Assembly: GCA_013360675.1 (NCBI GenBank)
Contig: JABWBB010000009.1
Location: 1 to 64,000, forward strand
Direction: 5' to 3'
From: Phycisphaerales bacterium
GTDB lineage: Bacteria; Planctomycetota; Phycisphaerae; Phycisphaerales; UBA1924
Length of the DNA stretch: 64,000 bases
Part shown: one piece after another, positions 1 to 64,000 of the stretch
Layout of the letters: each line of letters begins with the position of its first letter
Numbering within the stretch: position 1 is the stretch's first letter
The notes under the pieces: generated by a model
The model's input: only the letters and a program-made list of their open reading frames with translations
Databases searched by the model: none
What the model was told of the DNA's origin: nothing
Program-made: the position numbers and the translations under genes

Positions 1-307
1 CGCCGCGGCCACGACCGCCGCCGCCGCCGCCGCCGAAGCCACCACCGCCACCGGAGCGCTGCTCACGGGGCTGGGCCTCGTTGACCTTGAGCTTACGGCC
101 CTTGAAGTCGAAGCCGTTGAGGGCCGCGATGGCCGCCTGGGCCTCGGTGGCGTTGCTCATCTCGACGAAGCCGAAGCCGCGCGAGCGGCCCGTTTCGCGA
201 TCCATGACCACCTGGGCGCGGTCGACCTGGCCGTGCGCCGAGAAGATCTGCTCGAGCTCCCCGTCCGCGGTGGTGTAAGGGAGGTTGCCGACATAAATGT
301 TCGTCAT
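1..307 (-). CDS. RRM-domain RNA-binding protein, C-terminus cut by window edge
   Basis: The first 102 codons of a small RNA-binding protein are present. One RRM is visible, with RNP2 (IYVGNL, residues 4-9) and RNP1 (RGFGFVEM, residues 43-50), followed from about residue 86 by a glycine/arginine-rich tail that runs off the left edge. This is the layout of the small glycine-rich RRM proteins of cyanobacteria and planctomycetes, which bind single-stranded RNA and are often cold-regulated; that regulation is family knowledge, not seen here. The ATG at 305-307 has an AAGG stretch about 10 bases upstream. A terminator at 485-510 separates it from the next leftward gene, so it should have its own promoter between 308 and 484. 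Confidence 0.9.
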   Translation of the reverse strand, partial: MTNIYVGNLPYTTADGELEQIFSAHGQVDRAQVVMDRETGRSRGFGFVEMSNATEAQAAIAALNGFDFKGRKLKVNEAQPREQRSGGGGGFGGGGGGGRGRG

Positions 308-484
308 CAGTCAAATACCTTCTGCCCGGGCGTAAACCTGACCTGTGAAACCGTGAACCGCCGCCAACACCCGGGCTCGACGCTTCGGTCCCGAAACTTG
401 ACGCACGAATACCCCATCGGGCATACGCCGTCGCCTTGAGTATACCAGCATGGGGACAGCCGGGTTCGAGAAATCCAATCTAAA

Positions 485-510
485 AATAACCCCCTTTTCG
501 GGGGGTTATT
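485..510 (-). terminator. Rho-independent terminator of the matrixin-dockerin gene
   Basis: A perfect 10-bp stem (485-494 with 501-510) encloses a 6-base loop and is followed on the minus strand by a T-run (complement of 481-484). It lies 32 bases beyond the stop codon at 542-544. Nothing else was seen between 308 and 541 apart from the leader of the RRM gene. Confidence 0.8.
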
Positions 511-541
511 GGGAGGTAGTAATTCCTAGTCGTGGCGGGCT

Positions 542-2695
542 TTAGCAGCCGCCGGCGTTCCAGAGTTCGAAGAACATGGTGACGTCGGCGTCGTCGGGCG
601 TGCCGCCCGAGAGATTGACGTCGGCGCACTCTTCGCCGTTGTTCCAGGCCTCGAAGAAGGCGGTGACGTCGGCGTCGTCGGGCGTGCCGCCTGAGTCGTT
701 GAAGTCGGCGGGGCAGGGCGGGCAGGAAGGCCCGCCAGCCAGGACGGTGATCTGTACGGTGTCTTCGTGGGTGGCCCCGACGGCGTCGGTCACCCGCAGG
801 GTCACGGTGTGCACGCCGACGCTGAAGTTCACGTTGGCGGTGGGGCTGGCGCCCTGCGCCAGGAGGGTGACACCCTCCATCCAGCGGTAGTTGACGATGC
901 CCACGTCATCGCTGCTCGATGAGCCATTGAGCAGGACCATCTCGGCCCCGCTGTTGTCCACGTCGGTGACGGTCTGATCGACGCCCGCGTTGGCGACGGG
1001 GGCGGCGTTGGCGTGGCCCGGTTCACCCGACTCGGTGATGTAGCGGTAAAGCGAAGAGCCGGGCTGGCGGGCGCGAAGGGTGTAGTAGTACACGTCGGTG
1101 TTGCTGGGGGGGGAATCGAAGAACTCGGTGGTGGGGGCGTTGATTGTGGCCACGACCGAGCCGGTGCCCTGCAGCGGGACGGCGGAGCGAAGCACCTGGT
1201 AACTGTCGGCGTCCGGAACGGTGGTCCACGAGACGCGGATCTGGTTGGTCAGCGTGCCATCAGTCGCGGTGACGCTGAGCGGGGTGTTCTGGGCCTGCAC
1301 CTCGAGGCGGTAGCACTGGTTCTGCGAGGGCGAGCCGTTCTCGCTGACGCGGAAGTAGTAGGTTCCGGCCGGACCCAGCAGCAGGTTGGTGATGGATTCG
1401 TTGAATCCCGCCGGGTTGTCGTTGGTCTGGCGAAGGATCGAGGTGCCGTTGGTGTTGTAGACCGTCAGAACAAGGTCGGCCTGTGCGGCCGCGTCGGTGT
1501 TGCTGGCGCCCGTCTGGCATGAACCGTTGGCGTTCTGGTCGTAATCCTGGTAGAGCGAACCGACCGGGATGACCGAGACGCTGAAGAGGCGGGGCTGATC
1601 GGTGACGACCGAGTAGTAATCGACGTCGCCGTTGTTGTCGATCGAGAGGAGCGTGGTGAAGGCGACACTGGGGCTGGAGATGGTGCCCAGGAAGACGGTC
1701 GAGCCGCCGATGAGGGGGTCTTGCGCGCCGCCGGGGATGGGGTCGATGGGGGTGGCGACGCTGGGGCCGTCGTTGTTCTCGGAGGGATCGCCGTAGTTGG
1801 CCTGACCGGCGCGGATGTCATCCTGCTGGGGGCCGTCGAAGCTGGTGTTGAGGCCCGGCTCCATGAGCTTGGTGCCGGTCTGGGGGCAGACGTGGGACAA
1901 GCCCAGGCCGTGCCCGTGCTCGTGGGAGATGGTGTTGCGCAGGAAGCGGTAGGAGTTGGACGAGGAGTTCCACGACTCGGAGGAGTCGATGACCATGTCG
2001 CCGTTGTTGGGGAAGCTGTTGTACGCGAGGATGCCGCCCCCGCCGTCGATGTTCTTCATGCTGATGCGGACATCGCCGCGGAGGTTGTTGGCGCCGGAAG
2101 AGCCCCACGCCGCGCCGTCGTCCCAGTCGTTGTTGTTGAAGCGGACGCGGACGTAGGTGACGCCCGTGAGGTAGGACCAGCGGTCGAAGACCGACTGGAA
2201 CTGCGAGATCCACAGAGAGCGGTTGGCGGCCCCGAAGAGCGAGTCCATCCGCGAGAAGAGGTTGCTCGGACCCGTGCCGCCCGGCGCCGTGCCCGAGCCG
2301 ACGGTCAGGTTGTCGGGGACAAAGCTCCAGCTCAGGGTGATGGGAGTGCCGGTGCCGCCCGTGCCGCCGGCGGCGGTCGAGGTCCATCGTCCACCCAGGT
2401 TGTAGCGCGATTCAAAGCCCGCTTGGAGCGCATCCTGGATGGCCTGGTGAAGCTCGGGGGTGATCAGAGTTCCCTCGGCGTAGCAGAGCGAAACCTGCCC
2501 CATGTCGTCGGCATCGTTGATGGAGAGGAGGCCCGAGTCGCTGACGATCAGGCCGCGGCGCAGCCCGTTCTGCATCGATTCTTCGAGTCGCGGGACGTCG
2601 GTGAGCGAGCGCCAATCCCAAGGAGTGCGATCGGCCAGGGCCAGGCCCGAGAAACCAATCACGCCGCAGATGCCGATCAGGGTGTGTGCCGTCAT
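542..2695 (-). CDS. Secreted matrixin-like zinc metalloprotease with FN3, PKD and GC-type dockerin
   Basis: The protein has 717 aa with a signal peptide (residues 1-21, ending ALA). The zinc site HExxHxxGxxH is complete (H258, E259, H262, H268) and is followed by a Met-turn-like LMEP, which marks a metzincin/matrixin-type endopeptidase. Then come a pre-peptidase-like region (about 310-450), a fibronectin III-like domain (about 455-545), a PKD-like domain (about 560-645) and a GC-type dockerin (658-717) of the four-cysteine kind (CPPC before loop 1, ECAD between the loops, GGC at the end). The ATG at 2693-2695 was chosen over an upstream in-frame ATG because an AAGGAG site precedes it and the signal peptide starts there. 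It probably cleaves proteins outside the cell; the substrate is unknown. Confidence 0.88.
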   Translation of the reverse strand: MTAHTLIGICGVIGFSGLALADRTPWDWRSLTDVPRLEESMQNGLRRGLIVSDSGLLSINDADDMGQVSLCYAEGTLITPELHQAIQDALQAGFESRYNLGGRWTSTAAGGTGGTGTPITLSWSFVPDNLTVGSGTAPGGTGPSNLFSRMDSLFGAANRSLWISQFQSVFDRWSYLTGVTYVRVRFNNNDWDDGAAWGSSGANNLRGDVRISMKNIDGGGGILAYNSFPNNGDMVIDSSESWNSSSNSYRFLRNTISHEHGHGLGLSHVCPQTGTKLMEPGLNTSFDGPQQDDIRAGQANYGDPSENNDGPSVATPIDPIPGGAQDPLIGGSTVFLGTISSPSVAFTTLLSIDNNGDVDYYSVVTDQPRLFSVSVIPVGSLYQDYDQNANGSCQTGASNTDAAAQADLVLTVYNTNGTSILRQTNDNPAGFNESITNLLLGPAGTYYFRVSENGSPSQNQCYRLEVQAQNTPLSVTATDGTLTNQIRVSWTTVPDADSYQVLRSAVPLQGTGSVVATINAPTTEFFDSPPSNTDVYYYTLRARQPGSSLYRYITESGEPGHANAAPVANAGVDQTVTDVDNSGAEMVLLNGSSSSDDVGIVNYRWMEGVTLLAQGASPTANVNFSVGVHTVTLRVTDAVGATHEDTVQITVLAGGPSCPPCPADFNDSGGTPDDADVTAFFEAWNNGEECADVNLSGGTPDDADVTMFFELWNAGGC

Positions 2696-3009
2696 ATCGA
2701 TCAAACTCCTTCCAGACCAAGAGATTGCCGTCAATCGACGTCGGAGCAAGGCAAGACCCAAACCCGGGTGAAGCAAATGGACGCGGCGCGTCCGAGAAGT
2801 CACCAGGGCCCGGGTTCTCGGAGGGTCAGCCGTGCGCCGCACCCCAGCGGGCGAGAACTCGCCAGCACATCACCCGCAACAGAGGCGGGATCGGCGGGAA
2901 ACGGCGCACACTTGTGAAAAGCCTCCGTATCCGTATTCGCCCACAAATGGGGAATTGTTTCGCGAAGAGACCGGATCGAGCGGTGATTGCTGCCGGGGAA
3001 AACGTTGGG
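2696..3009. other. Intergenic region upstream of the matrixin-dockerin gene
   Basis: These 314 bases contain the ribosome binding site of the gene at 542-2695 (AAGGAG about 8 bases before its ATG) and presumably its promoter. Open frames here lack a ribosome binding site and are only extensions of neighbouring frames. No hairpin with a T-run was seen after the gene at 3010. Confidence 0.5.
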
Positions 3010-5616
3010 TCAACAGCCGAGATTCCAGTGGTCAAAGAAGAGGGCGACATCGGCATCATCGGGGGTGCCCCCGCTCTGGTTGATGTCGGCGCGCCAGTCG
3101 CCGGCGTTCCATGAAGCGAAGAAGGCGGCGACATCGGCGTCGTCGGGCACGCCGCCCGAGTTGTTGAAATCCGCCGGGCACGGGCGGCTGGCCCACCAGC
3201 GGCTGGCGGGGATGACCTGTCGTGCGGTTGTGCTGTTGGTCCAGCGTGCGATAAGGCCCGCCGAGCCGGTTCCCTCGAAGTACTCCACGCGCACGAGGTG
3301 GCGGCCCGCCTTGAGGCCGATGAGCGCGCTGGTTTTCTCGCTCATCGAGTGCGCGCCGTCGTGGTCGATGATGCGCGTGGCGCCCAGGAACATGCGCGAG
3401 CCGTCGTCGGACTCGAGCGAGAAGGTGTAGAGGTCGGTGGTGGGAGCATCGACATAGCCCGTGAAGACCGCGCCAAGGTCGTCGCTCCGCCCGGAAGACG
3501 AGAAGACCCCGCCGGTCGAAGGGATGTTGATGTTGGTGAGCGTGCCCGAGGCGTACGGCGAGAGCGCGGCGAAATCGGGGAGTGCGGTCGGCGCGCTCAG
3601 CGCATACCAGGCCACGTGGACCCCGGGATTGACGATGGTCGGGTCTTCGGGCGTGCGGTAGTTCGCCGGGTTGAAGAGGCGTGCGCTGACCGCGCCCACG
3701 CCCGTCGTGTTGTTCGTGTCGCGCAGCGTGTAGGTGAAGGAATCGATGCCGTCGACGACCGGGGGGGTATAGCGGAGCAGGTCGCGCCCGCCCGGCCCCG
3801 CGCCGACGACGCGCTGCACCAGCCCGCCGCGGTTGCTCACGCTCTGGAATGAATCGATGACCATCGACAGCCCGTGGCTGTGCCAGTCGTTGGCGAGCAC
3901 GTCGAGGTCGATGGGCGTGGCCGACTGATGGATGCCCGCATCATCGGGCACGGCGTGGCAGAGGGGATTGTCGCTCACGCGGAACGAGTAGACCCAGTTC
4001 TGCCAGCCGCTGCCGGAGCGGGCGTATTCACCGATGCCCCAGAAGGTGGTGTCGTCGGTGGGGTCGATGCAGATGGCGTAGTAATCGCCCCATCGCCCGC
4101 CCCCGTCGCGCTCGCCGGGCTTGACCAGGCCGGGCACGCCGATGCGACCAGCGGGATCGGTGGCGCGTCGTCCCGTGGCGGCGACATTGACGCGTGAGAA
4201 CTCACCCGTGGTACCCAAGGCCACGCCCACCTCGCCGTTCATGTTCACGGCGATGGCGGGGAAGATGGTGTGCAGGTTGGGGCCGGCGTCGATCGTGCCG
4301 CTCTGCAGGCGCGTGGGCGAGCCTGACGCGGGCCAGGTGTTGGTGGCGATCTCGTGCCAGCGGGCCATGTTTCGACCCGAGGTCGAGGCGTTGTGGCAGA
4401 TCCACAGCCGCCCGTTGCGCCAATAGGGCATGGTCATGCCCGCGCTCGACACCGCGCTGCCGTTGAGCGTGGGGGCCGAGATCGCGCCCGAGGCCGAGGG
4501 GATCGCGACGTTGATGCTGGTCAGGCTCGGGGTGGTGAGCGGGTTATTGATCGACCAGAGGCGCACGGTGGTGCTGTTGGCGATGGTGGCGAAGTAGGGA
4601 GTGCTGCTGCTGCCGAAGTGGATCGCCGGCTGGACGGTGTACTCGCCGCTGGCGCGGAGCGTGGAATAGACCGCGGGCTGGCCGGAGAGCAGGGGCGTCT
4701 TGTGGAAGACGCGGAACCCTCCGCCCGCATAGCCGTTGCCGTTGATCTGGAAGAGATTGCCCGTGACGTAGATGGCATTCTGGTCGTAACCCAGGCCCGG
4801 GAAATCCCACCAGTATTGATTCGCGCCGACGGTCATGACGCAATCGGTGCGGTACATATGCCACGTGCCGTTAGGGTCCGCGTCGTCCGAGATTCCCAGC
4901 GTGATGTAGGCCTCGCTGCTGGACTGGTAGACCTCGAGCGCGAGCACGATGTAGCGCTGCGCGAGGTGGTCATAGACGCACTTGGGATCGAAGGCGAAGG
5001 TGCTCGCGCCGATCCCCTCGAAGAAGCCCGGGCTGCCCTGGCTGCCCAGGATCGCCGAGAACTGCTGGGTGCCGCTGCGCGTGTACCACGCGATCGACTG
5101 GTTCACCGTCACAACGACGTGACTGGGACCCACGGCCAGGCAGGGGTCGGGCGGGGTCCACCCCGTCGAGCCCACCGAAGGCCACAAGCCGGTGATCGTC
5201 GCGCGTTCTTCGTCGAGCGTCTCGCCCGCGACCAGCGTGTTGGCGGGGCCGGGCGGTGGTTCCGCGGGCCGCTCGTGCGAGGGCACGATCTCGCGCACGC
5301 GCCGCTCGGCCTCGATGGTGTCGATGGGCTGGATCTGCACCGGGAACTGGCGTGTGTCGATGGTCCAAGCCGGGGTCGTGCCGCGGGCCACGGCGCCGGG
5401 CTTGGTCAGGTCGGGCGCGGGGCGGGGTTGAGCCGCCGCCCCCCCTGCGGGTACGTCGTCGCCCATGAATGGCGCGAGGGCCTGATAGGGCACGGCGTCG
5501 TCATGCCGCGAGCGGGATTCGCCCGCGCAGGCACTCAGCCACAACGCCGCCACAACGGCGATGCTGGCGGCCGCGATGGGGCCCGTGTCCACCCGGGTGA
5601 TCGGACGTGACGGCAT
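3010..5616 (-). CDS. Lipoprotein with propeller-like region, Ig-like and PA14 domains and GC-type dockerin
   Basis: The 868-aa protein starts at an ATG preceded by GGAGGAA. It has a lipoprotein signal with lipobox LSAC (C30), so the mature N-terminus should be lipidated. A long beta-rich region (about 110-555, with the motif DPCLAVGPSHVV) resembles a sialidase-type propeller, though I cannot assign it firmly. It is followed by a cadherin/VCBS-like Ig domain (about 560-655), a PA14 domain (about 665-805, with LESDDGSRMFLG) and a two-cysteine GC-type dockerin (813-868). PA14 domains usually bind carbohydrate. Having both a lipid anchor and a dockerin is unusual and suggests the dockerin is not simply a membrane anchor. 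No catalytic site is recognisable. Confidence 0.8.
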   Translation of the reverse strand: MPSRPITRVDTGPIAAASIAVVAALWLSACAGESRSRHDDAVPYQALAPFMGDDVPAGGAAAQPRPAPDLTKPGAVARGTTPAWTIDTRQFPVQIQPIDTIEAERRVREIVPSHERPAEPPPGPANTLVAGETLDEERATITGLWPSVGSTGWTPPDPCLAVGPSHVVVTVNQSIAWYTRSGTQQFSAILGSQGSPGFFEGIGASTFAFDPKCVYDHLAQRYIVLALEVYQSSSEAYITLGISDDADPNGTWHMYRTDCVMTVGANQYWWDFPGLGYDQNAIYVTGNLFQINGNGYAGGGFRVFHKTPLLSGQPAVYSTLRASGEYTVQPAIHFGSSSTPYFATIANSTTVRLWSINNPLTTPSLTSINVAIPSASGAISAPTLNGSAVSSAGMTMPYWRNGRLWICHNASTSGRNMARWHEIATNTWPASGSPTRLQSGTIDAGPNLHTIFPAIAVNMNGEVGVALGTTGEFSRVNVAATGRRATDPAGRIGVPGLVKPGERDGGGRWGDYYAICIDPTDDTTFWGIGEYARSGSGWQNWVYSFRVSDNPLCHAVPDDAGIHQSATPIDLDVLANDWHSHGLSMVIDSFQSVSNRGGLVQRVVGAGPGGRDLLRYTPPVVDGIDSFTYTLRDTNNTTGVGAVSARLFNPANYRTPEDPTIVNPGVHVAWYALSAPTALPDFAALSPYASGTLTNINIPSTGGVFSSSGRSDDLGAVFTGYVDAPTTDLYTFSLESDDGSRMFLGATRIIDHDGAHSMSEKTSALIGLKAGRHLVRVEYFEGTGSAGLIARWTNSTTARQVIPASRWWASRPCPADFNNSGGVPDDADVAAFFASWNAGDWRADINQSGGTPDDADVALFFDHWNLGC

Positions 5617-5756
5617 GCAGTTCCTCCGCCCGGGCGATGGATTGCCCTAGGCAAGGTTGGTTCGCACGCGGCACGCACTTGGTTACGCCCGGTTGGTCCC
5701 GGCGTGAAAGACGGTCAGCGCCCGCTGGGGCGATGACCGCCGAGAAGGGATCGAAA

Positions 5757-7100
5757 TCAGCAGCCCAGGTCCCAGGCCTCGAAGAACTTGGCAACGTCGG
5801 CGTCATCGGGCACGCCGCCCGACATGTTGAAGTCCGCGCTGGGCAGCCCATCGTTCCACGCGGCAAAGAACGCCGCCACGTCGGCCTCGTCGGGGGTCCC
5901 GCCCGAGTTGTTGAAATCGGCGCGGCAGAGGGTGCTCGGCAGGGGCAGGCCCGTCAGCGCGATCGACGCGGGCGTGCCCGGCTTGAAGAGGCCCAGGGTC
6001 GCGGTCTCGTTCCCCGTGCCCGAGACGGGCCCGACGTTGGCATCGAACCAGAAGCTGTACATCGTGCCCCAGCGCAGCGCGCTCGAGTTGGCGTTCTGCG
6101 CGAAGGTCTGCGGCGTGGCCCACGTGGCGCTCGTCGCGCTCTGTGTGAAGGTCCACGGCGTGTTCGCGTAGGGCTCGCCCGAGTGGTACAGCGGCGCATG
6201 GAAACCGACGTTGGTCAAAGTCACGCCCGGCGACAGGGGGATCGACAGCGAACCACCCGAGCGATCCGACGAAAGGTTGAAAACGAGGAAGTCGTAACGC
6301 CACGTACCGTTGCCAAGGTCGCGGGCCTTGCCGGCGTACCAGAAGCGACCCTCGTTGGGCACGTCGATGCTGTTCACGCTGACGCTCGTGTCGACCACGC
6401 CGATCCCGCCGCCGTGGTCGCGCCACGCGCGAAGCGCGGGGATGCCGGTGGTGTTGGCGCCCTGCAGTTCAAGGTTGAACGTGCTCTGATTGACGTTGAC
6501 GCGTTTGTACGAGGCGTTGTTGTTGCGGTTGCTGTTCGCCGCGTCGTCGCTGCCGACATAGACGCCCTCGATGAAGTAGAGCGCGCCGGGGAAGCTGGCG
6601 GTGACGAGGTCGGCTTGTTCAACCTGGATGCGACGGAAGATGGCGTTCCCGCTCCCGCCCGGGATGGCAGAGAACTGTCCCGTCCAGGCGTTGATGCCCG
6701 AGCGCGGGCCAAGGCGCGTCTGCCCGCCGTTCCATCCGGAGGAATACACGTCGAGGCAGCCGGCGCCGAGGACGCTCCCGCCCGCGCCGTTGCAACCCAG
6801 GCCGCACCCGTTGCCGGCGGCGGCACAGCAGGCCATCTTGACCCAGGAGAGGCCGATCTGTTTCAGGCGCCCGTCGTGCAGGCGGTACATGTTCATGGCC
6901 AGACCCGGCGTGCCGTTGTTGGTCCACAGCAGGTTCTGGTTGCCGATGTTGCACGTGTGCGACCCGATGGCGTAGCCGCGGATCGAGCCGACCAGCCCGT
7001 AGTTGCTGGTGCTCTGCACATCGGAAAGGACAACGTCCGGGCCGACACCAAAGGCCGAGGCGGCGCACGCGACGATGGTCAAAGCGGCAGTTCTCAACAT
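5757..7100 (-). CDS. Secreted protein of unknown function with GC-type dockerin
   Basis: The protein has 447 aa with an 18-residue signal peptide (MLRTAALTIVACAASAFG). The ATG at 7098-7100 has AAAGGAGT upstream; a longer in-frame start lacks this. The body (about 20-385) matches no family I know; it has a cysteine-rich stretch (about 105-130, MACCAAAGNGCGLGC) and is otherwise beta-rich and polar. The C-terminus (392-447) is a two-cysteine GC-type dockerin whose first loop reads PDEADV rather than PDDADV. It lies 140 bp upstream of the lipoprotein gene at 3010-5616, in the same direction. No function is proposed. Confidence 0.78.
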   Translation of the reverse strand: MLRTAALTIVACAASAFGVGPDVVLSDVQSTSNYGLVGSIRGYAIGSHTCNIGNQNLLWTNNGTPGLAMNMYRLHDGRLKQIGLSWVKMACCAAAGNGCGLGCNGAGGSVLGAGCLDVYSSGWNGGQTRLGPRSGINAWTGQFSAIPGGSGNAIFRRIQVEQADLVTASFPGALYFIEGVYVGSDDAANSNRNNNASYKRVNVNQSTFNLELQGANTTGIPALRAWRDHGGGIGVVDTSVSVNSIDVPNEGRFWYAGKARDLGNGTWRYDFLVFNLSSDRSGGSLSIPLSPGVTLTNVGFHAPLYHSGEPYANTPWTFTQSATSATWATPQTFAQNANSSALRWGTMYSFWFDANVGPVSGTGNETATLGLFKPGTPASIALTGLPLPSTLCRADFNNSGGTPDEADVAAFFAAWNDGLPSADFNMSGGVPDDADVAKFFEAWDLGC

Positions 7101-7374
7101 CGGCAAGGACTCCTTTTGAAATGGCCTGTCGCGAGGACGCACCCCGCGCGCATCCGGCGCTGCTCGTCGCGGCACCGACCCCCGTCACATAAAGAATAAC
7201 GGATTCTCGGCCCCGTCAATCGGCGAAGATCCGATTTGGCCGCAGGTTGGCGGGGGTGCCACCGGCCACATACCCCGCACAGGCCGAACGAACATCGAAG
7301 AAAACAGCGGACGCACCGGTACGAAAGTGGGCTACAGCCGATCCTCATGCGGGTCGGCAACGCCGAGGATCATC

Positions 7375-7794
7375 ATGCGTGCGCGTGGATTCAGTCTGAT
7401 CGAACTGGTGATCGTGGTGGTGATCATCGGGATCATCGCGGCGATCGCCGTACCTCGGATGAGCCGCGGCGCCGAGGGGGCCGCCACCTCGGCCATCGCG
7501 CGCGATCTCGCGGTCCTCAACAAGGCCGCGGACCTGTACGCCGCCGAGCATGCGGGTGTATTCCCGACGGCGGACGATGTGGCGTCGCAGTTAACGAAGT
7601 ACACCGACATCGACGGCAATACGTCCGACGTGCTCAAGGATCCCTACTTCTACGGGCCTTACATCGCCGCCATTCCGCCCGCCCCGAGCGGGCCATGGTT
7701 GGGATCGAACGGCATCGCGGCGAGTGCAGACAAGTTCATCGCGTGGATCTATGACGACAGTACAGGCACGTTCACGTTCAACGACACGCCGTAA
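7375..7794 (+). CDS. Type II secretion/type IV pilin-like prepilin (pseudopilin)
   Basis: The protein has 139 aa with a classical prepilin N-terminus: short positive leader MRARG, then FSLIEL with Glu at mature position 5, and a hydrophobic helix (about 6-25). A prepilin peptidase should cut after Gly5 and methylate the new Phe. The short globular part resembles GspG-type major pseudopilins. The ATG at 7375 has GAGGA upstream. It is the only non-dockerin gene within the left dockerin cluster and is transcribed opposite to its neighbours. No other pilus or secretion gene is nearby, so a link to dockerin-protein export is only inferred from position. Confidence 0.85.
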   Translation: MRARGFSLIELVIVVVIIGIIAAIAVPRMSRGAEGAATSAIARDLAVLNKAADLYAAEHAGVFPTADDVASQLTKYTDIDGNTSDVLKDPYFYGPYIAAIPPAPSGPWLGSNGIAASADKFIAWIYDDSTGTFTFNDTP

Positions 7795-7828
7795 CCGCGG
7801 ATGACCCATCATCATGCCTAAAAAGAAA

Positions 7829-7856
7829 AACCCCCGAGCCATGCGGCCCGGGGGTT
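7829..7856 (-). terminator. Terminator of the lamin-tail dockerin gene
   Basis: The stem pairs 7829-7840 with 7845-7856 with one mismatch and a 4-base loop; on the minus strand it is followed by a T-rich tract (complement of 7820-7830). It serves the leftward gene ending at 7884. The stem could also stop the rightward pilin gene, but there is no T-run on that strand. Confidence 0.75.
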
Positions 7857-7883
7857 CGTGGTGTTGATCAGCCAGAGCGGGTG

Positions 7884-10430
7884 TTAGCAGCCGCCGGCGT
7901 TCCAGAGGTCGAAGAAGGTGGCGACGTCGGCGTCATCGGGCGTGCCGCCCGAGCCGTTGGCATCGGCGCACGCCTCGCCGTTGTTCCACGCGTCGAAGAA
8001 GGAGGCGACGTCGGCGTCGTCGGGCGTGCCGCCCGAGTTGTTGAAGTCGGCCACGCAGGGGGGGCAGGGCGACCCGGCGACGGCGAAGACCACGAGGGTG
8101 GGCCCGCGGTAGTTGATGTTGGTGCGCCCGGCGTAGGTAGCGGCGACGGTGCGCGGGCTGGGCAGGTTGAAGTCCTCGCTCAGCAGCAGCGTCATCTGGC
8201 CCGCGCCCGACTGGATCTCGCTGGCCATCGCCAGGCCGCCGGCCTGGTTCGAGCCCGCCGCGTCGTAGAGCAGCACGCCGTCCACGTCACCGTTGGCCAC
8301 CACCGTGTAGGGGAAGGTGGCGGCGGGCTGGCGGTCGGGGAAGTCTGTTGCGAAGTTGCCGTACTGCGTCGTGGTCGTGCCGGGGGTGAAGCTGATGCTG
8401 TCGTTGTCGGTCCACCAGGCCACGACATCGCCCGCGGCGGAGAAGCCCGCGTTGGACTGCATCAGGTGCAGGTAGACGCGATCGACGACCCACTGGCCTG
8501 CGCCAAAGGTGGCATCGAGCTGGGTCGCGATGGCGGCGGTGTCGAAGCGCGTCCCGCCGTAGGACTGGAACGAGGCCCCGCCACCATCACCCTGGATGTT
8601 GAAGAAGGCATCGCCGTTGGGGGCGGTCCGTACGCCGTTGGTCTGCACGGTGCCGTTGACGATCGTGGTGACGACCGCGGCGCCTTCGCAGCGATCGCGA
8701 GTGGTGTTTTCGTTGACGTCGGTCAGGTACTGCTGGCCGATCTGGCACTCGTCGGGCACGCCGTTGTTGTCGCAGTCGGTGGAGGTCCCGCTGGAGATGT
8801 CGGTGGCGTCCTCGATGCCGTTGTTGTTGCAGTCGAAGAGGATGGATTCGCAGGAATCGGGGATGCCGTTGAGGTTCACGTCCTGCGAGAATCCGCCGAG
8901 GATGTCGCAGTTGTCAGGCACGCCGTTGCCGTTGCAGTCGGGCGCGCCGCGGGCGAGGTCGCACGAGTCGGGCACGCCGTTGCCGTTGCAATCGGGAGTG
9001 CCGCCGAGGATATCGATGGTGTCGTCCATCCCGTTGCCGTTGCAGTCATTGAGACGCCCGTTGCAGGTGTTGGCGTGGGTGTTGGGGTTGGTGAGGTGCT
9101 GGGTGTTGGTGAGCCAGACATTGGGCGAGCCGGGCGAATCGGGGATGGTGGCCTCGAGGGCGTTGTTGCCGGGGAGGACCCACTGGCCGATGGTGAAGGT
9201 GGCACTGGGGGCGCACACGTTGGGGCGACGCCGCGCGTAGCTGTCCATGTAGCCCCAGTCGATGCTGGTGGGCCCGCCCGCGCCCTCGCCGATGCGGCCG
9301 AAGACATCGACGACGGCGTTGTTGCGCTCGAGGGTGAGCACGTCGTCGCCGTTGAAGAACGAGGCATTGCCATAGGCCGAAGGCTGGTTGAAAACGCCGT
9401 AGACCGTGAGCCAGTTGACCGCGCCCGCGCCGCCCGAGCCCTCGTTGGCGACGGTGTAGGAGGCGCCCGCGGCGAGGGTGACGCCGTTGAGGCTGTAGGA
9501 CTGGGTGGCGACCAGTGAGCCGTTGCCGTAGATGCGCAGGGCATCACTGGCGCCGAAGATCACGGGCGTGGTGCCGATGTTGGTGATCTCGACAAACTTG
9601 GGCAGCGAACCGGCCATGGGCCCGTCGACGATCTCGCTGATGATGACCTGGTTGATGTTCGATTCGCAGGAATCGGGGATCCCGTTCCCGTTGCCGTCGG
9701 GTGCGCCGTTGGCGATGTCGCACTCGTCGGGGATGTTGTTGGCGTTACAGTCCTGGCTGAAGCCGCTCAGGATGTCCTGGGCGTCATCGACGCCGTTGTT
9801 GTTGCAGTCGGTGATCCCGGCGCAGGGGGCGCCCGCGGGGCTGGACGAGTTGCGGGGAACGCCCGCGCCGACCGTGAAGTCGCTGCTGTTGTTGTTCGAG
9901 TCGGTGCAGCCGTCGTTGTTGCGGATGGCCATCGAGGAGTTCGACAGCGTGGCGGTGGGCGCCGTCTCGGAGCAGTTGGCCGTCGCGCCATACCCGACGA
10001 AATCGATGATCGGCGCGCCCGTGGGACAGGTGCCCGTCAGCGCGGTGGTGGCGTTGCAGAGCGCGACCTTGCCGTTGGTGCCGCTGAAGTTGAGCGTGCC
10101 GGTGGCATCCGGGGTCACGGGGAGGGGCACGCCGTTGGTCGTGCCTCCCGCCAGGCGGACAAGGTAGAAGCCGTTGGCGGGGATCGAGCCCGACAGCGCG
10201 GCGGTCGACCACGTCGAGCCCGTGGCCGACGCGTACTGGATCGACCAGCCGGTGAGGCTCACCGGGAGCGCGGTGGTGTTGCGCAGTTCGACGTAGTCAT
10301 TCTGGTAGGTTGCGCCGGAGTTGTTCCCTCCGCCGTAAACCTGGCTGATGACCACCTGGGCGTTGGCCGTGCAGGCCAAGCCCGCGCAGCCGAGAAGTAC
10401 CGCGGCAAAGACATTCCTCTTCATCTGCAT
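7884..10430 (-). CDS. Secreted lamin-tail-domain protein with DCNxNG repeats and GC-type dockerin
   Basis: The protein has 848 aa with a signal peptide ending TANA (about residue 24). The order is: lamin-tail domain (about 25-165, starting VVISQVYGGGNNSG), a block of DCNxNGxxD repeats (about 205-255), a second lamin-tail-like domain (about 257-410, VIISEIVDG), a longer DCNxNG block (about 460-580), a beta-rich region, and a four-cysteine GC-type dockerin (789-848). The DCNxNG repeats look like thrombospondin type-3 calcium repeats and probably form a stiff stalk. Secreted bacterial lamin-tail proteins often occur with nucleases or phosphatases, but no catalytic site is seen. The ATG at 10430 has GGGAG only 3 bases away; the ATG two codons downstream (10424) has better spacing and is equally possible. 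Confidence 0.83.
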   Translation of the reverse strand: MQMKRNVFAAVLLGCAGLACTANAQVVISQVYGGGNNSGATYQNDYVELRNTTALPVSLTGWSIQYASATGSTWSTAALSGSIPANGFYLVRLAGGTTNGVPLPVTPDATGTLNFSGTNGKVALCNATTALTGTCPTGAPIIDFVGYGATANCSETAPTATLSNSSMAIRNNDGCTDSNNNSSDFTVGAGVPRNSSSPAGAPCAGITDCNNNGVDDAQDILSGFSQDCNANNIPDECDIANGAPDGNGNGIPDSCESNINQVIISEIVDGPMAGSLPKFVEITNIGTTPVIFGASDALRIYGNGSLVATQSYSLNGVTLAAGASYTVANEGSGGAGAVNWLTVYGVFNQPSAYGNASFFNGDDVLTLERNNAVVDVFGRIGEGAGGPTSIDWGYMDSYARRRPNVCAPSATFTIGQWVLPGNNALEATIPDSPGSPNVWLTNTQHLTNPNTHANTCNGRLNDCNGNGMDDTIDILGGTPDCNGNGVPDSCDLARGAPDCNGNGVPDNCDILGGFSQDVNLNGIPDSCESILFDCNNNGIEDATDISSGTSTDCDNNGVPDECQIGQQYLTDVNENTTRDRCEGAAVVTTIVNGTVQTNGVRTAPNGDAFFNIQGDGGGASFQSYGGTRFDTAAIATQLDATFGAGQWVVDRVYLHLMQSNAGFSAAGDVVAWWTDNDSISFTPGTTTTQYGNFATDFPDRQPAATFPYTVVANGDVDGVLLYDAAGSNQAGGLAMASEIQSGAGQMTLLLSEDFNLPSPRTVAATYAGRTNINYRGPTLVVFAVAGSPCPPCVADFNNSGGTPDDADVASFFDAWNNGEACADANGSGGTPDDADVATFFDLWNAGGC

Positions 10431-10860
10431 GATCTCCCTGGGAGTGACCTAAACGAGTCTGCAACCTTAGGCAGGACAAAGACTTGGCCTTCCGTGACCC
10501 GCGCCGATTCAGGCCCCATCGATGACCGCCCGTCTATCAGGCCCGGCATCCCGAGTCGCTGAAAGAGGAGGTCGATAACCATGATCGCCTATCAAAATCC
10601 GTATTGATAGCGCGATCTGGGCCAGTCAATCGGTTTTCAGAGTAGACGAAATGCCGATTGAGTCAATGGAATCGGACTCCTCCTCGCGCAATCTTGGCGC
10701 GAAAACTCGCCCGACTGCCGCCATCTGGCAAGTTCCCTTGATCCGGATGCGCAATCCGACCATATTGGATGGCAGAGTTCGGTTCTTTTCCGGTCTTCGC
10801 CGCGCCCGTACGGCGGCCTTGGCGTGTCATGCTCTCCCGAGGGGGATGAGGAGGAAGGTC
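10431..10860. promoter_or_regulatory. Divergent intergenic region with two inverted repeats
   Basis: These 430 bases separate oppositely transcribed dockerin genes and must hold promoters for both. Two inverted repeats stand out: 10583-10595 with 10604-10617 (arms differ by one extra base) and 10626-10633 with 10654-10661 (8 bp perfect, 20-base loop). Neither is followed by a T-run, so they are operator or mRNA-structure candidates rather than terminators. A strong GAGGAGGAAGG ribosome site ends the region before 10861. I could not identify -35/-10 boxes with confidence. Confidence 0.45.
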
Positions 10861-12126
10861 ATGGATCGATCGATCAAAGCCGCGGCGGTCTTGACACTGG
10901 CCATGGTCGCGACGGCGAATGCTCAGGTGTCGACCAAGTCGGCGCCCGCGTCCAAGTCCGCATCCGCCACCCCCGGTCGCTACGTTGAGTTCCCGGTCGA
11001 TTCCGTCGAGATCGAGCAGCTGCGTGTGACCACCCGCGGCACGCGCCTCCCGGGCGGGTTCAGTTCGCGCGACAACTGCCCGCAGACGAGCATGCATTCG
11101 ACCGACCTGTTCAATGGCGGGACGTTCACGCTGCAAGGGGGCTTTGCGCAGGGCGAGGTCGCCGCGGTCAGTTACACGCTGCAGGCCAGCCGCTTCCCGC
11201 TGAAGATCACCGGGGCTGAGTTCTTGATCGGGCAGCAGAACGCCTCCGTGACGACCACCACGCAGTGGTCGGTGCTGATCTGGGACGGGCTACCGGGTAC
11301 GGGCCAGCTCGTCGCCGAGTTTTCATCGGACGGCTCGATCCTGCCGCACGTGGTCATGGCCCCGGGCACGCGTGCAACAAACGTCAACGTGCAGGTGGAT
11401 CCGAGCGATCCTGAGCAGGTCTTTGTGTTCGGCACCCATCCCAGTGCGCTCAACACCTTCTCCGTCGGGTTCCGCATCGATCGCCACAACAACCAGACGC
11501 AGAACCCCTGCACCGTCGCCCCCCCGGCGACGCAGAACGCCTTCCCCGCCACCGACAACTCGGTCGTCGGCTGCGGCACGGGCTATGGACAGCTCCAGCA
11601 GCCCGCCCACAACTGGCTCTATGGCCTCAACTGCGGCGGGCTCGGCTGTCCGCCCAATGGCGGGTGGGCTCGGTTCAGCAGCCTCTCACCAGACACGGTG
11701 CTCGGCGGCGGGTTCTGCCTCACGGGATGCCGCCCGCGCGGCGACTGGGTCATCCGCGCCACGTGGGACCCGGTGAACTGCCCGGGCGTCCCCGGGGCCT
11801 GCTGCATCGCGGCGACCAACGCGTGCCTGCTCTTCGACATCGACACCTGCAATGCTGTCGGCGGGCAGTGGATGGGCGCCAACACCAACTGCGCCGATAA
11901 CAACGGGAACGGTCGCGCCGATTTCTGCGAGCCGCCCAACCCCTGTCCCCCATGCCCGGCGGACTTCAACCGCTCGGGCGGCACACCCGACGACGCCGAC
12001 GTCGCCGCCTATTTCGACGCGTGGAATAACGGCGATCCGTGCGCCGATGCCAACCTCTCGGGCGGGACGCCCGACGACGCCGACGTGGCGGCGTTCTTTG
12101 ATCTCTGGAACGCAGGCGGGTGCTGA
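10861..12126 (+). CDS. Secreted protein of unknown function with GC-type dockerin
   Basis: The protein has 421 aa with a signal peptide ending ATANA (about residue 21). The ATG at 10861 follows a strong GAGGAGGAAGG; in-frame codons further upstream lack this. The body (about 40-300) is a beta-rich domain I do not recognise. A cysteine-rich module follows (about 300-355, GACC... then TCN... ending in one NNGNGRADFC calcium-like repeat); similar GACC modules occur in other planctomycete exported proteins as far as I recall. The four-cysteine GC-type dockerin occupies 362-421. It is the first gene of the rightward dockerin series. Confidence 0.82.
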   Translation: MDRSIKAAAVLTLAMVATANAQVSTKSAPASKSASATPGRYVEFPVDSVEIEQLRVTTRGTRLPGGFSSRDNCPQTSMHSTDLFNGGTFTLQGGFAQGEVAAVSYTLQASRFPLKITGAEFLIGQQNASVTTTTQWSVLIWDGLPGTGQLVAEFSSDGSILPHVVMAPGTRATNVNVQVDPSDPEQVFVFGTHPSALNTFSVGFRIDRHNNQTQNPCTVAPPATQNAFPATDNSVVGCGTGYGQLQQPAHNWLYGLNCGGLGCPPNGGWARFSSLSPDTVLGGGFCLTGCRPRGDWVIRATWDPVNCPGVPGACCIAATNACLLFDIDTCNAVGGQWMGANTNCADNNGNGRADFCEPPNPCPPCPADFNRSGGTPDDADVAAYFDAWNNGDPCADANLSGGTPDDADVAAFFDLWNAGGC

Positions 12127-12327
12127 TCGTCGGTCCTGAGTAGACCGCCTCAACTCGCCGGCACATCGCGGTGCGCGGCGGGGTGTCCGAGAACCCCGGC
12201 GCGGGATGTAACACCTTGGGCGTCCCCGCGTAGACGCCTGCGTGGCTGACGCCGGCAGTCGGTGACTGAGCCTTGGTCGAGTCGAGCCTGCACCCCTGGC
12301 GCGGGCCTTTTTCAGGAGGGTCGAGAG

Positions 12328-15129
12328 ATGTCCCATGTCCTTCGCGCGGGCGTGCGTGCCGCGGTACTGACCAGTCTGCTGGCCACCTGCGGCCTGGCGC
12401 TGGGTATTGATCAGAATGCCGCCGGCGGCTTTGTTCCGCCCGAGACCCAAGCGCTGATCGATGCGACCCCGGGCCTCCACGCCGACATGCTCCCCGGGCG
12501 CGTGATGGGCCTGTGGGGCACGGCGATGCTCGCCGCCAAGGATCCGGCCACCGCGGCCCAGTCGTGGCTGGCCATGCACGACCGGGCGCTGGGCGCCGGC
12601 CCGCTCGAGACCGCGCTCATCCGCGAGGACGAGGTCAACTACGGCAAGTTCAGCGTGTTCGTGTACGAGCAGCAGATGGACGGCGTGCCCGTCGAGTTTG
12701 GGCGCGTCCGCGTGATCGTGCTCAACACGCGCGACGACAGCCGCGTGGTGGGCGTGAGCTCCCGCGTGGCGCCGCGCCCCTTCGAGGGGTTCCGCCCCGA
12801 CACGCACGACGCCGTCGACGCGTTCAACGTGGTGACGTCCTTCGAGGTCTTCAAGCGATTCGAGAACTGGTCCAAGCCCGAGATGGTGATCTACTTCGGC
12901 GAGGGCGATCTGCCCGCGCCGATCGAGCCCGTCCGCGCGTGGAAGTTCACGGGCGAGTTGGTGCACGCCGATCCCGAGAAGTACCAGAAGAAAACCTTCT
13001 TCGTCGACGCGAGCAACGGGCGGCTGCTGTTCATCCGCAATGAGGTGCTGCACATCGACGTGACGGGCCAGGTGCTGGCCAACGCGACGCCCTGGCCGCT
13101 GGGCAACGCCGCCGCCGATCACGCGGGCAACCCGCCGATCCTGCAGACCGTGCCCAACATCAAGGTGCGGATCGTGGGCGGGGGCGAGGCCTTCACCGAC
13201 GCCGACGGCAACTTCACGATCGCGCACGCGGGCACGGCCCCCGTGACGATCGAGGCGAGCGTGGGCGATGGTCGCTGGGCCCGCGTGGCCGATCAGGGCG
13301 GCACGCCGCTGATCACCGCCAGCACCACCGCGACGCCGGGCATCCCCGCGACGCTGACCCTGAACACGACCCCGGGCCAGTTCACCAACGCCCAGGCCAA
13401 CGCGTTCATCCACCAGACGCTGACGCACAACCACTTCAAGGATCGCGCGCCCACCTTCACCGCGCTCGACACGCAGCTCCCGGCCAACACCGCCGTCTCG
13501 GGCTCGTGCAACGCCTTCTACAACGGCACCTCCACCAACTACTACAACATGAGCGCCACGTGCAACAACACCGCCTTCTCGTCGGTCGTTGCGCACGAGT
13601 ACGGGCACCACATCGTCAACCGCCTGGGCCTGGCCCAGGGGGCCTTTGGCGAGGGCTTCGGTGACACCATGAGCATGATGATCTACGACGACCCGGTGGT
13701 CGGGCGGTTCTTCAACATCAGCGGCGGGGCCGTCCGCACGCCCGACACCACCAACCAGCAGTACCCCTGCTCGACGACCGCCGTGCACACCTGCGGGCAG
13801 ATCCTGGGCAACGTGATGTGGGAGCTGCGCAAGGCCTTCGTCAACCAGCACGGGCTGACGAACGGGCGCGACATGATCCGCCAGCAGCACATCGACTGGG
13901 CCCTCATCACCGCGGGCGGCGTGGGCAATGAATCCGCCAACCCCGGCACCCTGTGGGAATGGCTCACTATCGATGACAACGACGGGAACCTCAACAACGG
14001 CAGCCCCAACTACTGCCTCATCGTCGGCGCGTTCGCGCAGAGCGGCATCCCCGAGCCGCAGCTCACCCCGTCGGTCGCGTTCGCCTTCCCCGATGGTCAG
14101 CCTTCGAACCTCGTGCCGGGCGTGGCGACGAACTTCCGCGTGAATGTCTCCGCCGGCAGCGCGACGCCCCTGCCGGGCACCGGGTCGCTCTACTACCGCC
14201 GCGTGGGCGCTTCGTCGTTCACGATCGCCCCCATGACGCAGGGCGCGGCCAACCAATACACCGCGACCATTCCCGCGCAGGACTGCGGCGCCCCGATCGA
14301 GTACTACGTGCGCGTCGGGATCAACGGCGGCGCGGCGGTCTCGCCCTATGCCTTCTGTGCACAGCCCACGCGCTACGCGACGATCACCAGCGGCCAGAGT
14401 GTCGTCGCCACCGACGACATGGAGATCGACCGCGGCTGGACGGTCGGTGGCAACGCCAGCTCGGGGGCATGGGTGTTGGGTGATCCGATCGGCACCGCCG
14501 CTCAGCCTGAAGACGACACCACCCCCGGCGGCGTGAACTGCTGGTTCACCGGCCAAGGCACGGCCGGCGGCGCGGTCGGCGAGGCCGACGTCGACGGCGG
14601 CTACACCATTCTCACCAGCCCCACCTACAACCTCAACGGCTTCGCCGATGCCGAGATCCGCTACAACCGCTGGTATTCCAACAACGCCGGAGCCGCCCCC
14701 GGCGCCGACTGGTTCTACACCTACGTCAGCACCAACGGCGGCTCGTCCTGGCGGCTGGCTCAGCTCGTCGGACCCAACGGCCCTGAAACCACCGGCGGGT
14801 GGAGGGCCTCGTCCTTCCGCCTCTCTGATGTGCGGTTGACGCCCACGTCGTCGGTGCGCGTGCGGTTCCGCGCCGAGGACATCTATTCAGGTTCAATCGT
14901 CGAGGCCGCCATCGATGACCTTGAAGTTATCGGCATCACCTGCGACAACGCGCCCCCCTGCCCGGGCGATTACAACGGCTCGGGCGGCACGCCCGACGAC
15001 GCCGACGTCGCCGCCTTCTTCGCCGACTGGAACGCGGGTGATCCCCGCGCCGACATCAACGGGAGCGGCGGCACGCCCGATGACGCCGACGTCGCCGAGT
15101 TCTTCAACTTCTGGAATCAGGGCTGCTGA
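12328..15129 (+). CDS. Secreted M36 (fungalysin-type) metallopeptidase with GC-type dockerin
   Basis: The protein has 933 aa and starts at an ATG with AGGAGG 8 bases upstream. A signal peptide (about 1-29, ending ALG) is followed by an FTP-type propeptide region (about 40-230), then the catalytic domain with HExxH (H423, E424, H427) and the third ligand in GEGFGD (E442), as in fungalysins. A MAM/jelly-roll-like domain (about 690-875) precedes a two-cysteine GC-type dockerin (878-933). M36 enzymes are made as zymogens and cleave extracellular proteins after removal of the propeptide. A strong terminator lies just downstream at 15146. Confidence 0.92.
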   Translation: MSHVLRAGVRAAVLTSLLATCGLALGIDQNAAGGFVPPETQALIDATPGLHADMLPGRVMGLWGTAMLAAKDPATAAQSWLAMHDRALGAGPLETALIREDEVNYGKFSVFVYEQQMDGVPVEFGRVRVIVLNTRDDSRVVGVSSRVAPRPFEGFRPDTHDAVDAFNVVTSFEVFKRFENWSKPEMVIYFGEGDLPAPIEPVRAWKFTGELVHADPEKYQKKTFFVDASNGRLLFIRNEVLHIDVTGQVLANATPWPLGNAAADHAGNPPILQTVPNIKVRIVGGGEAFTDADGNFTIAHAGTAPVTIEASVGDGRWARVADQGGTPLITASTTATPGIPATLTLNTTPGQFTNAQANAFIHQTLTHNHFKDRAPTFTALDTQLPANTAVSGSCNAFYNGTSTNYYNMSATCNNTAFSSVVAHEYGHHIVNRLGLAQGAFGEGFGDTMSMMIYDDPVVGRFFNISGGAVRTPDTTNQQYPCSTTAVHTCGQILGNVMWELRKAFVNQHGLTNGRDMIRQQHIDWALITAGGVGNESANPGTLWEWLTIDDNDGNLNNGSPNYCLIVGAFAQSGIPEPQLTPSVAFAFPDGQPSNLVPGVATNFRVNVSAGSATPLPGTGSLYYRRVGASSFTIAPMTQGAANQYTATIPAQDCGAPIEYYVRVGINGGAAVSPYAFCAQPTRYATITSGQSVVATDDMEIDRGWTVGGNASSGAWVLGDPIGTAAQPEDDTTPGGVNCWFTGQGTAGGAVGEADVDGGYTILTSPTYNLNGFADAEIRYNRWYSNNAGAAPGADWFYTYVSTNGGSSWRLAQLVGPNGPETTGGWRASSFRLSDVRLTPTSSVRVRFRAEDIYSGSIVEAAIDDLEVIGITCDNAPPCPGDYNGSGGTPDDADVAAFFADWNAGDPRADINGSGGTPDDADVAEFFNFWNQGC

Positions 15130-15145
15130 GTTTCGTCCTCTTGTC

Positions 15146-15190
15146 GTCGCCCGTGCGGATAGCCCCCGCGCCGCACGGGCGACTTTTTTT
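15146..15190 (+). terminator. Strong rho-independent terminator
   Basis: A perfect 13-bp GC-rich stem (15146-15158 with 15171-15183) has a 12-base loop and seven T residues (15184-15190). It ends only 12 bases before the next ATG (15203), leaving almost no room for a separate promoter between the terminator and that start. Confidence 0.92.
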
Positions 15191-15202
15191 ACGGAGCGCG
15201 CC

Positions 15203-17533
15203 ATGGATCTACGTTCGTTGCTGGCGATCCCCCTCTTCTCGGCCGTTGCGCTCGGCCAGGGCCCGTGCGAAGATCCCTACGCCCCGGGCTTTGATGATCA
15301 CACGGGCTGCGGCAAGGCCTGCATGCTGCGCCAGCGCGCCGCCGCGGGCCTGCCCGTCAATGACGACCCCGCCCAGTCCTTCCAGGGGCGCGAGGCCATG
15401 GGCGCGACGGACGTGCTCTCGAACGATCTCGACATCGAGATCGATCCGGCCAATGTGACCATCAATGGCAGCAACACCATGCGCGTGCGCGTGCTTACGC
15501 AGGGCCTGACCGAGTTCACGTTCATGCTGCGCAGCAACTTCGCCATCACCTCGGCGACGATCAACGGCGCGACCAACGTCAGCGTCGCCAACCCGCCGGC
15601 CAACAGTTACGCGCGTCGCGTGACGCTCGACCGGGCCTACAACGCGGGCGAAGAGTTCACCCTGCGGATCGCCTACAACGGCCCCGCCGTCAGCCGCGGC
15701 TTTGGCTCGATCACCTTCGGCACGCAGCCCGGCTCGACCAACCCGATCGTCTCGACGCTCAGCGAGGCGTATTACGCGGGGACGTGGTGGCCCGTCAAAG
15801 ACGGCGACGTCTTCCTGCCGGGCGACAACGACGACAAGGCCACGCTCCGCCTGGCGATCACCGCGCCCAACACCCTGCGCAGCGTCTCCAACGGCCTGCT
15901 CACCGGCGTGACTGACCTGCCCAACAGCCGCCGTCGCTACCAGTGGGTGCACAACTACCCCATCTCGACGTACCTCGTCGCCTTCTCGTCGAGCGTCTAC
16001 AACACGTGGACGCGCACCTACACCTATCCGCTGTCGGGCGGCGGCACGGGCTCGATGCCCGTCGAGTTCAACATCTACCCGGGTTCCGACACGCCCGCCA
16101 ACCGCACCGCGTGGGAACTTTGTCTTCCCATGTTCGACGCCTTCCGCCCCGTCTTTGGCGAGTACCCCTTCGTCAACGAGAAATACGGCATCTACCAGTT
16201 CCCCTTCGGCGGCGGGATGGAGCACCAGACCAACACCGGCCAGGGCACCTTCAGCGAATCGGTCACCGCCCACGAACTCGGGCACCAGTGGTGGGGCGAT
16301 GACGTCACCTGCCGCACGTGGCACGACATCTGGCTCAACGAAGGCTTCGCGACCTACTCCGAAGCGCTCTGGTACGAGCGCAAGCCCGGCTCGGCGGGGA
16401 TCTCGGCGCTGCACGGGGCGATGGCCTCGCGCCGCCCCGGGGCCGTCAGCGGCAGCGTCTATGTCTACGCCACCAACGACATGAACCGTATCTTCAGCAG
16501 CACCTATTCCTATCGCAAGGCGGCGTGGGTGCTGCACCAGTTGCGCAAGGTGGTGGGGGATGCGACGTTCTTCCAGATCCTCGCCGCCCATCGCGCCGCG
16601 TTCTCCGGGCGCGGCGCTACGACCGACGAGTTCATCGCCCTCGCCTCGAGCATCAACATGCAGAACGGCGGCGAAGATCTGCAGGGCTTCTTCACCCAGT
16701 GGGTCTACGCCGGGGGCGCGCCCGAATATGTCTACGCCTGGGAGAACGCCACCATCGGCGGCGCGCCCTACCTGCGCCTGCGCATCCGCCAGACGCAGGA
16801 TGCGACCTGGGGCGTCGATTCGCGCTTCGACATGCCCGTGGACATCCGCGTGAATACGGGCGCGACCCACACGACGCGCACCGTCCGCAACGACCGTCGC
16901 GATCAATATTTCCTGCTGCCGCTCACCGCCCCCGCCACGGACATCGTGCTCGACGAGTTCAACTGGATCCTGAACACCGCCAAGACGAGCGAGGCATACG
17001 TCCCGGGGCCGCCCAAGATCGCCGCCGCGTCGATCGCCCCCGGCGATGAGATCCGCGCGGATCTCTTCGCGGGCGAGGTGTGGCTGCAGTTCAGCGACGC
17101 GGTCTCCATCACGCCCGCGCATGTCACGCTCACCGGCCCCGGCGGCAGCATCCCCGTGACACTCGCGTACAACGCCGCCTCTTGGCGTGCGACCATCACC
17201 ACCGGTCTGCTCGCGCCCGGGGCCTATACGCTCGGCGTCGGCGCGGGCGTCACCGCCCAGGTCGGGGGCAGCGCGCTCGATGGCGAGATCGCCGGGTCGC
17301 TCCCCTCGGGCAACGGCATCGCCGGCGGCAACGCCGCCCTCGCCTTCGTCATCACCCCCGCCTGCCTGGCCGATTTCAACGCCAGCGGCGGGACCCCCGA
17401 CGATGCCGACGTCGCCGATTTCTTCGCCGCCTGGAGCGCGGGCGAAGAGGCCGCCGACATCAACGCCAGCGGCGGGACCCCCGACGACGCCGACGTCGCC
17501 GAGTTCTTCACTCTCTGGAACAACGGCTGCTGA
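15203..17533 (+). CDS. Secreted M1-family aminopeptidase with GC-type dockerin
   Basis: The protein has 776 aa. The ATG at 15203 follows ACGGAG and begins a signal peptide (MDLRSLLAIPLFSAVALG). The zinc site HELGHQWWGD (H357, E358, H361) and NEGFATY (E380) has the M1 spacing of 18 residues between HExxH and Glu. The upstream GGMEHQ corresponds to the GxMEN substrate-binding motif, with Asn replaced by His. An Ig-like domain (about 610-715) leads to a two-cysteine GC-type dockerin (721-776). It should remove N-terminal residues from extracellular peptides and so complements the M36 endopeptidase encoded just upstream. Confidence 0.93.
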   Translation: MDLRSLLAIPLFSAVALGQGPCEDPYAPGFDDHTGCGKACMLRQRAAAGLPVNDDPAQSFQGREAMGATDVLSNDLDIEIDPANVTINGSNTMRVRVLTQGLTEFTFMLRSNFAITSATINGATNVSVANPPANSYARRVTLDRAYNAGEEFTLRIAYNGPAVSRGFGSITFGTQPGSTNPIVSTLSEAYYAGTWWPVKDGDVFLPGDNDDKATLRLAITAPNTLRSVSNGLLTGVTDLPNSRRRYQWVHNYPISTYLVAFSSSVYNTWTRTYTYPLSGGGTGSMPVEFNIYPGSDTPANRTAWELCLPMFDAFRPVFGEYPFVNEKYGIYQFPFGGGMEHQTNTGQGTFSESVTAHELGHQWWGDDVTCRTWHDIWLNEGFATYSEALWYERKPGSAGISALHGAMASRRPGAVSGSVYVYATNDMNRIFSSTYSYRKAAWVLHQLRKVVGDATFFQILAAHRAAFSGRGATTDEFIALASSINMQNGGEDLQGFFTQWVYAGGAPEYVYAWENATIGGAPYLRLRIRQTQDATWGVDSRFDMPVDIRVNTGATHTTRTVRNDRRDQYFLLPLTAPATDIVLDEFNWILNTAKTSEAYVPGPPKIAAASIAPGDEIRADLFAGEVWLQFSDAVSITPAHVTLTGPGGSIPVTLAYNAASWRATITTGLLAPGAYTLGVGAGVTAQVGGSALDGEIAGSLPSGNGIAGGNAALAFVITPACLADFNASGGTPDDADVADFFAAWSAGEEAADINASGGTPDDADVAEFFTLWNNGC

Positions 17534-17619
17534 GGCAACGCCGCTCGCTGTCTTGGATCGAACACATTTGGGCTTGCCGCGCCGCCTGGTTCATGCTTGA
17601 ATCGGACCCGGAGGACCGC

Positions 17620-18885
17620 ATGAAGATCGCCCTGCTTGTCACCCTGGCGCTCGCCGCGCCCGCGCTGGCCCAGACCCGCTTAATGCTTTCCGATCGCGCG
17701 CGCGATTCGATGTGGACGCTGCTCGACGCCAACGGCACGTGGCAGATCCCCGACCCCGCGGGCGTCGTGCCCTACTTCACCATCGCCAACGCCCAGGGCA
17801 CGCAGCGCGTCGACAACATCAACGCCTTCGCGGTACGCGCGTCCGACGCCCTCGTCGTCGGCGGCGATCAGGTCACCGGCTTCATCTACGCCTGGCAGGA
17901 CATCAACGGCGACGGCGACGCCGAAGACCCCTGCGAGTCCCGCATCTACGCCACCCTCCCCATCCGCTCCTTCGCCTTCCCCACCGGCGTGGCGTTCGAT
18001 TCCCTGGGCCGCCTCTACGTCTGCAACGCGGGCAACGGCTTCGGCGACGACATCATCAACCGCCTGACCGATCTCAACGCCGATGGCGATTGCGACGACG
18101 CGGGCGAGGTCACCCCCTACGTCGCCGATGGGTTCTTCGGCCCGGGCAACGGGCCCTACTCGCCCCAGGAAATCTGCTTCCTGCCCGGCGGCCCGGGCGG
18201 GCGCGACATTCTCTATCTGCGCAACTCCTCGGCCAATCTCCACGGCGTCTACCGCTTCATCGATCTCAACGACAACGCCCGCGCCGACGACGCGGGCGAG
18301 TTCAACACCTTCTTCTCCGCCGCCAACGCGTCGGGCGTCACCCTCAGCGCGGGCTTCACCATCGAGCCCGACCTGGCCCGCCCCGGCTCGCTCTACTTCC
18401 TCCAGATCGCCACGGGCGGCGTCGACCAGTTGTACCGCCTGACCGATCTCAATGGCGACGGCGACGCCCTGGACGCGGGCGAGGCCGTTCTCGTCTTCTC
18501 GACCGCCGAAGCCGGGTTCACCAGCGTTGATGCGGTGAGCGTTCCCGACGGCTCGGTCCTCATCACCGACAACAGCGGTAAGCGCATCATCCGCCTGGTG
18601 GACACCGACGCCGACGGCACGTTCATGAGCGTGGGCGACCTCCGCACCGATGTGCTCGTCGCCGCCTCGCTGGTGGGCGATGTGCGCCAACTGGCCCTGA
18701 TGCCCGAGCCCGCGTGCGTGGGCGATTACAACCGCTCGGGGGGCACGCCCGACGACGCCGACGTCGCCGCGTTCTTTGCGGATTGGAACGACGCCGCCTG
18801 CCGTGCCGATGTCAACGGCAGCGGCGGCACCCCCGACGACGCCGACGTGGCCGAGTTCTTTGAACGATGGAATGCCGGGTGCTGA
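17620..18885 (+). CDS. Secreted beta-propeller-like calcium-loop protein with GC-type dockerin
   Basis: The protein has 421 aa. The ATG at 17620 has GGAGGA upstream and opens a clean signal peptide (ending APALAQ); an in-frame ATG nine codons upstream is less likely. The body carries recurrent acidic loops such as DINGDGDAED, DLNADGDCDD, DLNDNARADD and DLNGDGDALD, each preceded by a short hydrophobic strand, which suggests a propeller with calcium-binding loops, one per blade. The GC-type dockerin (366-421) is an intermediate form: one Cys before loop 1, an extra Cys between the loops (AACRAD) and a single-Gly GC end. Catalytic function is not evident. Confidence 0.8.
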   Translation: MKIALLVTLALAAPALAQTRLMLSDRARDSMWTLLDANGTWQIPDPAGVVPYFTIANAQGTQRVDNINAFAVRASDALVVGGDQVTGFIYAWQDINGDGDAEDPCESRIYATLPIRSFAFPTGVAFDSLGRLYVCNAGNGFGDDIINRLTDLNADGDCDDAGEVTPYVADGFFGPGNGPYSPQEICFLPGGPGGRDILYLRNSSANLHGVYRFIDLNDNARADDAGEFNTFFSAANASGVTLSAGFTIEPDLARPGSLYFLQIATGGVDQLYRLTDLNGDGDALDAGEAVLVFSTAEAGFTSVDAVSVPDGSVLITDNSGKRIIRLVDTDADGTFMSVGDLRTDVLVAASLVGDVRQLALMPEPACVGDYNRSGGTPDDADVAAFFADWNDAACRADVNGSGGTPDDADVAEFFERWNAGC

Positions 18886-19042
18886 CCCCGGAACCGCGTT
18901 CTTCTTGATTCAAACAGGGGTATAGAACAAGGCACAAAATCCCTGGCGATAACCCCGCCTTGCCTGTAGACTTAAAAACAGGTTGTTGTAGTCCGCAATT
19001 CGCGCGTTGCGTCCTCAACACCTCATGGCAAGGCGGTGCACG

Positions 19043-20638
19043 ATGAATCTGTGCTCGGCGGTTCGGCGTTGTGTCTACACGGCGGCGGCGGGCTCGCTCG
19101 CGCTGCTCCCCTCCCTGGCCCTCGCCCAGTGCCCCGACGGCTGGTCCACCACCTTCGGTGCCCCCGGCGCCGACAACCCAATCCACGCCATGATCAACTA
19201 CGACCCCGACGGCACGGGGCCCAGCCCATCGATGCTCGTCGTGGGCGGGTCCTTCGCCCGCATCGGCGGTAACTGGATCAACAACATCGCCGCGTGGAAC
19301 GGCACCACATGGATCCCGATGGGCACGGGCTCCAACGGCACCGTCCGCGCCTTTGCCCTCCTCCCCAACGCCTCGGGCGGCAACGACCTCATCGCCGCAG
19401 GGTCGTTCTGGATCATGGACGGCGTCTCCACCCCCTACATCGCCCGGTGGAACGGCTCGGCCTGGTCCAGCATCGGCGCGATGGACGCACCGGTCTGGTG
19501 CCTCCTGACCACGCCCAGCGCCTCGGGCGGCGTAGACCTCATCGCCGGGGGCGACTTCAACACCGCTGGCGGAACATCCGCCTATTACATCGCCCGCTGG
19601 AATGGCAGCGCCTGGTCGAACTTCGCCCCCGGCCCCGAGCAGCGCGTCCGCGCCCTCATCAACGCCCCGGGGGGCGGCTTCTACGCCACCGGCAACTTCA
19701 TGTTCGCCGGCGGCCAGACGGTCAACAACATTGCCCGGTGGAACGGCAGCGCCTGGTCCCCCCTCGGCTCGGGCCTCGGCTCGGGCGGTGTGGCCCTCGC
19801 GCTCATGCCCAGTGGTGACCTCGTTGTGGGCGGCAGTTTCCAGACGGCGGGCGGGTCCCCCGCCAGCCGCGTTGCACGATGGAACGGCAGCGCCTGGTCC
19901 GCCCTGGGCGCAGGGGTCAGCAGCGACGTCGCCGCACTCCACGCCCTGCCCAGCGGCGACCTGCTCGTCGGCGGCTACTTCACCAGCGCGGGCGGCGCCG
20001 GCGCCCCCTACCTGGCCCGATGGAATGGCAGCGCATGGTCCGCCTTTGGCGGCGGGACCAACCTCAACGTCTATGCCCTGCTGCGCCACACCGGGGGCGA
20101 CATTCTCGTGGGCGGTCACTTCTCCGCGGCGGGGGGGATCACCTCCAACCGCATCGCCCGCTACTCGATCGGCGCCCCGGCCCCGATCATCACCACGCAC
20201 CCCGCCGACATCACTAACTGCGGACAGATCACCACGTCATTCACCTGCATCGGCGATCCGGGCGTCTCGGGCAGCGGCCTGCCGGGCCCGCCCCTGACTT
20301 ACGCCTGGCGTAAGAACAGCGTCGCCATCAACCCGCTGGCCAATCCCTCCGCCGCCACGCCCACGCTCGTGCTCCCCGCAGCGGGCATGGCCAACGAAGG
20401 GCCGTATGACTGCATCGTGACCAATACCTGCGGCAGCGCGACCAGCACGCCGGCGCAACTCAGCGTCTGCCCCGCCGACTTCAACTGCTCGGGGGGCACG
20501 CCCGACGATGCCGATGTCGCCGCGTTCTTCATCGCCTGGTCCCTGGGCCTCGACAGCGCCGACATCAACGCCAGCGGCGGCACCCCCGACGACGCCGATG
20601 TCGCCTACTTCTTTACCCGCTGGAGCGCGGGATGTTGA
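19043..20638 (+). CDS. Secreted WNGxxW-repeat propeller protein with Ig-like domain and GC-type dockerin (copy 1)
   Basis: The protein has 531 aa with a signal peptide ending ALALAQ (about residue 29). Residues about 45-380 contain roughly seven repeats with the core IARWNGSAWSxxG, each followed by a GDLxVGGxFxxAGG strand, as in Rax2-like propellers. An Ig-like domain (about 385-472) and a two-cysteine GC-type dockerin (476-531) follow. The ATG at 19043 is preceded by AAGGCGGT; an in-frame ATG at 19025 is possible. It is paralogous to the gene at 20965-22653, and both are followed by a tmk start (broken here, intact there), so they arose by tandem duplication. It is probably a binding or structural protein. 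Confidence 0.82.
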   Translation: MNLCSAVRRCVYTAAAGSLALLPSLALAQCPDGWSTTFGAPGADNPIHAMINYDPDGTGPSPSMLVVGGSFARIGGNWINNIAAWNGTTWIPMGTGSNGTVRAFALLPNASGGNDLIAAGSFWIMDGVSTPYIARWNGSAWSSIGAMDAPVWCLLTTPSASGGVDLIAGGDFNTAGGTSAYYIARWNGSAWSNFAPGPEQRVRALINAPGGGFYATGNFMFAGGQTVNNIARWNGSAWSPLGSGLGSGGVALALMPSGDLVVGGSFQTAGGSPASRVARWNGSAWSALGAGVSSDVAALHALPSGDLLVGGYFTSAGGAGAPYLARWNGSAWSAFGGGTNLNVYALLRHTGGDILVGGHFSAAGGITSNRIARYSIGAPAPIITTHPADITNCGQITTSFTCIGDPGVSGSGLPGPPLTYAWRKNSVAINPLANPSAATPTLVLPAAGMANEGPYDCIVTNTCGSATSTPAQLSVCPADFNCSGGTPDDADVAAFFIAWSLGLDSADINASGGTPDDADVAYFFTRWSAGC

Positions 20639-20668
20639 CATCCACCCGCCGGGGGGCAACCTCCCCGC

Positions 20669-20989
20669 GTGACCGAGCAGGCCCTCCTCGGCATGCTCCG
20701 CGGGCGGTTCATCGCCCTTGAAGGGCCCGACGGCTCGGGCAAGTCCACCTGTTGCAAATTCGTCGTTTCCTGCCTCTGTCACGCGGCGCTTGTCTGCAAG
20801 GTCCGAGAGCCCGGCGGCACACCGAATGACGTCGACTTCAGCGGCGACATCGCCCCCGGCAGACGCGACGTCGAGGCCGCGGGGCAGTCGTGGGCAGCGG
20901 GTCGTGCCCGTGAAATATCATCCGATGAACACTTGTTGAGATCTGCCAAGATATATTCTCAGGGATGCATTCATGGATCGTCAAGATGA
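20669..20989 (+). pseudogene. Truncated duplicate of the tmk 5' end
   Basis: The reading frame begins GTGACCGAGCAGGCC exactly as the intact tmk at 22685, and keeps the P-loop (EGPDGSGKST) and VREPGGTP, with scattered substitutions. After about position 825 of this kilobase (20825) similarity stops and the frame runs through unrelated sequence to 20989, overlapping the start of the next gene. The kinase core, DRF motif and lid are missing, so it cannot be a working thymidylate kinase. The 30 bases before it also match those before the intact tmk, so this is the scar of a tandem duplication that included the upstream dockerin gene. Confidence 0.88.
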
Positions 20990-22653
20990 CGCGTGAGCGG
21001 GCGGCCAGCGTCATCGTTGCGTGCGTGACAGCAGCCGCGGCGGCGCAGTGCGATCCCCGGTGGCTCCCGGAGACCCCGACGCAACCATTGTCCCTCGGCG
21101 CGGCCGCAATGGTGCGGCACCCTGACAGGCGCGTGTTTGCGGGTGGGTCCTTCAGTCAGGCGGGCGGGGTCAGCGCGAATCGCATCGCGCTCTGGGACGG
21201 CGTGGCGTGGTCTTCCATCAATGCCGCGCTGACGCCAGCCCAGCTCACCCCACGCGTGCACGCGATGGCGGTCATGCCCAACGGCGACCTGATCGTCGCC
21301 GGACACTTCGGCGGCGCAGGCGGCATCACCACAAACCACATCGCGCGTTGGAACGGAACCACATGGTCGTCTCTGGGCGGCGGGGTCTCCGGCGCAAGTT
21401 CAGGCAACAACCCGGCAGTCTTTTCACTCCTGGCGCTCCCCGATGGAGACCTCATCGTCGGCGGCGAGTTCACCACGGCCGGAAGCACGCCGGCCATGCG
21501 AATCGCCCGATGGGACGGCGAAGCCTGGCACGCCCTCGGGGCGGGTTTCGGCAGCCTTAGTTCGTATACGCCCGTCTATGGCCTGGCGCTGGCCCCCTCG
21601 GGCGCGATTATCGCCGGAGGACAGTTCCTCAACTCGGGCGCCCTGGGGCTGGGGTGCATCGCGTCATGGAACGGCTCGGCCTGGTCGGCTTTGTCCACCG
21701 GCATGACCAACAGCGGCTCGCCCGCGATCGTCCGCGCGTTGGCCTTTGAATCCGACGGGGCGCTCATCGCCGCGGGGCGTTTCAACCTCGCCGGCGGCGT
21801 CGCGGCTCGCTCCATCGCCCGCTGGAACGGCGTGGCCTGGGCCAGCGTCGGCGGCAACGTGGGATCACTACCCCAGCACGAAGTGGTCGCGCTAGCACTA
21901 TCACCCAGTGGCGAGATCACCGTTGGGGGCACATTTGATTCCGTCGCGGGCTCTCCCGCGTCGGCCATCGCCCGCTGGAATGGCTCCACCTGGTCAACGT
22001 TCTTGGGAGGGGTCTCCACCGGCACGGTCACCACGCCCAGCGTGTCGAGTCTTTTGCTTCTGCCCGGCGGCGAGTTGCTCGCGAGCGGAACATTCCTCTT
22101 CGCGGGCGGCAATCCCGCCACGCGATTCGCCAGATGGACCGACACGGGCATGCCCATGGTCATGCGTGAGCCCGCCACGCCCGAACCCGCGTGCCACGAA
22201 GCGATGTCGTACAGCGTCACGCTTGCTGGCGGTTATGCGCAGGCTTCACCGTCATGGCAGATCGAGGACCCTCACGCCGCGAACACGTGGCTCGACCTCG
22301 TGGACGGCCCGATCATGGTCCACGGAGAACACATCGCCAGCGCGGCCGGTGCGGACACGATCGCGCTCGAAATCACACCCCACACATCCTTCGCACCCAC
22401 GCGGGTCCGTTGCGCCATCTCAAACACGTGCGGCATCACCTACACAGAACCATCCACACTTGAGACAACGTGCACGCCCTCGTGCCTCGCCGATTTCAAC
22501 CGCTCGGGGGGCACCCCCGACGATGCCGACGTCGATGCGTTCTTTGACGCCTGGTCCCAGGGCCTCGACAGCGCCGACATCAACGCCAGCGGCGGCACCC
22601 CCGACGACGCCGATGTGGACTACTTCTTTGAACGCTGGAACGCCGGGTGCTGA
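20965..22653 (+). CDS. Secreted WNGxxW-repeat propeller protein with GC-type dockerin (copy 2)
   Basis: The protein has up to 562 aa. Either the ATG at 20965 (CAGGG just upstream) or the one at 20986 could start it; both give a signal peptide ending TAAAAAQ. About seven repeats with WNGxxW and a GGxFxxAGG strand fill residues about 45-395, followed by a partly degenerate Ig-like region and a two-cysteine GC-type dockerin (507-562). The last 30 residues are nearly the same as those of the gene at 19043-20638 (GLDSADINASGG), while the propellers have diverged more. The tmk gene starts 32 bases after its stop, so they may be co-transcribed. Confidence 0.82.
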   Translation: MHSWIVKMTRERAASVIVACVTAAAAAQCDPRWLPETPTQPLSLGAAAMVRHPDRRVFAGGSFSQAGGVSANRIALWDGVAWSSINAALTPAQLTPRVHAMAVMPNGDLIVAGHFGGAGGITTNHIARWNGTTWSSLGGGVSGASSGNNPAVFSLLALPDGDLIVGGEFTTAGSTPAMRIARWDGEAWHALGAGFGSLSSYTPVYGLALAPSGAIIAGGQFLNSGALGLGCIASWNGSAWSALSTGMTNSGSPAIVRALAFESDGALIAAGRFNLAGGVAARSIARWNGVAWASVGGNVGSLPQHEVVALALSPSGEITVGGTFDSVAGSPASAIARWNGSTWSTFLGGVSTGTVTTPSVSSLLLLPGGELLASGTFLFAGGNPATRFARWTDTGMPMVMREPATPEPACHEAMSYSVTLAGGYAQASPSWQIEDPHAANTWLDLVDGPIMVHGEHIASAAGADTIALEITPHTSFAPTRVRCAISNTCGITYTEPSTLETTCTPSCLADFNRSGGTPDDADVDAFFDAWSQGLDSADINASGGTPDDADVDYFFERWNAGC

Positions 22654-22684
22654 CATCCGCCCGCCGGGCGGGTAACCTCCCCGC

Positions 22685-23374
22685 GTGACCGAGCAGGCCC
22701 TCCTCAACCAACTCCGCGGGCGGTTCATCGCCTTTGAAGGGCCCGACGGCTCGGGCAAGTCCACGCAGCTCAAGCGCCTCGTCGCCCTCTGCCTCCAGCA
22801 CGACGTGCCCGTCTGCGAGGTGCGAGAGCCCGGCGGCACGCCCATCGGCGAGTCGATCCGCCAGATCCTCCTCCACACCAAGGACGAGATGTCTCTCCGC
22901 TGCGAGATGCTCCTCTACATGGCCAGCCGCGTGCAGCTCGTCGAGCAGCGCATCCGCCCCGCCCTGGCCCGGGGCGAACTCGTCATTGCCGACCGCTTCG
23001 TCGGCTCGACCTACGCCTACCAGGGGGCGGCGGGTGGCATCCCCGTCGCCGAGATCGACGCCGTCGCCAAGGTCGCCCTTCAGGGCACCGCCCCCGAACT
23101 CGTGCTGATCTTCGATGTCGACGAAGAGACCGCCGCCCGCCGCACCCGGGGCGTGGTCAAGAAATCGGGCGGCAAGCAGGCCAAGGTCGCCGGGCAGGTG
23201 ACGCTCTTTGACGACCGCATCGAGCAGCGGGGCCAGGCCTTCCACGCGAACGTGCGCCGGGGCTACCACGAACTCGCCGCCCGCGAACCGGACCGCCACC
23301 GCCTGATCGACGCCTCGAAAGGCCCCGACGAGGTTTGGGCGAGCCTGCTCAAGGTGCTGAGCGAGCGGTTCTAG
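22685..23374 (+). CDS. tmk: Thymidylate kinase
   Basis: The protein has 229 aa and phosphorylates dTMP to dTDP in DNA precursor synthesis. The P-loop EGPDGSGKST (residues 18-27), the DRF motif (about residue 100, ADRFVGSTYAYQG) and a lid region (about 150-175) are present, and the length is close to the usual 205-230 aa. The start is GTG at 22685, supported by the identical start context in the truncated copy at 20669. No clear ribosome site precedes it. cysS follows after 24 bases in the same direction. Confidence 0.95.
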   Translation: MTEQALLNQLRGRFIAFEGPDGSGKSTQLKRLVALCLQHDVPVCEVREPGGTPIGESIRQILLHTKDEMSLRCEMLLYMASRVQLVEQRIRPALARGELVIADRFVGSTYAYQGAAGGIPVAEIDAVAKVALQGTAPELVLIFDVDEETAARRTRGVVKKSGGKQAKVAGQVTLFDDRIEQRGQAFHANVRRGYHELAAREPDRHRLIDASKGPDEVWASLLKVLSERF

Positions 23375-23398
23375 CCCATTCGTGATCTATCATCGCCC

Positions 23399-25021
23399 AT
23401 GCCGCTGGTCCTGCAGAGCACCCTCGACCGTCAGCCCCGCCCCTTCGTCCCGCGCGATCCGGCGCATGTGACCTTTTACACCTGCGGCCCGACGGTCTAT
23501 GACGATGCGCACATCGGCAACTTCCGGTCCTTTCTCGCCGCCGATCTCCTGCGCCGATTCCTCGAAAGCCCCCTGTGCGAAGTGACGCTGCGCGAGGGGG
23601 GCGTGCACGCGGGGCCGCGCACCGTCACCCACGTCATGAACATCACCGACGTGGGGCACATGACCGAAGACGACGTGGCCGACGGCGCGGGCGAGGACAA
23701 GATGGCCGCCGCCGGGCGACGCCTGGCCGAGGCGAAGAAGGCGGGCAAACTCCCCGCGGGCGTGGACGTGAACCCGTCGGATCCTTTTGCCGTCGCCCGG
23801 TTTTATGAGGCTCGCTTCAAGGAAGACGCCGTCCGCCTGGGGCTGAAACTCGCGATCGAGGCGCAGCGCGACCCCACGCTGATGCCCCGCGCCACCGAAA
23901 ACGTTGCCGGGATGATCGAGGCGATCGCGCGACTGATCGAGCGCCGGTGCGCCTACATCGTGGGCGAGCCGGGTGCGCGCGTGGTGTATTTCGACGTGCA
24001 GGCCTTCCCGGCCTATGGGCGGCTGTCGGGCAACACGCTCGACAACCTGCGCGAGGGCGAGGGCGGGCGCGTCAGCGCCGCGAACCAGGCCGGCAAGAAG
24101 CACCCCGCCGACTTCCTGCTGTGGAAGGAAGACCCCACGCACATCATGAAGTGGGAGAGCCCCTGGGGCGATGGGTACCCCGGCTGGCACATCGAGTGCA
24201 CCGCGATGAGCATCGCCCGCCTGACGAGCCCGCCCTCCCCGGGCGAGTTCATCCCCACCGATGTCGCCTTTCCGGGCGCAGTGCTCGACCTGCACAGCGG
24301 GGGCGAGGACAACATCTTCCCGCACCACGAGTGCGAGATCGCCCAGTCCTGCTGCGCCTACACCGCCAGCACGCTCAGCGGGCAGTTCTCGCGTGTCTGG
24401 TTCCACCCGCGCTTCCTGCTCGTCGAGGGGGCGAAGATGAGCAAGAGCAAGGGCAACTTCTTCACCCCGCGCGAACTCTTCGCCAAGGGCATCGAGCCCG
24501 CGGCGTTGCGCCTCGAACTCATCCGCACCCACTACCGCAGCAACGCCAACTTCACCATGCAGGGCCTGACCGACGGGCAGCGCATCATCGACCGCTGGCG
24601 TCGCGTGCTCGATGATGACACCGCGGGCGACGAGCCCTCACCCGGCGCCAAGGCCGCCCTAGCCGCCTTCGCCGACGCGATGCACGACGACCTGAACGTC
24701 GCGGGGGCGATCGCCGCGGTCAACTCGTGGCTCAACACCATCACCAAGCCCACGCGCGAGGATCAGGCCGCCCTGCGCACCATCGACGCGGTGCTGGGCG
24801 TGCTCGGCCTCGAGCGGCCCAAGGCCACGACCACCGGCATCGGCGTCTACGCTCCGGGCGTCGAGCCCAGCCCCGAGATCGAGGCCCTGCTCGCGCTGCG
24901 CCGTGACGCCCGCGCCGCCAAGGACTTCGCCACCAGCGACGCCATCCGCGATCAACTCGCCCAGCGCGGCCTCGCAATCAAGGACGGGCCCGGCGGCAGC
25001 GTCGAGGTCCGCCGCTCGTGA
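23399..25021 (+). CDS. cysS: Cysteinyl-tRNA synthetase
   Basis: The protein has 540 aa and charges tRNA-Cys with cysteine in the cytoplasm. The class I signatures are present: HIGN (H38-N41) and KMSKS (346-350). Zinc ligands fit the family: C29 in YTCGPTVYD, the Cys of HIECTAMS and HHEC further on. The C-terminal helical part is of ordinary length with a short C-terminal tail. The stop TGA overlaps the GTG start of the next gene (GTGA), indicating translational coupling with the HAD phosphatase. Confidence 0.97.
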   Translation: MPLVLQSTLDRQPRPFVPRDPAHVTFYTCGPTVYDDAHIGNFRSFLAADLLRRFLESPLCEVTLREGGVHAGPRTVTHVMNITDVGHMTEDDVADGAGEDKMAAAGRRLAEAKKAGKLPAGVDVNPSDPFAVARFYEARFKEDAVRLGLKLAIEAQRDPTLMPRATENVAGMIEAIARLIERRCAYIVGEPGARVVYFDVQAFPAYGRLSGNTLDNLREGEGGRVSAANQAGKKHPADFLLWKEDPTHIMKWESPWGDGYPGWHIECTAMSIARLTSPPSPGEFIPTDVAFPGAVLDLHSGGEDNIFPHHECEIAQSCCAYTASTLSGQFSRVWFHPRFLLVEGAKMSKSKGNFFTPRELFAKGIEPAALRLELIRTHYRSNANFTMQGLTDGQRIIDRWRRVLDDDTAGDEPSPGAKAALAAFADAMHDDLNVAGAIAAVNSWLNTITKPTREDQAALRTIDAVLGVLGLERPKATTTGIGVYAPGVEPSPEIEALLALRRDARAAKDFATSDAIRDQLAQRGLAIKDGPGGSVEVRRS

Positions 25022-25800
25022 ACCTTCGCCTCACACCCCATCCCGCCCGCCGTTTCGACGCGATCATCTCCGACATCGACGGCTGCCTGGGCCCCGAGTC
25101 CCACGCCCCGCTCGATGCATCGTCGCTCCTCACGCTCGCGCGCCACAATGCCCGGGCGGTGTCGACGGGCGACGTGCCGCTCATCACGCTCTGCTCGGGG
25201 CGTCCCCAGCCCTACGCCGAGGCCATGTGCCGCCTGCTGGGCAACACGCTCCTGCCCTGCGTCTGCGAGAACGGCGTGTGGCTCTACGACCCGCGCGACA
25301 ACGCCTTCCTGCGCGATCCAACCATCACGGCGCACCACCTCGATGCCGTCCGCGATGCCACACGCTGGTTCGAGGCCGACCTCATCCCCCGCGGCGTGGT
25401 GATCCAGCCGGGCAAGACCGCATCAATCAGCCTGTGGCACCCCGACACCGCCTTCCTCCTCTCGCTGCGCGAGCCCATCCGCGAGCGGTTCACGCGTGAA
25501 TCGTGGCCTTTGCGCGTGTCGAACACCGTCGCCTGGATCAACTGCGACCTGACCCACGTGAACAAGGGCACGGGGATCGACCGCCTGCTGGCGATGACGG
25601 GCCTGACGCGCGAGCGAGCCGCGGGCATCGGCGATATGCCCGGCGATCTGGCCATCCGTGAGCGGGTGGCCTTCTTCGCCAGCCCGGTGAACGCCGAGGC
25701 GAGCGTCAAGGCCGCCAGCGATTACATCTCGCCGTATGAAGAGATCGAGGGCGTGCTCGACATCGTGGCGCGCCTGAGCCTCCCCCCCGCGAGCGTGTAA
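25018..25800 (+). CDS. HAD-superfamily hydrolase (Cof-like)
   Basis: The protein has 260 aa. HAD motif I is DIDGC (D19 nucleophile, D21 acid/base) and motif IV is GDMPGD (D206, D210), with a cap between motifs as in the Cof/IIB subfamily of sugar-phosphate and phosphoglycolate phosphatases. The substrate cannot be told from sequence. It starts at GTG overlapping the cysS stop by three bases and ends just before the M14 peptidase gene, so tmk, cysS, this gene and the peptidase may form one transcript. Confidence 0.85.
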   Translation: MNLRLTPHPARRFDAIISDIDGCLGPESHAPLDASSLLTLARHNARAVSTGDVPLITLCSGRPQPYAEAMCRLLGNTLLPCVCENGVWLYDPRDNAFLRDPTITAHHLDAVRDATRWFEADLIPRGVVIQPGKTASISLWHPDTAFLLSLREPIRERFTRESWPLRVSNTVAWINCDLTHVNKGTGIDRLLAMTGLTRERAAGIGDMPGDLAIRERVAFFASPVNAEASVKAASDYISPYEEIEGVLDIVARLSLPPASV

Positions 25801-25809
25801 TCTGTGCCG

Positions 25810-27453
25810 ATGCGCACGATGCTCTTGCCGTTGCTCGCCGCCCCGCTCGCCCTCGCCCAGCCTGCTCCCCAGCCCGCGCCGCACGCCGAGCCGGCGAAAG
25901 ACGCAGTCCCGATCGCCGAACTGCGCAGCGTCGCCGAATCGAGTGACTACAAGGCCACCGCCCTGCACGCGCAAGTTGTCTCGTTCCTCGATGCCATGGC
26001 GCAGGACCACCGCGTCACGCGCCTGACCCTGGGCACATCAACCCAGGGGCGCGAGATCCCGCTCGTCATCCTTGCCGACCCGCCCATCCGCAGCGCCGAA
26101 GAGGCGCAGATCGCCCGCGAGATGGACGGCAAAGTCGTCGTCTTCATCATCGGCAACATCCACGCGGGCGAGGTCTGCGGCAAGGAAGCCCTCCCCATGC
26201 TCGCACGCGATCTCCTCGTTCGCAACGACCCCCTCCTCTCTCGACTCATCATCGCCATCGCCCCCATCTACAACTGCGACGGCAACGAACAAGTCGCCGT
26301 CAACAACCGCCCGGGTCAGAACGGCCCCGAACTTGGCATGGGCAAGCGTGAGAACGGCCAGGGCCTCGACCTCAATCGCGACTTCATCAAGCTCGAAGCC
26401 CCCGAAACCCGCGCTCTGGTCGGCTTTCTCAACGCGTGGGATCCCCTCCTCTTCATCGACACCCACACCACCAACGGCTCGCACCACCGTTTCACCATCA
26501 CTTACGGCGGGCCCAAGGCCCTCGCCGGCGATGAAGCCGTCCGACTCTTCTTTCGCGATCGATTCATGCCCCAGGTCGCCGATCGCTACAGCGCCTCCTG
26601 CGGCGAGCCCACGTTCTACTACGGCTCGTTCGGCGACGGCGTCTTTGGCGACCCCGCCCACGACAAGGCCACCTGGGGCACCTACCCCGCCGAGGCGCGA
26701 TTCGGCACCAACTACGTCGGCCTGCGCGGGCGCATGAGCCTGCTCAGCGAGGCCTATTCCTACGCGCCGTACAAGGACCGCGTGCTCCGCACCTACGACT
26801 TCGTCCACGCCGCCCTGGCCTGGTGCGACCAGAACCACGACGAACTGGCGCGCCTGTGCGACGGCGCCGACGCCCGCGCCAGGGCCTCACCCCGCGACAT
26901 GGTCGCCATCCGCACGCGCACCGTCGCCTGCCCGGGCAAGGTCACCGTGCTCGGGTTCGAGGAAGAAATCAAGAACGGGCGATCCGTCAGCACCGGCATC
27001 CCCCGCGATTACAGCGTCGATCTGCTCGACTGCTACGAGCCCGAGGTGAGCGTCGCCCGCCCGCGGGCCTATCGCATCGAGCGCGATGTGCGCCTCGAGC
27101 CCGTGATCGACACGCTCCGCATGCACGGCGTCGTCGTGCGCGAGGTGCGCCGCGCGACCACCATCCCCGGCGAACGCCTCACCATCACCAAGGCCACCGC
27201 GGCCAGCCGCCCCTTCCAGGGGCACGTGCTCGTCAAGGCCGAGGCCGAGGCCGCCGCCGGCGATGTACCGCTGAACGCGGGCGACTGGTACATCAGCACC
27301 GCCCAGCCCCTGAGCAACCTGATCGTTTATGCGCTCGAGCCCCAGTCCGAAGACGGCCTGGCCACGTGGAACTTCTTTGACCCCTGGCTCACGCCCGGCG
27401 CGACCTTCCCCGTCTGGCGCATCACCGCCCCGAGCATCGACGGCGTCGAGTAA
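25810..27453 (+). CDS. M14-family zinc carboxypeptidase, exported
   Basis: The protein has about 547 aa with a signal peptide (ending LALAQ, about residue 17). Zinc ligands H118 and E121 (HAGE) and H219 (DTHTTNG) and the general base E314 (LSEAYSY) fit peptidase family M14, which removes C-terminal residues from peptides. A beta-rich C-terminal domain (about 365-547) follows the catalytic part. The ATG at 25810 is preferred to a GTG at 25804; neither has a good ribosome site. It lacks a dockerin, unlike the peptidases at the left of the window. It converges on glyA with only 3 bases between stops. Confidence 0.87.
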   Translation: MRTMLLPLLAAPLALAQPAPQPAPHAEPAKDAVPIAELRSVAESSDYKATALHAQVVSFLDAMAQDHRVTRLTLGTSTQGREIPLVILADPPIRSAEEAQIAREMDGKVVVFIIGNIHAGEVCGKEALPMLARDLLVRNDPLLSRLIIAIAPIYNCDGNEQVAVNNRPGQNGPELGMGKRENGQGLDLNRDFIKLEAPETRALVGFLNAWDPLLFIDTHTTNGSHHRFTITYGGPKALAGDEAVRLFFRDRFMPQVADRYSASCGEPTFYYGSFGDGVFGDPAHDKATWGTYPAEARFGTNYVGLRGRMSLLSEAYSYAPYKDRVLRTYDFVHAALAWCDQNHDELARLCDGADARARASPRDMVAIRTRTVACPGKVTVLGFEEEIKNGRSVSTGIPRDYSVDLLDCYEPEVSVARPRAYRIERDVRLEPVIDTLRMHGVVVREVRRATTIPGERLTITKATAASRPFQGHVLVKAEAEAAAGDVPLNAGDWYISTAQPLSNLIVYALEPQSEDGLATWNFFDPWLTPGATFPVWRITAPSIDGVE

Positions 27454-27456
27454 TCC

Positions 27457-28755
27457 TCACGCCGGCAGCGGGAACTTCGCGCACAGCGCGGCGACCTCGC
27501 CCCGCACCGCCGCCGTCTCGCGCTCCGCATCGCCCTTGAGCCCCGCGCTCAGCACGCGATCGATCCACGCGCCCACCTGCTTCACGTCCGCCTCGCCCAG
27601 CCCGCGCGTCGTGATCGCCGGCGTTCCCAGGCGAACCCCGCTCGTCACCCGCGGCGGCCTGGGGTCGTCGGGAATCCCGTTCTTGTTGCACACGATCCCC
27701 GCCGCCTCAAGCCACGCCTCGGCGTCGGCACCCGTCAGGTTCGCGTCCTTGGCCCGCAGGTCCACCAGCATCAGGTGGTTGTCGGTCCCGCCCGTCGTGC
27801 AGCGATACCCGTGCGAGGCCAGGCTTGCCGCCAGCGTCTTCGCGTTGGCGATCACCTTCGCGCCGTACGCCTTGAACGAGGGCGACAGCGCCTCGCCAAA
27901 GGCCACCGCCTTGGCCGCGATCACGTGCATCAGCGGCCCGCCCTGCGCCCCCGGGAACAGCGCCTTGTCGATCTTCTTGGCCAGGTCCTCGTTGTTGGTC
28001 AGGATCAGCCCGCCCCGCGGCCCGCGCAGGGTCTTGTGTGTCGTCGTCGTCGCTACGTGCGCGTGCGGGAAGGGCGAGGGGTGCACCCCCGCCGCCACCA
28101 GCCCCGCGATGTGCGCGATGTCCGCCACCAGCAGCGCGCCGCACTCGTCGGCGATCGCGCGGAACTTCGCAAAGTCGATCACCCGCGGGTACGCCGAATA
28201 GCCGCACAGGATGATCTTGGGCTTCGCCTCCAGACACGCCTTGCGCGCCGCATCGTAATCGATCCGCTCAAACTCGGCGTGCCCCTTGTCGTAGTGCAGC
28301 GGGTAGTGCACCGGCTTGAAGAACCGCCCCGAAAAGTTGATCTTCATCCCGTGCGAGAGGTGCCCCCCGTCCTTGAGCACCAGGCTCGCGAACGTGTCGC
28401 CCGGCTCGAGCAGCGCCATCATCATCGCCTGGTTCGCCTGCGCGCCCGAGTGCGGCTGCACGTTCGCGAACGTCGCCCCGAACAGGCGGCACGCCCGCTC
28501 CCGCGCGATCGTCTCGATCGCGTCGTGGTGCAGACACCCGCCGTAGTACCGCGCCCCCGGATACCCCTCGGCGTATTTGTTGGTCAGGCACGTGCCCATC
28601 GCGTGCATCACCGCGCCGCTCACGTGGTTCTCGCTGGCGATGAGTTCGATCGTCGTCGCCTGGCGCTTCGCCTCGGCGTCGATCAGGTTCCCGATCTCGG
28701 GGTCGGCCTTGCGGATGAGTTCGAGCACGCTCGCCGTCGCGGTGTGATTGGCCAT
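27457..28755 (-). CDS. glyA: Serine hydroxymethyltransferase
   Basis: The protein has 432 aa and interconverts serine and glycine while loading one-carbon units on tetrahydrofolate. The PLP lysine is K241 in [13 protein letters not shown]; the N-terminal ELIASEN and the [10 protein letters not shown] motif are intact. The length is typical. It is the last gene of a leftward run (amidase, kinase, phosphatase, glyA), 36 bases after the phosphatase stop, and may be read through from it. No strong ribosome site was seen before the ATG. Confidence 0.97.
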
Positions 28756-28791
28756 GATGGCGAGGGTACGCCGCCACAGACCCCTGCGCCC

Positions 28792-29700
28792 CTACACCGC
28801 CAGCGCCACCGCGCGTGCCACCGCCTCCTCGGGCGTGGGCGGGTCCGACAGGTCGATGGGCAGGTACACGCCCCGCGCGTGGTCGCTGTTGAGCACGACG
28901 GCGTTGGGCGGGATCAGTTTCGCCCCCTCCTCCACCTTCTCGTGCCCCAAAATGAACATGTTCACCCCCCAGCGCTCCACCAGGTCCTCGAGCAGTTCCG
29001 CGTCGTACCCGCGCCCCCACACCATCATGTGGGCCGAGCCCCGGCGCGGCTCATAATCCGCCTCCACAAGATCGCGCGACAGAATCGTCGGGTCGAAGCG
29101 GTTCATCATCGCCGCGTTGGGCACGCTGTGCGAGCACAAAATGTCCCCGCGCGTCGTCACGCAGCGCAGCGCCAGCGGCATCGCGCGCACAAAGTCGGCG
29201 ATCGCCTTGGCCACATCCTCGGTCCGCGCGCCAAAGACATACTCGAGCCCCTTGTTGAAGGCCTCGACCACCCGCACGCCGTCCTTCACGATCCCCGACC
29301 CGCAGATCTGCGCCAACTCGTGGTTCCCCAGCAGCACGTGCACCAACTCGGGGTATCGCGTCTTGAGAGCCGCGGCTTTGGCCAGCGCCCGGTACGACAT
29401 GTCCATCCCGTTGAACAGCCGATCCGGGTGGATGATCTCCTGCAGCACCAGGTGGGCGATCTCGCCCCCGCTTGCGCCGCCGGCTGCGCCCATCCCCGCC
29501 GCCGCCACCACCTTCTCGAAGTGCATCGGGTTGTCGTGCAGATCGCCCGTGGCGATCAGGCGTCCGGGCGATTCAATTCGATCGATCGAACCGCGTCGGC
29601 AGGCAGCGTTCCGCGCGGCCTCGGCCCCGCGCCCGAAGCAATCAATCACGCTGTCCGCGTTGGTCAGGTTCGGCGGGGGTGGGGGGGGCTCGTCGGACAC
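28792..29700 (-). CDS. PPP-type metallophosphoesterase (protein phosphatase-like)
   Basis: The protein has 302 aa. The metallophosphatase signatures GDLHDN (about residue 49), GNHE (about 120), the CSHS site (about 195) and GHEKVEEG (about 255) bind the two metal ions of PPP/calcineurin-like enzymes. It starts at GTG only 3 bases after the stop of a Ser/Thr kinase, so the two are translationally coupled. The natural inference is that it reverses phosphorylation by that kinase, although small-molecule substrates are possible. The N-terminus is proline-rich. Confidence 0.87.
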   Translation of the reverse strand: MSDEPPPPPPNLTNADSVIDCFGRGAEAARNAACRRGSIDRIESPGRLIATGDLHDNPMHFEKVVAAAGMGAAGGASGGEIAHLVLQEIIHPDRLFNGMDMSYRALAKAAALKTRYPELVHVLLGNHELAQICGSGIVKDGVRVVEAFNKGLEYVFGARTEDVAKAIADFVRAMPLALRCVTTRGDILCSHSVPNAAMMNRFDPTILSRDLVEADYEPRRGSAHMMVWGRGYDAELLEDLVERWGVNMFILGHEKVEEGAKLIPPNAVVLNSDHARGVYLPIDLSDPPTPEEAVARAVALAV

Positions 29701-29703
29701 AAA

Positions 29704-30729
29704 TCACGCCAGCGGCGGCACCGGCCCCGAGGCGTCGCTCGTCGCCCGCAGCGTCCCGGGGGCCGAGCCCTCGTTCAGCCGCGCCCCCTCGTGGTTTGTC
29801 GCATCATTGAGGATGAGCCCGCCCACGCTGCTCCCCTCCTTGGTCTTGTCGCGGGCGGCGATGCCCGACAGCCGCAGCTCGCCCAGCACGTTCTGCAGCA
29901 CCTCGACCACGTGCCCCATGTCGTCGGGTCGGTCCTCGGGGTCGATCTCGACGCAGTGCATGATCAGTTCGTTGAGTTTCCCGGGGATGCGAGGGTTGAT
30001 CTCGCTGGCCGCACGAGGTTTGGGGATCAGGTGATCGTCGATCCGCGAGACCAGGCTGTCGCCCCGGGGCAGCGCGGTGGGCACATGCCGCCCCGTCACC
30101 GTCCAGTACATCGTCGCGCCGAGGTTGTACACGTCGGTGCGCGAGGTGATCGGCCGCCGGTGCACCTGCTCGGGGGCGATGTAGTCGGGCGTCCCCTGGA
30201 TCCGCCCCTTGACCGTCCCCAGCGTGCACGACTGGCCCAGGTCGATGATCTTGGCCATGGGCCCGTTGGCCGACTGGCAGACCATGATGTTGTTGGGCTT
30301 CATGTCCGCGTGGGCGAACCCGCGCTCGTGCATGTGCCCCATCGCCCGCGCGGTCTGCTCGAAGAGGCTTACGGCATCATCGAACCGCTTGGGCGGGCGA
30401 CGGTCCATGCTCACCCCGTCCACGACCTCCATCACCAACATCACGTCGGTCAGGTACAGCAGCCGCCGGGTCTTCTTGATGAGCCGCGTAATCTTGCGGA
30501 TGTTCGGGTGGTTCAGCTTGCTGGCGATCTGGTATTCCTGGATCGCCTGGTCGAGGAAGCGGGCGTCCTTGGCGTCGCCCCGGTGCACGTGCTTCAGTGC
30601 CCATACCTGCTTGGTCTTGGGGTCCTGCACCAAATAGATATGCGACGCGGCCCCTTCGCCCAGGGCCGTGTGAACGCGGTACCCCTCGACGGTCTCACCG
30701 GCCTTGAACATGGGCTCCGACAGACTCAT
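29704..30729 (-). CDS. Eukaryotic-like Ser/Thr protein kinase, soluble
   Basis: The protein has 341 aa. The kinase core is complete: glycine loop GEGAAS (about 24-29), ATP-binding lysine K46 (WALKH), the catalytic loop HADMKPNN (D142, N147), a DLG in place of DFG (D163) and an APE motif (about 186). The HRD arginine is replaced by Ala, so activation-loop phosphorylation may not be needed. There is no transmembrane segment or sensor domain; the last 60 residues are low-complexity. The ATG at 30727-30729 has GGAGAAGA upstream and begins just before the conserved core, so a longer in-frame start is rejected. It is coupled to the phosphatase gene that follows. Confidence 0.9.
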   Translation of the reverse strand: MSLSEPMFKAGETVEGYRVHTALGEGAASHIYLVQDPKTKQVWALKHVHRGDAKDARFLDQAIQEYQIASKLNHPNIRKITRLIKKTRRLLYLTDVMLVMEVVDGVSMDRRPPKRFDDAVSLFEQTARAMGHMHERGFAHADMKPNNIMVCQSANGPMAKIIDLGQSCTLGTVKGRIQGTPDYIAPEQVHRRPITSRTDVYNLGATMYWTVTGRHVPTALPRGDSLVSRIDDHLIPKPRAASEINPRIPGKLNELIMHCVEIDPEDRPDDMGHVVEVLQNVLGELRLSGIAARDKTKEGSSVGGLILNDATNHEGARLNEGSAPGTLRATSDASGPVPPLA

Positions 30730-30957
30730 TCCGTCGTCTTCTCCACCCCGGTCATCCGCCTCGAACGGGCGGTCCCGACCATAGCCCTGCCAACGCGAGC
30801 AGGCATCCTGACCCAGCCCTGGGCGACCCCCGCTCCGAGCGAATGAGTATCGCCCCAACGCCCCCTCGGATCAACGCGGGGGCCTCAGAATCCACGACCA
30901 TGGCCCCCCACGAGTGAGCGCGGGTCAGCCTTGTTCGTCGCCCGACCCTCTTGGGTT

Positions 30958-31635
30958 TCAGGGTTCGCCCGCGATCTGCTCGCGGAATGAGGTCTCGGGG
31001 AAGAGACGCCCGGGGCTGTCCACCGCCGCGATCTGGCGGTGCATGTACACCCGGTCGGCCGGGATTCCCAGTTCCCGGCGCAGGCTCGTGACCAGCTGAA
31101 CCAGGCGCTGGCGCTGCGCCGGCGTGATCGACTGGCGGTTCCCGTCCCCCACCAGGCAGATGCCAATCGCGTGCTGGTTGTACCAGTCGGCCGTCAGGCC
31201 GGCGGCGTGCGCGCCCGCGAGTTGCCCGCCCCAGCGGTACCCCACGTGCAGCTGCCCGTCGGCCATTCCATTTCCATTGCCGATCACGAAGTGGTAGCCC
31301 AGCCCGCGCAGGCGCAGTTGCCGCGCCTCGGCCTCGAGGCTCTCGGGGCTGCCCACGGGCGACCCGCTGTCGTGAATGACAATCGCCTTCCAGCGCGGCG
31401 TATCGAGCGGCGCCTTGGTGCTGAAGATCGCCTCGATCGACCCGGGCGCGCTCGTGGCCAGCATGGGCATGAGCGTCAGGCCGTCGCCCCGATGCATGGG
31501 CTTCCCGCCCAGCGCCAGCAGCAGCCCGCCCACACCCGTCATCGCCCCCATCAGGCAGACCCACACCACGCGCGCGCGCCGAGAAACCCCACCCTTGTGT
31601 GTGCCGGCGCGTGCCTTGGTGCGAGCTTGAGCCAT
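30958..31635 (-). CDS. Membrane-anchored N-acetylmuramoyl-L-alanine amidase (Amidase_2/PGRP fold)
   Basis: The protein has 225 aa with one N-terminal transmembrane segment (about 20-43). The amidase fold is recognisable from IVIHDS (first zinc His, about residue 91), GYHFVIGNG (about 115) and YMHRQ (second His, about 200). The third ligand region reads VDSPGRLFP instead of TDCPG, so Cys is absent and Asp is the likely ligand, as in AmpD. It should cut the lactyl-Ala bond of peptidoglycan fragments outside the inner membrane. No clear ribosome site precedes the ATG at 31633-31635; longer in-frame starts add no homology. Confidence 0.82.
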   Translation of the reverse strand: MAQARTKARAGTHKGGVSRRARVVWVCLMGAMTGVGGLLLALGGKPMHRGDGLTLMPMLATSAPGSIEAIFSTKAPLDTPRWKAIVIHDSGSPVGSPESLEAEARQLRLRGLGYHFVIGNGNGMADGQLHVGYRWGGQLAGAHAAGLTADWYNQHAIGICLVGDGNRQSITPAQRQRLVQLVTSLRRELGIPADRVYMHRQIAAVDSPGRLFPETSFREQIAGEP

Positions 31636-31803
31636 GAGCGGTGGTACCCAGATTGAGTGCGGATGCGACAACAGGAACGGATCACGGCTCCGCCGCTCAC
31701 TCAAATCGTCACAATCCATCCGTGCGATTCAAATCCTAGGACGAATTCCTTGCGCCGCAACCCACTTCAGGCCGGTTCAGGAGTTTTGCACGTCCATTCC
31801 CGA

Positions 31804-32022
31804 TTATTCGGGCGGCTGCAGTCGCGCACGAATATTCGGACGACGCTTCCCAAACTCATCCATCACGTACGACGGCGCACGCCGATCACGCACCGCGTCG
31901 AAGCGGTCGTACTGGCTCCGCGGCTCGTCGGGCGTCAGCACCGCCTTCTCGCACCCGCCCAGGAGCAGGCCCGCCGCGCCCGTCAGGATCACCAGCGTTG
32001 CCCGTTTCATCGCTCGACTCAT
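31804..32022 (-). CDS. Small lipoprotein of unknown function
   Basis: The protein has 72 aa with a lipoprotein signal peptide and lipobox LGGC (Cys24). The mature part is only about 48 residues, polar and arginine-rich, with the motif DEPRSQYDRFDAVRD followed by DEFGKRRPNIRARL. I recall similar short lipoproteins in other planctomycetes but cannot name a family. An in-frame ATG four codons downstream (32010) is an alternative start. It stands alone between trmL and the amidase gene. Confidence 0.7.
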   Translation of the reverse strand: MSRAMKRATLVILTGAAGLLLGGCEKAVLTPDEPRSQYDRFDAVRDRRAPSYVMDEFGKRRPNIRARLQPPE

Positions 32023-32165
32023 GCGTCAGGCCCCATGCGCCCGGGGCGCGAGGAGAGAGCCCTCACGCGTGCCGGTCCAAAAAGTGTACCGCCCCGACGA
32101 CGCGGGGCGGGACACTCAGAGGAGAGAGGACACTTTCTTCGGCAGTCGGCGGTCATGAGCGCCGC

Positions 32166-32720
32166 TCATCCTTGTCTACCGGGTTCACCCCGCGCAGGTT
32201 CATGGTTCGCCTCAGATTTTGGGACGAATCGCCCCGGGGCGGTCAGGATCAGCTCCCCGCGGCTCAGGCACTGGCGGATCCCTTCGTAGACCACCGCACA
32301 GACCGCCGTCGCCACGTTCAGGCTCCGCTCGCCGGGCACCATGGGCAAGGCCAGCGTCCGTCCCTCGTGCCGGTTCAGGAGCGATTGGGGCAGCCCCGCC
32401 GTCTCCTTCCCGAACACAAGCCAATCGCCCGTACGAATGTCGGCCTCGAAGCAGGATCGGGTTGCCTTGGTGGAGAGGAACCAGAGGCGTTGCGGGGCGA
32501 GGGCGGCCTCGAAGTCCTCCCACGAGTCGTGTTCGCGCACGCCAAGCCTGGGCCAGTAGTCGAGTCCCGCGCGTCGGCAGGCCTTCTCGGACGTATCGAA
32601 CCCCAGCGGACGGATCAGGTCGAGTGTGCAGCCGGTGGCCACGCAGGTGCGCCCGATGTTCCCCGCGTTGTTGGGGATCTCGGGTTCATGGAGCACGACG
32701 CCAAAGAGGCCGCGAGGCAC
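32166..32720 (-). CDS. trmL: tRNA (cytidine(34)-2'-O)-methyltransferase
   Basis: The protein has 184 aa of the SPOUT class. The three knot motifs are clear: NNAGNIGRTC near the N-terminus, FGKETAGLP (about 105-113) and SLNVATAV (about 135-142). TrmL methylates the wobble ribose of tRNA-Leu isoacceptors using SAM. About 25 extra C-terminal residues follow the family core. The start is GTG at 32720, 4 bases after the stop of the thioredoxin-fold gene, indicating an operon. Confidence 0.92.
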   Translation of the reverse strand: MPRGLFGVVLHEPEIPNNAGNIGRTCVATGCTLDLIRPLGFDTSEKACRRAGLDYWPRLGVREHDSWEDFEAALAPQRLWFLSTKATRSCFEADIRTGDWLVFGKETAGLPQSLLNRHEGRTLALPMVPGERSLNVATAVCAVVYEGIRQCLSRGELILTAPGRFVPKSEANHEPARGEPGRQG

Positions 32721-32724
32721 GCGT

Positions 32725-34029
32725 TCACTTCTGCTGCGTGCGGATCCACTCGGCCTCGACCGCGCGCCGGGCCTGCACCCCCGGATCGACCTTGAGCACC
32801 TGCAGCAGGGCGGCGATGGGATCCACGCCCGCGACGACCGTCTGCCCGCCCTGGCTCACGACCGGCCACCAGCGGGCCATCTTGTCGCTGCTCACGATCA
32901 CGAAGAAGGGCCAGGGGATCACGTTCTGCTGGTTCTGCAGCGCATCGAAGATCGCGTTGCCCGGGTCGATTGTCAGGAAATGGTCGAACTTGCGGCTCTT
33001 GGCCACCTCTTCGAGCTTCTTCTGCAGCTTGACCGGGTCGCGCTGATCCTCGGTCAGCTGCTGGTTGTTGATCGACGTCGACAGCGGGCTAAGCACGCCC
33101 ACGACCACCAGGTCGCGCCCGTACTGACGCTGCAGCAGGTCGGCGTTGTGCATGATCCCGTGGAACGACCCGGGCAGGTCCGGGTGCCACAGATAGAGCA
33201 GCACCGCGCGCCCCTTGAGTTCGGGCTTGCGCGGGAACCAGTTCGTATCGGGCAGCGCCACGGGCTTGGGCTCGAGCAGTGTGGCCTGCCCCTGCTGAGC
33301 GCTGGGGTCGCGCGGCAGAGGGGGCCACTTGGCCGCCTTGATCGCCTCGGGGCTGGGCTCGGGGAACGGCAACTCGGGGATCGATGTCAGGTCGACCTGG
33401 TCGCGCATCGCGTCGATGCGGCGCAGCTCGAGGTCTCGCGCCTGGGCTTCGTCGGCCAGGCGACCCTTCAGGCCCGCCGCCGCATCGGCCTTCTCGGCCA
33501 GCAGCAGATCGACCGCCTGCTCGACCGACTCGGTGGCCACGTCGGCGTAGCGGAGCTGCCCCGAGCGATCGATGAAGTAGAAATCAGGATCCTGGTCGAC
33601 CAGCAGCCGCTCGCGGAACTTGCCCTGCGCGTCGTGCGCCAGGATCACCGACGAGTCGCCCTTGGCCGCGGCGTCCCATCCGTCCTTGTGGTGCACCGCG
33701 ACGACGATCAGCCCGTCCTTGGCCTTGGTCTGGGCCAGGCGCTGCGCGAGCGCAAAGCCACGCTTGGCCGACGGATACCAGTCGGCATACGTGCAGATCA
33801 GCACGACCTTTCCGTCGGCGGCGGGTGCGGCCCCGTGCTTCCAGTCCGAGAGCAGCGACCAGGCGTCCGCCGGGAAGGGGGCCAGTTCCATCTTGTTCAG
33901 TTGCCCGCGACGCGGGCCCTCACCCTCGCGGACAATCGACGGATCGGCCTGATGCTGTGCGCTCGCCAGCGAGCCGCCCAGCACAACCAGGACCACGGCC
34001 AAGGAACGAAGGATCGATCGGTTCTTCAT
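32725..34029 (-). CDS. Exported protein with two thioredoxin-fold domains lacking CxxC
   Basis: The protein has 434 aa with a signal peptide (ending SLASAQ, about residue 25). Two thioredoxin-like folds can be inferred: VVLICTYADWYPSAKRG (about 75-90) and AVLLYLWHPDLPGSFHG (about 285-300), each followed by alternating strands and helices. Neither has the redox CxxC (WYPSAKRG and HPDLPGSF instead), so it is unlikely to be an oxidoreductase. The ATG at 34027-34029 has GGGAG upstream and opens the signal peptide. It is in an operon with trmL. Confidence 0.72.
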   Translation of the reverse strand: MKNRSILRSLAVVLVVLGGSLASAQHQADPSIVREGEGPRRGQLNKMELAPFPADAWSLLSDWKHGAAPAADGKVVLICTYADWYPSAKRGFALAQRLAQTKAKDGLIVVAVHHKDGWDAAAKGDSSVILAHDAQGKFRERLLVDQDPDFYFIDRSGQLRYADVATESVEQAVDLLLAEKADAAAGLKGRLADEAQARDLELRRIDAMRDQVDLTSIPELPFPEPSPEAIKAAKWPPLPRDPSAQQGQATLLEPKPVALPDTNWFPRKPELKGRAVLLYLWHPDLPGSFHGIMHNADLLQRQYGRDLVVVGVLSPLSTSINNQQLTEDQRDPVKLQKKLEEVAKSRKFDHFLTIDPGNAIFDALQNQQNVIPWPFFVIVSSDKMARWWPVVSQGGQTVVAGVDPIAALLQVLKVDPGVQARRAVEAEWIRTQQK

Positions 34030-34167
34030 CGCGAAACGCTCCCACCGGTGCGACGACGCGCACCAAGGATCAGACCAACACCACGGGCGGCTAACCATAC
34101 CACGCCCGGCGTTCCTTATTAAGACGCCCCCGAGCCCCAATGGTTCACCCAATCCCCCGAGTTGCGC

Positions 34168-34995
34168 TCATGGGGACGACACCCCGGGGGCGGCCAGATG
34201 GCTCAGAGCCACCGCCCCCGCCGTCGCCACGTTCAGCGAATCGGCCATGGGGCTCATGGGGATCCGTACCCGATGCACGACCTTCGCAAAGGCCCCCGGG
34301 CTCAGCCCGGGTCCCTCGGCCCCCAGCAGCAGCGCGGGACGGGAAGGGGGCGGCATCGATCGGAGATCCGTCGCGTCAGGGTCCGGTGTCAGGGCCAGCA
34401 GGTCAAACCCGGACTCGCGCACCTGTGCCAGGGCGTCGGGCCAGGGTTCCAGGCGTGCGAAGGGCAGGACCAGGGCCGCCCCCATCGAGACGCGCAGGGC
34501 CTTGCGATAGAGCGGGTCGCAGCAGCCGGGGCTGAGCAGCACCCCGGCCCCCTCGCCCGCCAGGGCCGCGGCGTTGCGGAAGACCGCGCCCACGTTGTCC
34601 TGGTTGGAGAGGTCTTCGAGAATGACCAGCAGGCGGCATTGGGCGAGCAGCGTGGCGGGGTCGCGCGGGGGCGGGCGCACGCCGCAGGCCATGATCCCGC
34701 GATGAAACTCGAACCCGACCAGCCCGGCGAGGACACTCTCGGGCACGACATAGATCGGGGTCTGGGGGGGCGCGAGCGAGCAGAGGTCCTTGGCGCGAGC
34801 GCGGGCCTGCTCGGTGACGAGGATGGAGTGGACGCCCAGGCCCGAGCGGAGCAGGCGTTCGACGAGGAATGCACCCTCGCAGATGAATGTGGGGCGCACG
34901 CCGGCGAACTCCTGCGCGCGCCGGTGGTGATCGCGCAGGTCGAGGTAGGGGGCGACGCGTTCGTCGCGCGGGTCGGCGATGGGGATGGCATCCAC
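34168..34995 (-). CDS. SpoU/TrmH-family RNA 2'-O-methyltransferase
   Basis: The protein has 275 aa. An N-terminal substrate-binding part (about 1-105) is followed by the SPOUT domain with NVGAVFRN (about 140), LLLGAEGPGLS (about 225) and IPMSPMADSLNVATA (about 250), the SAM-binding knot. It resembles TrmH/RlmB enzymes that methylate ribose in tRNA or 23S rRNA; the exact target is not clear. The start is GTG at 34993-34995. It is divergent from the permease gene with an 80-base gap. Confidence 0.88.
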   Translation of the reverse strand: MDAIPIADPRDERVAPYLDLRDHHRRAQEFAGVRPTFICEGAFLVERLLRSGLGVHSILVTEQARARAKDLCSLAPPQTPIYVVPESVLAGLVGFEFHRGIMACGVRPPPRDPATLLAQCRLLVILEDLSNQDNVGAVFRNAAALAGEGAGVLLSPGCCDPLYRKALRVSMGAALVLPFARLEPWPDALAQVRESGFDLLALTPDPDATDLRSMPPPSRPALLLGAEGPGLSPGAFAKVVHRVRIPMSPMADSLNVATAGAVALSHLAAPGVSSP

Positions 34996-35075
34996 GCTGG
35001 TATTGTGGCCATGTCGGGGCGATCGGGGAGGCGGGCGCGGGCTTGTGCCCTGCGGGCGACGTAAACTCCGCCCCG

Positions 35076-36800
35076 ATGCAGCGGGCGTTGATCAGCCGCC
35101 AACTCTGGCACTATGGCCTCCTGGGCGCGATGCTCGCGCTGCTGGGGGTCTTTCTGGTTTACCCGATTCTGCTGACGGTGCGGGGTGGTTTTTACGCCGA
35201 CCCGGCCACGCGCAGCGGGTTCACGCTCGAGCACCTAGTCATGGTCTTTCGCGACCCGGTGCTGGTCGAGGGGCTGCTCAACTCGTTCAAGATCGCGACG
35301 CTGACGACGACGCTGGCGATCCTGATCGCCCTGCCGCTGGCGGTCTTGTCGGCGTGGTACCGGTTTCCGGGCAAGGCCTTCTTCAACGCGGCGGTGCTGG
35401 TGCCGCTGATCCTGCCCCCCTTTGTCGGAGCGATCGGCATGCGGGCGCTGCTGGGGCGCGAGGGTGCCGTGAACGCGCTGCTGGGGACTGACTTTGACAT
35501 CCTGGGCGACGCCAAGCTCGCGGGTGTGGTGCTGGTCCAGTCGCTGGCGCTCTATCCGATCATCTTTCTCAACGCGACGGCGTCGCTGGCGAACCTCGAC
35601 CCCGCGCTCAACGAGGCGGCGGAGAACCTGGGGTGCGGGCCCTGGCGGCGGTTCTTCCGCATCACGCTGCCGCTGGTGAGGCCCGGGCTCTTCGCAGGGG
35701 CGACGATCGTCTTCATCTGGTCGTTCACCGAGTTGGGCACGCCGCTGATGTTCGACTATTACCGGGTGACGCCGGTGCAGATCTTCTATGGGCTCAAGGA
35801 GGTCGAGAACTCGGCCCGCCCCTATGCGTTGACGGTGGTGCTGCTGGCCAGCGCGGTGGGGCTCTACGTGCTGGGGAAGGTGGTCTTTGGCGGGCGCGGG
35901 CACGCGATGTACAGCAAGGCCTCGAGAGCCGCGGGCGAGAAGAGCGTGGGCGGATGGGGCTGGGCGATCGCGGGGGTCTTCGCGCTGGTGGGATCGGCGG
36001 CGATCATGCCGCACCTTGGCGTGGTGCTGACCAGCGTGGCCAGCCCGGGGCAGTGGTACAAGTCGGTGCTCCCCGAGCACTACACGCTGTCGCACTTCGG
36101 GCAGGCGCTGGGCTCGCCCGATTCGTTCCGCTCGATCATGAACAGCCTGAAACTGTCGATCGCGGCGATGACGTTCGACATCGTGCTGGGCGTGCTGGTG
36201 GCCTATGTGATCGTGCGCACGAACGTGCGCGGCCGGCAGGTGCTCGATGCGCTGTGCATGCTCCCGCTGGCCGTGCCCGGGCTGGTCATGGCCTTTGGGT
36301 ATGTCGCGATGAGCCTCGAGTGGCCCTTTGGGCGCGGGCCGCTGGGCGGGTTTGCGAGCGTCTTCGCGGCGGACCCCAACCCCATCCCCTTCTTGATCAT
36401 CGCCTATTCGGTGCGCCGATTGCCCTACATCGTGCGCTCGACGGTGGCCGGGCTCGAGCAGACCAGCGGCGAGTTGGAGGAGGCGGCGGTGAACCTGGGG
36501 GCCAGCCGCGTGACGGCGATGCGTCGCGTGATCGTGCCGCTGATCATGGCCAACCTGATCGCCGGGGGCCTGCTGGTCTTCAGTTTCTCGATGCTCGAGG
36601 TGAGCGACTCGCTGATTTTGGCCCAGCAGGCGGTGGACTTCCCCGTGACCAAGGCGATCTGGAGCTTCATGGACCGCCTGGGCGACGGCCCGTCGATCGC
36701 CAGCGCGATGGGCGTCTGGGGCATGGCCCTGCTCACGCTCACGCTCTTTGGGGCGTCGAGTCTGCTGGGGAAGAAACTCGGGTCGATCTTCCGGGTTTGA
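35076..36800 (+). CDS. ABC transporter permease with two fused MetI-like domains (FbpB-like)
   Basis: The protein has 574 aa with about twelve hydrophobic segments arranged as two binding-protein-dependent permease halves. Each half has an EAA loop that contacts the ATPase: EAAENLGCGPWRRFF (about residue 180) and EAAVNLGASRVTAMRR (about 470). Such fusions are typical of ferric iron and thiosulfate-like importers. No ATPase or periplasmic binding protein is nearby, so the substrate remains open. The ATG at 35076 begins just before the first membrane helix; no ribosome site was seen and upstream in-frame codons overlap the divergent gene. Confidence 0.88.
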   Translation: MQRALISRQLWHYGLLGAMLALLGVFLVYPILLTVRGGFYADPATRSGFTLEHLVMVFRDPVLVEGLLNSFKIATLTTTLAILIALPLAVLSAWYRFPGKAFFNAAVLVPLILPPFVGAIGMRALLGREGAVNALLGTDFDILGDAKLAGVVLVQSLALYPIIFLNATASLANLDPALNEAAENLGCGPWRRFFRITLPLVRPGLFAGATIVFIWSFTELGTPLMFDYYRVTPVQIFYGLKEVENSARPYALTVVLLASAVGLYVLGKVVFGGRGHAMYSKASRAAGEKSVGGWGWAIAGVFALVGSAAIMPHLGVVLTSVASPGQWYKSVLPEHYTLSHFGQALGSPDSFRSIMNSLKLSIAAMTFDIVLGVLVAYVIVRTNVRGRQVLDALCMLPLAVPGLVMAFGYVAMSLEWPFGRGPLGGFASVFAADPNPIPFLIIAYSVRRLPYIVRSTVAGLEQTSGELEEAAVNLGASRVTAMRRVIVPLIMANLIAGGLLVFSFSMLEVSDSLILAQQAVDFPVTKAIWSFMDRLGDGPSIASAMGVWGMALLTLTLFGASSLLGKKLGSIFRV

Positions 36801-36919
36801 CCGCGGGCTATCGGCTTGTTACCTGCTGCACAGCAGTCACTTACGAGGGCGTGAAACCCACGGGCGTGGAATCCCTATAATGATCACTAACATGCGCGAT
36901 CATGCGCAGGAGGACGATC

Positions 36920-37351
36920 ATGCAGGCGATGAAGAACGCGGTGGTGGGGACGGCGTTGGCGGGGTTGCTGGCGGGGATGTCGGGGTGCATCATCGTGTCG
37001 ACGCACCGCGACGGGGAGCGGCTGTCGCGCGAAGAGGCCGAGTGCGTGCCCGCGCTCGCGCCGGGCGAGACACTCCCCTCGGTGGAGAGCCGTCACGCGG
37101 AATCGTTCGCGAAACTTCGCCCAGGGATGAGCGTGGATGAGTTCAAGGCGGCGTTCCCCTCGGCGGTCTTTGTGAAGCAGCAGCAGGTCGACGGCGAGCC
37201 GGTCGACGCGTACCGCGTGTCGATCAACGAGCGGTTGCGCTATCGCAGCAGCCGCTATGCCTTCACCCACTCGGACTCCAAGTGGTTCTATTTCCGCCCG
37301 TCGGGGCTGGTGTATTGGGGCGCTTCCAACCAGTGGAAGAACGTGAAGTAA
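36920..37351 (+). CDS. Lipoprotein of unknown function
   Basis: The protein has 143 aa with lipobox MSGC (about residue 22). The mature domain (about 30-143) has the sequence LRPGMSVDEFKAAFP, a short helix typical of SmpA/OmlA-like (BamE-like) outer-membrane lipoproteins, followed by strands with aromatic residues. That similarity is weak. The ATG at 36920 has AGGAGG seven bases upstream and is preferred to the ATGs at 36902 and 36929. pdxA starts 28 bases after the stop. Confidence 0.75.
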   Translation: MQAMKNAVVGTALAGLLAGMSGCIIVSTHRDGERLSREEAECVPALAPGETLPSVESRHAESFAKLRPGMSVDEFKAAFPSAVFVKQQQVDGEPVDAYRVSINERLRYRSSRYAFTHSDSKWFYFRPSGLVYWGASNQWKNVK

Positions 37352-37379
37352 GCGCCCCGCCCGCGACGTACCATCGCGG

Positions 37380-38396
37380 GTGAACGCGACGCCAGCCACC
37401 AAAGCCGTCATCGGCGTGACCATGGGCGATCCCGGCGGGATCGGGCCCGAGGTGGTGGTTCGCGCATTGGCCGATGCCTCGGTGCGGGCGGCGGGGGTCT
37501 ATCGCATCTACGGGTGCGAGCAGGCGCTGGTGAAAGCCGCGTCGCTCGCAGGGCTGCCCCCGGTCTGGCGCGAGGGAGCGGGGGTCGAACTTGTGTCCGT
37601 CGAGGGGGGCGCGACCGAAGCCAAGCCCACGAAGGCGGGCGGGGCGGCGTCGCTGCGCGCGCTTGATGCGGCGATATTGGCGGCTAAGGCGCCCCCGGGC
37701 CGCCCCGACGCCATCGACGCCATCGTCACCGCGCCCATCTGCAAGGAAGCCTGGGCCCTCGCGGGCGAGACGCGTTTCCCGGGGCACACCGAGTTGCTCG
37801 CCGATCGATTCGGCGCCAAGCGCGTGGCGATGATGTTCCACGCGGCGGCGGGCGGTGGGTACGCCGCGTTCAACGTCGTCCTCGCCACCACGCACATTCC
37901 ACTTTCGCGGGTCGCGATTGAACTGACCGAGAAGCGCGTGTACGACGCGATCTCGCTGGGGGCCGAGGGCGTGCGACGCCTTGGCGTGGCCTCGCCGCGG
38001 GTGGGCGTGCTGGGGCTCAACCCCCACGCGGGCGAGCACGGCGTGCTGGGCGATGACGAATCGCGCGTGATCACGCCCGCGATCGAGCGGGCGAAGACCG
38101 CGGGGATCGACGCCCAGGGTCCCTTCCCGGCGGACACGTTCTTTAACCGCTGCACGCGGGGCGAGTTTGACCTCGCGGTGGCGATGTATCACGACCAGGG
38201 ATTGATCCCGGTGAAGTTGCTCGCGTGGGACCGGGCGGTGAACATCACGCTGGGGCTGCCGATCGTGCGCACGAGCCCCGACCACGGGACGGCGTTCGAC
38301 ATCGCGGGCAAGAGCGCGGCGGACGCGGGGAGCATGAAAGCCGCGCTGCTGCTGGCGGCGAGGATGGCCACGCGTGCCGGGCGGCGCGAGGCGTGA
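37380..38396 (+). CDS. pdxA: 4-hydroxythreonine-4-phosphate dehydrogenase
   Basis: The protein has 338 aa and acts in pyridoxal 5'-phosphate synthesis. The N-terminal MGDPGGIGPE signature, the metal-binding His in FPGHTELLA (about residue 139), YHDQGLIPVK (about 265) and the SPDHGTAFDIAGK motif (about 300) are all present. The start is GTG at 37380. The stop TGA overlaps the GTG start of the MATE exporter gene, so they are translationally coupled. Confidence 0.96.
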   Translation: MNATPATKAVIGVTMGDPGGIGPEVVVRALADASVRAAGVYRIYGCEQALVKAASLAGLPPVWREGAGVELVSVEGGATEAKPTKAGGAASLRALDAAILAAKAPPGRPDAIDAIVTAPICKEAWALAGETRFPGHTELLADRFGAKRVAMMFHAAAGGGYAAFNVVLATTHIPLSRVAIELTEKRVYDAISLGAEGVRRLGVASPRVGVLGLNPHAGEHGVLGDDESRVITPAIERAKTAGIDAQGPFPADTFFNRCTRGEFDLAVAMYHDQGLIPVKLLAWDRAVNITLGLPIVRTSPDHGTAFDIAGKSAADAGSMKAALLLAARMATRAGRREA

Positions 38397-39796
38397 GCGA
38401 GCCAGCGATCGATACCCGCTCGCCCCTGCGCGAGCTGCTGAGCATGGCCGCCCCGGTTGTGGCGACGATGACGTCGTACACGATCATGCAGTTCGTGGAC
38501 AAGGTGATGGTCTCGCGGATCGGGCCCGACCCGATCTATGTCGGGGCGCAGGGCAACGGCGGGCTGGCCACGTTCGTGCCCATCTCGGTGGTGATGGGTT
38601 TCATGTCGGTGGTGAGCACGTACGTCTCGCAGAACCTGGGGGCGGGCAAGCCCGAGCGCAGCCCGGCCTACGCGTGGGCGGGGCTGTGGATCGCGCTGGC
38701 GGGGGCGGTGGTGCTGCTGCCCTATGCCTTCGTGCTCGACGAGATCTTTTCGTGGCTGGGGCACGACGAACGCTCGGCACGCCTGTCGGCCGACTATGGC
38801 AAGATCCTGATCTATGGCGCGTTCTTCTCGATGGGGGCACGCGGCATCACGCAGTTCTTCTTTGGGCTGCACCGGCCCAAGGTCGTGCTCGTCTCGGGGG
38901 TGACGGGCAACCTCGTCAACTTCGGCGTCAACTACCTGCTCATCTTCGGGAACTGGGGCTTCCCGGCGTTGGGGCTGCAGGGGGCGGCGATCGGCACGGT
39001 CGCGGGGACGGCGGTCGAGATGGGCATCCCCGTCGCCGTGTTTCTCAGCGCCCGATACAACACCCAATACGCCACGCGCGGGGCGTGGCGGCCCGATTGG
39101 GCGAAGATGCGCGACATCTGGCGCATCGGCTGGCCCGGGGCCGCGATGTTCGGCAACGAGATGCTCTGCTGGTCGATCTTCATGGTCTATCTCGTGGGCG
39201 GGTTCGGGCCTGCGCACGCGACGGCGGGGTGGATCGCCCATCAATACATGATGATCTCGTTCATGCCCGCCATCGGCATCTCGGTGGCGATGACGGCGAT
39301 CGTCGGGCGCTACATGGGCATGGGGCGACCCGACCTTGCGGCCCACCGCTCGTGGCTGGGGCTGAAACTGGCGATGGGCTATATGGCGTTGTGCGCGATC
39401 GGCTTTGTGGTGCTGCGCGAGCCGCTGGTGGGGTTCTTCCTGCAGCGCGACACCAGCCCCGAGGATGCGCGCATCCTGGTGACCATGGGCTCGCGCTTCA
39501 TGATTGTCGTGGCGACGTTTCAGTTGTGCGACGCGGTGGCCATGACGCTCTCGGGGGCGCTGCGCGGCGCGGGCGACACCGTGTGGGTGGGCGTGGTGAC
39601 GCTGGTGCTGTCGTGGGCGCTGATCGTCGGCGGCGGGGTGCTGGTCGTGCGGCTGTTCCCGGGGCTCGAGTCGCTGGGCCCATGGCTCGCCGCGGCGGCG
39701 TACATCGCGTGTTTGAGTTTGGCCGTACTTGTTCGGTTTGCCTCGGGACGGTGGAAGAGCATGCGATTGGCGGGGGTGGAGGCGAGGGGGGAGTGA
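38393..39796 (+). CDS. MATE-family efflux transporter
   Basis: The protein has 467 aa with about twelve membrane helices in two similar halves. It aligns with NorM/DinF-type exporters that expel cationic compounds in exchange for Na+ or H+. The start is GTG at 38393, overlapping the pdxA stop. The last 50 codons recur in diverged form at 41141-41297, after the AT-rich gene, so this gene borders a rearrangement. This copy has the complete C-terminus. Confidence 0.92.
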   Translation: MSEPAIDTRSPLRELLSMAAPVVATMTSYTIMQFVDKVMVSRIGPDPIYVGAQGNGGLATFVPISVVMGFMSVVSTYVSQNLGAGKPERSPAYAWAGLWIALAGAVVLLPYAFVLDEIFSWLGHDERSARLSADYGKILIYGAFFSMGARGITQFFFGLHRPKVVLVSGVTGNLVNFGVNYLLIFGNWGFPALGLQGAAIGTVAGTAVEMGIPVAVFLSARYNTQYATRGAWRPDWAKMRDIWRIGWPGAAMFGNEMLCWSIFMVYLVGGFGPAHATAGWIAHQYMMISFMPAIGISVAMTAIVGRYMGMGRPDLAAHRSWLGLKLAMGYMALCAIGFVVLREPLVGFFLQRDTSPEDARILVTMGSRFMIVVATFQLCDAVAMTLSGALRGAGDTVWVGVVTLVLSWALIVGGGVLVVRLFPGLESLGPWLAAAAYIACLSLAVLVRFASGRWKSMRLAGVEARGE

Positions 39797-39864
39797 CGAG
39801 CCATCGAGCCGCGAGAAGGCTTACCCACATCAGTGTTGAAATGTTTGAGAGTGGACGAATCCTG

Positions 39865-39894
39865 TTGACACGCCGTCGGTACACAGAGTAGGTT
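39865..39894 (+). promoter_or_regulatory. Candidate promoter of the AT-rich gene
   Basis: A perfect -35 box TTGACA (39865-39870) is followed after 18 bases by TAGGTT (39889-39894), a weak -10. It lies 74 bases before the start codon at 39968 in sequence already less GC-rich than the flanks. No transcription data are available. Confidence 0.35.
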
Positions 39895-39902
39895 GGCTTA
39901 CC

Positions 39903-39949
39903 CCCGGGCGCGAATCCCGGGCGCGAATCCCGGGCGCGAATCCCGGGCG
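39903..39949. repeat. 13-bp tandem repeat, 3.6 copies
   Basis: The unit CCCGGGCGCGAAT starts at 39903, 39916 and 39929, with a partial fourth unit at 39942. It sits between the candidate promoter and the ribosome site of the AT-rich gene, at the compositional boundary. Each unit contains the palindrome CCCGGG. There are no spacers, so it is not a CRISPR array. Confidence 0.9.
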
Positions 39950-39967
39950 AAACGTGGGGAACAGTCA

Positions 39968-41017
39968 ATGACACTAGGGGTTCGTCAGCTTTTAGGTCTA
40001 GCAGGTATCGTATTTGTGCCGCATGTGACCATTGCGGGACTATCAGAGCCCAACAACTGTATACAATGCACAAGCTCGACAGGATTACATTGCGCCGAAG
40101 TGTATCAGCCCAATACAAACAATCGTTGGGGTGCGGCTTGTGGGGCCGCAGCATCAATCAATGCCGCCGACTCCATTACGCAAACGGTTTCGGTTACTTG
40201 TAATGGAATAGGTTACTCAGTTTCCCAAGTTCGTATGGTAGGCACATCCTGTACGTGCCAATCGGCCCCATGTGGAAAAGTGTATTTGCGTCTATGCTAC
40301 CCAAACTCTACTGTCACCGTGAGAGTATGTCGCGAGCGATACAGAATATTTATACCAAGCGGCGACTACATTTGTGGCCGACCAGTCGGAGAATGGGAAG
40401 ATCGGTATCGGGATGTCGTGACGACGCACTTTGAGTCGGGGGGCACAGTATTTTGTACGTGCAAGCACGAGGATGATCCGTGTCTCTGCCGTCAGGCGGG
40501 AAACGAGAATTGTCCTTGTCCGGGAGGCACTGGAACAACAAGTCTGACGTATGGCGACGAAAAGCAGATTGTGCCGTTTCGCGTACTCTCTATGGATGTG
40601 TCCCCATTTGTTGATTCATTGCCCATCCTAGGCGTTCCTTCAATAATGGATGAGACCTCACTATCGCAGCGAGTAAGCATATTCGATTCAATCACTCGAG
40701 CAATACTGGCAGAAACCCTTCCAATCGATCAGGTGACGCTGCAGATGGAGAGTGGACAGAGGTATTCTGGGTCCCCCGCGGAGATATCGGCATGGCTTCT
40801 CGATCTTATTGATCAATCGGTATCCTCTGCCGCAAAGTACGACATCGACGGGAGCGGCATAGTTGACGGTAATGATTTGCTCTTATTTGATGATCTGAGC
40901 AATTTACAAGCATGGAATGGCGTAACGTTCTCAATTCTAGACGTAAACGGCGACAAGAATATCGACTACGATGATCGCTGCGAAATAGTTAATCATTTTG
41001 GTACTTACGTCGACTAG
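39968..41017 (+). CDS. AT-rich foreign gene: secreted Cys-rich protein with canonical dockerin-like C-terminus
   Basis: The protein has 349 aa. GGGGAA precedes the ATG at 39968, and a signal peptide ends near residue 24. Residues 30-190 are cysteine-rich, with C-x-C pairs (TCTCQSAPC, CTCKHEDDPCLC, CPCPGG) that probably form disulfides. The C-terminus has two canonical 12-residue calcium loops, DIDGSGIVDGND (292-303) and DVNGDKNIDYDD (325-336), as in type I dockerins, and does not end in Gly-Cys. Codons such as ATA, TTA and AGT, rare elsewhere in the window, are common here, and the GC content is visibly lower, so the gene was probably acquired by transfer. I do not recognise the N-terminal domain. 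Confidence 0.82.
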   Translation: MTLGVRQLLGLAGIVFVPHVTIAGLSEPNNCIQCTSSTGLHCAEVYQPNTNNRWGAACGAAASINAADSITQTVSVTCNGIGYSVSQVRMVGTSCTCQSAPCGKVYLRLCYPNSTVTVRVCRERYRIFIPSGDYICGRPVGEWEDRYRDVVTTHFESGGTVFCTCKHEDDPCLCRQAGNENCPCPGGTGTTSLTYGDEKQIVPFRVLSMDVSPFVDSLPILGVPSIMDETSLSQRVSIFDSITRAILAETLPIDQVTLQMESGQRYSGSPAEISAWLLDLIDQSVSSAAKYDIDGSGIVDGNDLLLFDDLSNLQAWNGVTFSILDVNGDKNIDYDDRCEIVNHFGTYVD

Positions 41018-41140
41018 CTATCAGCGTGGGTATGCTAAGGCGTCAGTGGCCCAATCACGCCTTAATCGCATAAACGGGTCGGCTGTTGATTCACACGCCC
41101 TTGCCAATGAGCAATGGCGTTTTTATTGGTGCATTTCGGG
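41018..41140. other. AT-richer spacer after the foreign gene
   Basis: This stretch contains a perfect 8-bp inverted repeat (41038-41045 with 41059-41066, 13-base loop) that may end transcription of the foreign gene, although no T-run follows. The compositional change back to GC-rich DNA occurs around 41135. No integron attC core sequences were recognised. Confidence 0.5.
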
Positions 41141-41297
41141 CTGGGCGCTGGTGCGGCTGTTCCCGGGGCTCGAGTCGCTGGGGCCATGGCTCGCCGCGGC
41201 GGCGTACATCGCGTGCCTGAGCTTGGCCGTGCTCGGTCGGTTTATGTCAGGGCAGTGGAAGGCGATGCGGCTGGTGGGGGAGGCGGGGCACGCGTAG
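41141..41297 (+). pseudogene. Second, diverged copy of the MATE transporter 3' end
   Basis: The frame ends with residues nearly the same as the MATE C-terminus: RLFPGLESLGPWLAAAAY and the following ten residues are identical, and then the tails differ (GRFMSGQWKAMRLVGE here, VRFASGRWKSMRLAGV in the gene). The DNA differs at many third codon positions, so it is not a recent copy. A 24-base gap relative to the intact gene lies near its left end. Without the membrane core it cannot work. Together with the intact 3' end at 39606-39796 it brackets the AT-rich gene. Confidence 0.85.
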
Positions 41298-41349
41298 ATC
41301 GCGCCTATCCTTACGGCTCGAAACGGCATTTCGACAGGAGCAGATTTCG

Positions 41350-42288
41350 ATGGCCCACGATCCGCTTGATACGGTGATCGGTACGCAGCAGTCGGCGCGC
41401 AGGGACGCGTCGGCGGCGGCAAAGCATCTCGCCCAGGCCGACAAGGCCGACGCGAGCCAGGACCGCTGGACGGCGATCGCGGAACTCCGGCGCGCTGTCG
41501 GCACCGATCCCGAGAGCCCCAGCGCGATGTTCCGCCTGGCCTATCACCTCGACCTGGTGGGCGAGGAGGATGAATCGCTGAGCCTGTTCGAGCAGGTCTG
41601 CGCCCGTCCGCCGGCGAACGTCAACGCCCTGATCAACCTCGCGGTGCTCTACGAGGACCGCGAGGAGTTCGCCAGCGCCGAGCGCTGCCTTCGCCAGGTG
41701 CTCGATACCGATCCGAACCACCCGCGGGCGCGGCTGTACATCAAGGACGTGCAGGCTAGCCGCGAGATGGTGGTCGAGGAAGAGGCTGACCGCGACGTCT
41801 TCAAGCGCAAGGCGCTGCTCGACACGCCCGTGAGCGACTTTGAGCTCTCGGTGCGGGCCCGCACGTGCCTCAAGCGCATGAACATCCGCTCGCTGGGCGA
41901 TCTGCTCAAGATCACCGAGGCCGAGTTGCTCAGTTACAAGAACTTCGGCGAGAGCAGCCTGCTCGAGATCAAGAAGATGCTCACGGCCAAGGGGCTGCGC
42001 CTGGGCCAGGGTCTGGAAGAGGCGCACCGCCAGGCCCGGCGGGCGCTCATGGAGCAGTACAAGGGCACGGGGCAGGAGACGATCCTGGCCAAGCCCGTCA
42101 GCGACCTTCAGTTGTCGGTGCGGGCCCGCAAGGCGCTGCAGCTGCTCAACATCCAGTCGCTGGGCGACCTGGCCAGCCACACCGAGGCCGAGCTCATGGG
42201 CATCAAGAACTTCGGCGCGACCTCGCTCACCGAGGTGCGCGAGCGACTGGCCGAGCATGGCCTGGGTCTGCGCAAGATCGAGTCCTGA
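41350..42288 (+). CDS. TPR protein with two RNA polymerase alpha C-terminal domains
   Basis: The protein has 312 aa. TPR-like helices fill about 35-135. Two alphaCTD helix-hairpin-helix domains follow (about 158-225 and 244-310). Each matches E. coli alphaCTD: LSVRARTCL and LSVRARKAL keep the Arg equivalent to R265 that contacts the DNA minor groove, and KNFGESSL/KNFGATSL match the NLGKKSL segment. The polymerase-assembly N-terminal domain is absent. The ATG at 41350 has AGGAG upstream. The likely role is in transcription, contacting UP-element DNA or activators; this is inferred from the domains. Planctomycetes are known to carry such proteins. Confidence 0.88.
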   Translation: MAHDPLDTVIGTQQSARRDASAAAKHLAQADKADASQDRWTAIAELRRAVGTDPESPSAMFRLAYHLDLVGEEDESLSLFEQVCARPPANVNALINLAVLYEDREEFASAERCLRQVLDTDPNHPRARLYIKDVQASREMVVEEEADRDVFKRKALLDTPVSDFELSVRARTCLKRMNIRSLGDLLKITEAELLSYKNFGESSLLEIKKMLTAKGLRLGQGLEEAHRQARRALMEQYKGTGQETILAKPVSDLQLSVRARKALQLLNIQSLGDLASHTEAELMGIKNFGATSLTEVRERLAEHGLGLRKIES

Positions 42289-42315
42289 TCGACACGCCGA
42301 ATCTCACGCCAAATC

Positions 42316-42636
42316 TCACGTAGGATCGGGGGCGGACGCATCGTCCGCCCCTTGTGTTGCGCGCGTCACCACGTCGGGATCGCGCTGCTTGGTGGCGTGG
42401 AACTTGGTGCGCGTGCGGGCGTATTCCTCGGGCGAGACGCGCAGGTCGGGCTCGCGCCCGGCCTTGTGCATGGCGTGGAGGTGGGTGAGGAAGGGCACGC
42501 ACCAGCCACAGCCCGTGCCCGCGCCCAGGCACTCGCTGATCAGCGACGCCACGGGGGGTTTTTCACGGTTCAGGTACGCGCGGATCTTCCGAAGCGAGAC
42601 ATGGAAGCACAGGCAGATCTCGTCGTCCTCGTGCAT
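42316..42636 (-). CDS. BFD-like [2Fe-2S]-binding protein
   Basis: The protein has 106 aa. The cluster ligands CxC (C8, C10) and CxxC (C43, C46) fit the bacterioferritin-associated ferredoxin fold, which helps release iron from bacterioferritin or carries electrons. About 50 extra C-terminal residues are charged and unassigned. The ATG at 42634-42636 gives the normal N-terminus; the longer open frame upstream runs through repeat DNA. No strong ribosome site was seen. Confidence 0.8.
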   Translation of the reverse strand: MHEDDEICLCFHVSLRKIRAYLNREKPPVASLISECLGAGTGCGWCVPFLTHLHAMHKAGREPDLRVSPEEYARTRTKFHATKQRDPDVVTRATQGADDASAPDPT

Positions 42637-42681
42637 GCGATGAGGGTAGGTCCCGCGGGCCGTGCGTTGTGCCGGGGAAGA

Positions 42682-42713
42682 CACCACGCGCCGCGCAGAC
42701 GCGTCGGGTAGTG
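42682..42713. repeat. REP-like 32-base hairpin, copy A1
   Basis: Arms of 14 bases (11 pairs) with a 4-base loop CAGA. It starts CACCACGCGCCGCG and is followed by GCAC. It is one of four copies (42682, 42854, 56144, 56325). The 305 bases between 42637 and 42941 contain only these repeats; open frames there follow repeat sequence and show no gene features. Confidence 0.75.
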
Positions 42714-42781
42714 GCACCCGGGCCAGCGTCCTCTCCCTGACGCTCGTGCTGCATGTCACGAGCATGCTCGGGTCTGGGTGC

Positions 42782-42817
42782 CACGACCCGCGGGCGGTCT
42801 GGCGCCCGCGCGTCGTG
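42782..42817. repeat. REP-like hairpin, copy B1
   Basis: A 36-base hairpin with 15-base arms (14 pairs) and a 6-base loop GTCTGG. The same element, with loop GTCTAA, is at 56091-56126. Both are preceded by GGTGC and followed by an A-type hairpin. Confidence 0.75.
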
Positions 42818-42853
42818 CGATGGGCGGATGTTTCATCGAGACGCGGGGGTGGA

Positions 42854-42885
42854 CACCACGCGCCGCGCAGACGCGTCGGGTGGTG
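42854..42885. repeat. REP-like 32-base hairpin, copy A2
   Basis: Same element as at 42682, arms with 12 of 14 pairs, loop CAGA. The flanking sequence GGGCCAGCGTCCTC is also shared with copy A1, so the local direct repeat extends to about 70 bases. Confidence 0.75.
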
Positions 42886-42941
42886 GCACACGGGCCAGCG
42901 TCCTCTTCTTGACGCCCGTGCGGCGGTCGATGCGGCGGGGC

Positions 42942-43583
42942 TCAGGCGGCCTTGGCGGGACGTGATTGGATCGCGAAGGCCCCCGCGGCGAGGATCGCGC
43001 CCACGAAGGGACCGGCGAGGTAGAGCCACACGTGCGACAGCGACGAGCCGCCACGGATCGCGTCGATGGCGCACAGGCCCACGCCCACGGCGGGGTTGTA
43101 GGCCCCGCCCGAGATCGAGCCGCCCGCGAAAGCGCCCGCCATGACGGTCAGGCCGATCGCCACGCCGTAGTACGAGTTGCCCCTGGTCGAGGGCGTGCAG
43201 GCGACATTGAGCACAACCAGAACGAGGGCGAAGGTGAACAGGATCTCGTTGAGCAGGGCGGCCATGTTGTCGGCGGTGGTGGGGGCCGGGGCGGGGTGCT
43301 CACCCGTGAGGACAAGGGCGACCGCGCCCGCGGCGACGCCGCCCACAACCTGCGCGATCATGTAGGGCACAAGGTTGCGCCCGGGCATGTTCCGGGTGAG
43401 GAACGCGCCCAGCGAGACGGCGGGGTTGTAGTGGGCACCGCTGACGTGCCCGCCCATGTAGACCATCGCGATGAGCACCACGCCGATGGCCAGCGGGGCC
43501 ATGGCGCCCGCGTGCGTCACGCTCAGCGCGATGGTCAGGACAAGGAAGAACGTGCCCAGGAACTCGGTCAGCAGCTTGCCCAT
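42942..43583 (-). CDS. Aquaporin/MIP-family channel lacking the NPA-Arg
   Basis: The protein has 213 aa with six membrane helices and both NPA half-helices: N53-P54-A55 (HYNPAVSL) and N163-P164-A165 (AYNPAVGV). It forms a channel for water or small neutral solutes. The Arg that normally follows the second NPA in the selectivity filter is Val166, so a wider or different selectivity than AqpZ or GlpF is likely. A GGAGAG site precedes the ATG at 43581-43583. It stands alone between the repeat region and a PEP-CTERM gene. Confidence 0.9.
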   Translation of the reverse strand: MGKLLTEFLGTFFLVLTIALSVTHAGAMAPLAIGVVLIAMVYMGGHVSGAHYNPAVSLGAFLTRNMPGRNLVPYMIAQVVGGVAAGAVALVLTGEHPAPAPTTADNMAALLNEILFTFALVLVVLNVACTPSTRGNSYYGVAIGLTVMAGAFAGGSISGGAYNPAVGVGLCAIDAIRGGSSLSHVWLYLAGPFVGAILAAGAFAIQSRPAKAA

Positions 43584-43644
43584 GAGGCTCTCCGGGAGGG
43601 GTTATCGCCAGTCTACACGCTGGCGCGGCGATCCGTCGGGCGCG

Positions 43645-43672
43645 AAAAAAACCCGACGAGTTGTCGCCGGGT
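43645..43672 (-). terminator. Terminator of the PEP-CTERM gene
   Basis: A 9-base stem (43651-43659 with 43664-43672, one mismatch) with loop GTTG is followed on the minus strand by seven T residues (complement of 43645-43651). It lies 29 bases beyond the stop at 43701. Confidence 0.85.
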
Positions 43673-43700
43673 GGCTGCAAGCAGGGATGGAGGATCGGGA

Positions 43701-44324
43701 TCAGCGCCGACGGCGTGCGAGAAGCGGGGCCGCGCCGATCAGGAGGCCCAACGAGGCGGGGGTGGGGATGAGGACGAGCGAGACATTGTCGAGGTACCCG
43801 CCGGTGGAACCGGCACTGCCGCGGTCTTCGAAGCGGAGAAGGGTGAGCGAACTGGGCGAGGTGACCTGAAGGCTGTAGTTGGTCCAGTTGAGATTGCCCA
43901 CTGTGGAATCGTCGCCGCTGGCGATGCCCACCAGATTGCCACCGAAATAGACGCCGATGTCGGACTCGGTGGAGCCGGGCGTCTCGAACGGATCCGGTGC
44001 GTAATCGAAGGAAAGGAGGTATGTCGCGCCGGGGGTGGTGGGGACACGCTGCTCAATGAAGAAGCCTCGTGAGGATTCGATGTTGATGTATTGCAGGCCG
44101 TGCGAGGCTTCCCACGCGCCCGGCCGATCCACGGCACCGACCATGAATGGGTGAGTCCAGCCGGTGAAGCCATTGGCGCCGACGAAGGTGTACCAGTAGA
44201 TCCCAAGGCCGTCGTCGCTCAGGTTGGTCAGTGCCGGATCCTCGAACGAGCCATTCACCACGATGTTGGCGCTTGCCAACGGGCACGCCGCCGCGATGGC
44301 GGCCAGAGCCATGTACTTCTTCAT
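43701..44324 (-). CDS. PEP-CTERM sorting-domain protein, exported
   Basis: The protein has 207 aa with a signal peptide (ending PLASA, about residue 19). The domain beginning NIVVNGSFEDP is a galactose-binding-like sandwich as in DUF642-like proteins, with a typical FTGWT stretch. The C-terminus IPTPASLGLLIGAAPLLA plus RRRR is a PEP-CTERM-type signal (Pro-containing motif, membrane segment, basic end) that an exosortase would process. An AAGGGG site precedes the ATG. The exosortase gene is not in the window. Confidence 0.85.
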   Translation of the reverse strand: MKKYMALAAIAAACPLASANIVVNGSFEDPALTNLSDDGLGIYWYTFVGANGFTGWTHPFMVGAVDRPGAWEASHGLQYINIESSRGFFIEQRVPTTPGATYLLSFDYAPDPFETPGSTESDIGVYFGGNLVGIASGDDSTVGNLNWTNYSLQVTSPSSLTLLRFEDRGSAGSTGGYLDNVSLVLIPTPASLGLLIGAAPLLARRRR

Positions 44325-44464
44325 CGATCAACCCCTTGAGGACGAATCACTTGACGTCCAATAGGGAATCTGCCCCATAAAAAACTGGGGGCCACGAAAT
44401 CGTCAAAAAAGATAACCATGACGGGATAGCTGCGGTTCTCGGACGCACGTCGCGGCGAGGCCGA

Positions 44465-46447
<1,983 letters not shown>

Positions 46448-46745
46448 CGTGGCTGGGGTGCTCTGGATCGGGGTGCGAACGCGCGAGAGGTCTGCTCGTG
46501 GCTGAACCTGGGCGCGGCCTTGATCAGGGGCCATGGGTGCGCCGTCGGACAAGTGGCCCATGCGCCGTCGCTCGCACGCGTGCGTCGGATGCGGTCGATC
46601 GACCACGACCACCCGCCCGGCACCGTCGAGCCCCTGTCCGTGCCACGCCCGGGATCACGTCCCGCACGCCGCATCGGCGCCACCACCACACAAAAGATAA
46701 CGCGCCCGCGGCCCGGGACAAGTGCCAAGGGCCCTCGATCCGCGA

Positions 46746-48119
46746 TTAGGGCTCGGACTCGGGGCGCGACTCGTCGGGGTTGGCCGGGGCCGGCTCGGGG
46801 ATCGAACTGGGCGTCGCCGGCTCGATCCGCACGCGCGTCACCCGCGTGGGCTCGGCCATGAGCACCGTCACGCGCACGCCGTCGGCCGCGAAACTCTCGC
46901 CCTTGAGCGGGATCCGCCCGAGCGTGACGGTGACAAACCCCCCCAGCGTGTCGTAATCCTCGCTCTCGGGGATCTCGATGCCCAGGCTGCGCAGTTCGGC
47001 GTTGACGTCGTCGATGTAGGCGCGGGCGTCGGCCTCGGCGGTGCGCTGGGCGGGCAGAACTTTGATCTCGGGGCTCTCGTCGTTCCCGGACTCGTACTCG
47101 TCCTGGATGTCGCCAAAGACCTCTTCGACGATGTCCTCGATGGTGACCAGCCCCGCCGTCCCCCCGAACTCGTCGGCGACGATGGCGATGTGGACGCGTT
47201 TCTTGAGCAGTTCGGTGAGCAGTTCCCGGATGGTCTTGGTCTCGGGGACGAAGAGGGCGGGGCGGGCGACGGCGCGCAGGTCGAAGGTCCGCCCGCCGCG
47301 CGAGCCCCCGGCGTGATCGCCCGCCAGCCACTTCATGAGATCCTTGACGTAGAAGATGCCCACGATGTGGTCGAGATCGCCCTCGTAGACGGGGATGCGG
47401 CTGTGCCCGACGTTGCGGATGGTCTTGGCCACCTCGCTCAGGTCGTTGGAGAACTCCATCGCCTCGATGTCGATGCGCGGGGTCATGACCTGGGCGACGG
47501 TCTTGTCGCGGAACTTGACCACCGCCTCGATCATGTCGCGCTCGACGCGGTCGAACTGGCCCTCTTCGCTCGCCTCCTCGACCACCGACAGGATTTCGTC
47601 CTGCAGCGCCTCGGCCTCGTCCTGGTCGCCCTTGCCCGAGAGGCGGCGGACGGCTTCATCCATCACCCGGGCGACGGCCTGGAAGGGGCGCGACAGGATG
47701 TAGGCCAGGCGGATTACGGGAGACCAAGCGTAGACCGTGGCCTCGCCCGCGTGACGGGCGATCGCCGTGGGCAGCACCACGCCAAAGAGCCACAGCAGCA
47801 GCGACGCGACGCCTACACCGAGGAAGCCGTCGATGGGCGTGGGCGAGGGCTCGCCGCGTATGTTCGAGATCCAGAGCACCAGCGCGATGGCGACGACCAG
47901 GGTGCAGACGATGCGGGGCAGGGCGATCGCCGTGGCGTGCCCGTCGACGTCGCCCAGGATCTGCTCCACGCGGGCGCTGCCGTTAGGCTTGTTGCGGATG
48001 ACGGCGATCTCTTCAAGCGCGGCGCGCGAGAGATCACGCAGGGATTGGAAGAGCGTCGAGAAGACGGCCCCACCCGCCAGCGCCGCGATGGCCACGACAA
48101 TCCAGAGATCAGGACTCAA
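46746..48119 (-). CDS. CNNM/HlyC-CorC family membrane protein with CBS pair
   Basis: The protein has 457 aa. An N-terminal CNNM-like membrane region (about 1-160, three or four helices) is followed by a CBS pair (about 200-335; VMTPRIDIEAM and HIAIVADEFGGTAGLVT are typical) and a C-terminal CorC/HlyC domain (about 355-435). These proteins act in Mg2+ or Co2+ export. TTG at 48119 is the likely start: GGAGG lies 8-9 bases upstream, and the TTG overlaps the ybeY stop (TTGA), which indicates coupling. The longer frame upstream overlaps ybeY entirely. Confidence 0.86.
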   Translation of the reverse strand: MSPDLWIVVAIAALAGGAVFSTLFQSLRDLSRAALEEIAVIRNKPNGSARVEQILGDVDGHATAIALPRIVCTLVVAIALVLWISNIRGEPSPTPIDGFLGVGVASLLLWLFGVVLPTAIARHAGEATVYAWSPVIRLAYILSRPFQAVARVMDEAVRRLSGKGDQDEAEALQDEILSVVEEASEEGQFDRVERDMIEAVVKFRDKTVAQVMTPRIDIEAMEFSNDLSEVAKTIRNVGHSRIPVYEGDLDHIVGIFYVKDLMKWLAGDHAGGSRGGRTFDLRAVARPALFVPETKTIRELLTELLKKRVHIAIVADEFGGTAGLVTIEDIVEEVFGDIQDEYESGNDESPEIKVLPAQRTAEADARAYIDDVNAELRSLGIEIPESEDYDTLGGFVTVTLGRIPLKGESFAADGVRVTVLMAEPTRVTRVRIEPATPSSIPEPAPANPDESRPESEP

Positions 48120-48703
48120 CCGGGCGTACCTCCGCCGTGCGCCGTGTCCGTTCCGCCCGAGCGTTGGGACCCGTCCGCACACCCACTGCCACGCGTGTAG
48201 ACCGCCCCGACCCCCAGCGCACGGAGGATTCGATCCTCCTCCGCATGCATGGCCAGGGCCTGATCCTCCGCGTGGTCGTCGTGCCCGATGCAGTGCAGCA
48301 CGCCGTGCACGAGATAGAGAAGCAACTCGTGCTCCACAGGGTATCCGCCCGGCCCCGCGTGACGCCTTGCCTCATCAAGGCAGACCACGATATCCGTATC
48401 AATGACGAACATATTACTGTCATTTACCGAATCGGTGGGCTGGGGAGGGGTATCCCGCAAGTCGAACGTCAGCACGTCGGTGGTGCCCTCGATGCCGGTG
48501 TGGCGCACGTGCAGGGCGGACATCTCGGCGTCACCCACCACGCGGGCGCGCAACTCTCCCGTCGTGTGCATCAGCCCCAGGGCCGCCGCCGCCTGGTCGT
48601 GCAGCCAGATCAGGGCCCGGGGCGTAAGTGCGCCGGTGGAATCGAGGATCTCGACCGTTGCCGGCTGGGGCGGGTCGGGTTGGAGGGGGTCGGGCTGAGG
48701 CAT
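48116..48703 (-). CDS. ybeY: Endoribonuclease YbeY (16S rRNA maturation)
   Basis: The protein has 195 aa. The zinc motif HGVLHCIGHDDH (about residues 139-150) is complete for YbeY, a single-strand endoribonuclease needed for 16S rRNA 3'-end maturation and ribosome quality control. The C-terminal 40 residues after the family core are Gly-rich and variable. The ATG at 48701-48703 overlaps the stop of the upstream lipid kinase (ATGA-type), and its own stop overlaps the CNNM start, so three genes are translationally coupled. YbeY beside a CNNM/CorC gene is a common bacterial arrangement. Confidence 0.93.
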   Translation of the reverse strand: MPQPDPLQPDPPQPATVEILDSTGALTPRALIWLHDQAAAALGLMHTTGELRARVVGDAEMSALHVRHTGIEGTTDVLTFDLRDTPPQPTDSVNDSNMFVIDTDIVVCLDEARRHAGPGGYPVEHELLLYLVHGVLHCIGHDDHAEDQALAMHAEEDRILRALGVGAVYTRGSGCADGSQRSGGTDTAHGGGTPG

Positions 48704-49590
48704 CAGGCCACGGACTGTACGGGGCGCAGGATGCGGATCGCGCCCGGCAGCACGCCGATCGAGAGGTCGAGGCCGCCCAGGGCCTGAGGGATTGGCTCGC
48801 CGTCGGCCTGGGCGTGGGCGCCGGCGTCGGCCGTGATGCGGAAAGTCTTGCCGCGCAAACGCACGATCGATTCGTTGGTGCGCGAGGCCCGAGCTAAGCG
48901 AGGCAACAGGGACAGGGCGAGCGAGCCCTCGATGAAGGCCAGATCGAGCACGCCGTCGGCGGGGTGTGCATCGGGGGCGGGGTTGAGCCCCAGGGCGTAC
49001 ATCGCGCAGTTGGCCACGACCGCCAGGCCCGGACGGGCCAGCACCGCGGGCTGGGCATCGACCTCGATCGTGAGGGGGTACACCGCCGGCCCGAGCAGTT
49101 CGGCCAGGATGTGCGGGGCGTAGGACAGACGGTGGATCGGCCCGCGACGGCGACGGCTGAGGCGCGCGAGGATCGAGGCATCGGGTCCGACGCTGACCAT
49201 GAGGGCGGCGGGTTCGTCCACGCCTGCGCTCCGCACGCGCATCAGATCGATGGGCGTGAATCGAGGTTCGCGCAGTGCGGCGGCAAGAACCTCCGGGCCG
49301 CCCATCGAAAACTCGCGCGAGAAGAGATTCTCGGTGCCCAGGGGCAGGTGGTAGAGCGCCGCGCGCGATTCGATGAGGGCGGGGAGCGAGCGGTGCACGG
49401 TGCCGTCGCCCCCGGCGACCACGAGCAGCGTGCCGGGGTCGAGCAGCCCCGCGAGGGTGGGGGTGTCGGGGCGGGGCGGCGCGGGCTGCACCTCGTGCCC
49501 GTCGGCGCGGAGTGATTCGGCGGCGAAGCGGGCGATGCGGGCGGCCCGCCCGCGCCCTGAGCCGGGGTTGTGGAGGATGACGATGCGCAC
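48703..49590 (-). CDS. Diacylglycerol/sphingosine kinase-family lipid kinase
   Basis: The protein has 295 aa. GGDGTVHR (residues 60-67) is the nucleotide-binding signature of DAGK-catalytic proteins, preceded by NPGSGRGRA (residues 8-16), as in YegS/DgkB. It probably phosphorylates a lipid head group at the membrane; the lipid is unknown. It starts the leftward operon with ybeY and the CNNM gene, and is divergent from the amidohydrolase with 47 bases between starts. Confidence 0.87.
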   Translation of the reverse strand: MRIVILHNPGSGRGRAARIARFAAESLRADGHEVQPAPPRPDTPTLAGLLDPGTLLVVAGGDGTVHRSLPALIESRAALYHLPLGTENLFSREFSMGGPEVLAAALREPRFTPIDLMRVRSAGVDEPAALMVSVGPDASILARLSRRRRGPIHRLSYAPHILAELLGPAVYPLTIEVDAQPAVLARPGLAVVANCAMYALGLNPAPDAHPADGVLDLAFIEGSLALSLLPRLARASRTNESIVRLRGKTFRITADAGAHAQADGEPIPQALGGLDLSIGVLPGAIRILRPVQSVA

Positions 49591-49637
49591 GAACCGGGAT
49601 GATATGGGAGCCCCAGGCTCGCCCCATAGAATCCCCC

Positions 49638-50840
49638 ATGCCCACGCCCTCGGATCTCAAGGCCCGCGTCGAGCGGGAGCTGGCGTCGATCGTCGCGATC
49701 CGCCACGATCTGCACCAGCACCCGGAACTCTCGTTCCAGGAATCGCGCACGAGCGGCGTGGTGCAGCGCGAACTGGGCGCCCTGGGGATCGAGTTCAAGG
49801 CCGGGCTGGGCGGCGGCACCGGGGTCGTGGGCTATCTGCCCCCGAGCAACGGCGCGAGCGAGCCGGGCGTGGCGCTGCGGGCCGACATGGATGCTCTGCC
49901 CATCGAGGAACGCACAGGGTTGGAATATGCCTCGCGCACCAAGGGCGTGATGCACGCCTGCGGACACGACGGGCACACGGCGATCTTGATCGGGGCGGCC
50001 AAGGTGCTGAGCAAGGTTGAACGGCCGCGCGGGGTCACGCTGGTCTTCCAGCCCGCCGAGGAGGGGGGCGGGGGCGCGGACGTGATGTGCCGCGAGGGGG
50101 CTCTGGCGGGCGCGAAGGGGGGCGGCGTGGGCACGGCACCCGCGCGGATCTACGGGCTGCACGGCTGGCCGCAGGTCGAGTTGGGCACGGTCGTGACCCG
50201 GCCCGGCCCGCTGCTGGCGGCGGTGGATGACTTTGACGTGACGATCGTGGGGCGCCAGGCGCACGGGGCGTACCCGCACCAGGGCGTGGACCCGATCGTG
50301 TGCGCGGCGCAGGTGGTGACGGCGCTGCAGACCATCGCCAGCCGCAGCGTGGGCCCGCTCGACAGCGTGGTGGTGAGTGTGGGGGCGATCCACGCGGGAA
50401 CGGCGAACAACATCATCCCGGGCGAGGTGCGGCTGATCGGGACGGTGCGCTCGCTGCGGGCCGAGGTTCGGGCGCTGGCGAAGACGCGGTTTGTCGAGAT
50501 CGTCGAGGGGACAAGCCGTGCGTGCGGGTGCGGGGCGAAGATCGACTATCACGAGGGGTACCCGGTGACGGCGAACGACCCCGAGGCGACCGAGCGATTC
50601 CTCGCCATCGCGCGCGAGGCGATTGGACCTGGCGCGGTGGGCATCGCCCCCGAGCCGACGATGGGGGGCGAGGATTTCGCCTATTACGGCGCACACGCCC
50701 GGGCGTGTTTCTTCTTCTTGGGCGTCAAGCCCGCGGGGGCGGCGGGCTACCCGAACCTGCATCAGCCCGAGTACGACTTCAACGACGCGGCGATCCCGCT
50801 GGGCGTCGAGCTCATGACACGCCTGGCCCTCGAAGGCTGA
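49638..50840 (+). CDS. M20-family amidohydrolase/peptidase (HipO-like)
   Basis: The protein has 400 aa. Metal ligands occur in ACGHDGH (C108, H110, H113), the catalytic PAEEGG follows (about 145), then a ligand His (GLHGWP, about 175) and a lid dimerisation domain (about 190-300). This is the M20D group of N-acyl amino acid amidohydrolases (hippurate hydrolase, indole-acetyl hydrolase). The exact substrate is unknown. The ATG at 49638 lies at the family N-terminus. No signal peptide is present. Confidence 0.93.
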   Translation: MPTPSDLKARVERELASIVAIRHDLHQHPELSFQESRTSGVVQRELGALGIEFKAGLGGGTGVVGYLPPSNGASEPGVALRADMDALPIEERTGLEYASRTKGVMHACGHDGHTAILIGAAKVLSKVERPRGVTLVFQPAEEGGGGADVMCREGALAGAKGGGVGTAPARIYGLHGWPQVELGTVVTRPGPLLAAVDDFDVTIVGRQAHGAYPHQGVDPIVCAAQVVTALQTIASRSVGPLDSVVVSVGAIHAGTANNIIPGEVRLIGTVRSLRAEVRALAKTRFVEIVEGTSRACGCGAKIDYHEGYPVTANDPEATERFLAIAREAIGPGAVGIAPEPTMGGEDFAYYGAHARACFFFLGVKPAGAAGYPNLHQPEYDFNDAAIPLGVELMTRLALEG

Positions 50841-50864
50841 ACCCACGGATACAGGAGAACAACC

Positions 50865-51749
50865 ATGAAAATCGTCAAGCGGCTACTGGTGATCGGCGTG
50901 ATGCTGGTGTTGATCGTGGTGGGCCTGGTGATCGTCGGGCTGACGCGCGTGGACGCGCTGGCCAAGGCCGCCGTCGAGAAGGGCGGGACGTATGCGCTGG
51001 GCGTGAACACCACGCTCGACAGCGCGGACGTGGGGCTGCTCAAGGGCACGTTCGCGATGAGCGGGCTCGAAGTGGCCAACCCGTCGGGGTATGCGTCGAA
51101 GCATTTCATGTCGCTGGGACAGGGGTCGGTGGCGGTGGATGCGGGGTCGCTGCGTGCGACGACCATCACGTTGCCACACCTGACGCTGGGGGACCTTGAC
51201 GTCCGCCTCGAGAAGAATGCCCAGGGCTCGAACTACCAGGTGATCCTGGACAACCTGAAGAAGCTGCAGGGCGAGTCGGCCAAGCCGGCGACGTCGAACG
51301 ACACGAAGCTGGTGATCGAGAAACTGACGATCTCGAACGTGACGGTGAGCGTGGACCTGCTGGGCCTGCCCGGCGGATCGACCCGCGCGACGATCCCGAT
51401 CAAGGAGATCAGCCTCACGAACGTGGGCAAGACGGGCACGGGCGTGGCGGATTCGGGCGTGACGATCGGGCAGCTCGCGGGGATCATCGTGCAGGCGATC
51501 ATGGCCGCCACGGTCGAGAACGCGGGCGATCTGCTCCCGACCGACGTGCTGGGTGACATGAGCGCGCGCCTCGCGGACCTGGGCTCGATCAAGGACCTGG
51601 GGCTCGAGGTCGTGGGGGGCGTAACGGGGAAGGTCGAGCAGATCGCGGGCGAGGCGGGCAAGAAAGTTGAGCAGGCCGCCGATGAACTCAAGAAGGGCGT
51701 GGAGAAGATCGGCGAGGGCCTGGGCGACCTGATCCCCGGGAAGAAGTGA
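50865..51749 (+). CDS. AsmA-like membrane-anchored protein
   Basis: The protein has 294 aa with one N-terminal transmembrane segment (about 7-26) and a beta-rich periplasmic domain; VEKGGTYALGVNTTLDSADVG (split here as about residues 37-57) and repeated 'strand-DLxVRL' patterns are typical of AsmA-type proteins thought to handle lipids or outer-membrane assembly. The last 40 residues form a charged amphipathic helix (KVEQIAGEAGKKVEQAAD). AGGAGA precedes the ATG. Assignment to AsmA is by pattern only. Confidence 0.7.
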   Translation: MKIVKRLLVIGVMLVLIVVGLVIVGLTRVDALAKAAVEKGGTYALGVNTTLDSADVGLLKGTFAMSGLEVANPSGYASKHFMSLGQGSVAVDAGSLRATTITLPHLTLGDLDVRLEKNAQGSNYQVILDNLKKLQGESAKPATSNDTKLVIEKLTISNVTVSVDLLGLPGGSTRATIPIKEISLTNVGKTGTGVADSGVTIGQLAGIIVQAIMAATVENAGDLLPTDVLGDMSARLADLGSIKDLGLEVVGGVTGKVEQIAGEAGKKVEQAADELKKGVEKIGEGLGDLIPGKK

Positions 51750-51760
51750 TCGCGCCGTGA

Positions 51761-52141
51761 CTACCGCTTCAGGAGCGGCGAGTGCGCCAACGCATCCAGC
51801 GTCGCCAGCGTGGTTGCCACGGGGATGTTGCGCACGGCGGCGACGCGCAGCAGGGCCTTGACATCGGGGTCGTGCGGCAGCGGGCTGAGCGGGTCCCAGA
51901 TGAAGACGAGCAGATCGATGGTTCCCTCGACGATCGCCGCCCCGATCTGGAGGTCGCCCCCCAGCGGGCCCGAGGCGTAGGTGGTCACGTCGAGTTCAAG
52001 CTCGCGCTGCAGCAGCCCGCCGGTGGTGGCGGTGGCGACGAGTGTGTGCGGGGCGAGGATCGCCCGATTGGCGCGGGCCCAGGCGAGCAGGTCGTCCTTC
52101 TTGTGGTCGTGGGCGACGAGCGCGATGCGAAGCGACTTCAT
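51761..52141 (-). CDS. mgsA: Methylglyoxal synthase
   Basis: The protein has 126 aa and forms methylglyoxal from dihydroxyacetone phosphate. The phosphate-binding [10 protein letters not shown] (about 58-67) and the catalytic Asp region [20 protein letters not shown] (about 80-99) are intact. It lacks the longer C-terminus of E. coli MgsA (152 aa), as other short bacterial versions do. GAGGAAAC precedes the ATG. The ATG overlaps the stop of the upstream DNA methyltransferase (ATGA). Confidence 0.93.
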
Positions 52142-53073
52142 GTTTCCTCCGCGTCCGTGCTCGAGCCGCCGGGGCGCTTGATCGCGCGGCGTTTGGGGAA
52201 GATCGCGCTGCTCTCGGCGGGGGCGTCGAGCGAACGCACGGGCCCCTTGATGATGCGATCCACGGCACGCTTGGCGTTCTCGATCGAGAACTCGACGCCC
52301 ACGAATCGACGCTTGAGGTTGTGCGCGACGACGCCCGTGGTGCCGCTTCCCAGGAAGGGATCGAGCACCAGGTCGCCGGGGTTCGAGCAGGCGCGGATCA
52401 CGCGGGCGAGGTAGACCTCGGGGAGTTGGTTGTCGTGATAGCCGCGGCGTTCCTTGTTGTTCCCCTGCACGCGCCCCCAGTATTTGCCATACCAGACGTC
52501 CATGGGCAGGCGATGGCCCGGGGGCATCCCGTCGCGTTTTTCGAGCGTGCGCGGATCGCCATAGATCGAGAGACGATCCGAGGGTTCGAGGATCTCGGCG
52601 GCGTTCCAGGTGTGTTTGGCGCCGGGCTTGATGAAGTAGAGGGCGTGGACCTTGCTGTTGATGAAGCGTCCCGTGGCGTTCTGCCCGAAGCGGTAGTGCC
52701 ACACGCACCAGTTCTGCAGAGTCATGCTCCGCGTGCGCTTGAGGTGAACGACGATCTCGGCGGCCCAGTCGTCGGGGATGTTGATCCAGAACGACCCGCC
52801 GGGCTTGAGAGCCCCGTGGCACAGGTCGATCCAGTCGTAGGTGAAGCGGAGGTAGTCATCCTCGGGGAGGGCGTCGTCCCATTGGTCGTACGCGCGGTTC
52901 CAGTTGAAGGGGGGGTCGGCGAAGATGAGATCAAACGCCGCGGCTTTCACCTCGGGCAGCGTGGGCAGGACCTGGCGGCAGTCGCCCACGTGCACCGCGA
53001 CGCCCTCGGGGGGGTTGAGGGCGGCTGGGCCGGGGGCCTTGGAACGCTTGGGGCGGCTGGGAACGCGGGTCAC
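52138..53073 (-). CDS. DNA (adenine or cytosine-N4) methyltransferase, beta-type motif order
   Basis: The protein has 311 aa. Motif IV DPPF (residues 53-56) comes before the SAM motif DPFLGSGT (from residue 238), the order of beta-class amino methyltransferases such as HinfI/CcrM. The DPPF form fits N6-adenine methylation, although N4-cytosine is not excluded. No restriction endonuclease gene is adjacent, so it is probably a solitary methyltransferase. GTG at 53071-53073 is the likely start; longer frames upstream include no homology. It is coupled to mgsA. Confidence 0.86.
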
Positions 53074-53225
53074 GGCCCCAGCGTAGCGGGGCGGGCTCGT
53101 TCGCGCCAGCGCCCCTAGGATCATGGGCCAAGAGGCTTGCCCCCTGTTTTTGCCGGGTTCACCGGCGGCGATCGATCCGGGGCGGGCCAGCGGCCAGGTA
53201 TCCATTGACGACGCAAAGCCATCCA

Positions 53226-54677
53226 ATGACGCAGCAGCCCGAGAATCCCGACGCGGCCTTCCCAACCCCTCCCGACGCTTTCCCACCGCCGCCGCCCGAG
53301 GGGAGCGAAACCCGCGTCGAGGCGGGCAAGGAACTCTTCGACACGCACAAGACGTTCACCGAGCTGGGGCTGCGTTCGAGCGTGCTCAAGGGCGTGACCG
53401 AGGCGGGCTTCCTCCACCCCACGCTGATCCAGGCCAGCCTGATCCCGCTGGCGCTGTCGGGTCGCGACGTGCTGGGGCAGGCCAAGACGGGCACGGGCAA
53501 GACGGCGGCCTTCGGCCTGCCGCTGCTGCACATGTGCGACAAGGACACTCCCTACCAGGCGCTGGTGCTGGCGCCCACGCGTGAACTGGCGGTGCAGATC
53601 ACCGAGGAACTCGACGAGCTGGGCAAGCACACGCCCATCCGCGCCACGACGGTGATGGGCGGAGAATCGGTGCGCGGGCAGGCCAAGGAACTCGAGCGCG
53701 GCTCGCACATCGTCGTGGGCACGCCCGGGCGCGTGCAGGACATGCTCGAGCGCGGGCACTTCCACCTCAAGAACATCCGCTTCGCGGTGCTCGATGAAGT
53801 TGACCGCATGCTCGACATCGGCTTCCGCGAGGACATCCGGCGGATCCTCGACCAGTGCCCCAGGGAACGCCAGACGATGTTCGTCTCGGCGACTATCTCG
53901 CGCGACATCGAGAGCCTCGCCCGCAAGTATCTGCGCAACCCCGAGAAACTGGTCGTCGCCAGCGGCAGCCTGACGGTCAGCCTCGTCGAGCAGCACTACC
54001 TCACGGTGAACCCTTGGGATAAGCGGGCGCTGCTCGCCCACCTGCTCACGCACGAAGAGCCGGCCCTCACGCTGGTCTTCTGCCGCCTGAAGCGCACCGT
54101 CGACGACCTGACCAAGCTGCTCAACGCCCGCGGCATCGAGGCCCACGCGATCCACGGCGACATGCCCCAGGGCAAGCGCACCAAGACGATGCAGAAACTC
54201 CGCTCGGGCCATCTCTCGGTGCTGGTCTGCTCGGACCTGGCCTCGCGCGGGATCGACGCCGACGGGGTCACCCACGTCATCAACTACGACCTGCCCGAGG
54301 ACCCCGAGATCTACGTCCACCGCATCGGGCGCACGGCGCGGGCCGGGCGTCGCGGGACGGCGTGGTCGTTCGTCACCGGCGAGCAGGGGCATCTCCTCAC
54401 GCAGATCGAGATGCTCATCAACACCGAGATCCCCAAGCTCGACTACTCCGACTTCACGCCCACGCCCAAGCCCAACACCTGGCGCGACGAGGTGCCCAGC
54501 CATGTCGCCGTCATCGAGGGCGTGCCCGAGAAGAAGCCCCCGGTCGATCGCCTGACCGCCGCGGCCAACCCGGATCTCCCCACGCCCGGCGACGAGACCA
54601 AGTTCCCTGGCGGGCTGGTGCCGACGAAACTCCCGCCGCGTTTGCTCAACCGCAAACTCCCGTCCGGGCGGCGCTAG
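53226..54677 (+). CDS. DEAD-box RNA helicase with DEVD motif
   Basis: The protein has 483 aa. Motif I AKTGTGKT (about residue 83), Ia PTRELA, motif II DEVD instead of DEAD, SAT, and motif VI HRIGRTARAG are in the usual order; the Q motif region reads HPTLIQ. It unwinds RNA with ATP in ribosome assembly or mRNA decay. The N-terminal 35 residues are Pro/Glu-rich, and the last 85 residues extend beyond the core. The ATG at 53226 is preferred to a TTG at 53205. Confidence 0.93.
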   Translation: MTQQPENPDAAFPTPPDAFPPPPPEGSETRVEAGKELFDTHKTFTELGLRSSVLKGVTEAGFLHPTLIQASLIPLALSGRDVLGQAKTGTGKTAAFGLPLLHMCDKDTPYQALVLAPTRELAVQITEELDELGKHTPIRATTVMGGESVRGQAKELERGSHIVVGTPGRVQDMLERGHFHLKNIRFAVLDEVDRMLDIGFREDIRRILDQCPRERQTMFVSATISRDIESLARKYLRNPEKLVVASGSLTVSLVEQHYLTVNPWDKRALLAHLLTHEEPALTLVFCRLKRTVDDLTKLLNARGIEAHAIHGDMPQGKRTKTMQKLRSGHLSVLVCSDLASRGIDADGVTHVINYDLPEDPEIYVHRIGRTARAGRRGTAWSFVTGEQGHLLTQIEMLINTEIPKLDYSDFTPTPKPNTWRDEVPSHVAVIEGVPEKKPPVDRLTAAANPDLPTPGDETKFPGGLVPTKLPPRLLNRKLPSGRR

Positions 54678-54768
54678 ACCTTCAGCGTCGATCCGCGCGA
54701 GGGGGCGGTGCGGACGCCCCCCGCGATCGCCCACTAGACTTGCGACCACACAGCAGGAGCCGACTCGC

Positions 54769-56058
54769 GTGCCGTACACCATCAAGCCAGACGACGCCCT
54801 GACGGTCGACGCGGACAATACGAAGTATCTGGACAAGCACGTGGACACGGGCGACCGCTGGGTGCTGAACTTCGGCCCCCAGCACCCCGCCACGCACACG
54901 ACGCTGCGACTGGTGCTGGAACTCGACGGCGAGCGCGTCGCGCGCTGCACGCCGCACATCGGCTACCTGCACAGCGGGTTCGAGAAACTGGGCGAGGCGC
55001 TCGATTACAACCAGTACGTGACGATCACCTCGCGCACGGATTACCTGTCGCCCATCGCCAACGACATCGCCTGGCACCACGCGGTCGAGGCGCTCTTCGG
55101 GATCGAACTCACGCCCCGGTGCAAGGTGCTCCGCACCATCATGGCCGAGGTCGCCCGGATCCAGAACCACCTGCTGTGCGTGGGGGCGGCGGGGCTCGAC
55201 CTCAACGCCTTCACCGGGTTCATCTACGCCTTCAATGTGCGCGAGAAGATCTACGACCTGTGCGATTTCATCTCGGGCCAGCGCTTCCACCCCGACTGGA
55301 CCCGCGTGGGCGGGCTCATGCAGGAACTACCCGACGAGGGCATGTTCAAGACCCTGGTGCACAAACTCATCCGCGACGAGGTGCCCAAGGCCGTCGAAGA
55401 CCTCGAGAGCCTGCTCAACCGCAACCGCATCTTCATGGACCGCACCCAGGGCGTGGGCGTCATCTCAAAGCAAGACGCCATCGACTGGTCGCTGACGGGG
55501 CCCATGGCCCGGGCCAGCGGCGTGATCCGCGACCTGCGCAAGGACCAGCCGTACCTCTGCTACGCCGACAACTGGGACGGGCAGGGCGCCAAGGGCGTCA
55601 CGTTCAAGGTGCCCGCCGCCGAGGGTGGCGACGCGTACTGCCGCTACCTGGTGCGCGTCGAAGAGATCAAGCAGAGCCTGGCGATCATCGATCAGTTGAT
55701 CGACAACATCCCCGGGGGGAGCGTCGACGCCTTCGCCGACAGCAAGGTCGTCAAGCCCAACAAGAAGGATGTCTACGGCTCGATCGAGGGGCTGATCCAG
55801 CACTTCGAACTCATCATGACCAACCGCGGCTTCCAGCCGCCCATCGCCGAGGCGTATGCCTGCCAGGAAACCGGCAACGGCGAACTGGGGTATTACATCG
55901 TGTCCGATGGGTCGCCCCGGGCGTGGCGCGTGCGCCATCGCCCGCCGTGCTTCATCAACTATTCGATCATGGCCAAGATCACCGAGGGGCACCTGCTGAG
56001 CGACATCGTCGCGATCCTGGGCTCGATCAACGTGGTGGCGGCGGAACTCGACCGGTAG
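54769..56058 (+). CDS. nuoD: NADH-quinone oxidoreductase subunit D (49 kDa)
   Basis: The protein has 429 aa. It matches NuoD throughout: FGPQHPATHTTLRLVLELDG near the N-terminus (about 33-52), YLHSGFEKLGE, and the C-terminal FINYSIMAKITEGHLLSDIVAILGS. It forms the quinone-binding part of complex I. It starts at GTG with CAGGAG upstream. No other nuo gene lies in the window, so it is separated from any operon on both sides. A repeat-rich region follows. Confidence 0.96.
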   Translation: MPYTIKPDDALTVDADNTKYLDKHVDTGDRWVLNFGPQHPATHTTLRLVLELDGERVARCTPHIGYLHSGFEKLGEALDYNQYVTITSRTDYLSPIANDIAWHHAVEALFGIELTPRCKVLRTIMAEVARIQNHLLCVGAAGLDLNAFTGFIYAFNVREKIYDLCDFISGQRFHPDWTRVGGLMQELPDEGMFKTLVHKLIRDEVPKAVEDLESLLNRNRIFMDRTQGVGVISKQDAIDWSLTGPMARASGVIRDLRKDQPYLCYADNWDGQGAKGVTFKVPAAEGGDAYCRYLVRVEEIKQSLAIIDQLIDNIPGGSVDAFADSKVVKPNKKDVYGSIEGLIQHFELIMTNRGFQPPIAEAYACQETGNGELGYYIVSDGSPRAWRVRHRPPCFINYSIMAKITEGHLLSDIVAILGSINVVAAELDR

Positions 56059-56090
56059 ACGCACCTTTAGTGCTGTATCCCAGAGGGTGC

Positions 56091-56126
56091 CACGAATCAC
56101 GGGCGGTCTAACGCCCGCGTGTCGTG
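56091..56126. repeat. REP-like hairpin, copy B2
   Basis: A 36-base hairpin (12 of 15 pairs) with loop GTCTAA, equivalent to the element at 42782-42817. It begins 32 bases after the nuoD stop. The 312 bases between 56059 and 56370 contain no gene. Confidence 0.72.
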
Positions 56127-56143
56127 CGGTGTGCGATGAAAGA

Positions 56144-56175
56144 CTCCACGCGCCATGAAGACGCGTCGGGTGGAG
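56144..56175. repeat. REP-like 32-base hairpin, copy A3
   Basis: Same element as at 42682 but with CTCCAC/GTGGAG arm tips in place of CACCAC/GTGGTG: both strands changed together, so pairing is kept. The loop is AAGA. Confidence 0.72.
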
Positions 56176-56212
56176 GCACCCGGATTTAACACCGGTGCAA
56201 TGCGGAGCACGC

Positions 56213-56239
56213 AGCCCGAGCGTGAGCGAGGGCTTTCTT
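56213..56239 (+). terminator. Possible terminator after nuoD
   Basis: A short stem AGCCC/GGGCT (56213-56217 with 56230-56234) is followed by TTCTT. The AGCCCGAGCG...AGCGAGGGCT layout recurs in planctomycete intergenic DNA as far as I recall. The stem is only 5 bp, so a terminator role is uncertain. Confidence 0.3.
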
Positions 56240-56324
56240 GGCTGACATGCGCAACCGCAACCGCAAGAGCAAGAGCAAGAGCAAGAACAGAGAGCCCTCC
56301 CTGACGGTCGGGCTGCATGCCGGA

Positions 56325-56356
56325 CACCACGCGCCACGAAGACGCGGCGGGTGGTG
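56325..56356. repeat. REP-like 32-base hairpin, copy A4
   Basis: Same element as at 42682, 12 of 14 pairs, loop AAGA; it has a compensating G in the right arm opposite C in the left arm where copies A1 and A2 have a mismatch. A CTCCCTGACG segment before it is shared with 42732-42755. Confidence 0.75.
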
Positions 56357-56370
56357 GCACCAGGAAGAAT

Positions 56371-58896
56371 CTACGGGTGCATCGATCCGTGACGGAGGCG
56401 TCCGTCGCGGTGGAACTCGACCCACGACCAGCCATGGCGTGCGCTGGTGTACCAGGCCGGGCCCAGGGCGTGCAGGGGCGACCAGCGTGAATCATCCAGC
56501 CGCGATGGGCCGGTGGACTGCAGCACCACGCGCGGGCGTGACGCGACGCCGAACTCGATCGAGCGGGGCAGCGTCGAGCCGTGATGCGGCAGTTCGAGGA
56601 CGCGGGGTGCGAGCCCCGGGTGCGCCCGAGCCATCTCGTCGATCGCGTGCTCCTGCACGTCGCCCGTGAGGAGCAGATCACCCGCGGGCGTGGCCAGTCG
56701 CGCCATGATGGAATGATCGTTATCGAGGGGCCACGCGGCTTCGTCGGGGGGCGAGAGAACCTCGAGCGTGGTGCGACCCAGCGAGATAGTTTCGCCTCGC
56801 GCGATCGCCCGGACCTCGACGCCGCGGGATTCGAGGAACCCCAGCAGCCATGCCGCGGCTTGGCGAGGTTCGTCGCGTGCCTGGTCGATGAAACGCTGAG
56901 GGACGATCACCCGTCGCACGCCCAGGGGTTCGAGCACTTCGGGCAGCCCGCCGAAGTGGTCGAAGTCGGGGTGGGTGATGACGACGGTGGGGGTGCGCCA
57001 CACGCCCAGAGCGCGGGCGTTCTGCACGATGGGGGGAAGCACGCCGCCGGGAGGTGACGGGGCGCAATCCCAGAGCAGGGCTTCGTCGCCGGCGCGGAGG
57101 ATGTGGCAGGTCCCGTCGCCCACGCTGAGCATGTCGAGGCGTGCCGCGACGCCCGGGGGCAGGCGCTGGGCATAGAGCACGCCCAGCATGAACCAGCCCA
57201 GCGTCACGAGCGTGAGCGACCAGGCGACGGGGTCTTTGCGCGTGCCGCGGCGGACCCACCACAAGCCGCACGCGGTCGCGCACACGACCCACGCCACGGG
57301 CATCGGCGGGACACGCAGGCTCGAGAAGGGGAGCGTGTCGATCCATCGCACCAGGATGGCGGCGAGATCGGCCAGCAGTCCCAGCAGCCACGCGCTCGCG
57401 TCGGCCACGCCCGGGATGACCATCCCCGCGATGAGGGCGATGTAGGCCACCCACAGCACCAGCACGATCACCGGCGTGACCAGCAGCGTCGCGAGCACGC
57501 CTCCGGGGCTGAGCAGCCCCACGTGCCCCATGACGATCGGCGCGCTCACGAGCGAGCAGAGCACGCTCGCCGCGAAGAGACTTCGCACGCCCGAGAGCAG
57601 GCCGTGCCAGGGCGACAAGGGCACGTCGAGCCCCGTGCGGATCGGCGGTGTGAAGAGACGGTGGTGGAAGTCGCGCCCCGCCCAGAAGAGCAACGCCGTC
57701 AGCCCCACGCTGAGTTGATAGCCGATCGCCCAGAGGTCCAGCGGCTTCCACACCAGCAGGGCGAGCGCGATCCACAGCAGCAGCGTGAGGCGGTCGTGAC
57801 GCCGCCCGAAGGCCTCACCCGCGAGGATCGCCAGCACCATCGCCGCCGAGCGCACGATGGGCGAGGCCGGCGGCACGATCAGGGCATAGAGCAACACCAG
57901 CACCCCGACGACCAGCGGCTCGAGACGACCGTGATCGCCGCCCAGGCGCACGACGGTGAGCGCGACCAGCGCCATGACGGCGAGGTGAAAGCCCGAGATC
58001 GAGAGGACGTGCGCCAGGCCCGTGCGGGCGAAGGCGTCGCGCACGCCGCGGGTCCCCTCGTCAACCTCGCCCAGCACCAGCCCCAGCAGCAGCGACCTGG
58101 CCTGGGGCGAGGCATCATCGCCTACGCCCCGCAGCACGACCGAGCGGGCCCGCTGGCGCAGCGCGTCGATCGCCGCCCGCGTGCGGCCCATGAGCCCCGT
58201 GGGCTGATCGTCGAGGGGGATGACCAGTGGCGGCCCCGAGAGCGTGAGCAGCCCGCCAAATCCCTGTTGGCGTGCGAAGAGGCGAAGGTCCTGCTCGCCG
58301 GGGTTGAGCGGGGCCTCGGGCGCGCGCAGTATGCCGGTGATGCGCACCCTTCGCCCCGCGCCCACGTCGGGCGGCTGGTTGGCGCACACGACCCAGAGTT
58401 GCCCGGTGGCGGCGTCGCGCCCTGCGTCGTGAACCAGGGTGTCGACCTCAATATTGAAGCGATAGGCGGGGGATGCGCGCCGGAAGGTGTCGATCCCGTC
58501 ACGCGGGCGGACGATGGCGCGGGGGGAATCGAGCAGTGTTCCCTCGACGGTGACGAGGCCGTCCGACGCGAGGCGGGCGATGTGGTGCGTGGGCATCTCG
58601 TGGAAGCGCATCGTCCACCATCCCGCGCCGAGCAGGGCGATGGCCCCCAGCACGCACACGCGGCAGAACACGCGCGGCACCACGAGCGCGATGGCCCCGA
58701 AGACGACGGCCGCCCCGAACAGCACGCCCGAGCCGACTCCGCCCGCTTCTGGTGTCAGCCCGCGGGCCAGGGCGAGTCCGCCCGCGAAGGCAATCCACGC
58801 GAGCAGCGCCCGCAGCCGGGCGGCGTTGATTCTGTCTCGGGGGGCGGGGGTGGCCGGTGTCTGACGATCCACGGCTCGCCAGCCTGACAAGCCCAT
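56371..58896 (-). CDS. comEC: ComEC/Rec2-type DNA uptake channel
   Basis: The protein has 841 aa. It begins with membrane helices and a DUF4131-like OB domain (about 60-215), then the Competence domain with about eight helices (about 240-545), and a C-terminal metallo-beta-lactamase domain with HPDFDH (H642-H647), LLTGDVQE and LPHHGS. ComEC moves single-stranded DNA across the inner membrane in natural transformation. ATG at 58896 is preferred over GTG at 58902. No other competence gene is nearby, apart from the pseudopilin far upstream. Confidence 0.92.
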   Translation of the reverse strand: MGLSGWRAVDRQTPATPAPRDRINAARLRALLAWIAFAGGLALARGLTPEAGGVGSGVLFGAAVVFGAIALVVPRVFCRVCVLGAIALLGAGWWTMRFHEMPTHHIARLASDGLVTVEGTLLDSPRAIVRPRDGIDTFRRASPAYRFNIEVDTLVHDAGRDAATGQLWVVCANQPPDVGAGRRVRITGILRAPEAPLNPGEQDLRLFARQQGFGGLLTLSGPPLVIPLDDQPTGLMGRTRAAIDALRQRARSVVLRGVGDDASPQARSLLLGLVLGEVDEGTRGVRDAFARTGLAHVLSISGFHLAVMALVALTVVRLGGDHGRLEPLVVGVLVLLYALIVPPASPIVRSAAMVLAILAGEAFGRRHDRLTLLLWIALALLVWKPLDLWAIGYQLSVGLTALLFWAGRDFHHRLFTPPIRTGLDVPLSPWHGLLSGVRSLFAASVLCSLVSAPIVMGHVGLLSPGGVLATLLVTPVIVLVLWVAYIALIAGMVIPGVADASAWLLGLLADLAAILVRWIDTLPFSSLRVPPMPVAWVVCATACGLWWVRRGTRKDPVAWSLTLVTLGWFMLGVLYAQRLPPGVAARLDMLSVGDGTCHILRAGDEALLWDCAPSPPGGVLPPIVQNARALGVWRTPTVVITHPDFDHFGGLPEVLEPLGVRRVIVPQRFIDQARDEPRQAAAWLLGFLESRGVEVRAIARGETISLGRTTLEVLSPPDEAAWPLDNDHSIMARLATPAGDLLLTGDVQEHAIDEMARAHPGLAPRVLELPHHGSTLPRSIEFGVASRPRVVLQSTGPSRLDDSRWSPLHALGPAWYTSARHGWSWVEFHRDGRLRHGSMHP

Positions 58897-58933
58897 GGGC
58901 ACCCTGTCAAGGCGTGATCGAATCTAAGAAAAG

Positions 58934-58957
58934 GGGGCGGATCCGAAGATCCGCCCC
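58934..58957 (-). terminator. Terminator with C(UUCG)G tetraloop
   Basis: A perfect 10-bp stem (58934-58943 with 58948-58957) reads on the minus strand with loop UUCG closed by C-G, a very stable tetraloop, and is followed by CTTTTCTT. It ends the dockerin gene that stops at 58986 and insulates comEC. Confidence 0.9.
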
Positions 58958-58985
58958 TTGCAAGGTTTTGATTGTCGCGGGCGGT

Positions 58986-60596
58986 TCAGCAGCCGCCGTT
59001 GTTCCAGAGGGTGAAGAAGACCGAGACGTCGGCGTCGTCGGGGGTGCCGCCCGAGCCGTTGGCGTCGGCGCAGAACTCGCCGTCGTTCCAGGCCTGGAAG
59101 AACTCGGCGACGTCGGCGTCGTCGGGGGTGCCGCCCGAGTTGTTGAAGTCGGCCACGCAGGGGGGGCACTCGCACTCGTCGGGAATGCCGTTGGCGTTGG
59201 AATCCTGGCTGATGCCAAAGGCGATGTCGCACCCGTCGGCGCGTCCGTTGGCGTTGCAGTCGGGCGGGGCGACGGCGGGGACGATCTTGAAGAGCTGGCC
59301 GCCGGTCTGGTCGGTGATGTAGAGCTCGCCCTCGTTGTCCTCACCGAACGAGGTGGGATTGTCGAGGATCTGCCCGCCGATGGCGGTGCGCAGTTCGCTG
59401 GTGCGCTCGGTCAGCTCGGTGATGGCGCCGTTGGCCGCGCGCCGGAAAGACCAGACCTGACCCGAGCAATAGTCGGCGAAGAAGTAAGTGCCACGGAGTG
59501 CGGGCATCGCGCACCCGCGATAGACGTACCCGCCGGTGATCGAGCAAACCGAGCTGGTGACCGAGTGGTTGTAGGTGTGGACGGGCAGCGTCAGCGAGGG
59601 GCTGTTGCACGTGCAGCCCGAGAGGCCGGTGCAGACGTTCCCTTCCATGCAGCGCCAGCCGTAGTTGCGACCGCCCACGCCCATGGGCTCGAAGTTGACT
59701 TCTTCGCGGGCGTCCTGGCCCACGTCGGCGATCCAGAGGTCGCCTGTGTCACGGTCGAAGCTGTTGCGCCAGGGGTTGCGCAGGCCGTAACTCCAGATCT
59801 CCGCATCGCCGTTGGTCCCGTTGAAGGGGTTGCCGGCAGGGATGGCGTAGTTGCGGGCCGGGTCGGCGGGGAACTGGTCATCGTCGGCGTTGCCGGGGAT
59901 GTTGTCGGGCCCGTCGACGTCGATGCGGAGCATCTTGCCCAGCAGGTTGTTGGTGATGTCCTGGGCGTTGCCCATGCCGGCGGTGTGCCCGGGCGGGTCG
60001 ATGGAGGGCGTGCCCCCGCCGCAGTTGCTGTCGTTGCCGCAGCCGCCGTCGCCCGTGGCGATGTAGAGGTGGCCGTCGGGGCCGAAGTCCATCCACCCGC
60101 CGTTGTGGTTGGCGTCGGGCTGGAGCATGCGCATGAGGACGGTGGCGCTGGCGGGGTCGGCGGTAGTGGCCAGCGGGTTGCCGCCGGTGGCGCGATAGCG
60201 GGCGACGACCGCCGAGCCGCGCGAGACACCGGTGACGGGGTTCTCGGTGTAGTAGACGTAGAAATAGCCGTTGGTCATGAAGTTGGGATGGAAGGCCAGG
60301 CCCAGCAGGCCCTGCTCGCTGCCGCCGGCCAGCCCGGTGACGCTGAGATAGATCGTCGAACTGAGCACGTTGTTGATGCGGTCGAAGACGCGGATGCGCC
60401 CCGACGTGTTCGAGCTGCCCAGGCGCTGCTCGATGATGAACAGGCGGTTGTTATCCCCGGGCGGGGCGACGACGTAGATCGGGCGGGTAATCCCCGCCGT
60501 CATCATCTGGCTGCGCAGGGTCTGGGCCTGGGCGACGCCGGCGGCCATCGTGAGGGCCAGGGTCGCGCCGAGCACACAACGAACGAATCGAGACAT
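58986..60596 (-). CDS. Secreted PQQ-dependent sugar dehydrogenase-like protein with GC-type dockerin
   Basis: The protein has 536 aa with a signal peptide ending VAQAQ (about residue 25). The six-blade propeller (about 30-420) shows family hallmarks: GLLGLAFHPNF, NHNGGWMDFGPDGHLY with the His that matches the catalytic His of soluble glucose dehydrogenase, GDGG, and NPWRNSFD. A short DCNANG/DSNANG calcium repeat pair (about 435-470) links to a four-cysteine GC-type dockerin (477-536). It would oxidise a sugar or related alcohol outside the cell and pass electrons to an acceptor. AAGGAG precedes the ATG. It lies 107 bases after the pentahaem cytochrome gene without a terminator between. Confidence 0.88.
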   Translation of the reverse strand: MSRFVRCVLGATLALTMAAGVAQAQTLRSQMMTAGITRPIYVVAPPGDNNRLFIIEQRLGSSNTSGRIRVFDRINNVLSSTIYLSVTGLAGGSEQGLLGLAFHPNFMTNGYFYVYYTENPVTGVSRGSAVVARYRATGGNPLATTADPASATVLMRMLQPDANHNGGWMDFGPDGHLYIATGDGGCGNDSNCGGGTPSIDPPGHTAGMGNAQDITNNLLGKMLRIDVDGPDNIPGNADDDQFPADPARNYAIPAGNPFNGTNGDAEIWSYGLRNPWRNSFDRDTGDLWIADVGQDAREEVNFEPMGVGGRNYGWRCMEGNVCTGLSGCTCNSPSLTLPVHTYNHSVTSSVCSITGGYVYRGCAMPALRGTYFFADYCSGQVWSFRRAANGAITELTERTSELRTAIGGQILDNPTSFGEDNEGELYITDQTGGQLFKIVPAVAPPDCNANGRADGCDIAFGISQDSNANGIPDECECPPCVADFNNSGGTPDDADVAEFFQAWNDGEFCADANGSGGTPDDADVSVFFTLWNNGGC

Positions 60597-60703
60597 CGAG
60601 CAACTCCTTCGGACAAGGCCGCGGCCGCGGGCCATCCGCCCGCATCCCGCGACACATGAATCAGAACATCACCTACGTCGTTGCAGGTGCGCACGCAGTC
60701 GGA

Positions 60704-62569
60704 TCAGCAGCCTTCGTTCCAGCGGTCAAAGAAGAGGGCCACGTCGGCGTCGTCGGGCGTCCCGCCGCTGGCGTTGAAGTCGGCCCGCTCGTTCCCCTCG
60801 CTCCAGGCGGCGAAGAACTCGGCGACGTCGGCGTCGTCGGGCGTCCCGCCGGAGTTGTTGAAGTCCGCCGGGCAGCGGTTGGAGAGGTCGATCGTGCCCA
60901 GGTCGAGCAGGGCCGGCGCGCTCTTCCCGTGCAGCACCCATTGGTCATACGCGACCTGCCCGCGGGTGTCGGTCACGTTGGCGTCACGCAGGAACTCGAT
61001 GTATTCCTTGGTCGTGGTCTGGAAGAGCACGCGAACCTCGGCCCGCGTCGCCGTCGTGGGGATCCAGTACTCGGTGTCGTCCCAGTACTGCCCGTCGGCG
61101 TAGGTGTAGGCCACCGGCGCCGACTGCACCGAGGCGAAGGCGGCGTTGGTGAACCCTCGCGGCGGGATGCGGTTGTCCTTCAGCCACGTGTTGTTCAGTG
61201 CGAAGTGGAAGCTCTCGCCCGCGGGCTTGCCCGAGAGCGCCGATGCGTGCGCGTCGAGCCCGAGCTTCGCCTCGTACACCTTCGTGTCGTGCCCGGTCAG
61301 CACCGCTGACGCATCGTCGTAGTGCCCGCGCTCGGCGATCAGCACATCCTGCGCGTCGTAGAACTTCACGTTCACCCACATGCGACGACCCTCGGGATAC
61401 CCCGTCGGCAGCTTGTGCCCCGACTGGTTGATCACGCGCGTCGTCAGAAGGTTGCCGTCCTGGATCAGCTCCAGATCGCTGGCGGCGGCGAGCATCGCCT
61501 GCGTCCGCGCGATCGCGTCATCCACCGTTTCATTCGTCAGGCCCGTCTCATACTCGGGGTAGAGCCCGTGGATCGATCGCAGCACCCAGGTGTTCCCGCC
61601 CGCGAAGGCGTGGCGGGGCATCTGACGCTGGGGCGGGTTGAACTGCGGGTCGCACGCCGTGCCCGGGATCTTGGGCATGTGGCAATCCTGGCAGCTGCTC
61701 ACCATCGGGCTGATCCCGCCGTAACGGCTGCCCATGTCGATGGGAGCCTGGGCGAACGCGCTCTGGGCCCATTCGCTGTAAGTGCGCTCGATGGGGAACT
61801 GCTCATACTTCCCGCCCGTGGGGTGCGGCGTGTTAAGCGTGTTCGCGACATACGAGCCGTCGGGCTGCTTCGAATAGACCGGGTTGCTCACGTCGTGGCA
61901 GGCGGCGCAGTGGTTGCCCGTCAGGTGCAGCGGCGAGTAGAGAAAGGCGTGCGGCGCCTCGGGGTCGGGCAGGGGCCCGCGCCGACGGTCGAGCTTGTCG
62001 AGCACCAGGCTCGCGTTGCCGTGACGCGTGTATTCGGGATACCCGGGCACCACGACGGGATACTCAAATTCAGCCAGCAGGCTCTCGTCCTCAGGGGGGC
62101 TGATGCCCGGGCGATAGACCGGGTCGACCATGCGGTGGCAGATCGAGCACGAAACGCCCTCGAAGTCCGAGTCGGTGAGCAGGTTCCCCGTGGGGTCGGC
62201 CGTGCGCCCCGCCACGAACGCGCCGGGCGTGTGGCAACGCAGGCACATCTCGCCCGCGAAGGCGGCGTCCTGGTTGGCGACGGTGAGGGCGGCGTAAAAG
62301 ATCGGGTCGCGGGCGGCCTGGCCCATCATGCTCGCCGACCAGAGGGCGTAAGGCTCGTGCTCGTTGCTGTAATACCCGTGGCAGTTGGCGCAGCTCTGGG
62401 CGCTGACCAGCGGATGGGTCAGCGGGCCCGGCTGCGTGCCCGGGGCGAAGAAGTCGAGCGCGGTGGTGGGCACGGTGGCGATGGCCCCCGCCGCCGCCAG
62501 GATCGCGCCGGCCACCATCGAGACCCACACCATCTCGCCCGCGCCGCGGGCCTTTGTGACCTTGCTCAC
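60704..62569 (-). CDS. Pentahaem cytochrome c-like protein with GC-type dockerin
   Basis: The protein has 621 aa. Five CxxCH haem sites are visible (C60-H64, C109-H113, C141-H145, C221-H225, C293-H297) in the N-terminal half, like cytochrome c554-type multihaem proteins. The second half is a beta-rich domain, and a two-cysteine GC-type dockerin ends it (566-621). An N-terminal hydrophobic segment (about 13-33) serves as signal or anchor. GTG at 62567-62569 is the start: GGAGGGTGGATC precedes it, and the longer frame has no such site. It probably carries electrons outside the inner membrane; its partner may be the downstream PQQ dehydrogenase. Confidence 0.87.
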   Translation of the reverse strand: MSKVTKARGAGEMVWVSMVAGAILAAAGAIATVPTTALDFFAPGTQPGPLTHPLVSAQSCANCHGYYSNEHEPYALWSASMMGQAARDPIFYAALTVANQDAAFAGEMCLRCHTPGAFVAGRTADPTGNLLTDSDFEGVSCSICHRMVDPVYRPGISPPEDESLLAEFEYPVVVPGYPEYTRHGNASLVLDKLDRRRGPLPDPEAPHAFLYSPLHLTGNHCAACHDVSNPVYSKQPDGSYVANTLNTPHPTGGKYEQFPIERTYSEWAQSAFAQAPIDMGSRYGGISPMVSSCQDCHMPKIPGTACDPQFNPPQRQMPRHAFAGGNTWVLRSIHGLYPEYETGLTNETVDDAIARTQAMLAAASDLELIQDGNLLTTRVINQSGHKLPTGYPEGRRMWVNVKFYDAQDVLIAERGHYDDASAVLTGHDTKVYEAKLGLDAHASALSGKPAGESFHFALNNTWLKDNRIPPRGFTNAAFASVQSAPVAYTYADGQYWDDTEYWIPTTATRAEVRVLFQTTTKEYIEFLRDANVTDTRGQVAYDQWVLHGKSAPALLDLGTIDLSNRCPADFNNSGGTPDDADVAEFFAAWSEGNERADFNASGGTPDDADVALFFDRWNEGC

Positions 62570-62808
62570 GATCCACCCTCCGAAAGACCCCGCGTGCCGA
62601 TGACAACCCGATCGTTCCCGATCGGCCTTTCGACGCGAAGAGTCAAACGCTCCCCGTGGGTTTACGTCCGAAAAACAAAATCGGACCCGACCCGCCACAC
62701 CCTCTCATACGAGCATTCACCCCCCGCGTGTTTCAGGCAACCGCGGCGAACGCGATTCCCACGGAACGGGGGTTCTCCCGGGCTTTGTCACACACCCCAA
62801 GAAAGACA

Positions 62809-62832
62809 CCGCCCGGCGGTGAAGCCGGGCGG
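62809..62832 (-). terminator. Probable terminator of the second PEP-CTERM gene
   Basis: A 9-bp perfect stem (62809-62817 with 62824-62832) has a 6-base loop. The T-run on the minus strand is broken (complement of CAAGAAAGA), so termination is probable but not certain. Confidence 0.55.
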
Positions 62833-62876
62833 CGCGAAGTCACGGAACTGTCCGAGCCATGTGGCCCGGGTGTCGC

Positions 62877-63884
62877 TTAGCGGCGACGACGGAGGGCGAC
62901 CAGGCCGCCCATACCCAGCAGCATGGCCGAGCCGGGGGTCGGGACGACCTCGAAGCAGAACCAGTTGATGTCGAAGGCGCCGGCCTTCGTGTTGGCGACC
63001 TGCAGGCTGTTGCCCGCCGAGTCGGTGATGGTGAAGGTCATGTTGAGGCCCGTCGAGGTGCTGCTGTTCATCACCACATCAGCGAACTCGTTCATCGAGC
63101 CGGTGCGGAAGCCGTCGTCGCTGGGGCTGCCCATCGAGTTGGCCATGTTGAAGTTGGTGACGGCGATGTAGTAGATGCCCGGGAGGTAGTCGCGGTTGAG
63201 GTAGCTTTGCAGCGAGTTGGCCGCAGCGCCGCCGAGGACGTTGCCGTCGTCATTGCCGTAGCCGCGGATGGCGTTGAAGTTCGAGTCATACACCCACATG
63301 TCGGTGTCGGTCGAGTGGCCCTGTCCCTGCCAGTTCATCGAGATGAAGCCCGGCTGATAGGAGCCGATCTGCACGGGCGTGATCTGCGTGCGAGACAGCG
63401 TCGCGGTGTAACCCGCGGTCGTGGTGGTGGTGCCGTTGACGCGGTAGTAGACCTCGCCGGCGCGGCCGAAGCCGTACCACGAGTTCAGGCGGCTGGTGGT
63501 GCCGCTGATGGTGGCGCCGGTCTGGAGGGTGGCTTCCGTGGCGCTGTTGGTACCTTCGCCGCCGGGCAGGGGCCAAGCGCCCGCCGCTGCGCCGGTCTGG
63601 CCGGTGCCACGCAGGCTGGCGGAGTGGAGCACGCCGTTGTTGCCGCTCAGGATCATGTCATAGCGGTAGAGGCCCAGAGGGGCGGCCGAGGTCTGAACGC
63701 GGAAGTAATCCACGCCCGTGCCCGTGCTGGCCGTGCTCACGCCGGTGATCGTGCCGCCCGGTGCGATGCCAACCACGCCGTTCGCCGTGGCGCGCGTGTC
63801 GTTGGGCTCGGTTTCGCTGAACTGGGCCTGCGCGACGCTGGCGATGGCCGTGCCGGCAAGTGCTGCAATCAAATACGTCTTCAT
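62877..63884 (-). CDS. PEP-CTERM protein with pre-peptidase-like domain
   Basis: The protein has 335 aa with a signal peptide (ending VAQAQ, about residue 21). The N-terminal motif FSETEPNDTRATA is typical of bacterial pre-peptidase C-terminal (PPC) domains; a second beta-rich unit follows (about 170-290, DTDMWVYDSN). The C-terminus VPTPGSAMLLGMGGLVAL plus RRRR is a PEP-CTERM sorting signal. AGAGGAGA precedes the ATG. The remaining 116 bases to the window end hold its leader and no recognisable feature. Confidence 0.86.
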   Translation of the reverse strand: MKTYLIAALAGTAIASVAQAQFSETEPNDTRATANGVVGIAPGGTITGVSTASTGTGVDYFRVQTSAAPLGLYRYDMILSGNNGVLHSASLRGTGQTGAAAGAWPLPGGEGTNSATEATLQTGATISGTTSRLNSWYGFGRAGEVYYRVNGTTTTTAGYTATLSRTQITPVQIGSYQPGFISMNWQGQGHSTDTDMWVYDSNFNAIRGYGNDDGNVLGGAAANSLQSYLNRDYLPGIYYIAVTNFNMANSMGSPSDDGFRTGSMNEFADVVMNSSTSTGLNMTFTITDSAGNSLQVANTKAGAFDINWFCFEVVPTPGSAMLLGMGGLVALRRRR

Positions 63885-64000
63885 GTCTTGTCTCCTCTTG
63901 GCCGGTTCCTAGGCCGGCAACTCTCTCTCACACCCACACGGCCCCACACACGTGCGACCGGGCGCAAACATCCCACACAGCGACGATCCACGCGGATCGG

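Follow-up and report, generated by a model that had tools for sequence, protein, structure and literature searches.

A recombination scar of about 360 bp between two propeller/dockerin genes upstream of tmk

Two neighbouring genes for propeller/dockerin surface proteins, each followed by the start of the thymidylate kinase gene tmk, raise the question whether a whole gene together with the beginning of its neighbour was duplicated in tandem, as a first-pass annotation had proposed, or whether a smaller event left this arrangement behind. The locus lies in the window, i.e. the whole stretch of 64,000 nucleotides that was analysed, from a planctomycete-type bacterium whose genome (G000) consists of 84 contigs and is 97% complete. 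All features discussed are on the forward strand. Gene 1 (19043-20638) codes for WNG/DUF5122 beta-propeller repeats, an Ig-like domain (a Pfam match) and a GC-type dockerin (20468-20635). Gene 2 (20965-22653), adjacent to gene 1 and in the same orientation, codes for propeller repeats and again a GC-type dockerin. As in the family NF041540, these dockerins are C-terminal doubled repeats that end in GC and occur in many copies per genome; yet with 23.1 and 22.7 bits both stayed below the curated NCBIfam cut-off of 29. A spacer of 30 or 31 nt and a GTG-started tmk 5' end follow each gene. To this extent the annotated pair does occur twice; the likeness did not extend to the bodies outside the repeat, which share 39% of their residues.

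Only the second tmk is intact (22685-23374; TIGR00041, E = 3.5e-44, 150.9 bits against a cut-off of 83.25). The first is a relic, and its annotated length of about 157 bases was borne out. It comprises the first 53 codons (20669-20827), ends about 155-159 nt after its GTG start (20669 to 20823/20827) and is 72% identical in amino acids to the intact tmk; TIGR00041 recognized it at E = 1.9e-7 with 31 bits, below the cut-off. An unplaced intergenic stretch preceding gene 2 (20861-20964) had no convincing similarity elsewhere. No RNA family reached its gathering score in 18600-23500. A scan of 20400-22900 for promoters and terminators gave one match each, with shuffle means of 0.2 and 1.2.

Extent of the repeat

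When 17001-26000 was compared with the whole window by blastn, one long match emerged apart from the background of the dockerin family. It joined 20468-20823 to 22483-22842 (361 columns, 85.3% identity, E = 2.5e-112) and contained the dockerin tail, the stop codon, the spacer (30 nt in copy 1, 20639-20668, 90% identical to copy 2) and about 157 nt of tmk. The diagonal that the first-pass annotation had expected in a dot-plot was indeed unbroken from the dockerin into tmk, but on the left it reached only as far as the 5' boundary of the dockerin; its right end lay inside tmk. The unit present twice therefore measures about 360 bp and falls short of the whole pair of gene and tmk start. A search of the entire genome with 20640-20970 returned the second copy at E = 6e-46, and all other matches had E-values of 2e-5 or worse. 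Upstream of the two genes, the flanks 18886-19200 and 20824-21150 had no similarity; their local score was 9, whereas 20 shuffles averaged 10.8. Nor was tmk found joined to the 5' flank of gene 1, a trace that a very old event would no longer show.

Identity along the repeat was uneven. The dockerin contained an identical run of 57 nt (P = 0.001 for random placement), identity dropped to 61% at 20749-20800 and came to 91% immediately ahead of the break. This may reflect several tracts or local decay.

Age of the bodies and of the 3' ends

The ages of the parts were compared in codon alignments of gene 1 with gene 2 (449 body codons and 56 dockerin codons) and of the relic with tmk (53 codons). 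In the bodies 51% of the bases were identical and fourfold sites were at chance level (43.7% identity versus 43.1% expected, n = 119). The dockerins had 88.1% base identity and 83.3% at fourfold sites (n = 24), where the chance level was 63.7%, raised by biased composition. The tmk 5' ends had 79.9% base identity and 81.5% at fourfold sites (n = 27; chance 51.3%). Synonymous sites are saturated in the bodies but not in the 3' ends, a contrast that selection at the protein level does not explain. The tract is far more similar than the flanking paralogous sequence and its edge is sharp, as in gene conversion or tail copying. The scar is a real recombination event, younger than both genes that it joins.

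The relic has decayed. It has lost the Gln after the P-loop which is present in the tmk of 73 out of 73 relatives and an Arg found in 61 of the 73. At one site the relation was reversed and the Ala of the relic was the commoner residue (37 of 73). Differences at conserved sites were mostly on the relic side, though the rows compared are not independent. From tmk to relic the differences leaned to a loss of G+C (16 versus 9).

Relatives were also searched for the arrangement itself. Among 60 relatives there was no congeneric genome, and the best tmk elsewhere was 65% identical in 163 family genomes and 63% in 45 loci in genome contigs. From best matches only, 74 tmk loci were collected, of which 69 with at least 300 nt upstream were usable (66 distinct tmk sequences, some genomes being represented twice); in none of the 69 was a dockerin located within 1.5 kb upstream of tmk. 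In two loci (L124 and L136, from G179 and G180) a dockerin gene was situated just downstream of tmk in the opposite orientation.

We favour as the probable history that gene 1 and gene 2 have long been paralogues, with bodies of ancient divergence, and that a tail reaching from the dockerin across the spacer into tmk was copied afterwards. Recombination in this lineage would have entered at the dockerin coding sequence, and the tail of the tmk-proximal gene, i.e. dockerin, stop, spacer and the first approximately 157 nt of tmk, would have been copied onto the tail of the other gene. The dead tmk 5' fragment would then have stayed between the two genes. A switch at the short sequence GGCGGCAC, which codes for part of GGTP and is common to tmk and dockerin repeats, probably brought the copying to its end. 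We infer the direction of copying, the mechanism of the switch and the number of events. Tail copying is supported by the confinement of the repeat to dockerin, spacer and tmk 5' end, by the contrast at fourfold sites between bodies at chance and 3' ends at 81-83%, and by the mostly relic-sided differences with the loss of the Gln present in all 73 relatives. Further support came from direct comparisons: the best matches in other genera, among the 163 family genomes, reached 297 bits for gene 1 and 272 bits for gene 2, whereas gene 1 and gene 2 matched each other with 171-183 bits. Each matched genes of other genera more strongly than it matched its neighbour. The patchy identity of the repeat counts against tail copying, as does the body tree. 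This tree (22 rows, selected for a length of 420-660 amino acids among 62 matching frames and three of G000) was mostly without resolution and was compatible with gene 1 and gene 2 being sisters (p-AU 0.148).

The same tree is in keeping with an old tandem duplication of the gene and the tmk 5' end that made both genes and the relic, followed by gene conversion which kept dockerin, spacer and tmk 5' end similar. Both genes are adjacent, have the same orientation and have propeller repeats plus a dockerin, and they align over 462 columns at 35%. We regard this as unlikely. Two processes are needed, the bodies are saturated, closer matches to each body exist in other genera and the upstream flanks are dissimilar. 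It is, however, the only form in which the annotated single origin of both paralogues and the relic survives, namely as a very old duplication later re-homogenised at its 3' end.

The break within tmk

The longest exact matches of tmk to any dockerin of the genome were 13 nt long and were located at tmk 146-159 and at tmk 60. The former codes for GGTP, which is present in both tmk and dockerin proteins, and the break of the relic (tmk 155-159) falls on it. In the region of the break (20813-20860), GGCGGCAC, common to tmk and dockerin, is followed by a short stretch that resembles a dockerin. After the 12-nt motif 23 out of 36 nt matched the dockerin repeat in register (P about 0.0015, a test made after the match had been seen; 0.15% of 10,000 random stretches of the window reached this value). 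The profile score of this short stretch was 5.9 bits. Its dockerin-like character is suggestive. A break on the longest tmk/dockerin match, continued by dockerin-like sequence in register, may be a further argument for tail copying, weakened by the shortness of the stretch and by the order of sighting and test.

Ectopic recombination between dispersed repeats, i.e. gene conversion or partial duplication with a truncated neighbour, has the same hallmarks, a short tract of high identity between diverged paralogues and a dead remnant of the 5' end of the gene downstream. Here, however, one end is in a domain present 54 times in the genome and the other probably on a tmk match of 8-13 nt. In homology-facilitated illegitimate recombination one end is homologous and the other is a microhomology. 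The locus probably has this combination of ends; it differs in that no donor DNA was found. By such a route a fragment of gene 2, dockerin, spacer and tmk from another strain or species might have been joined via dockerin/tmk homology and the short match inside tmk, splitting gene 1 from its tmk. The position of the break on the 13-nt match and the GC3 of the gene 2 body (0.80, compared with 0.89 in gene 1 and 0.92 in tmk) are compatible with an import. Yet among 54 bodies of dockerin genes this GC3 is only the eighth lowest, i.e. gene 2 is no outlier and a foreign origin could not be deduced from it, and a donor locus was found neither in the 45 loci in genome contigs nor in the 163 family genomes. 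An import is distinctly unlikely. Finally, a single unequal tandem duplication of the entire unit, never followed by re-copying, agrees with the continuous diagonal from dockerin into tmk but is extremely improbable, since that diagonal stays out of the bodies, and bodies saturated at fourfold sites next to unsaturated dockerin and tmk ends cannot both result from it; on this ground such a whole-gene duplication is rejected. The scar corrects this tempting story.

Dockerin tails across the genome

Does the tail copying favoured here have parallels in the same genome? At E ≤ 0.01 the genome contained 54 dockerin tails, 28 of which passed the NF041540 cut-off of 29 bits. They had two main endings, GC and GGC. 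In identity the dockerins of gene 1 and gene 2 ranked 13th among 1431 pairs of tails. This is unexceptional; therefore, only the spacer and the tmk part prove the event. With 185 nt, the gene 1/gene 2 pair belonged to the ten that extended farthest beyond the stop codon, a group that also held a self-overlap and tail-to-tail neighbours on contig C64. A precedent for tail copying was a pair on two other contigs, C73:144667 and C14:2020, which shared the dockerin and the next 86 nt on its 3' side (88% identity over 286 columns) while their bodies had no similarity at E ≤ 1e-5. The two loci are C73:144667-144831 and C14:2020-2184 (L148, L150), and the shared flank ends in what, judged from the sequence, looks like a terminator hairpin. 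A weaker extension past the stop (73 nt, 79%) connected C50:4204 with C14:2020. In a comparison genome from a relative (G090) only 1 of 2072 aligned pairs extended at least 25 nt past the stop; 72 of the 74 listed dockerin matches were used, a short fragment on its contig C5 and a second match in the gene counted at C4:294175 having been dropped. This near absence counts against tail copying. Copying of a tail along with its 3' flank can occur, if rarely.

The first-pass annotation had also taken the locus as showing that local duplication is the way in which the dockerin family grows. This was not upheld. Bodies were related in 1 of 28 neighbouring dockerin pairs, which was gene 1/gene 2, versus 36 among all 1431 pairs; in this genome the family does not grow mainly by local duplication.

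The one scar demonstrates that a dockerin tail is able to evolve apart from the protein that carries it. If tail copying was common, it would help to explain why a single genome has similar dockerins on dozens of proteins that are not related to each other; so far, its support consists of two pairs in one genome and practically none in G090. Possibly, and here we are doubtful, dockerin repeats serve as recombination handles by which tails together with 3' flanks are copied between unrelated genes for secreted proteins, with switches at the GGTP-coding motif and new bodies acquiring a native tail. With the same reserve, the flanks carried along would be a terminator-like hairpin in one case and, in a different one, the beginning of a housekeeping gene. 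Nothing was found under the family name in the accessible portions of the literature.

Codon usage was compared within the 54 genes. GC3 of the dockerin was mostly above the expectation from the codons of its own body, most clearly in bodies of low GC3. Such an excess occurred in 8 of 9 genes with low GC3, but 38 of the 45 others had it as well, which makes it a weak sign. On contig C64 two pairs of dockerin genes (13708-14115 and 20691-21123; L137) are arranged tail to tail with short spacers.

Follow-up and report, generated by a model that had tools for sequence, protein, structure and literature searches.

A tandem gene pair for a tagged pentahaem cytochrome and a GSDH-family propeller protein in a Phycisphaerales bacterium: candidates for a surface redox set

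Background

Several described systems come close, each in part, to the locus considered here. Pentahaem cytochromes of the PHC family share a fold that unites ExtKL of Geobacter with the PHC proteins of cable bacteria; the work that makes this grouping also cites a relation of PHC to the archaeal nanowire cytochrome AvECN, and it counts sPHC and lPHC among the potentially catalytic proteins with a five-coordinate haem (PMC11976967). Among propellers of the GSDH kind, CcPDH of Coprinopsis is PQQ-dependent despite the loss of some of the residues that are also missing from the protein described below (PMC4133262, PMC6881789), and missing PQQ-binding residues are likewise noted for HHIP (PMC4133262). 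External PQQ is used by E. coli and by fungi (PMC6881810). As to docking modules, an earlier proposal of planctomycete cohesin/dockerin systems (the "planctosome") concerns a different lineage (PMC6461901), and part of a study of ANME archaea describes dockerin/cohesin proteins and names substrate-binding proteins of transporters as a common dockerin cargo (PMC9012536).

The original prediction for the locus was that a dockerin-tagged PQQ sugar dehydrogenase and a dockerin-tagged pentahaem cytochrome form a surface-bound electron-transfer unit, and that no dockerin-assembled redox pair of this kind had been described. Our searches of the open PMC literature agree with the latter, since none of them turned up a dockerin-tagged cytochrome/GSDH pair. 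Below we argue that the two genes probably form an operon and that their products may belong to a redox set displayed at the cell surface, the cofactor of the propeller being the part of the prediction that fares least well.

Layout of the locus

By the window we mean the whole stretch of DNA that was analysed, 64,000 nucleotides in length, which corresponds to contig C39 of a host genome of 2.92 Mb (84 contigs, 97% complete). Both genes lie on the minus strand (Table 1), the cytochrome gene first and, after a gap of ~107 nt, the propeller gene. The former starts with GTG at 62569, with GGAGG upstream; the likely start of the latter is ATG at 60596, with AAGGAG upstream, and its open reading frame reaches back to an ATG at 60635. 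Since terminator-like hairpins flank the pair and the scan of this strand found none between the two genes, co-transcription as a two-gene operon is likely from the layout; the tandem arrangement that had been predicted, with no terminator between the genes, is confirmed for both reading frames. RNA folding of the intergenic gap is no better than that of shuffled sequences (z -0.62).

Table 1. Features of the cytochrome/propeller locus, numbered from the first nucleotide of the window.
Feature	Position	Strand	Remarks
Terminator-like hairpin, 3' of propeller gene	58934..58957	(-)	terminator scan
GSDH-family six-blade propeller protein: signal peptide, Cys-rich linker, dockerin_GC tag	58986..60596	(-)	536 aa; Pfam GSDH, start and SD, fold search
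Dockerin_GC-like tag of propeller protein	58989..59159	(-)	20.2 bits, under cut-off; 75% identical to cytochrome tag
Propeller domain	59271..60533	(-)	His177, Arg286-Asn287 kept; Lys377, Arg406, Arg408 equivalents missing
Pentahaem c-type cytochrome, PHC/ExtKL-type fold, C-terminal dockerin_GC tag	60704..62569	(-)	621 aa
Dockerin_GC tag of cytochrome	60707..60874	(-)	SGGTPDDADV repeat in two copies, Cys first and last; NF041540 29.2 bits
Haem motif 5, CQDCH (residues 293-297)	61679..61693	(-)	invariant, 44/44 rows
Haem motif 4, CAACH (residues 221-225)	61895..61909	(-)	invariant, 44/44 rows
Haem motif 3, CSICH (residues 141-145)	62135..62149	(-)	invariant, 44/44 rows
Haem motif 2, CLRCH (residues 109-113)	62231..62245	(-)	invariant, 44/44 rows
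Haem motif 1, CANCH (residues 60-64)	62378..62392	(-)	invariant, 44/44 rows
Terminator-like hairpin between upstream PEP-CTERM-like gene and the pair	62806..62835	(-)	terminator scan

The pentahaem cytochrome

The first gene encodes a true five-haem protein with a PHC fold, as predicted with regard to the haems: all five CxxCH motifs are kept in 29 of 29 relatives from the order in a first alignment and are invariant in the 44 rows of a wider one. In the wider alignment, His320, His385 and Met298 are invariant as well, and His207, His455 and Met82 nearly so; by their conservation, His207, His320, His385, His455 and Met82 could be candidates for most of the distal haem sites. The AlphaFold2 model (pLDDT 92.8, pTM 0.91), in which residues 322-533 form a C-terminal Ig-like beta domain, has a sole strong match in the PDB, the penta-haem cytochrome c552 of T. 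tepidum (5ZE8; Foldseek E 2e-15), to which it aligns over 340 residues with VIA Z 24.1 and rmsd 3.0. This structure surfaced only via profile and fold searches; when the cytochrome sequence by itself was run directly against the PDB, nothing usable came back (best chance matches at E 0.2). Going by the model, the protein belongs to the fold group of PHC, ExtKL and the T. tepidum c552; identity with ExtKL itself was considered and rejected, the score against the NCBIfam ExtKL equivalog NF040886 being 16.2 bits at a cut-off of 250, so that the two share the fold group only. The closest relatives among named genomes come mostly from Phycisphaerales/Planctomycetota MAGs, and contig C64 of the host encodes another PHC protein, which bears the same tag. 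A viral fold library gave no match at E <= 0.001, and tblastn against plasmids retrieved only distant relatives (<27% identity).

Tags and surface location

Both proteins close with a module of ~56 residues that contains two SGGTPDDADV repeats and has a Cys at each end. Judged against the NCBIfam dockerin_GC model (NF041540, cut-off 29 bits), the cytochrome tail lies just above the threshold at 29.2 bits and the propeller tail lies under it, at 20.2 bits, or 24.6 bits in the genome scan; the two tags are nevertheless 75% identical, so that the predicted sharing of a docking domain is borne out in the sense of related tags. In the structure model, the cytochrome tag appears as helices spanning residues 546-557 and 574-585. 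In the genome scan, ~54 proteins of the host bear this tag, and all 40 of the 40 tags that were extracted begin and end with Cys (terminal GC) and sit at the C-terminus of the protein; among the annotated cargo are M10, M36, M1 and S8 peptidases as well as PA14, lamin-tail and propeller proteins.

Because some 54 proteins carry it, the common tag does not by itself mark a unit: it signifies the same compartment, not the same complex. The tags are near-identical inside one genome and very different across genomes, a pattern that suggests a single receptor co-evolving with them. The host genome yielded no match to Pfam cohesin PF00963 at E<=1, this domain being present in 9 of 101 relatives, and a PDB search with the tag sequence gave no match either; so many near-identical tags with no detectable cohesin hint at a receptor or anchoring machinery. 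Hence, with respect to a docked pair acting as a unit, the kinship of the tags stands, and against it are the generic character of the tag and the lack of a detectable cohesin.

The location of the cytochrome can be approached from its relatives, and for this 80 named cytochrome loci were compared for C-terminal tails and neighbours. By inspection, the planctomycete copies mostly have dockerin-like tails. At a cut-off of 23 bits, the T9SS type A sorting domain is recognized in two Bacteroidota copies (36.6 and 39.3 bits) and in one from Latescibacterota (35.0 bits), and copies from Krumholzibacteriia and Eisenbacteria have FlgD-Ig/T9SS-like C-terminal domains, both scoring under the T9SS cut-off. 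The attachment of different lineage-specific surface tags to one core is the best evidence, drawn from sequence comparison, for an extracellular cytochrome, and since this core has dockerin-like tags in planctomycetes and T9SS domains in Bacteroidota, surface location looks like a property of the cytochrome family. We consider surface display, which the original prediction had assumed, to be quite probable. With dockerin tags on this core in Planctomycetota and, in Bacteroidota, T9SS sorting domains, an extracellular redox function becomes directly testable in little-studied phyla, and the fold of ExtKL, cable-bacteria and archaeal nanowire cytochromes is tied to tag-based surface display.

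The propeller and the PQQ question

The second protein matches Pfam GSDH (PF07995) with 121 bits at a cut-off of 25, and the catalytic positions of sGDH are recognizable in it, His177 corresponding to sGDH His144 and Arg286-Asn287 to Arg228-Asn229. These three residues are invariant in the propeller family, and Glu107 is kept too (23 homologues). In a MAFFT alignment of the same 23 homologues, none of the columns that correspond to Lys377, Arg406 and Arg408 holds a conserved basic residue, the alignment of the C-terminal part being of low confidence; hhalign, with the same reservation, places an Arg in the 408 column for the window protein only, and neither method reveals a conserved Arg pair in the C-terminal part. 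The EHGP calcium loop of sGDH is replaced by DVGQ. The best solved relative, both by sequence and by fold, is human HHIP, ahead of the PQQ glucose dehydrogenases (sGDH/Asd), and the heparin-bound HHIP structure 7pgm is among the best matches, although the fold ranking rests on a weak structure model (pLDDT 64, 10 sequences). Finally, the 97% complete host genome has no match to pqqC and none above cut-off to pqqE, whereas the pqqC search does find matches elsewhere in the phylum, in 9 of 294 genomes.

Thus, PQQ-dependent sugar oxidation is unproven, because the Lys377, Arg406 and Arg408 equivalents are lost, HHIP is the nearest solved relative, and pqqC and a genuine pqqE are lacking. The residue losses and the missing pqqC and pqqE make PQQ use less probable, and "PQQ sugar dehydrogenase" is for this propeller a family label only: of that part of the prediction, the GSDH propeller with its catalytic His, Arg and Asn is retained, and most of the PQQ-holding residues, pqqC and a genuine pqqE are not found. 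More generally, the annotation of HHIP-like GSDH proteins as PQQ enzymes calls for proof.

These data bear on two readings of the pair. The first follows the original prediction, with a PQQ sugar dehydrogenase oxidizing extracellular sugar, the electrons passing to the cytochrome as a pentahaem wire, and the dockerins holding both proteins side by side. It can draw on the GSDH fold with the family-wide catalytic residues, on the recurrent linkage of the two genes (see below), on the use of external PQQ by E. coli and fungi, and on CcPDH, which fuses a PQQ domain with a cytochrome and depends on PQQ without several of the bacterial PQQ residues (PMC4133262, PMC6881789). Yet three PQQ-binding positions are missing throughout the propeller family, the nearest solved relative is HHIP, which has missing PQQ-binding residues as well (PMC4133262), and the host lacks pqqC and a pqqE match above cut-off, so that we regard such a chain as distinctly improbable; the tandem tagged genes and the five haems stand, most of the PQQ-holding residues are lost, and a wire is not established.

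In the second reading, the propeller would be a non-redox binder that fixes the cytochrome to an extracellular polysaccharide, the cytochrome alone being catalytic, for instance through a five-coordinate haem. HHIP, which binds heparin and Hedgehog, would be a fitting model for such a propeller, including its heparin-bound form, and the potentially catalytic class of sPHC and lPHC (PMC11976967) for such a cytochrome. The invariant His177, Arg286 and Asn287, however, are unexpected in a mere binder, and the conserved histidines and Met82 of the cytochrome could occupy most of the distal haem sites; this reading seems to us unlikely.

Recurrence of the pair

The host has one GSDH gene and two PHC genes. 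A GSDH gene lies within 10 kb of the cytochrome gene (<=10 kb) in 9 of the 80 loci, always on the same strand, as compared with about 0.5-1 linked loci expected from GSDH density; this expectation is too low, since tagged genes cluster in arrays, and the tendency of dockerin-tagged genes to form arrays inflates the linkage. The linked GSDHs split into three separate clades. In the first (the window, G010 and L113), the cytochrome gene is immediately followed by the GSDH gene, and G010 and L113 keep this order despite very different tags. In the second (L110, L111, L114, L115 and L126), both genes lie in arrays of tagged genes and are adjacent in L111; in the third (L123, L134 and L157), both proteins carry a different tail. 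A dockerin-tagged CCP/MauG di-haem protein is encoded in the same array in L110, L126 and L186 (the latter being the same cluster as L114), and the host has one dockerin-tagged copy of it on contig C72.

Could the two genes be mere chance neighbours, drawn from a large set of dockerin-tagged exoproteins and forming no functional unit? The genome-wide set of 54 tagged proteins with its diverse cargo, the tagged-gene arrays of the relatives, and the fact that both genes are unlinked in most relatives would all be expected on this reading. But with one GSDH and two cytochromes among ~54 tagged genes, the probability of adjacency by chance is a few per cent, and linked GSDHs turn up in three clades; in one of these (L123, L134 and L157), the tail of both proteins is a different one. 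We view chance as somewhat unlikely, and put some functional link between cytochrome and propeller at even odds.

Other counts disfavour a fixed unit. The propeller is present in 93 of the 101 relatives searched and the cytochrome in 50, with a GSDH gene within 10 kb in about 4 of the 50 cytochrome-bearing relatives. Because the propeller occurs in 93 of 101 relatives and the cytochrome in about half, the cytochrome, by this gene distribution, is not an obligatory acceptor of the propeller, and an obligatory role as electron acceptor is not borne out. The predicted electron-transfer unit gains from the recurrence of the linkage and loses from the separation of the genes in most genomes.

Clustering of the flanking reading frames of the 80 loci disclosed no partner gene common to most of them. 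A large share of the recurrent flanking components are shadow ORFs or reflect lineage synteny. Also considered and rejected was a haem/GSDH fusion of the PVC type (TIGR02604), the only match being a sub-threshold one in a relative (15.7 vs 122).

A proposed surface redox set

Taken together, the export signals, haems, tags, fold group and recurrent linkage, all of which can be read from the sequences, are best accommodated by an operon of two exported, tag-retained proteins that, along with the CCP/MauG protein, constitute a surface redox set; we assign this reading a probability of roughly 0.55. The operon would give rise to two exported proteins, a PHC-type pentahaem cytochrome and an HHIP-type GSDH propeller. 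Export and periplasmic attachment of the haems would come first, whereupon the dockerin_GC tag would hold the proteins in the outer layer and so, probably, retain both at the cell surface. The cytochrome may relay electrons or act on an extracellular substrate. The propeller, in turn, could either oxidize a substrate via an altered cofactor site, passing the electrons to the cytochrome, or bind a substrate or polymer beside it. The set would also include the CCP/MauG-like di-haem protein with its dockerin tag, the gene for which lies on another contig.

A bolder version can be envisaged, namely a dockerin-anchored surface module of Phycisphaerales in which an HHIP-type propeller whose cofactor or PQQ site would be new, a nanowire-related PHC cytochrome and CCP/MauG would make up a tag-assembled, non-cellulosomal complex, with surface oxidation feeding a haem relay; we deem it improbable.

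Comparison with known systems

The pair combines known kinds, a PHC cytochrome, an HHIP/GSDH propeller and dockerin_GC display, and is not a new category. With the cellulosome and the "planctosome" it shares C-terminal dockerin-like modules on many secreted proteins and, in the latter case, a planctomycete host (PMC6461901); it differs in having no detectable cohesin and a tag that ends in GC, has Cys at both ends and contains a shifted, Ser-containing loop. The propeller resembles sGDH and Asd YliI in its GSDH fold, its catalytic His and its counterpart of the Arg228-Asn229 pair, and departs from them by the loss of Lys377, Arg406 and Arg408, by DVGQ in place of EHGP, and by a host devoid of pqqC and of a genuine pqqE. 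With HHIP, its best PDB match, it has in common the missing PQQ-binding residues (PMC4133262); HHIP, however, is an animal signalling antagonist, whereas the propeller is bacterial and exported and has the invariant His, Arg and Asn as well as a dockerin tag. CcPDH (AA8 cytochrome b - AA12 PQQ domain - CBM1) offers a parallel in that haem domain, targeting module and extracellular GSDH-like propeller occur together (PMC4133262, PMC6881789), but it is one polypeptide with a single b-type haem and proven PQQ use, in contrast to the two proteins and five c-haems found here. Finally, the cytochrome shares with the PHC family (ExtKL, sPHC and lPHC of cable bacteria, and c552 5ZE8) its five haems and its fold, including the Ig-like beta domain (PMC11976967), and is set apart from it by an identity of about 23%, its dockerin tag and its GSDH propeller neighbour.

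Dockerin-tagged proteins and other C-terminal signals

The second pentahaem cytochrome gene of this genome is flanked by genes for dockerin proteins, in which 3-keto-disaccharide hydrolase-like and lectin/Ig domains are weakly recognisable; in some relatives, the GSDH and pentahaem genes cluster with dockerin-tagged CCP/MauG genes. The cargo of the tagged array in the window comprises M10, M36 and M1 peptidases, PA14, a lamin-tail domain and propellers.

Dockerin-tagged and related features (L, loci with cytochrome relatives; C, contigs of this genome)
Feature	Location	Coordinates	Strand
Array of about ten secreted proteins with dockerin_GC tags	window	542-22653	
PEP-CTERM-like protein, directly upstream of the cytochrome/propeller pair	window	62877-63884	-
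Second dockerin-tagged pentahaem cytochrome	C64, L184	9911-11788	
Dockerin-tagged CCP/MauG (MbnH-like) di-haem protein	L126	779-2746	
Same	L110	338-2302	
Same	L186	794-2680	
Same	C72	11068-12963	

Since a PEP-CTERM-like gene adjoins the dockerin-tagged pair, two different C-terminal sorting signals are in use side by side. In another planctomycete lineage (L123, L134, L157; also L122, L124, L130, L153), the cytochrome and GSDH share a non-dockerin tail, ending like YxxxxRDP..LSNGL..FC, which is possibly another sorting signal. Bacteroidota cytochrome orthologues (L164, L183) carry T9SS type A sorting domains, and the Eisenbacteria, Krumholzibacteriia and Latescibacterota copies contain six CxxCH motifs.

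The dockerin tags are nearly identical inside one genome but differ strongly across genomes (this genome versus L104-L183), as if they had been homogenised or had co-evolved with one receptor.
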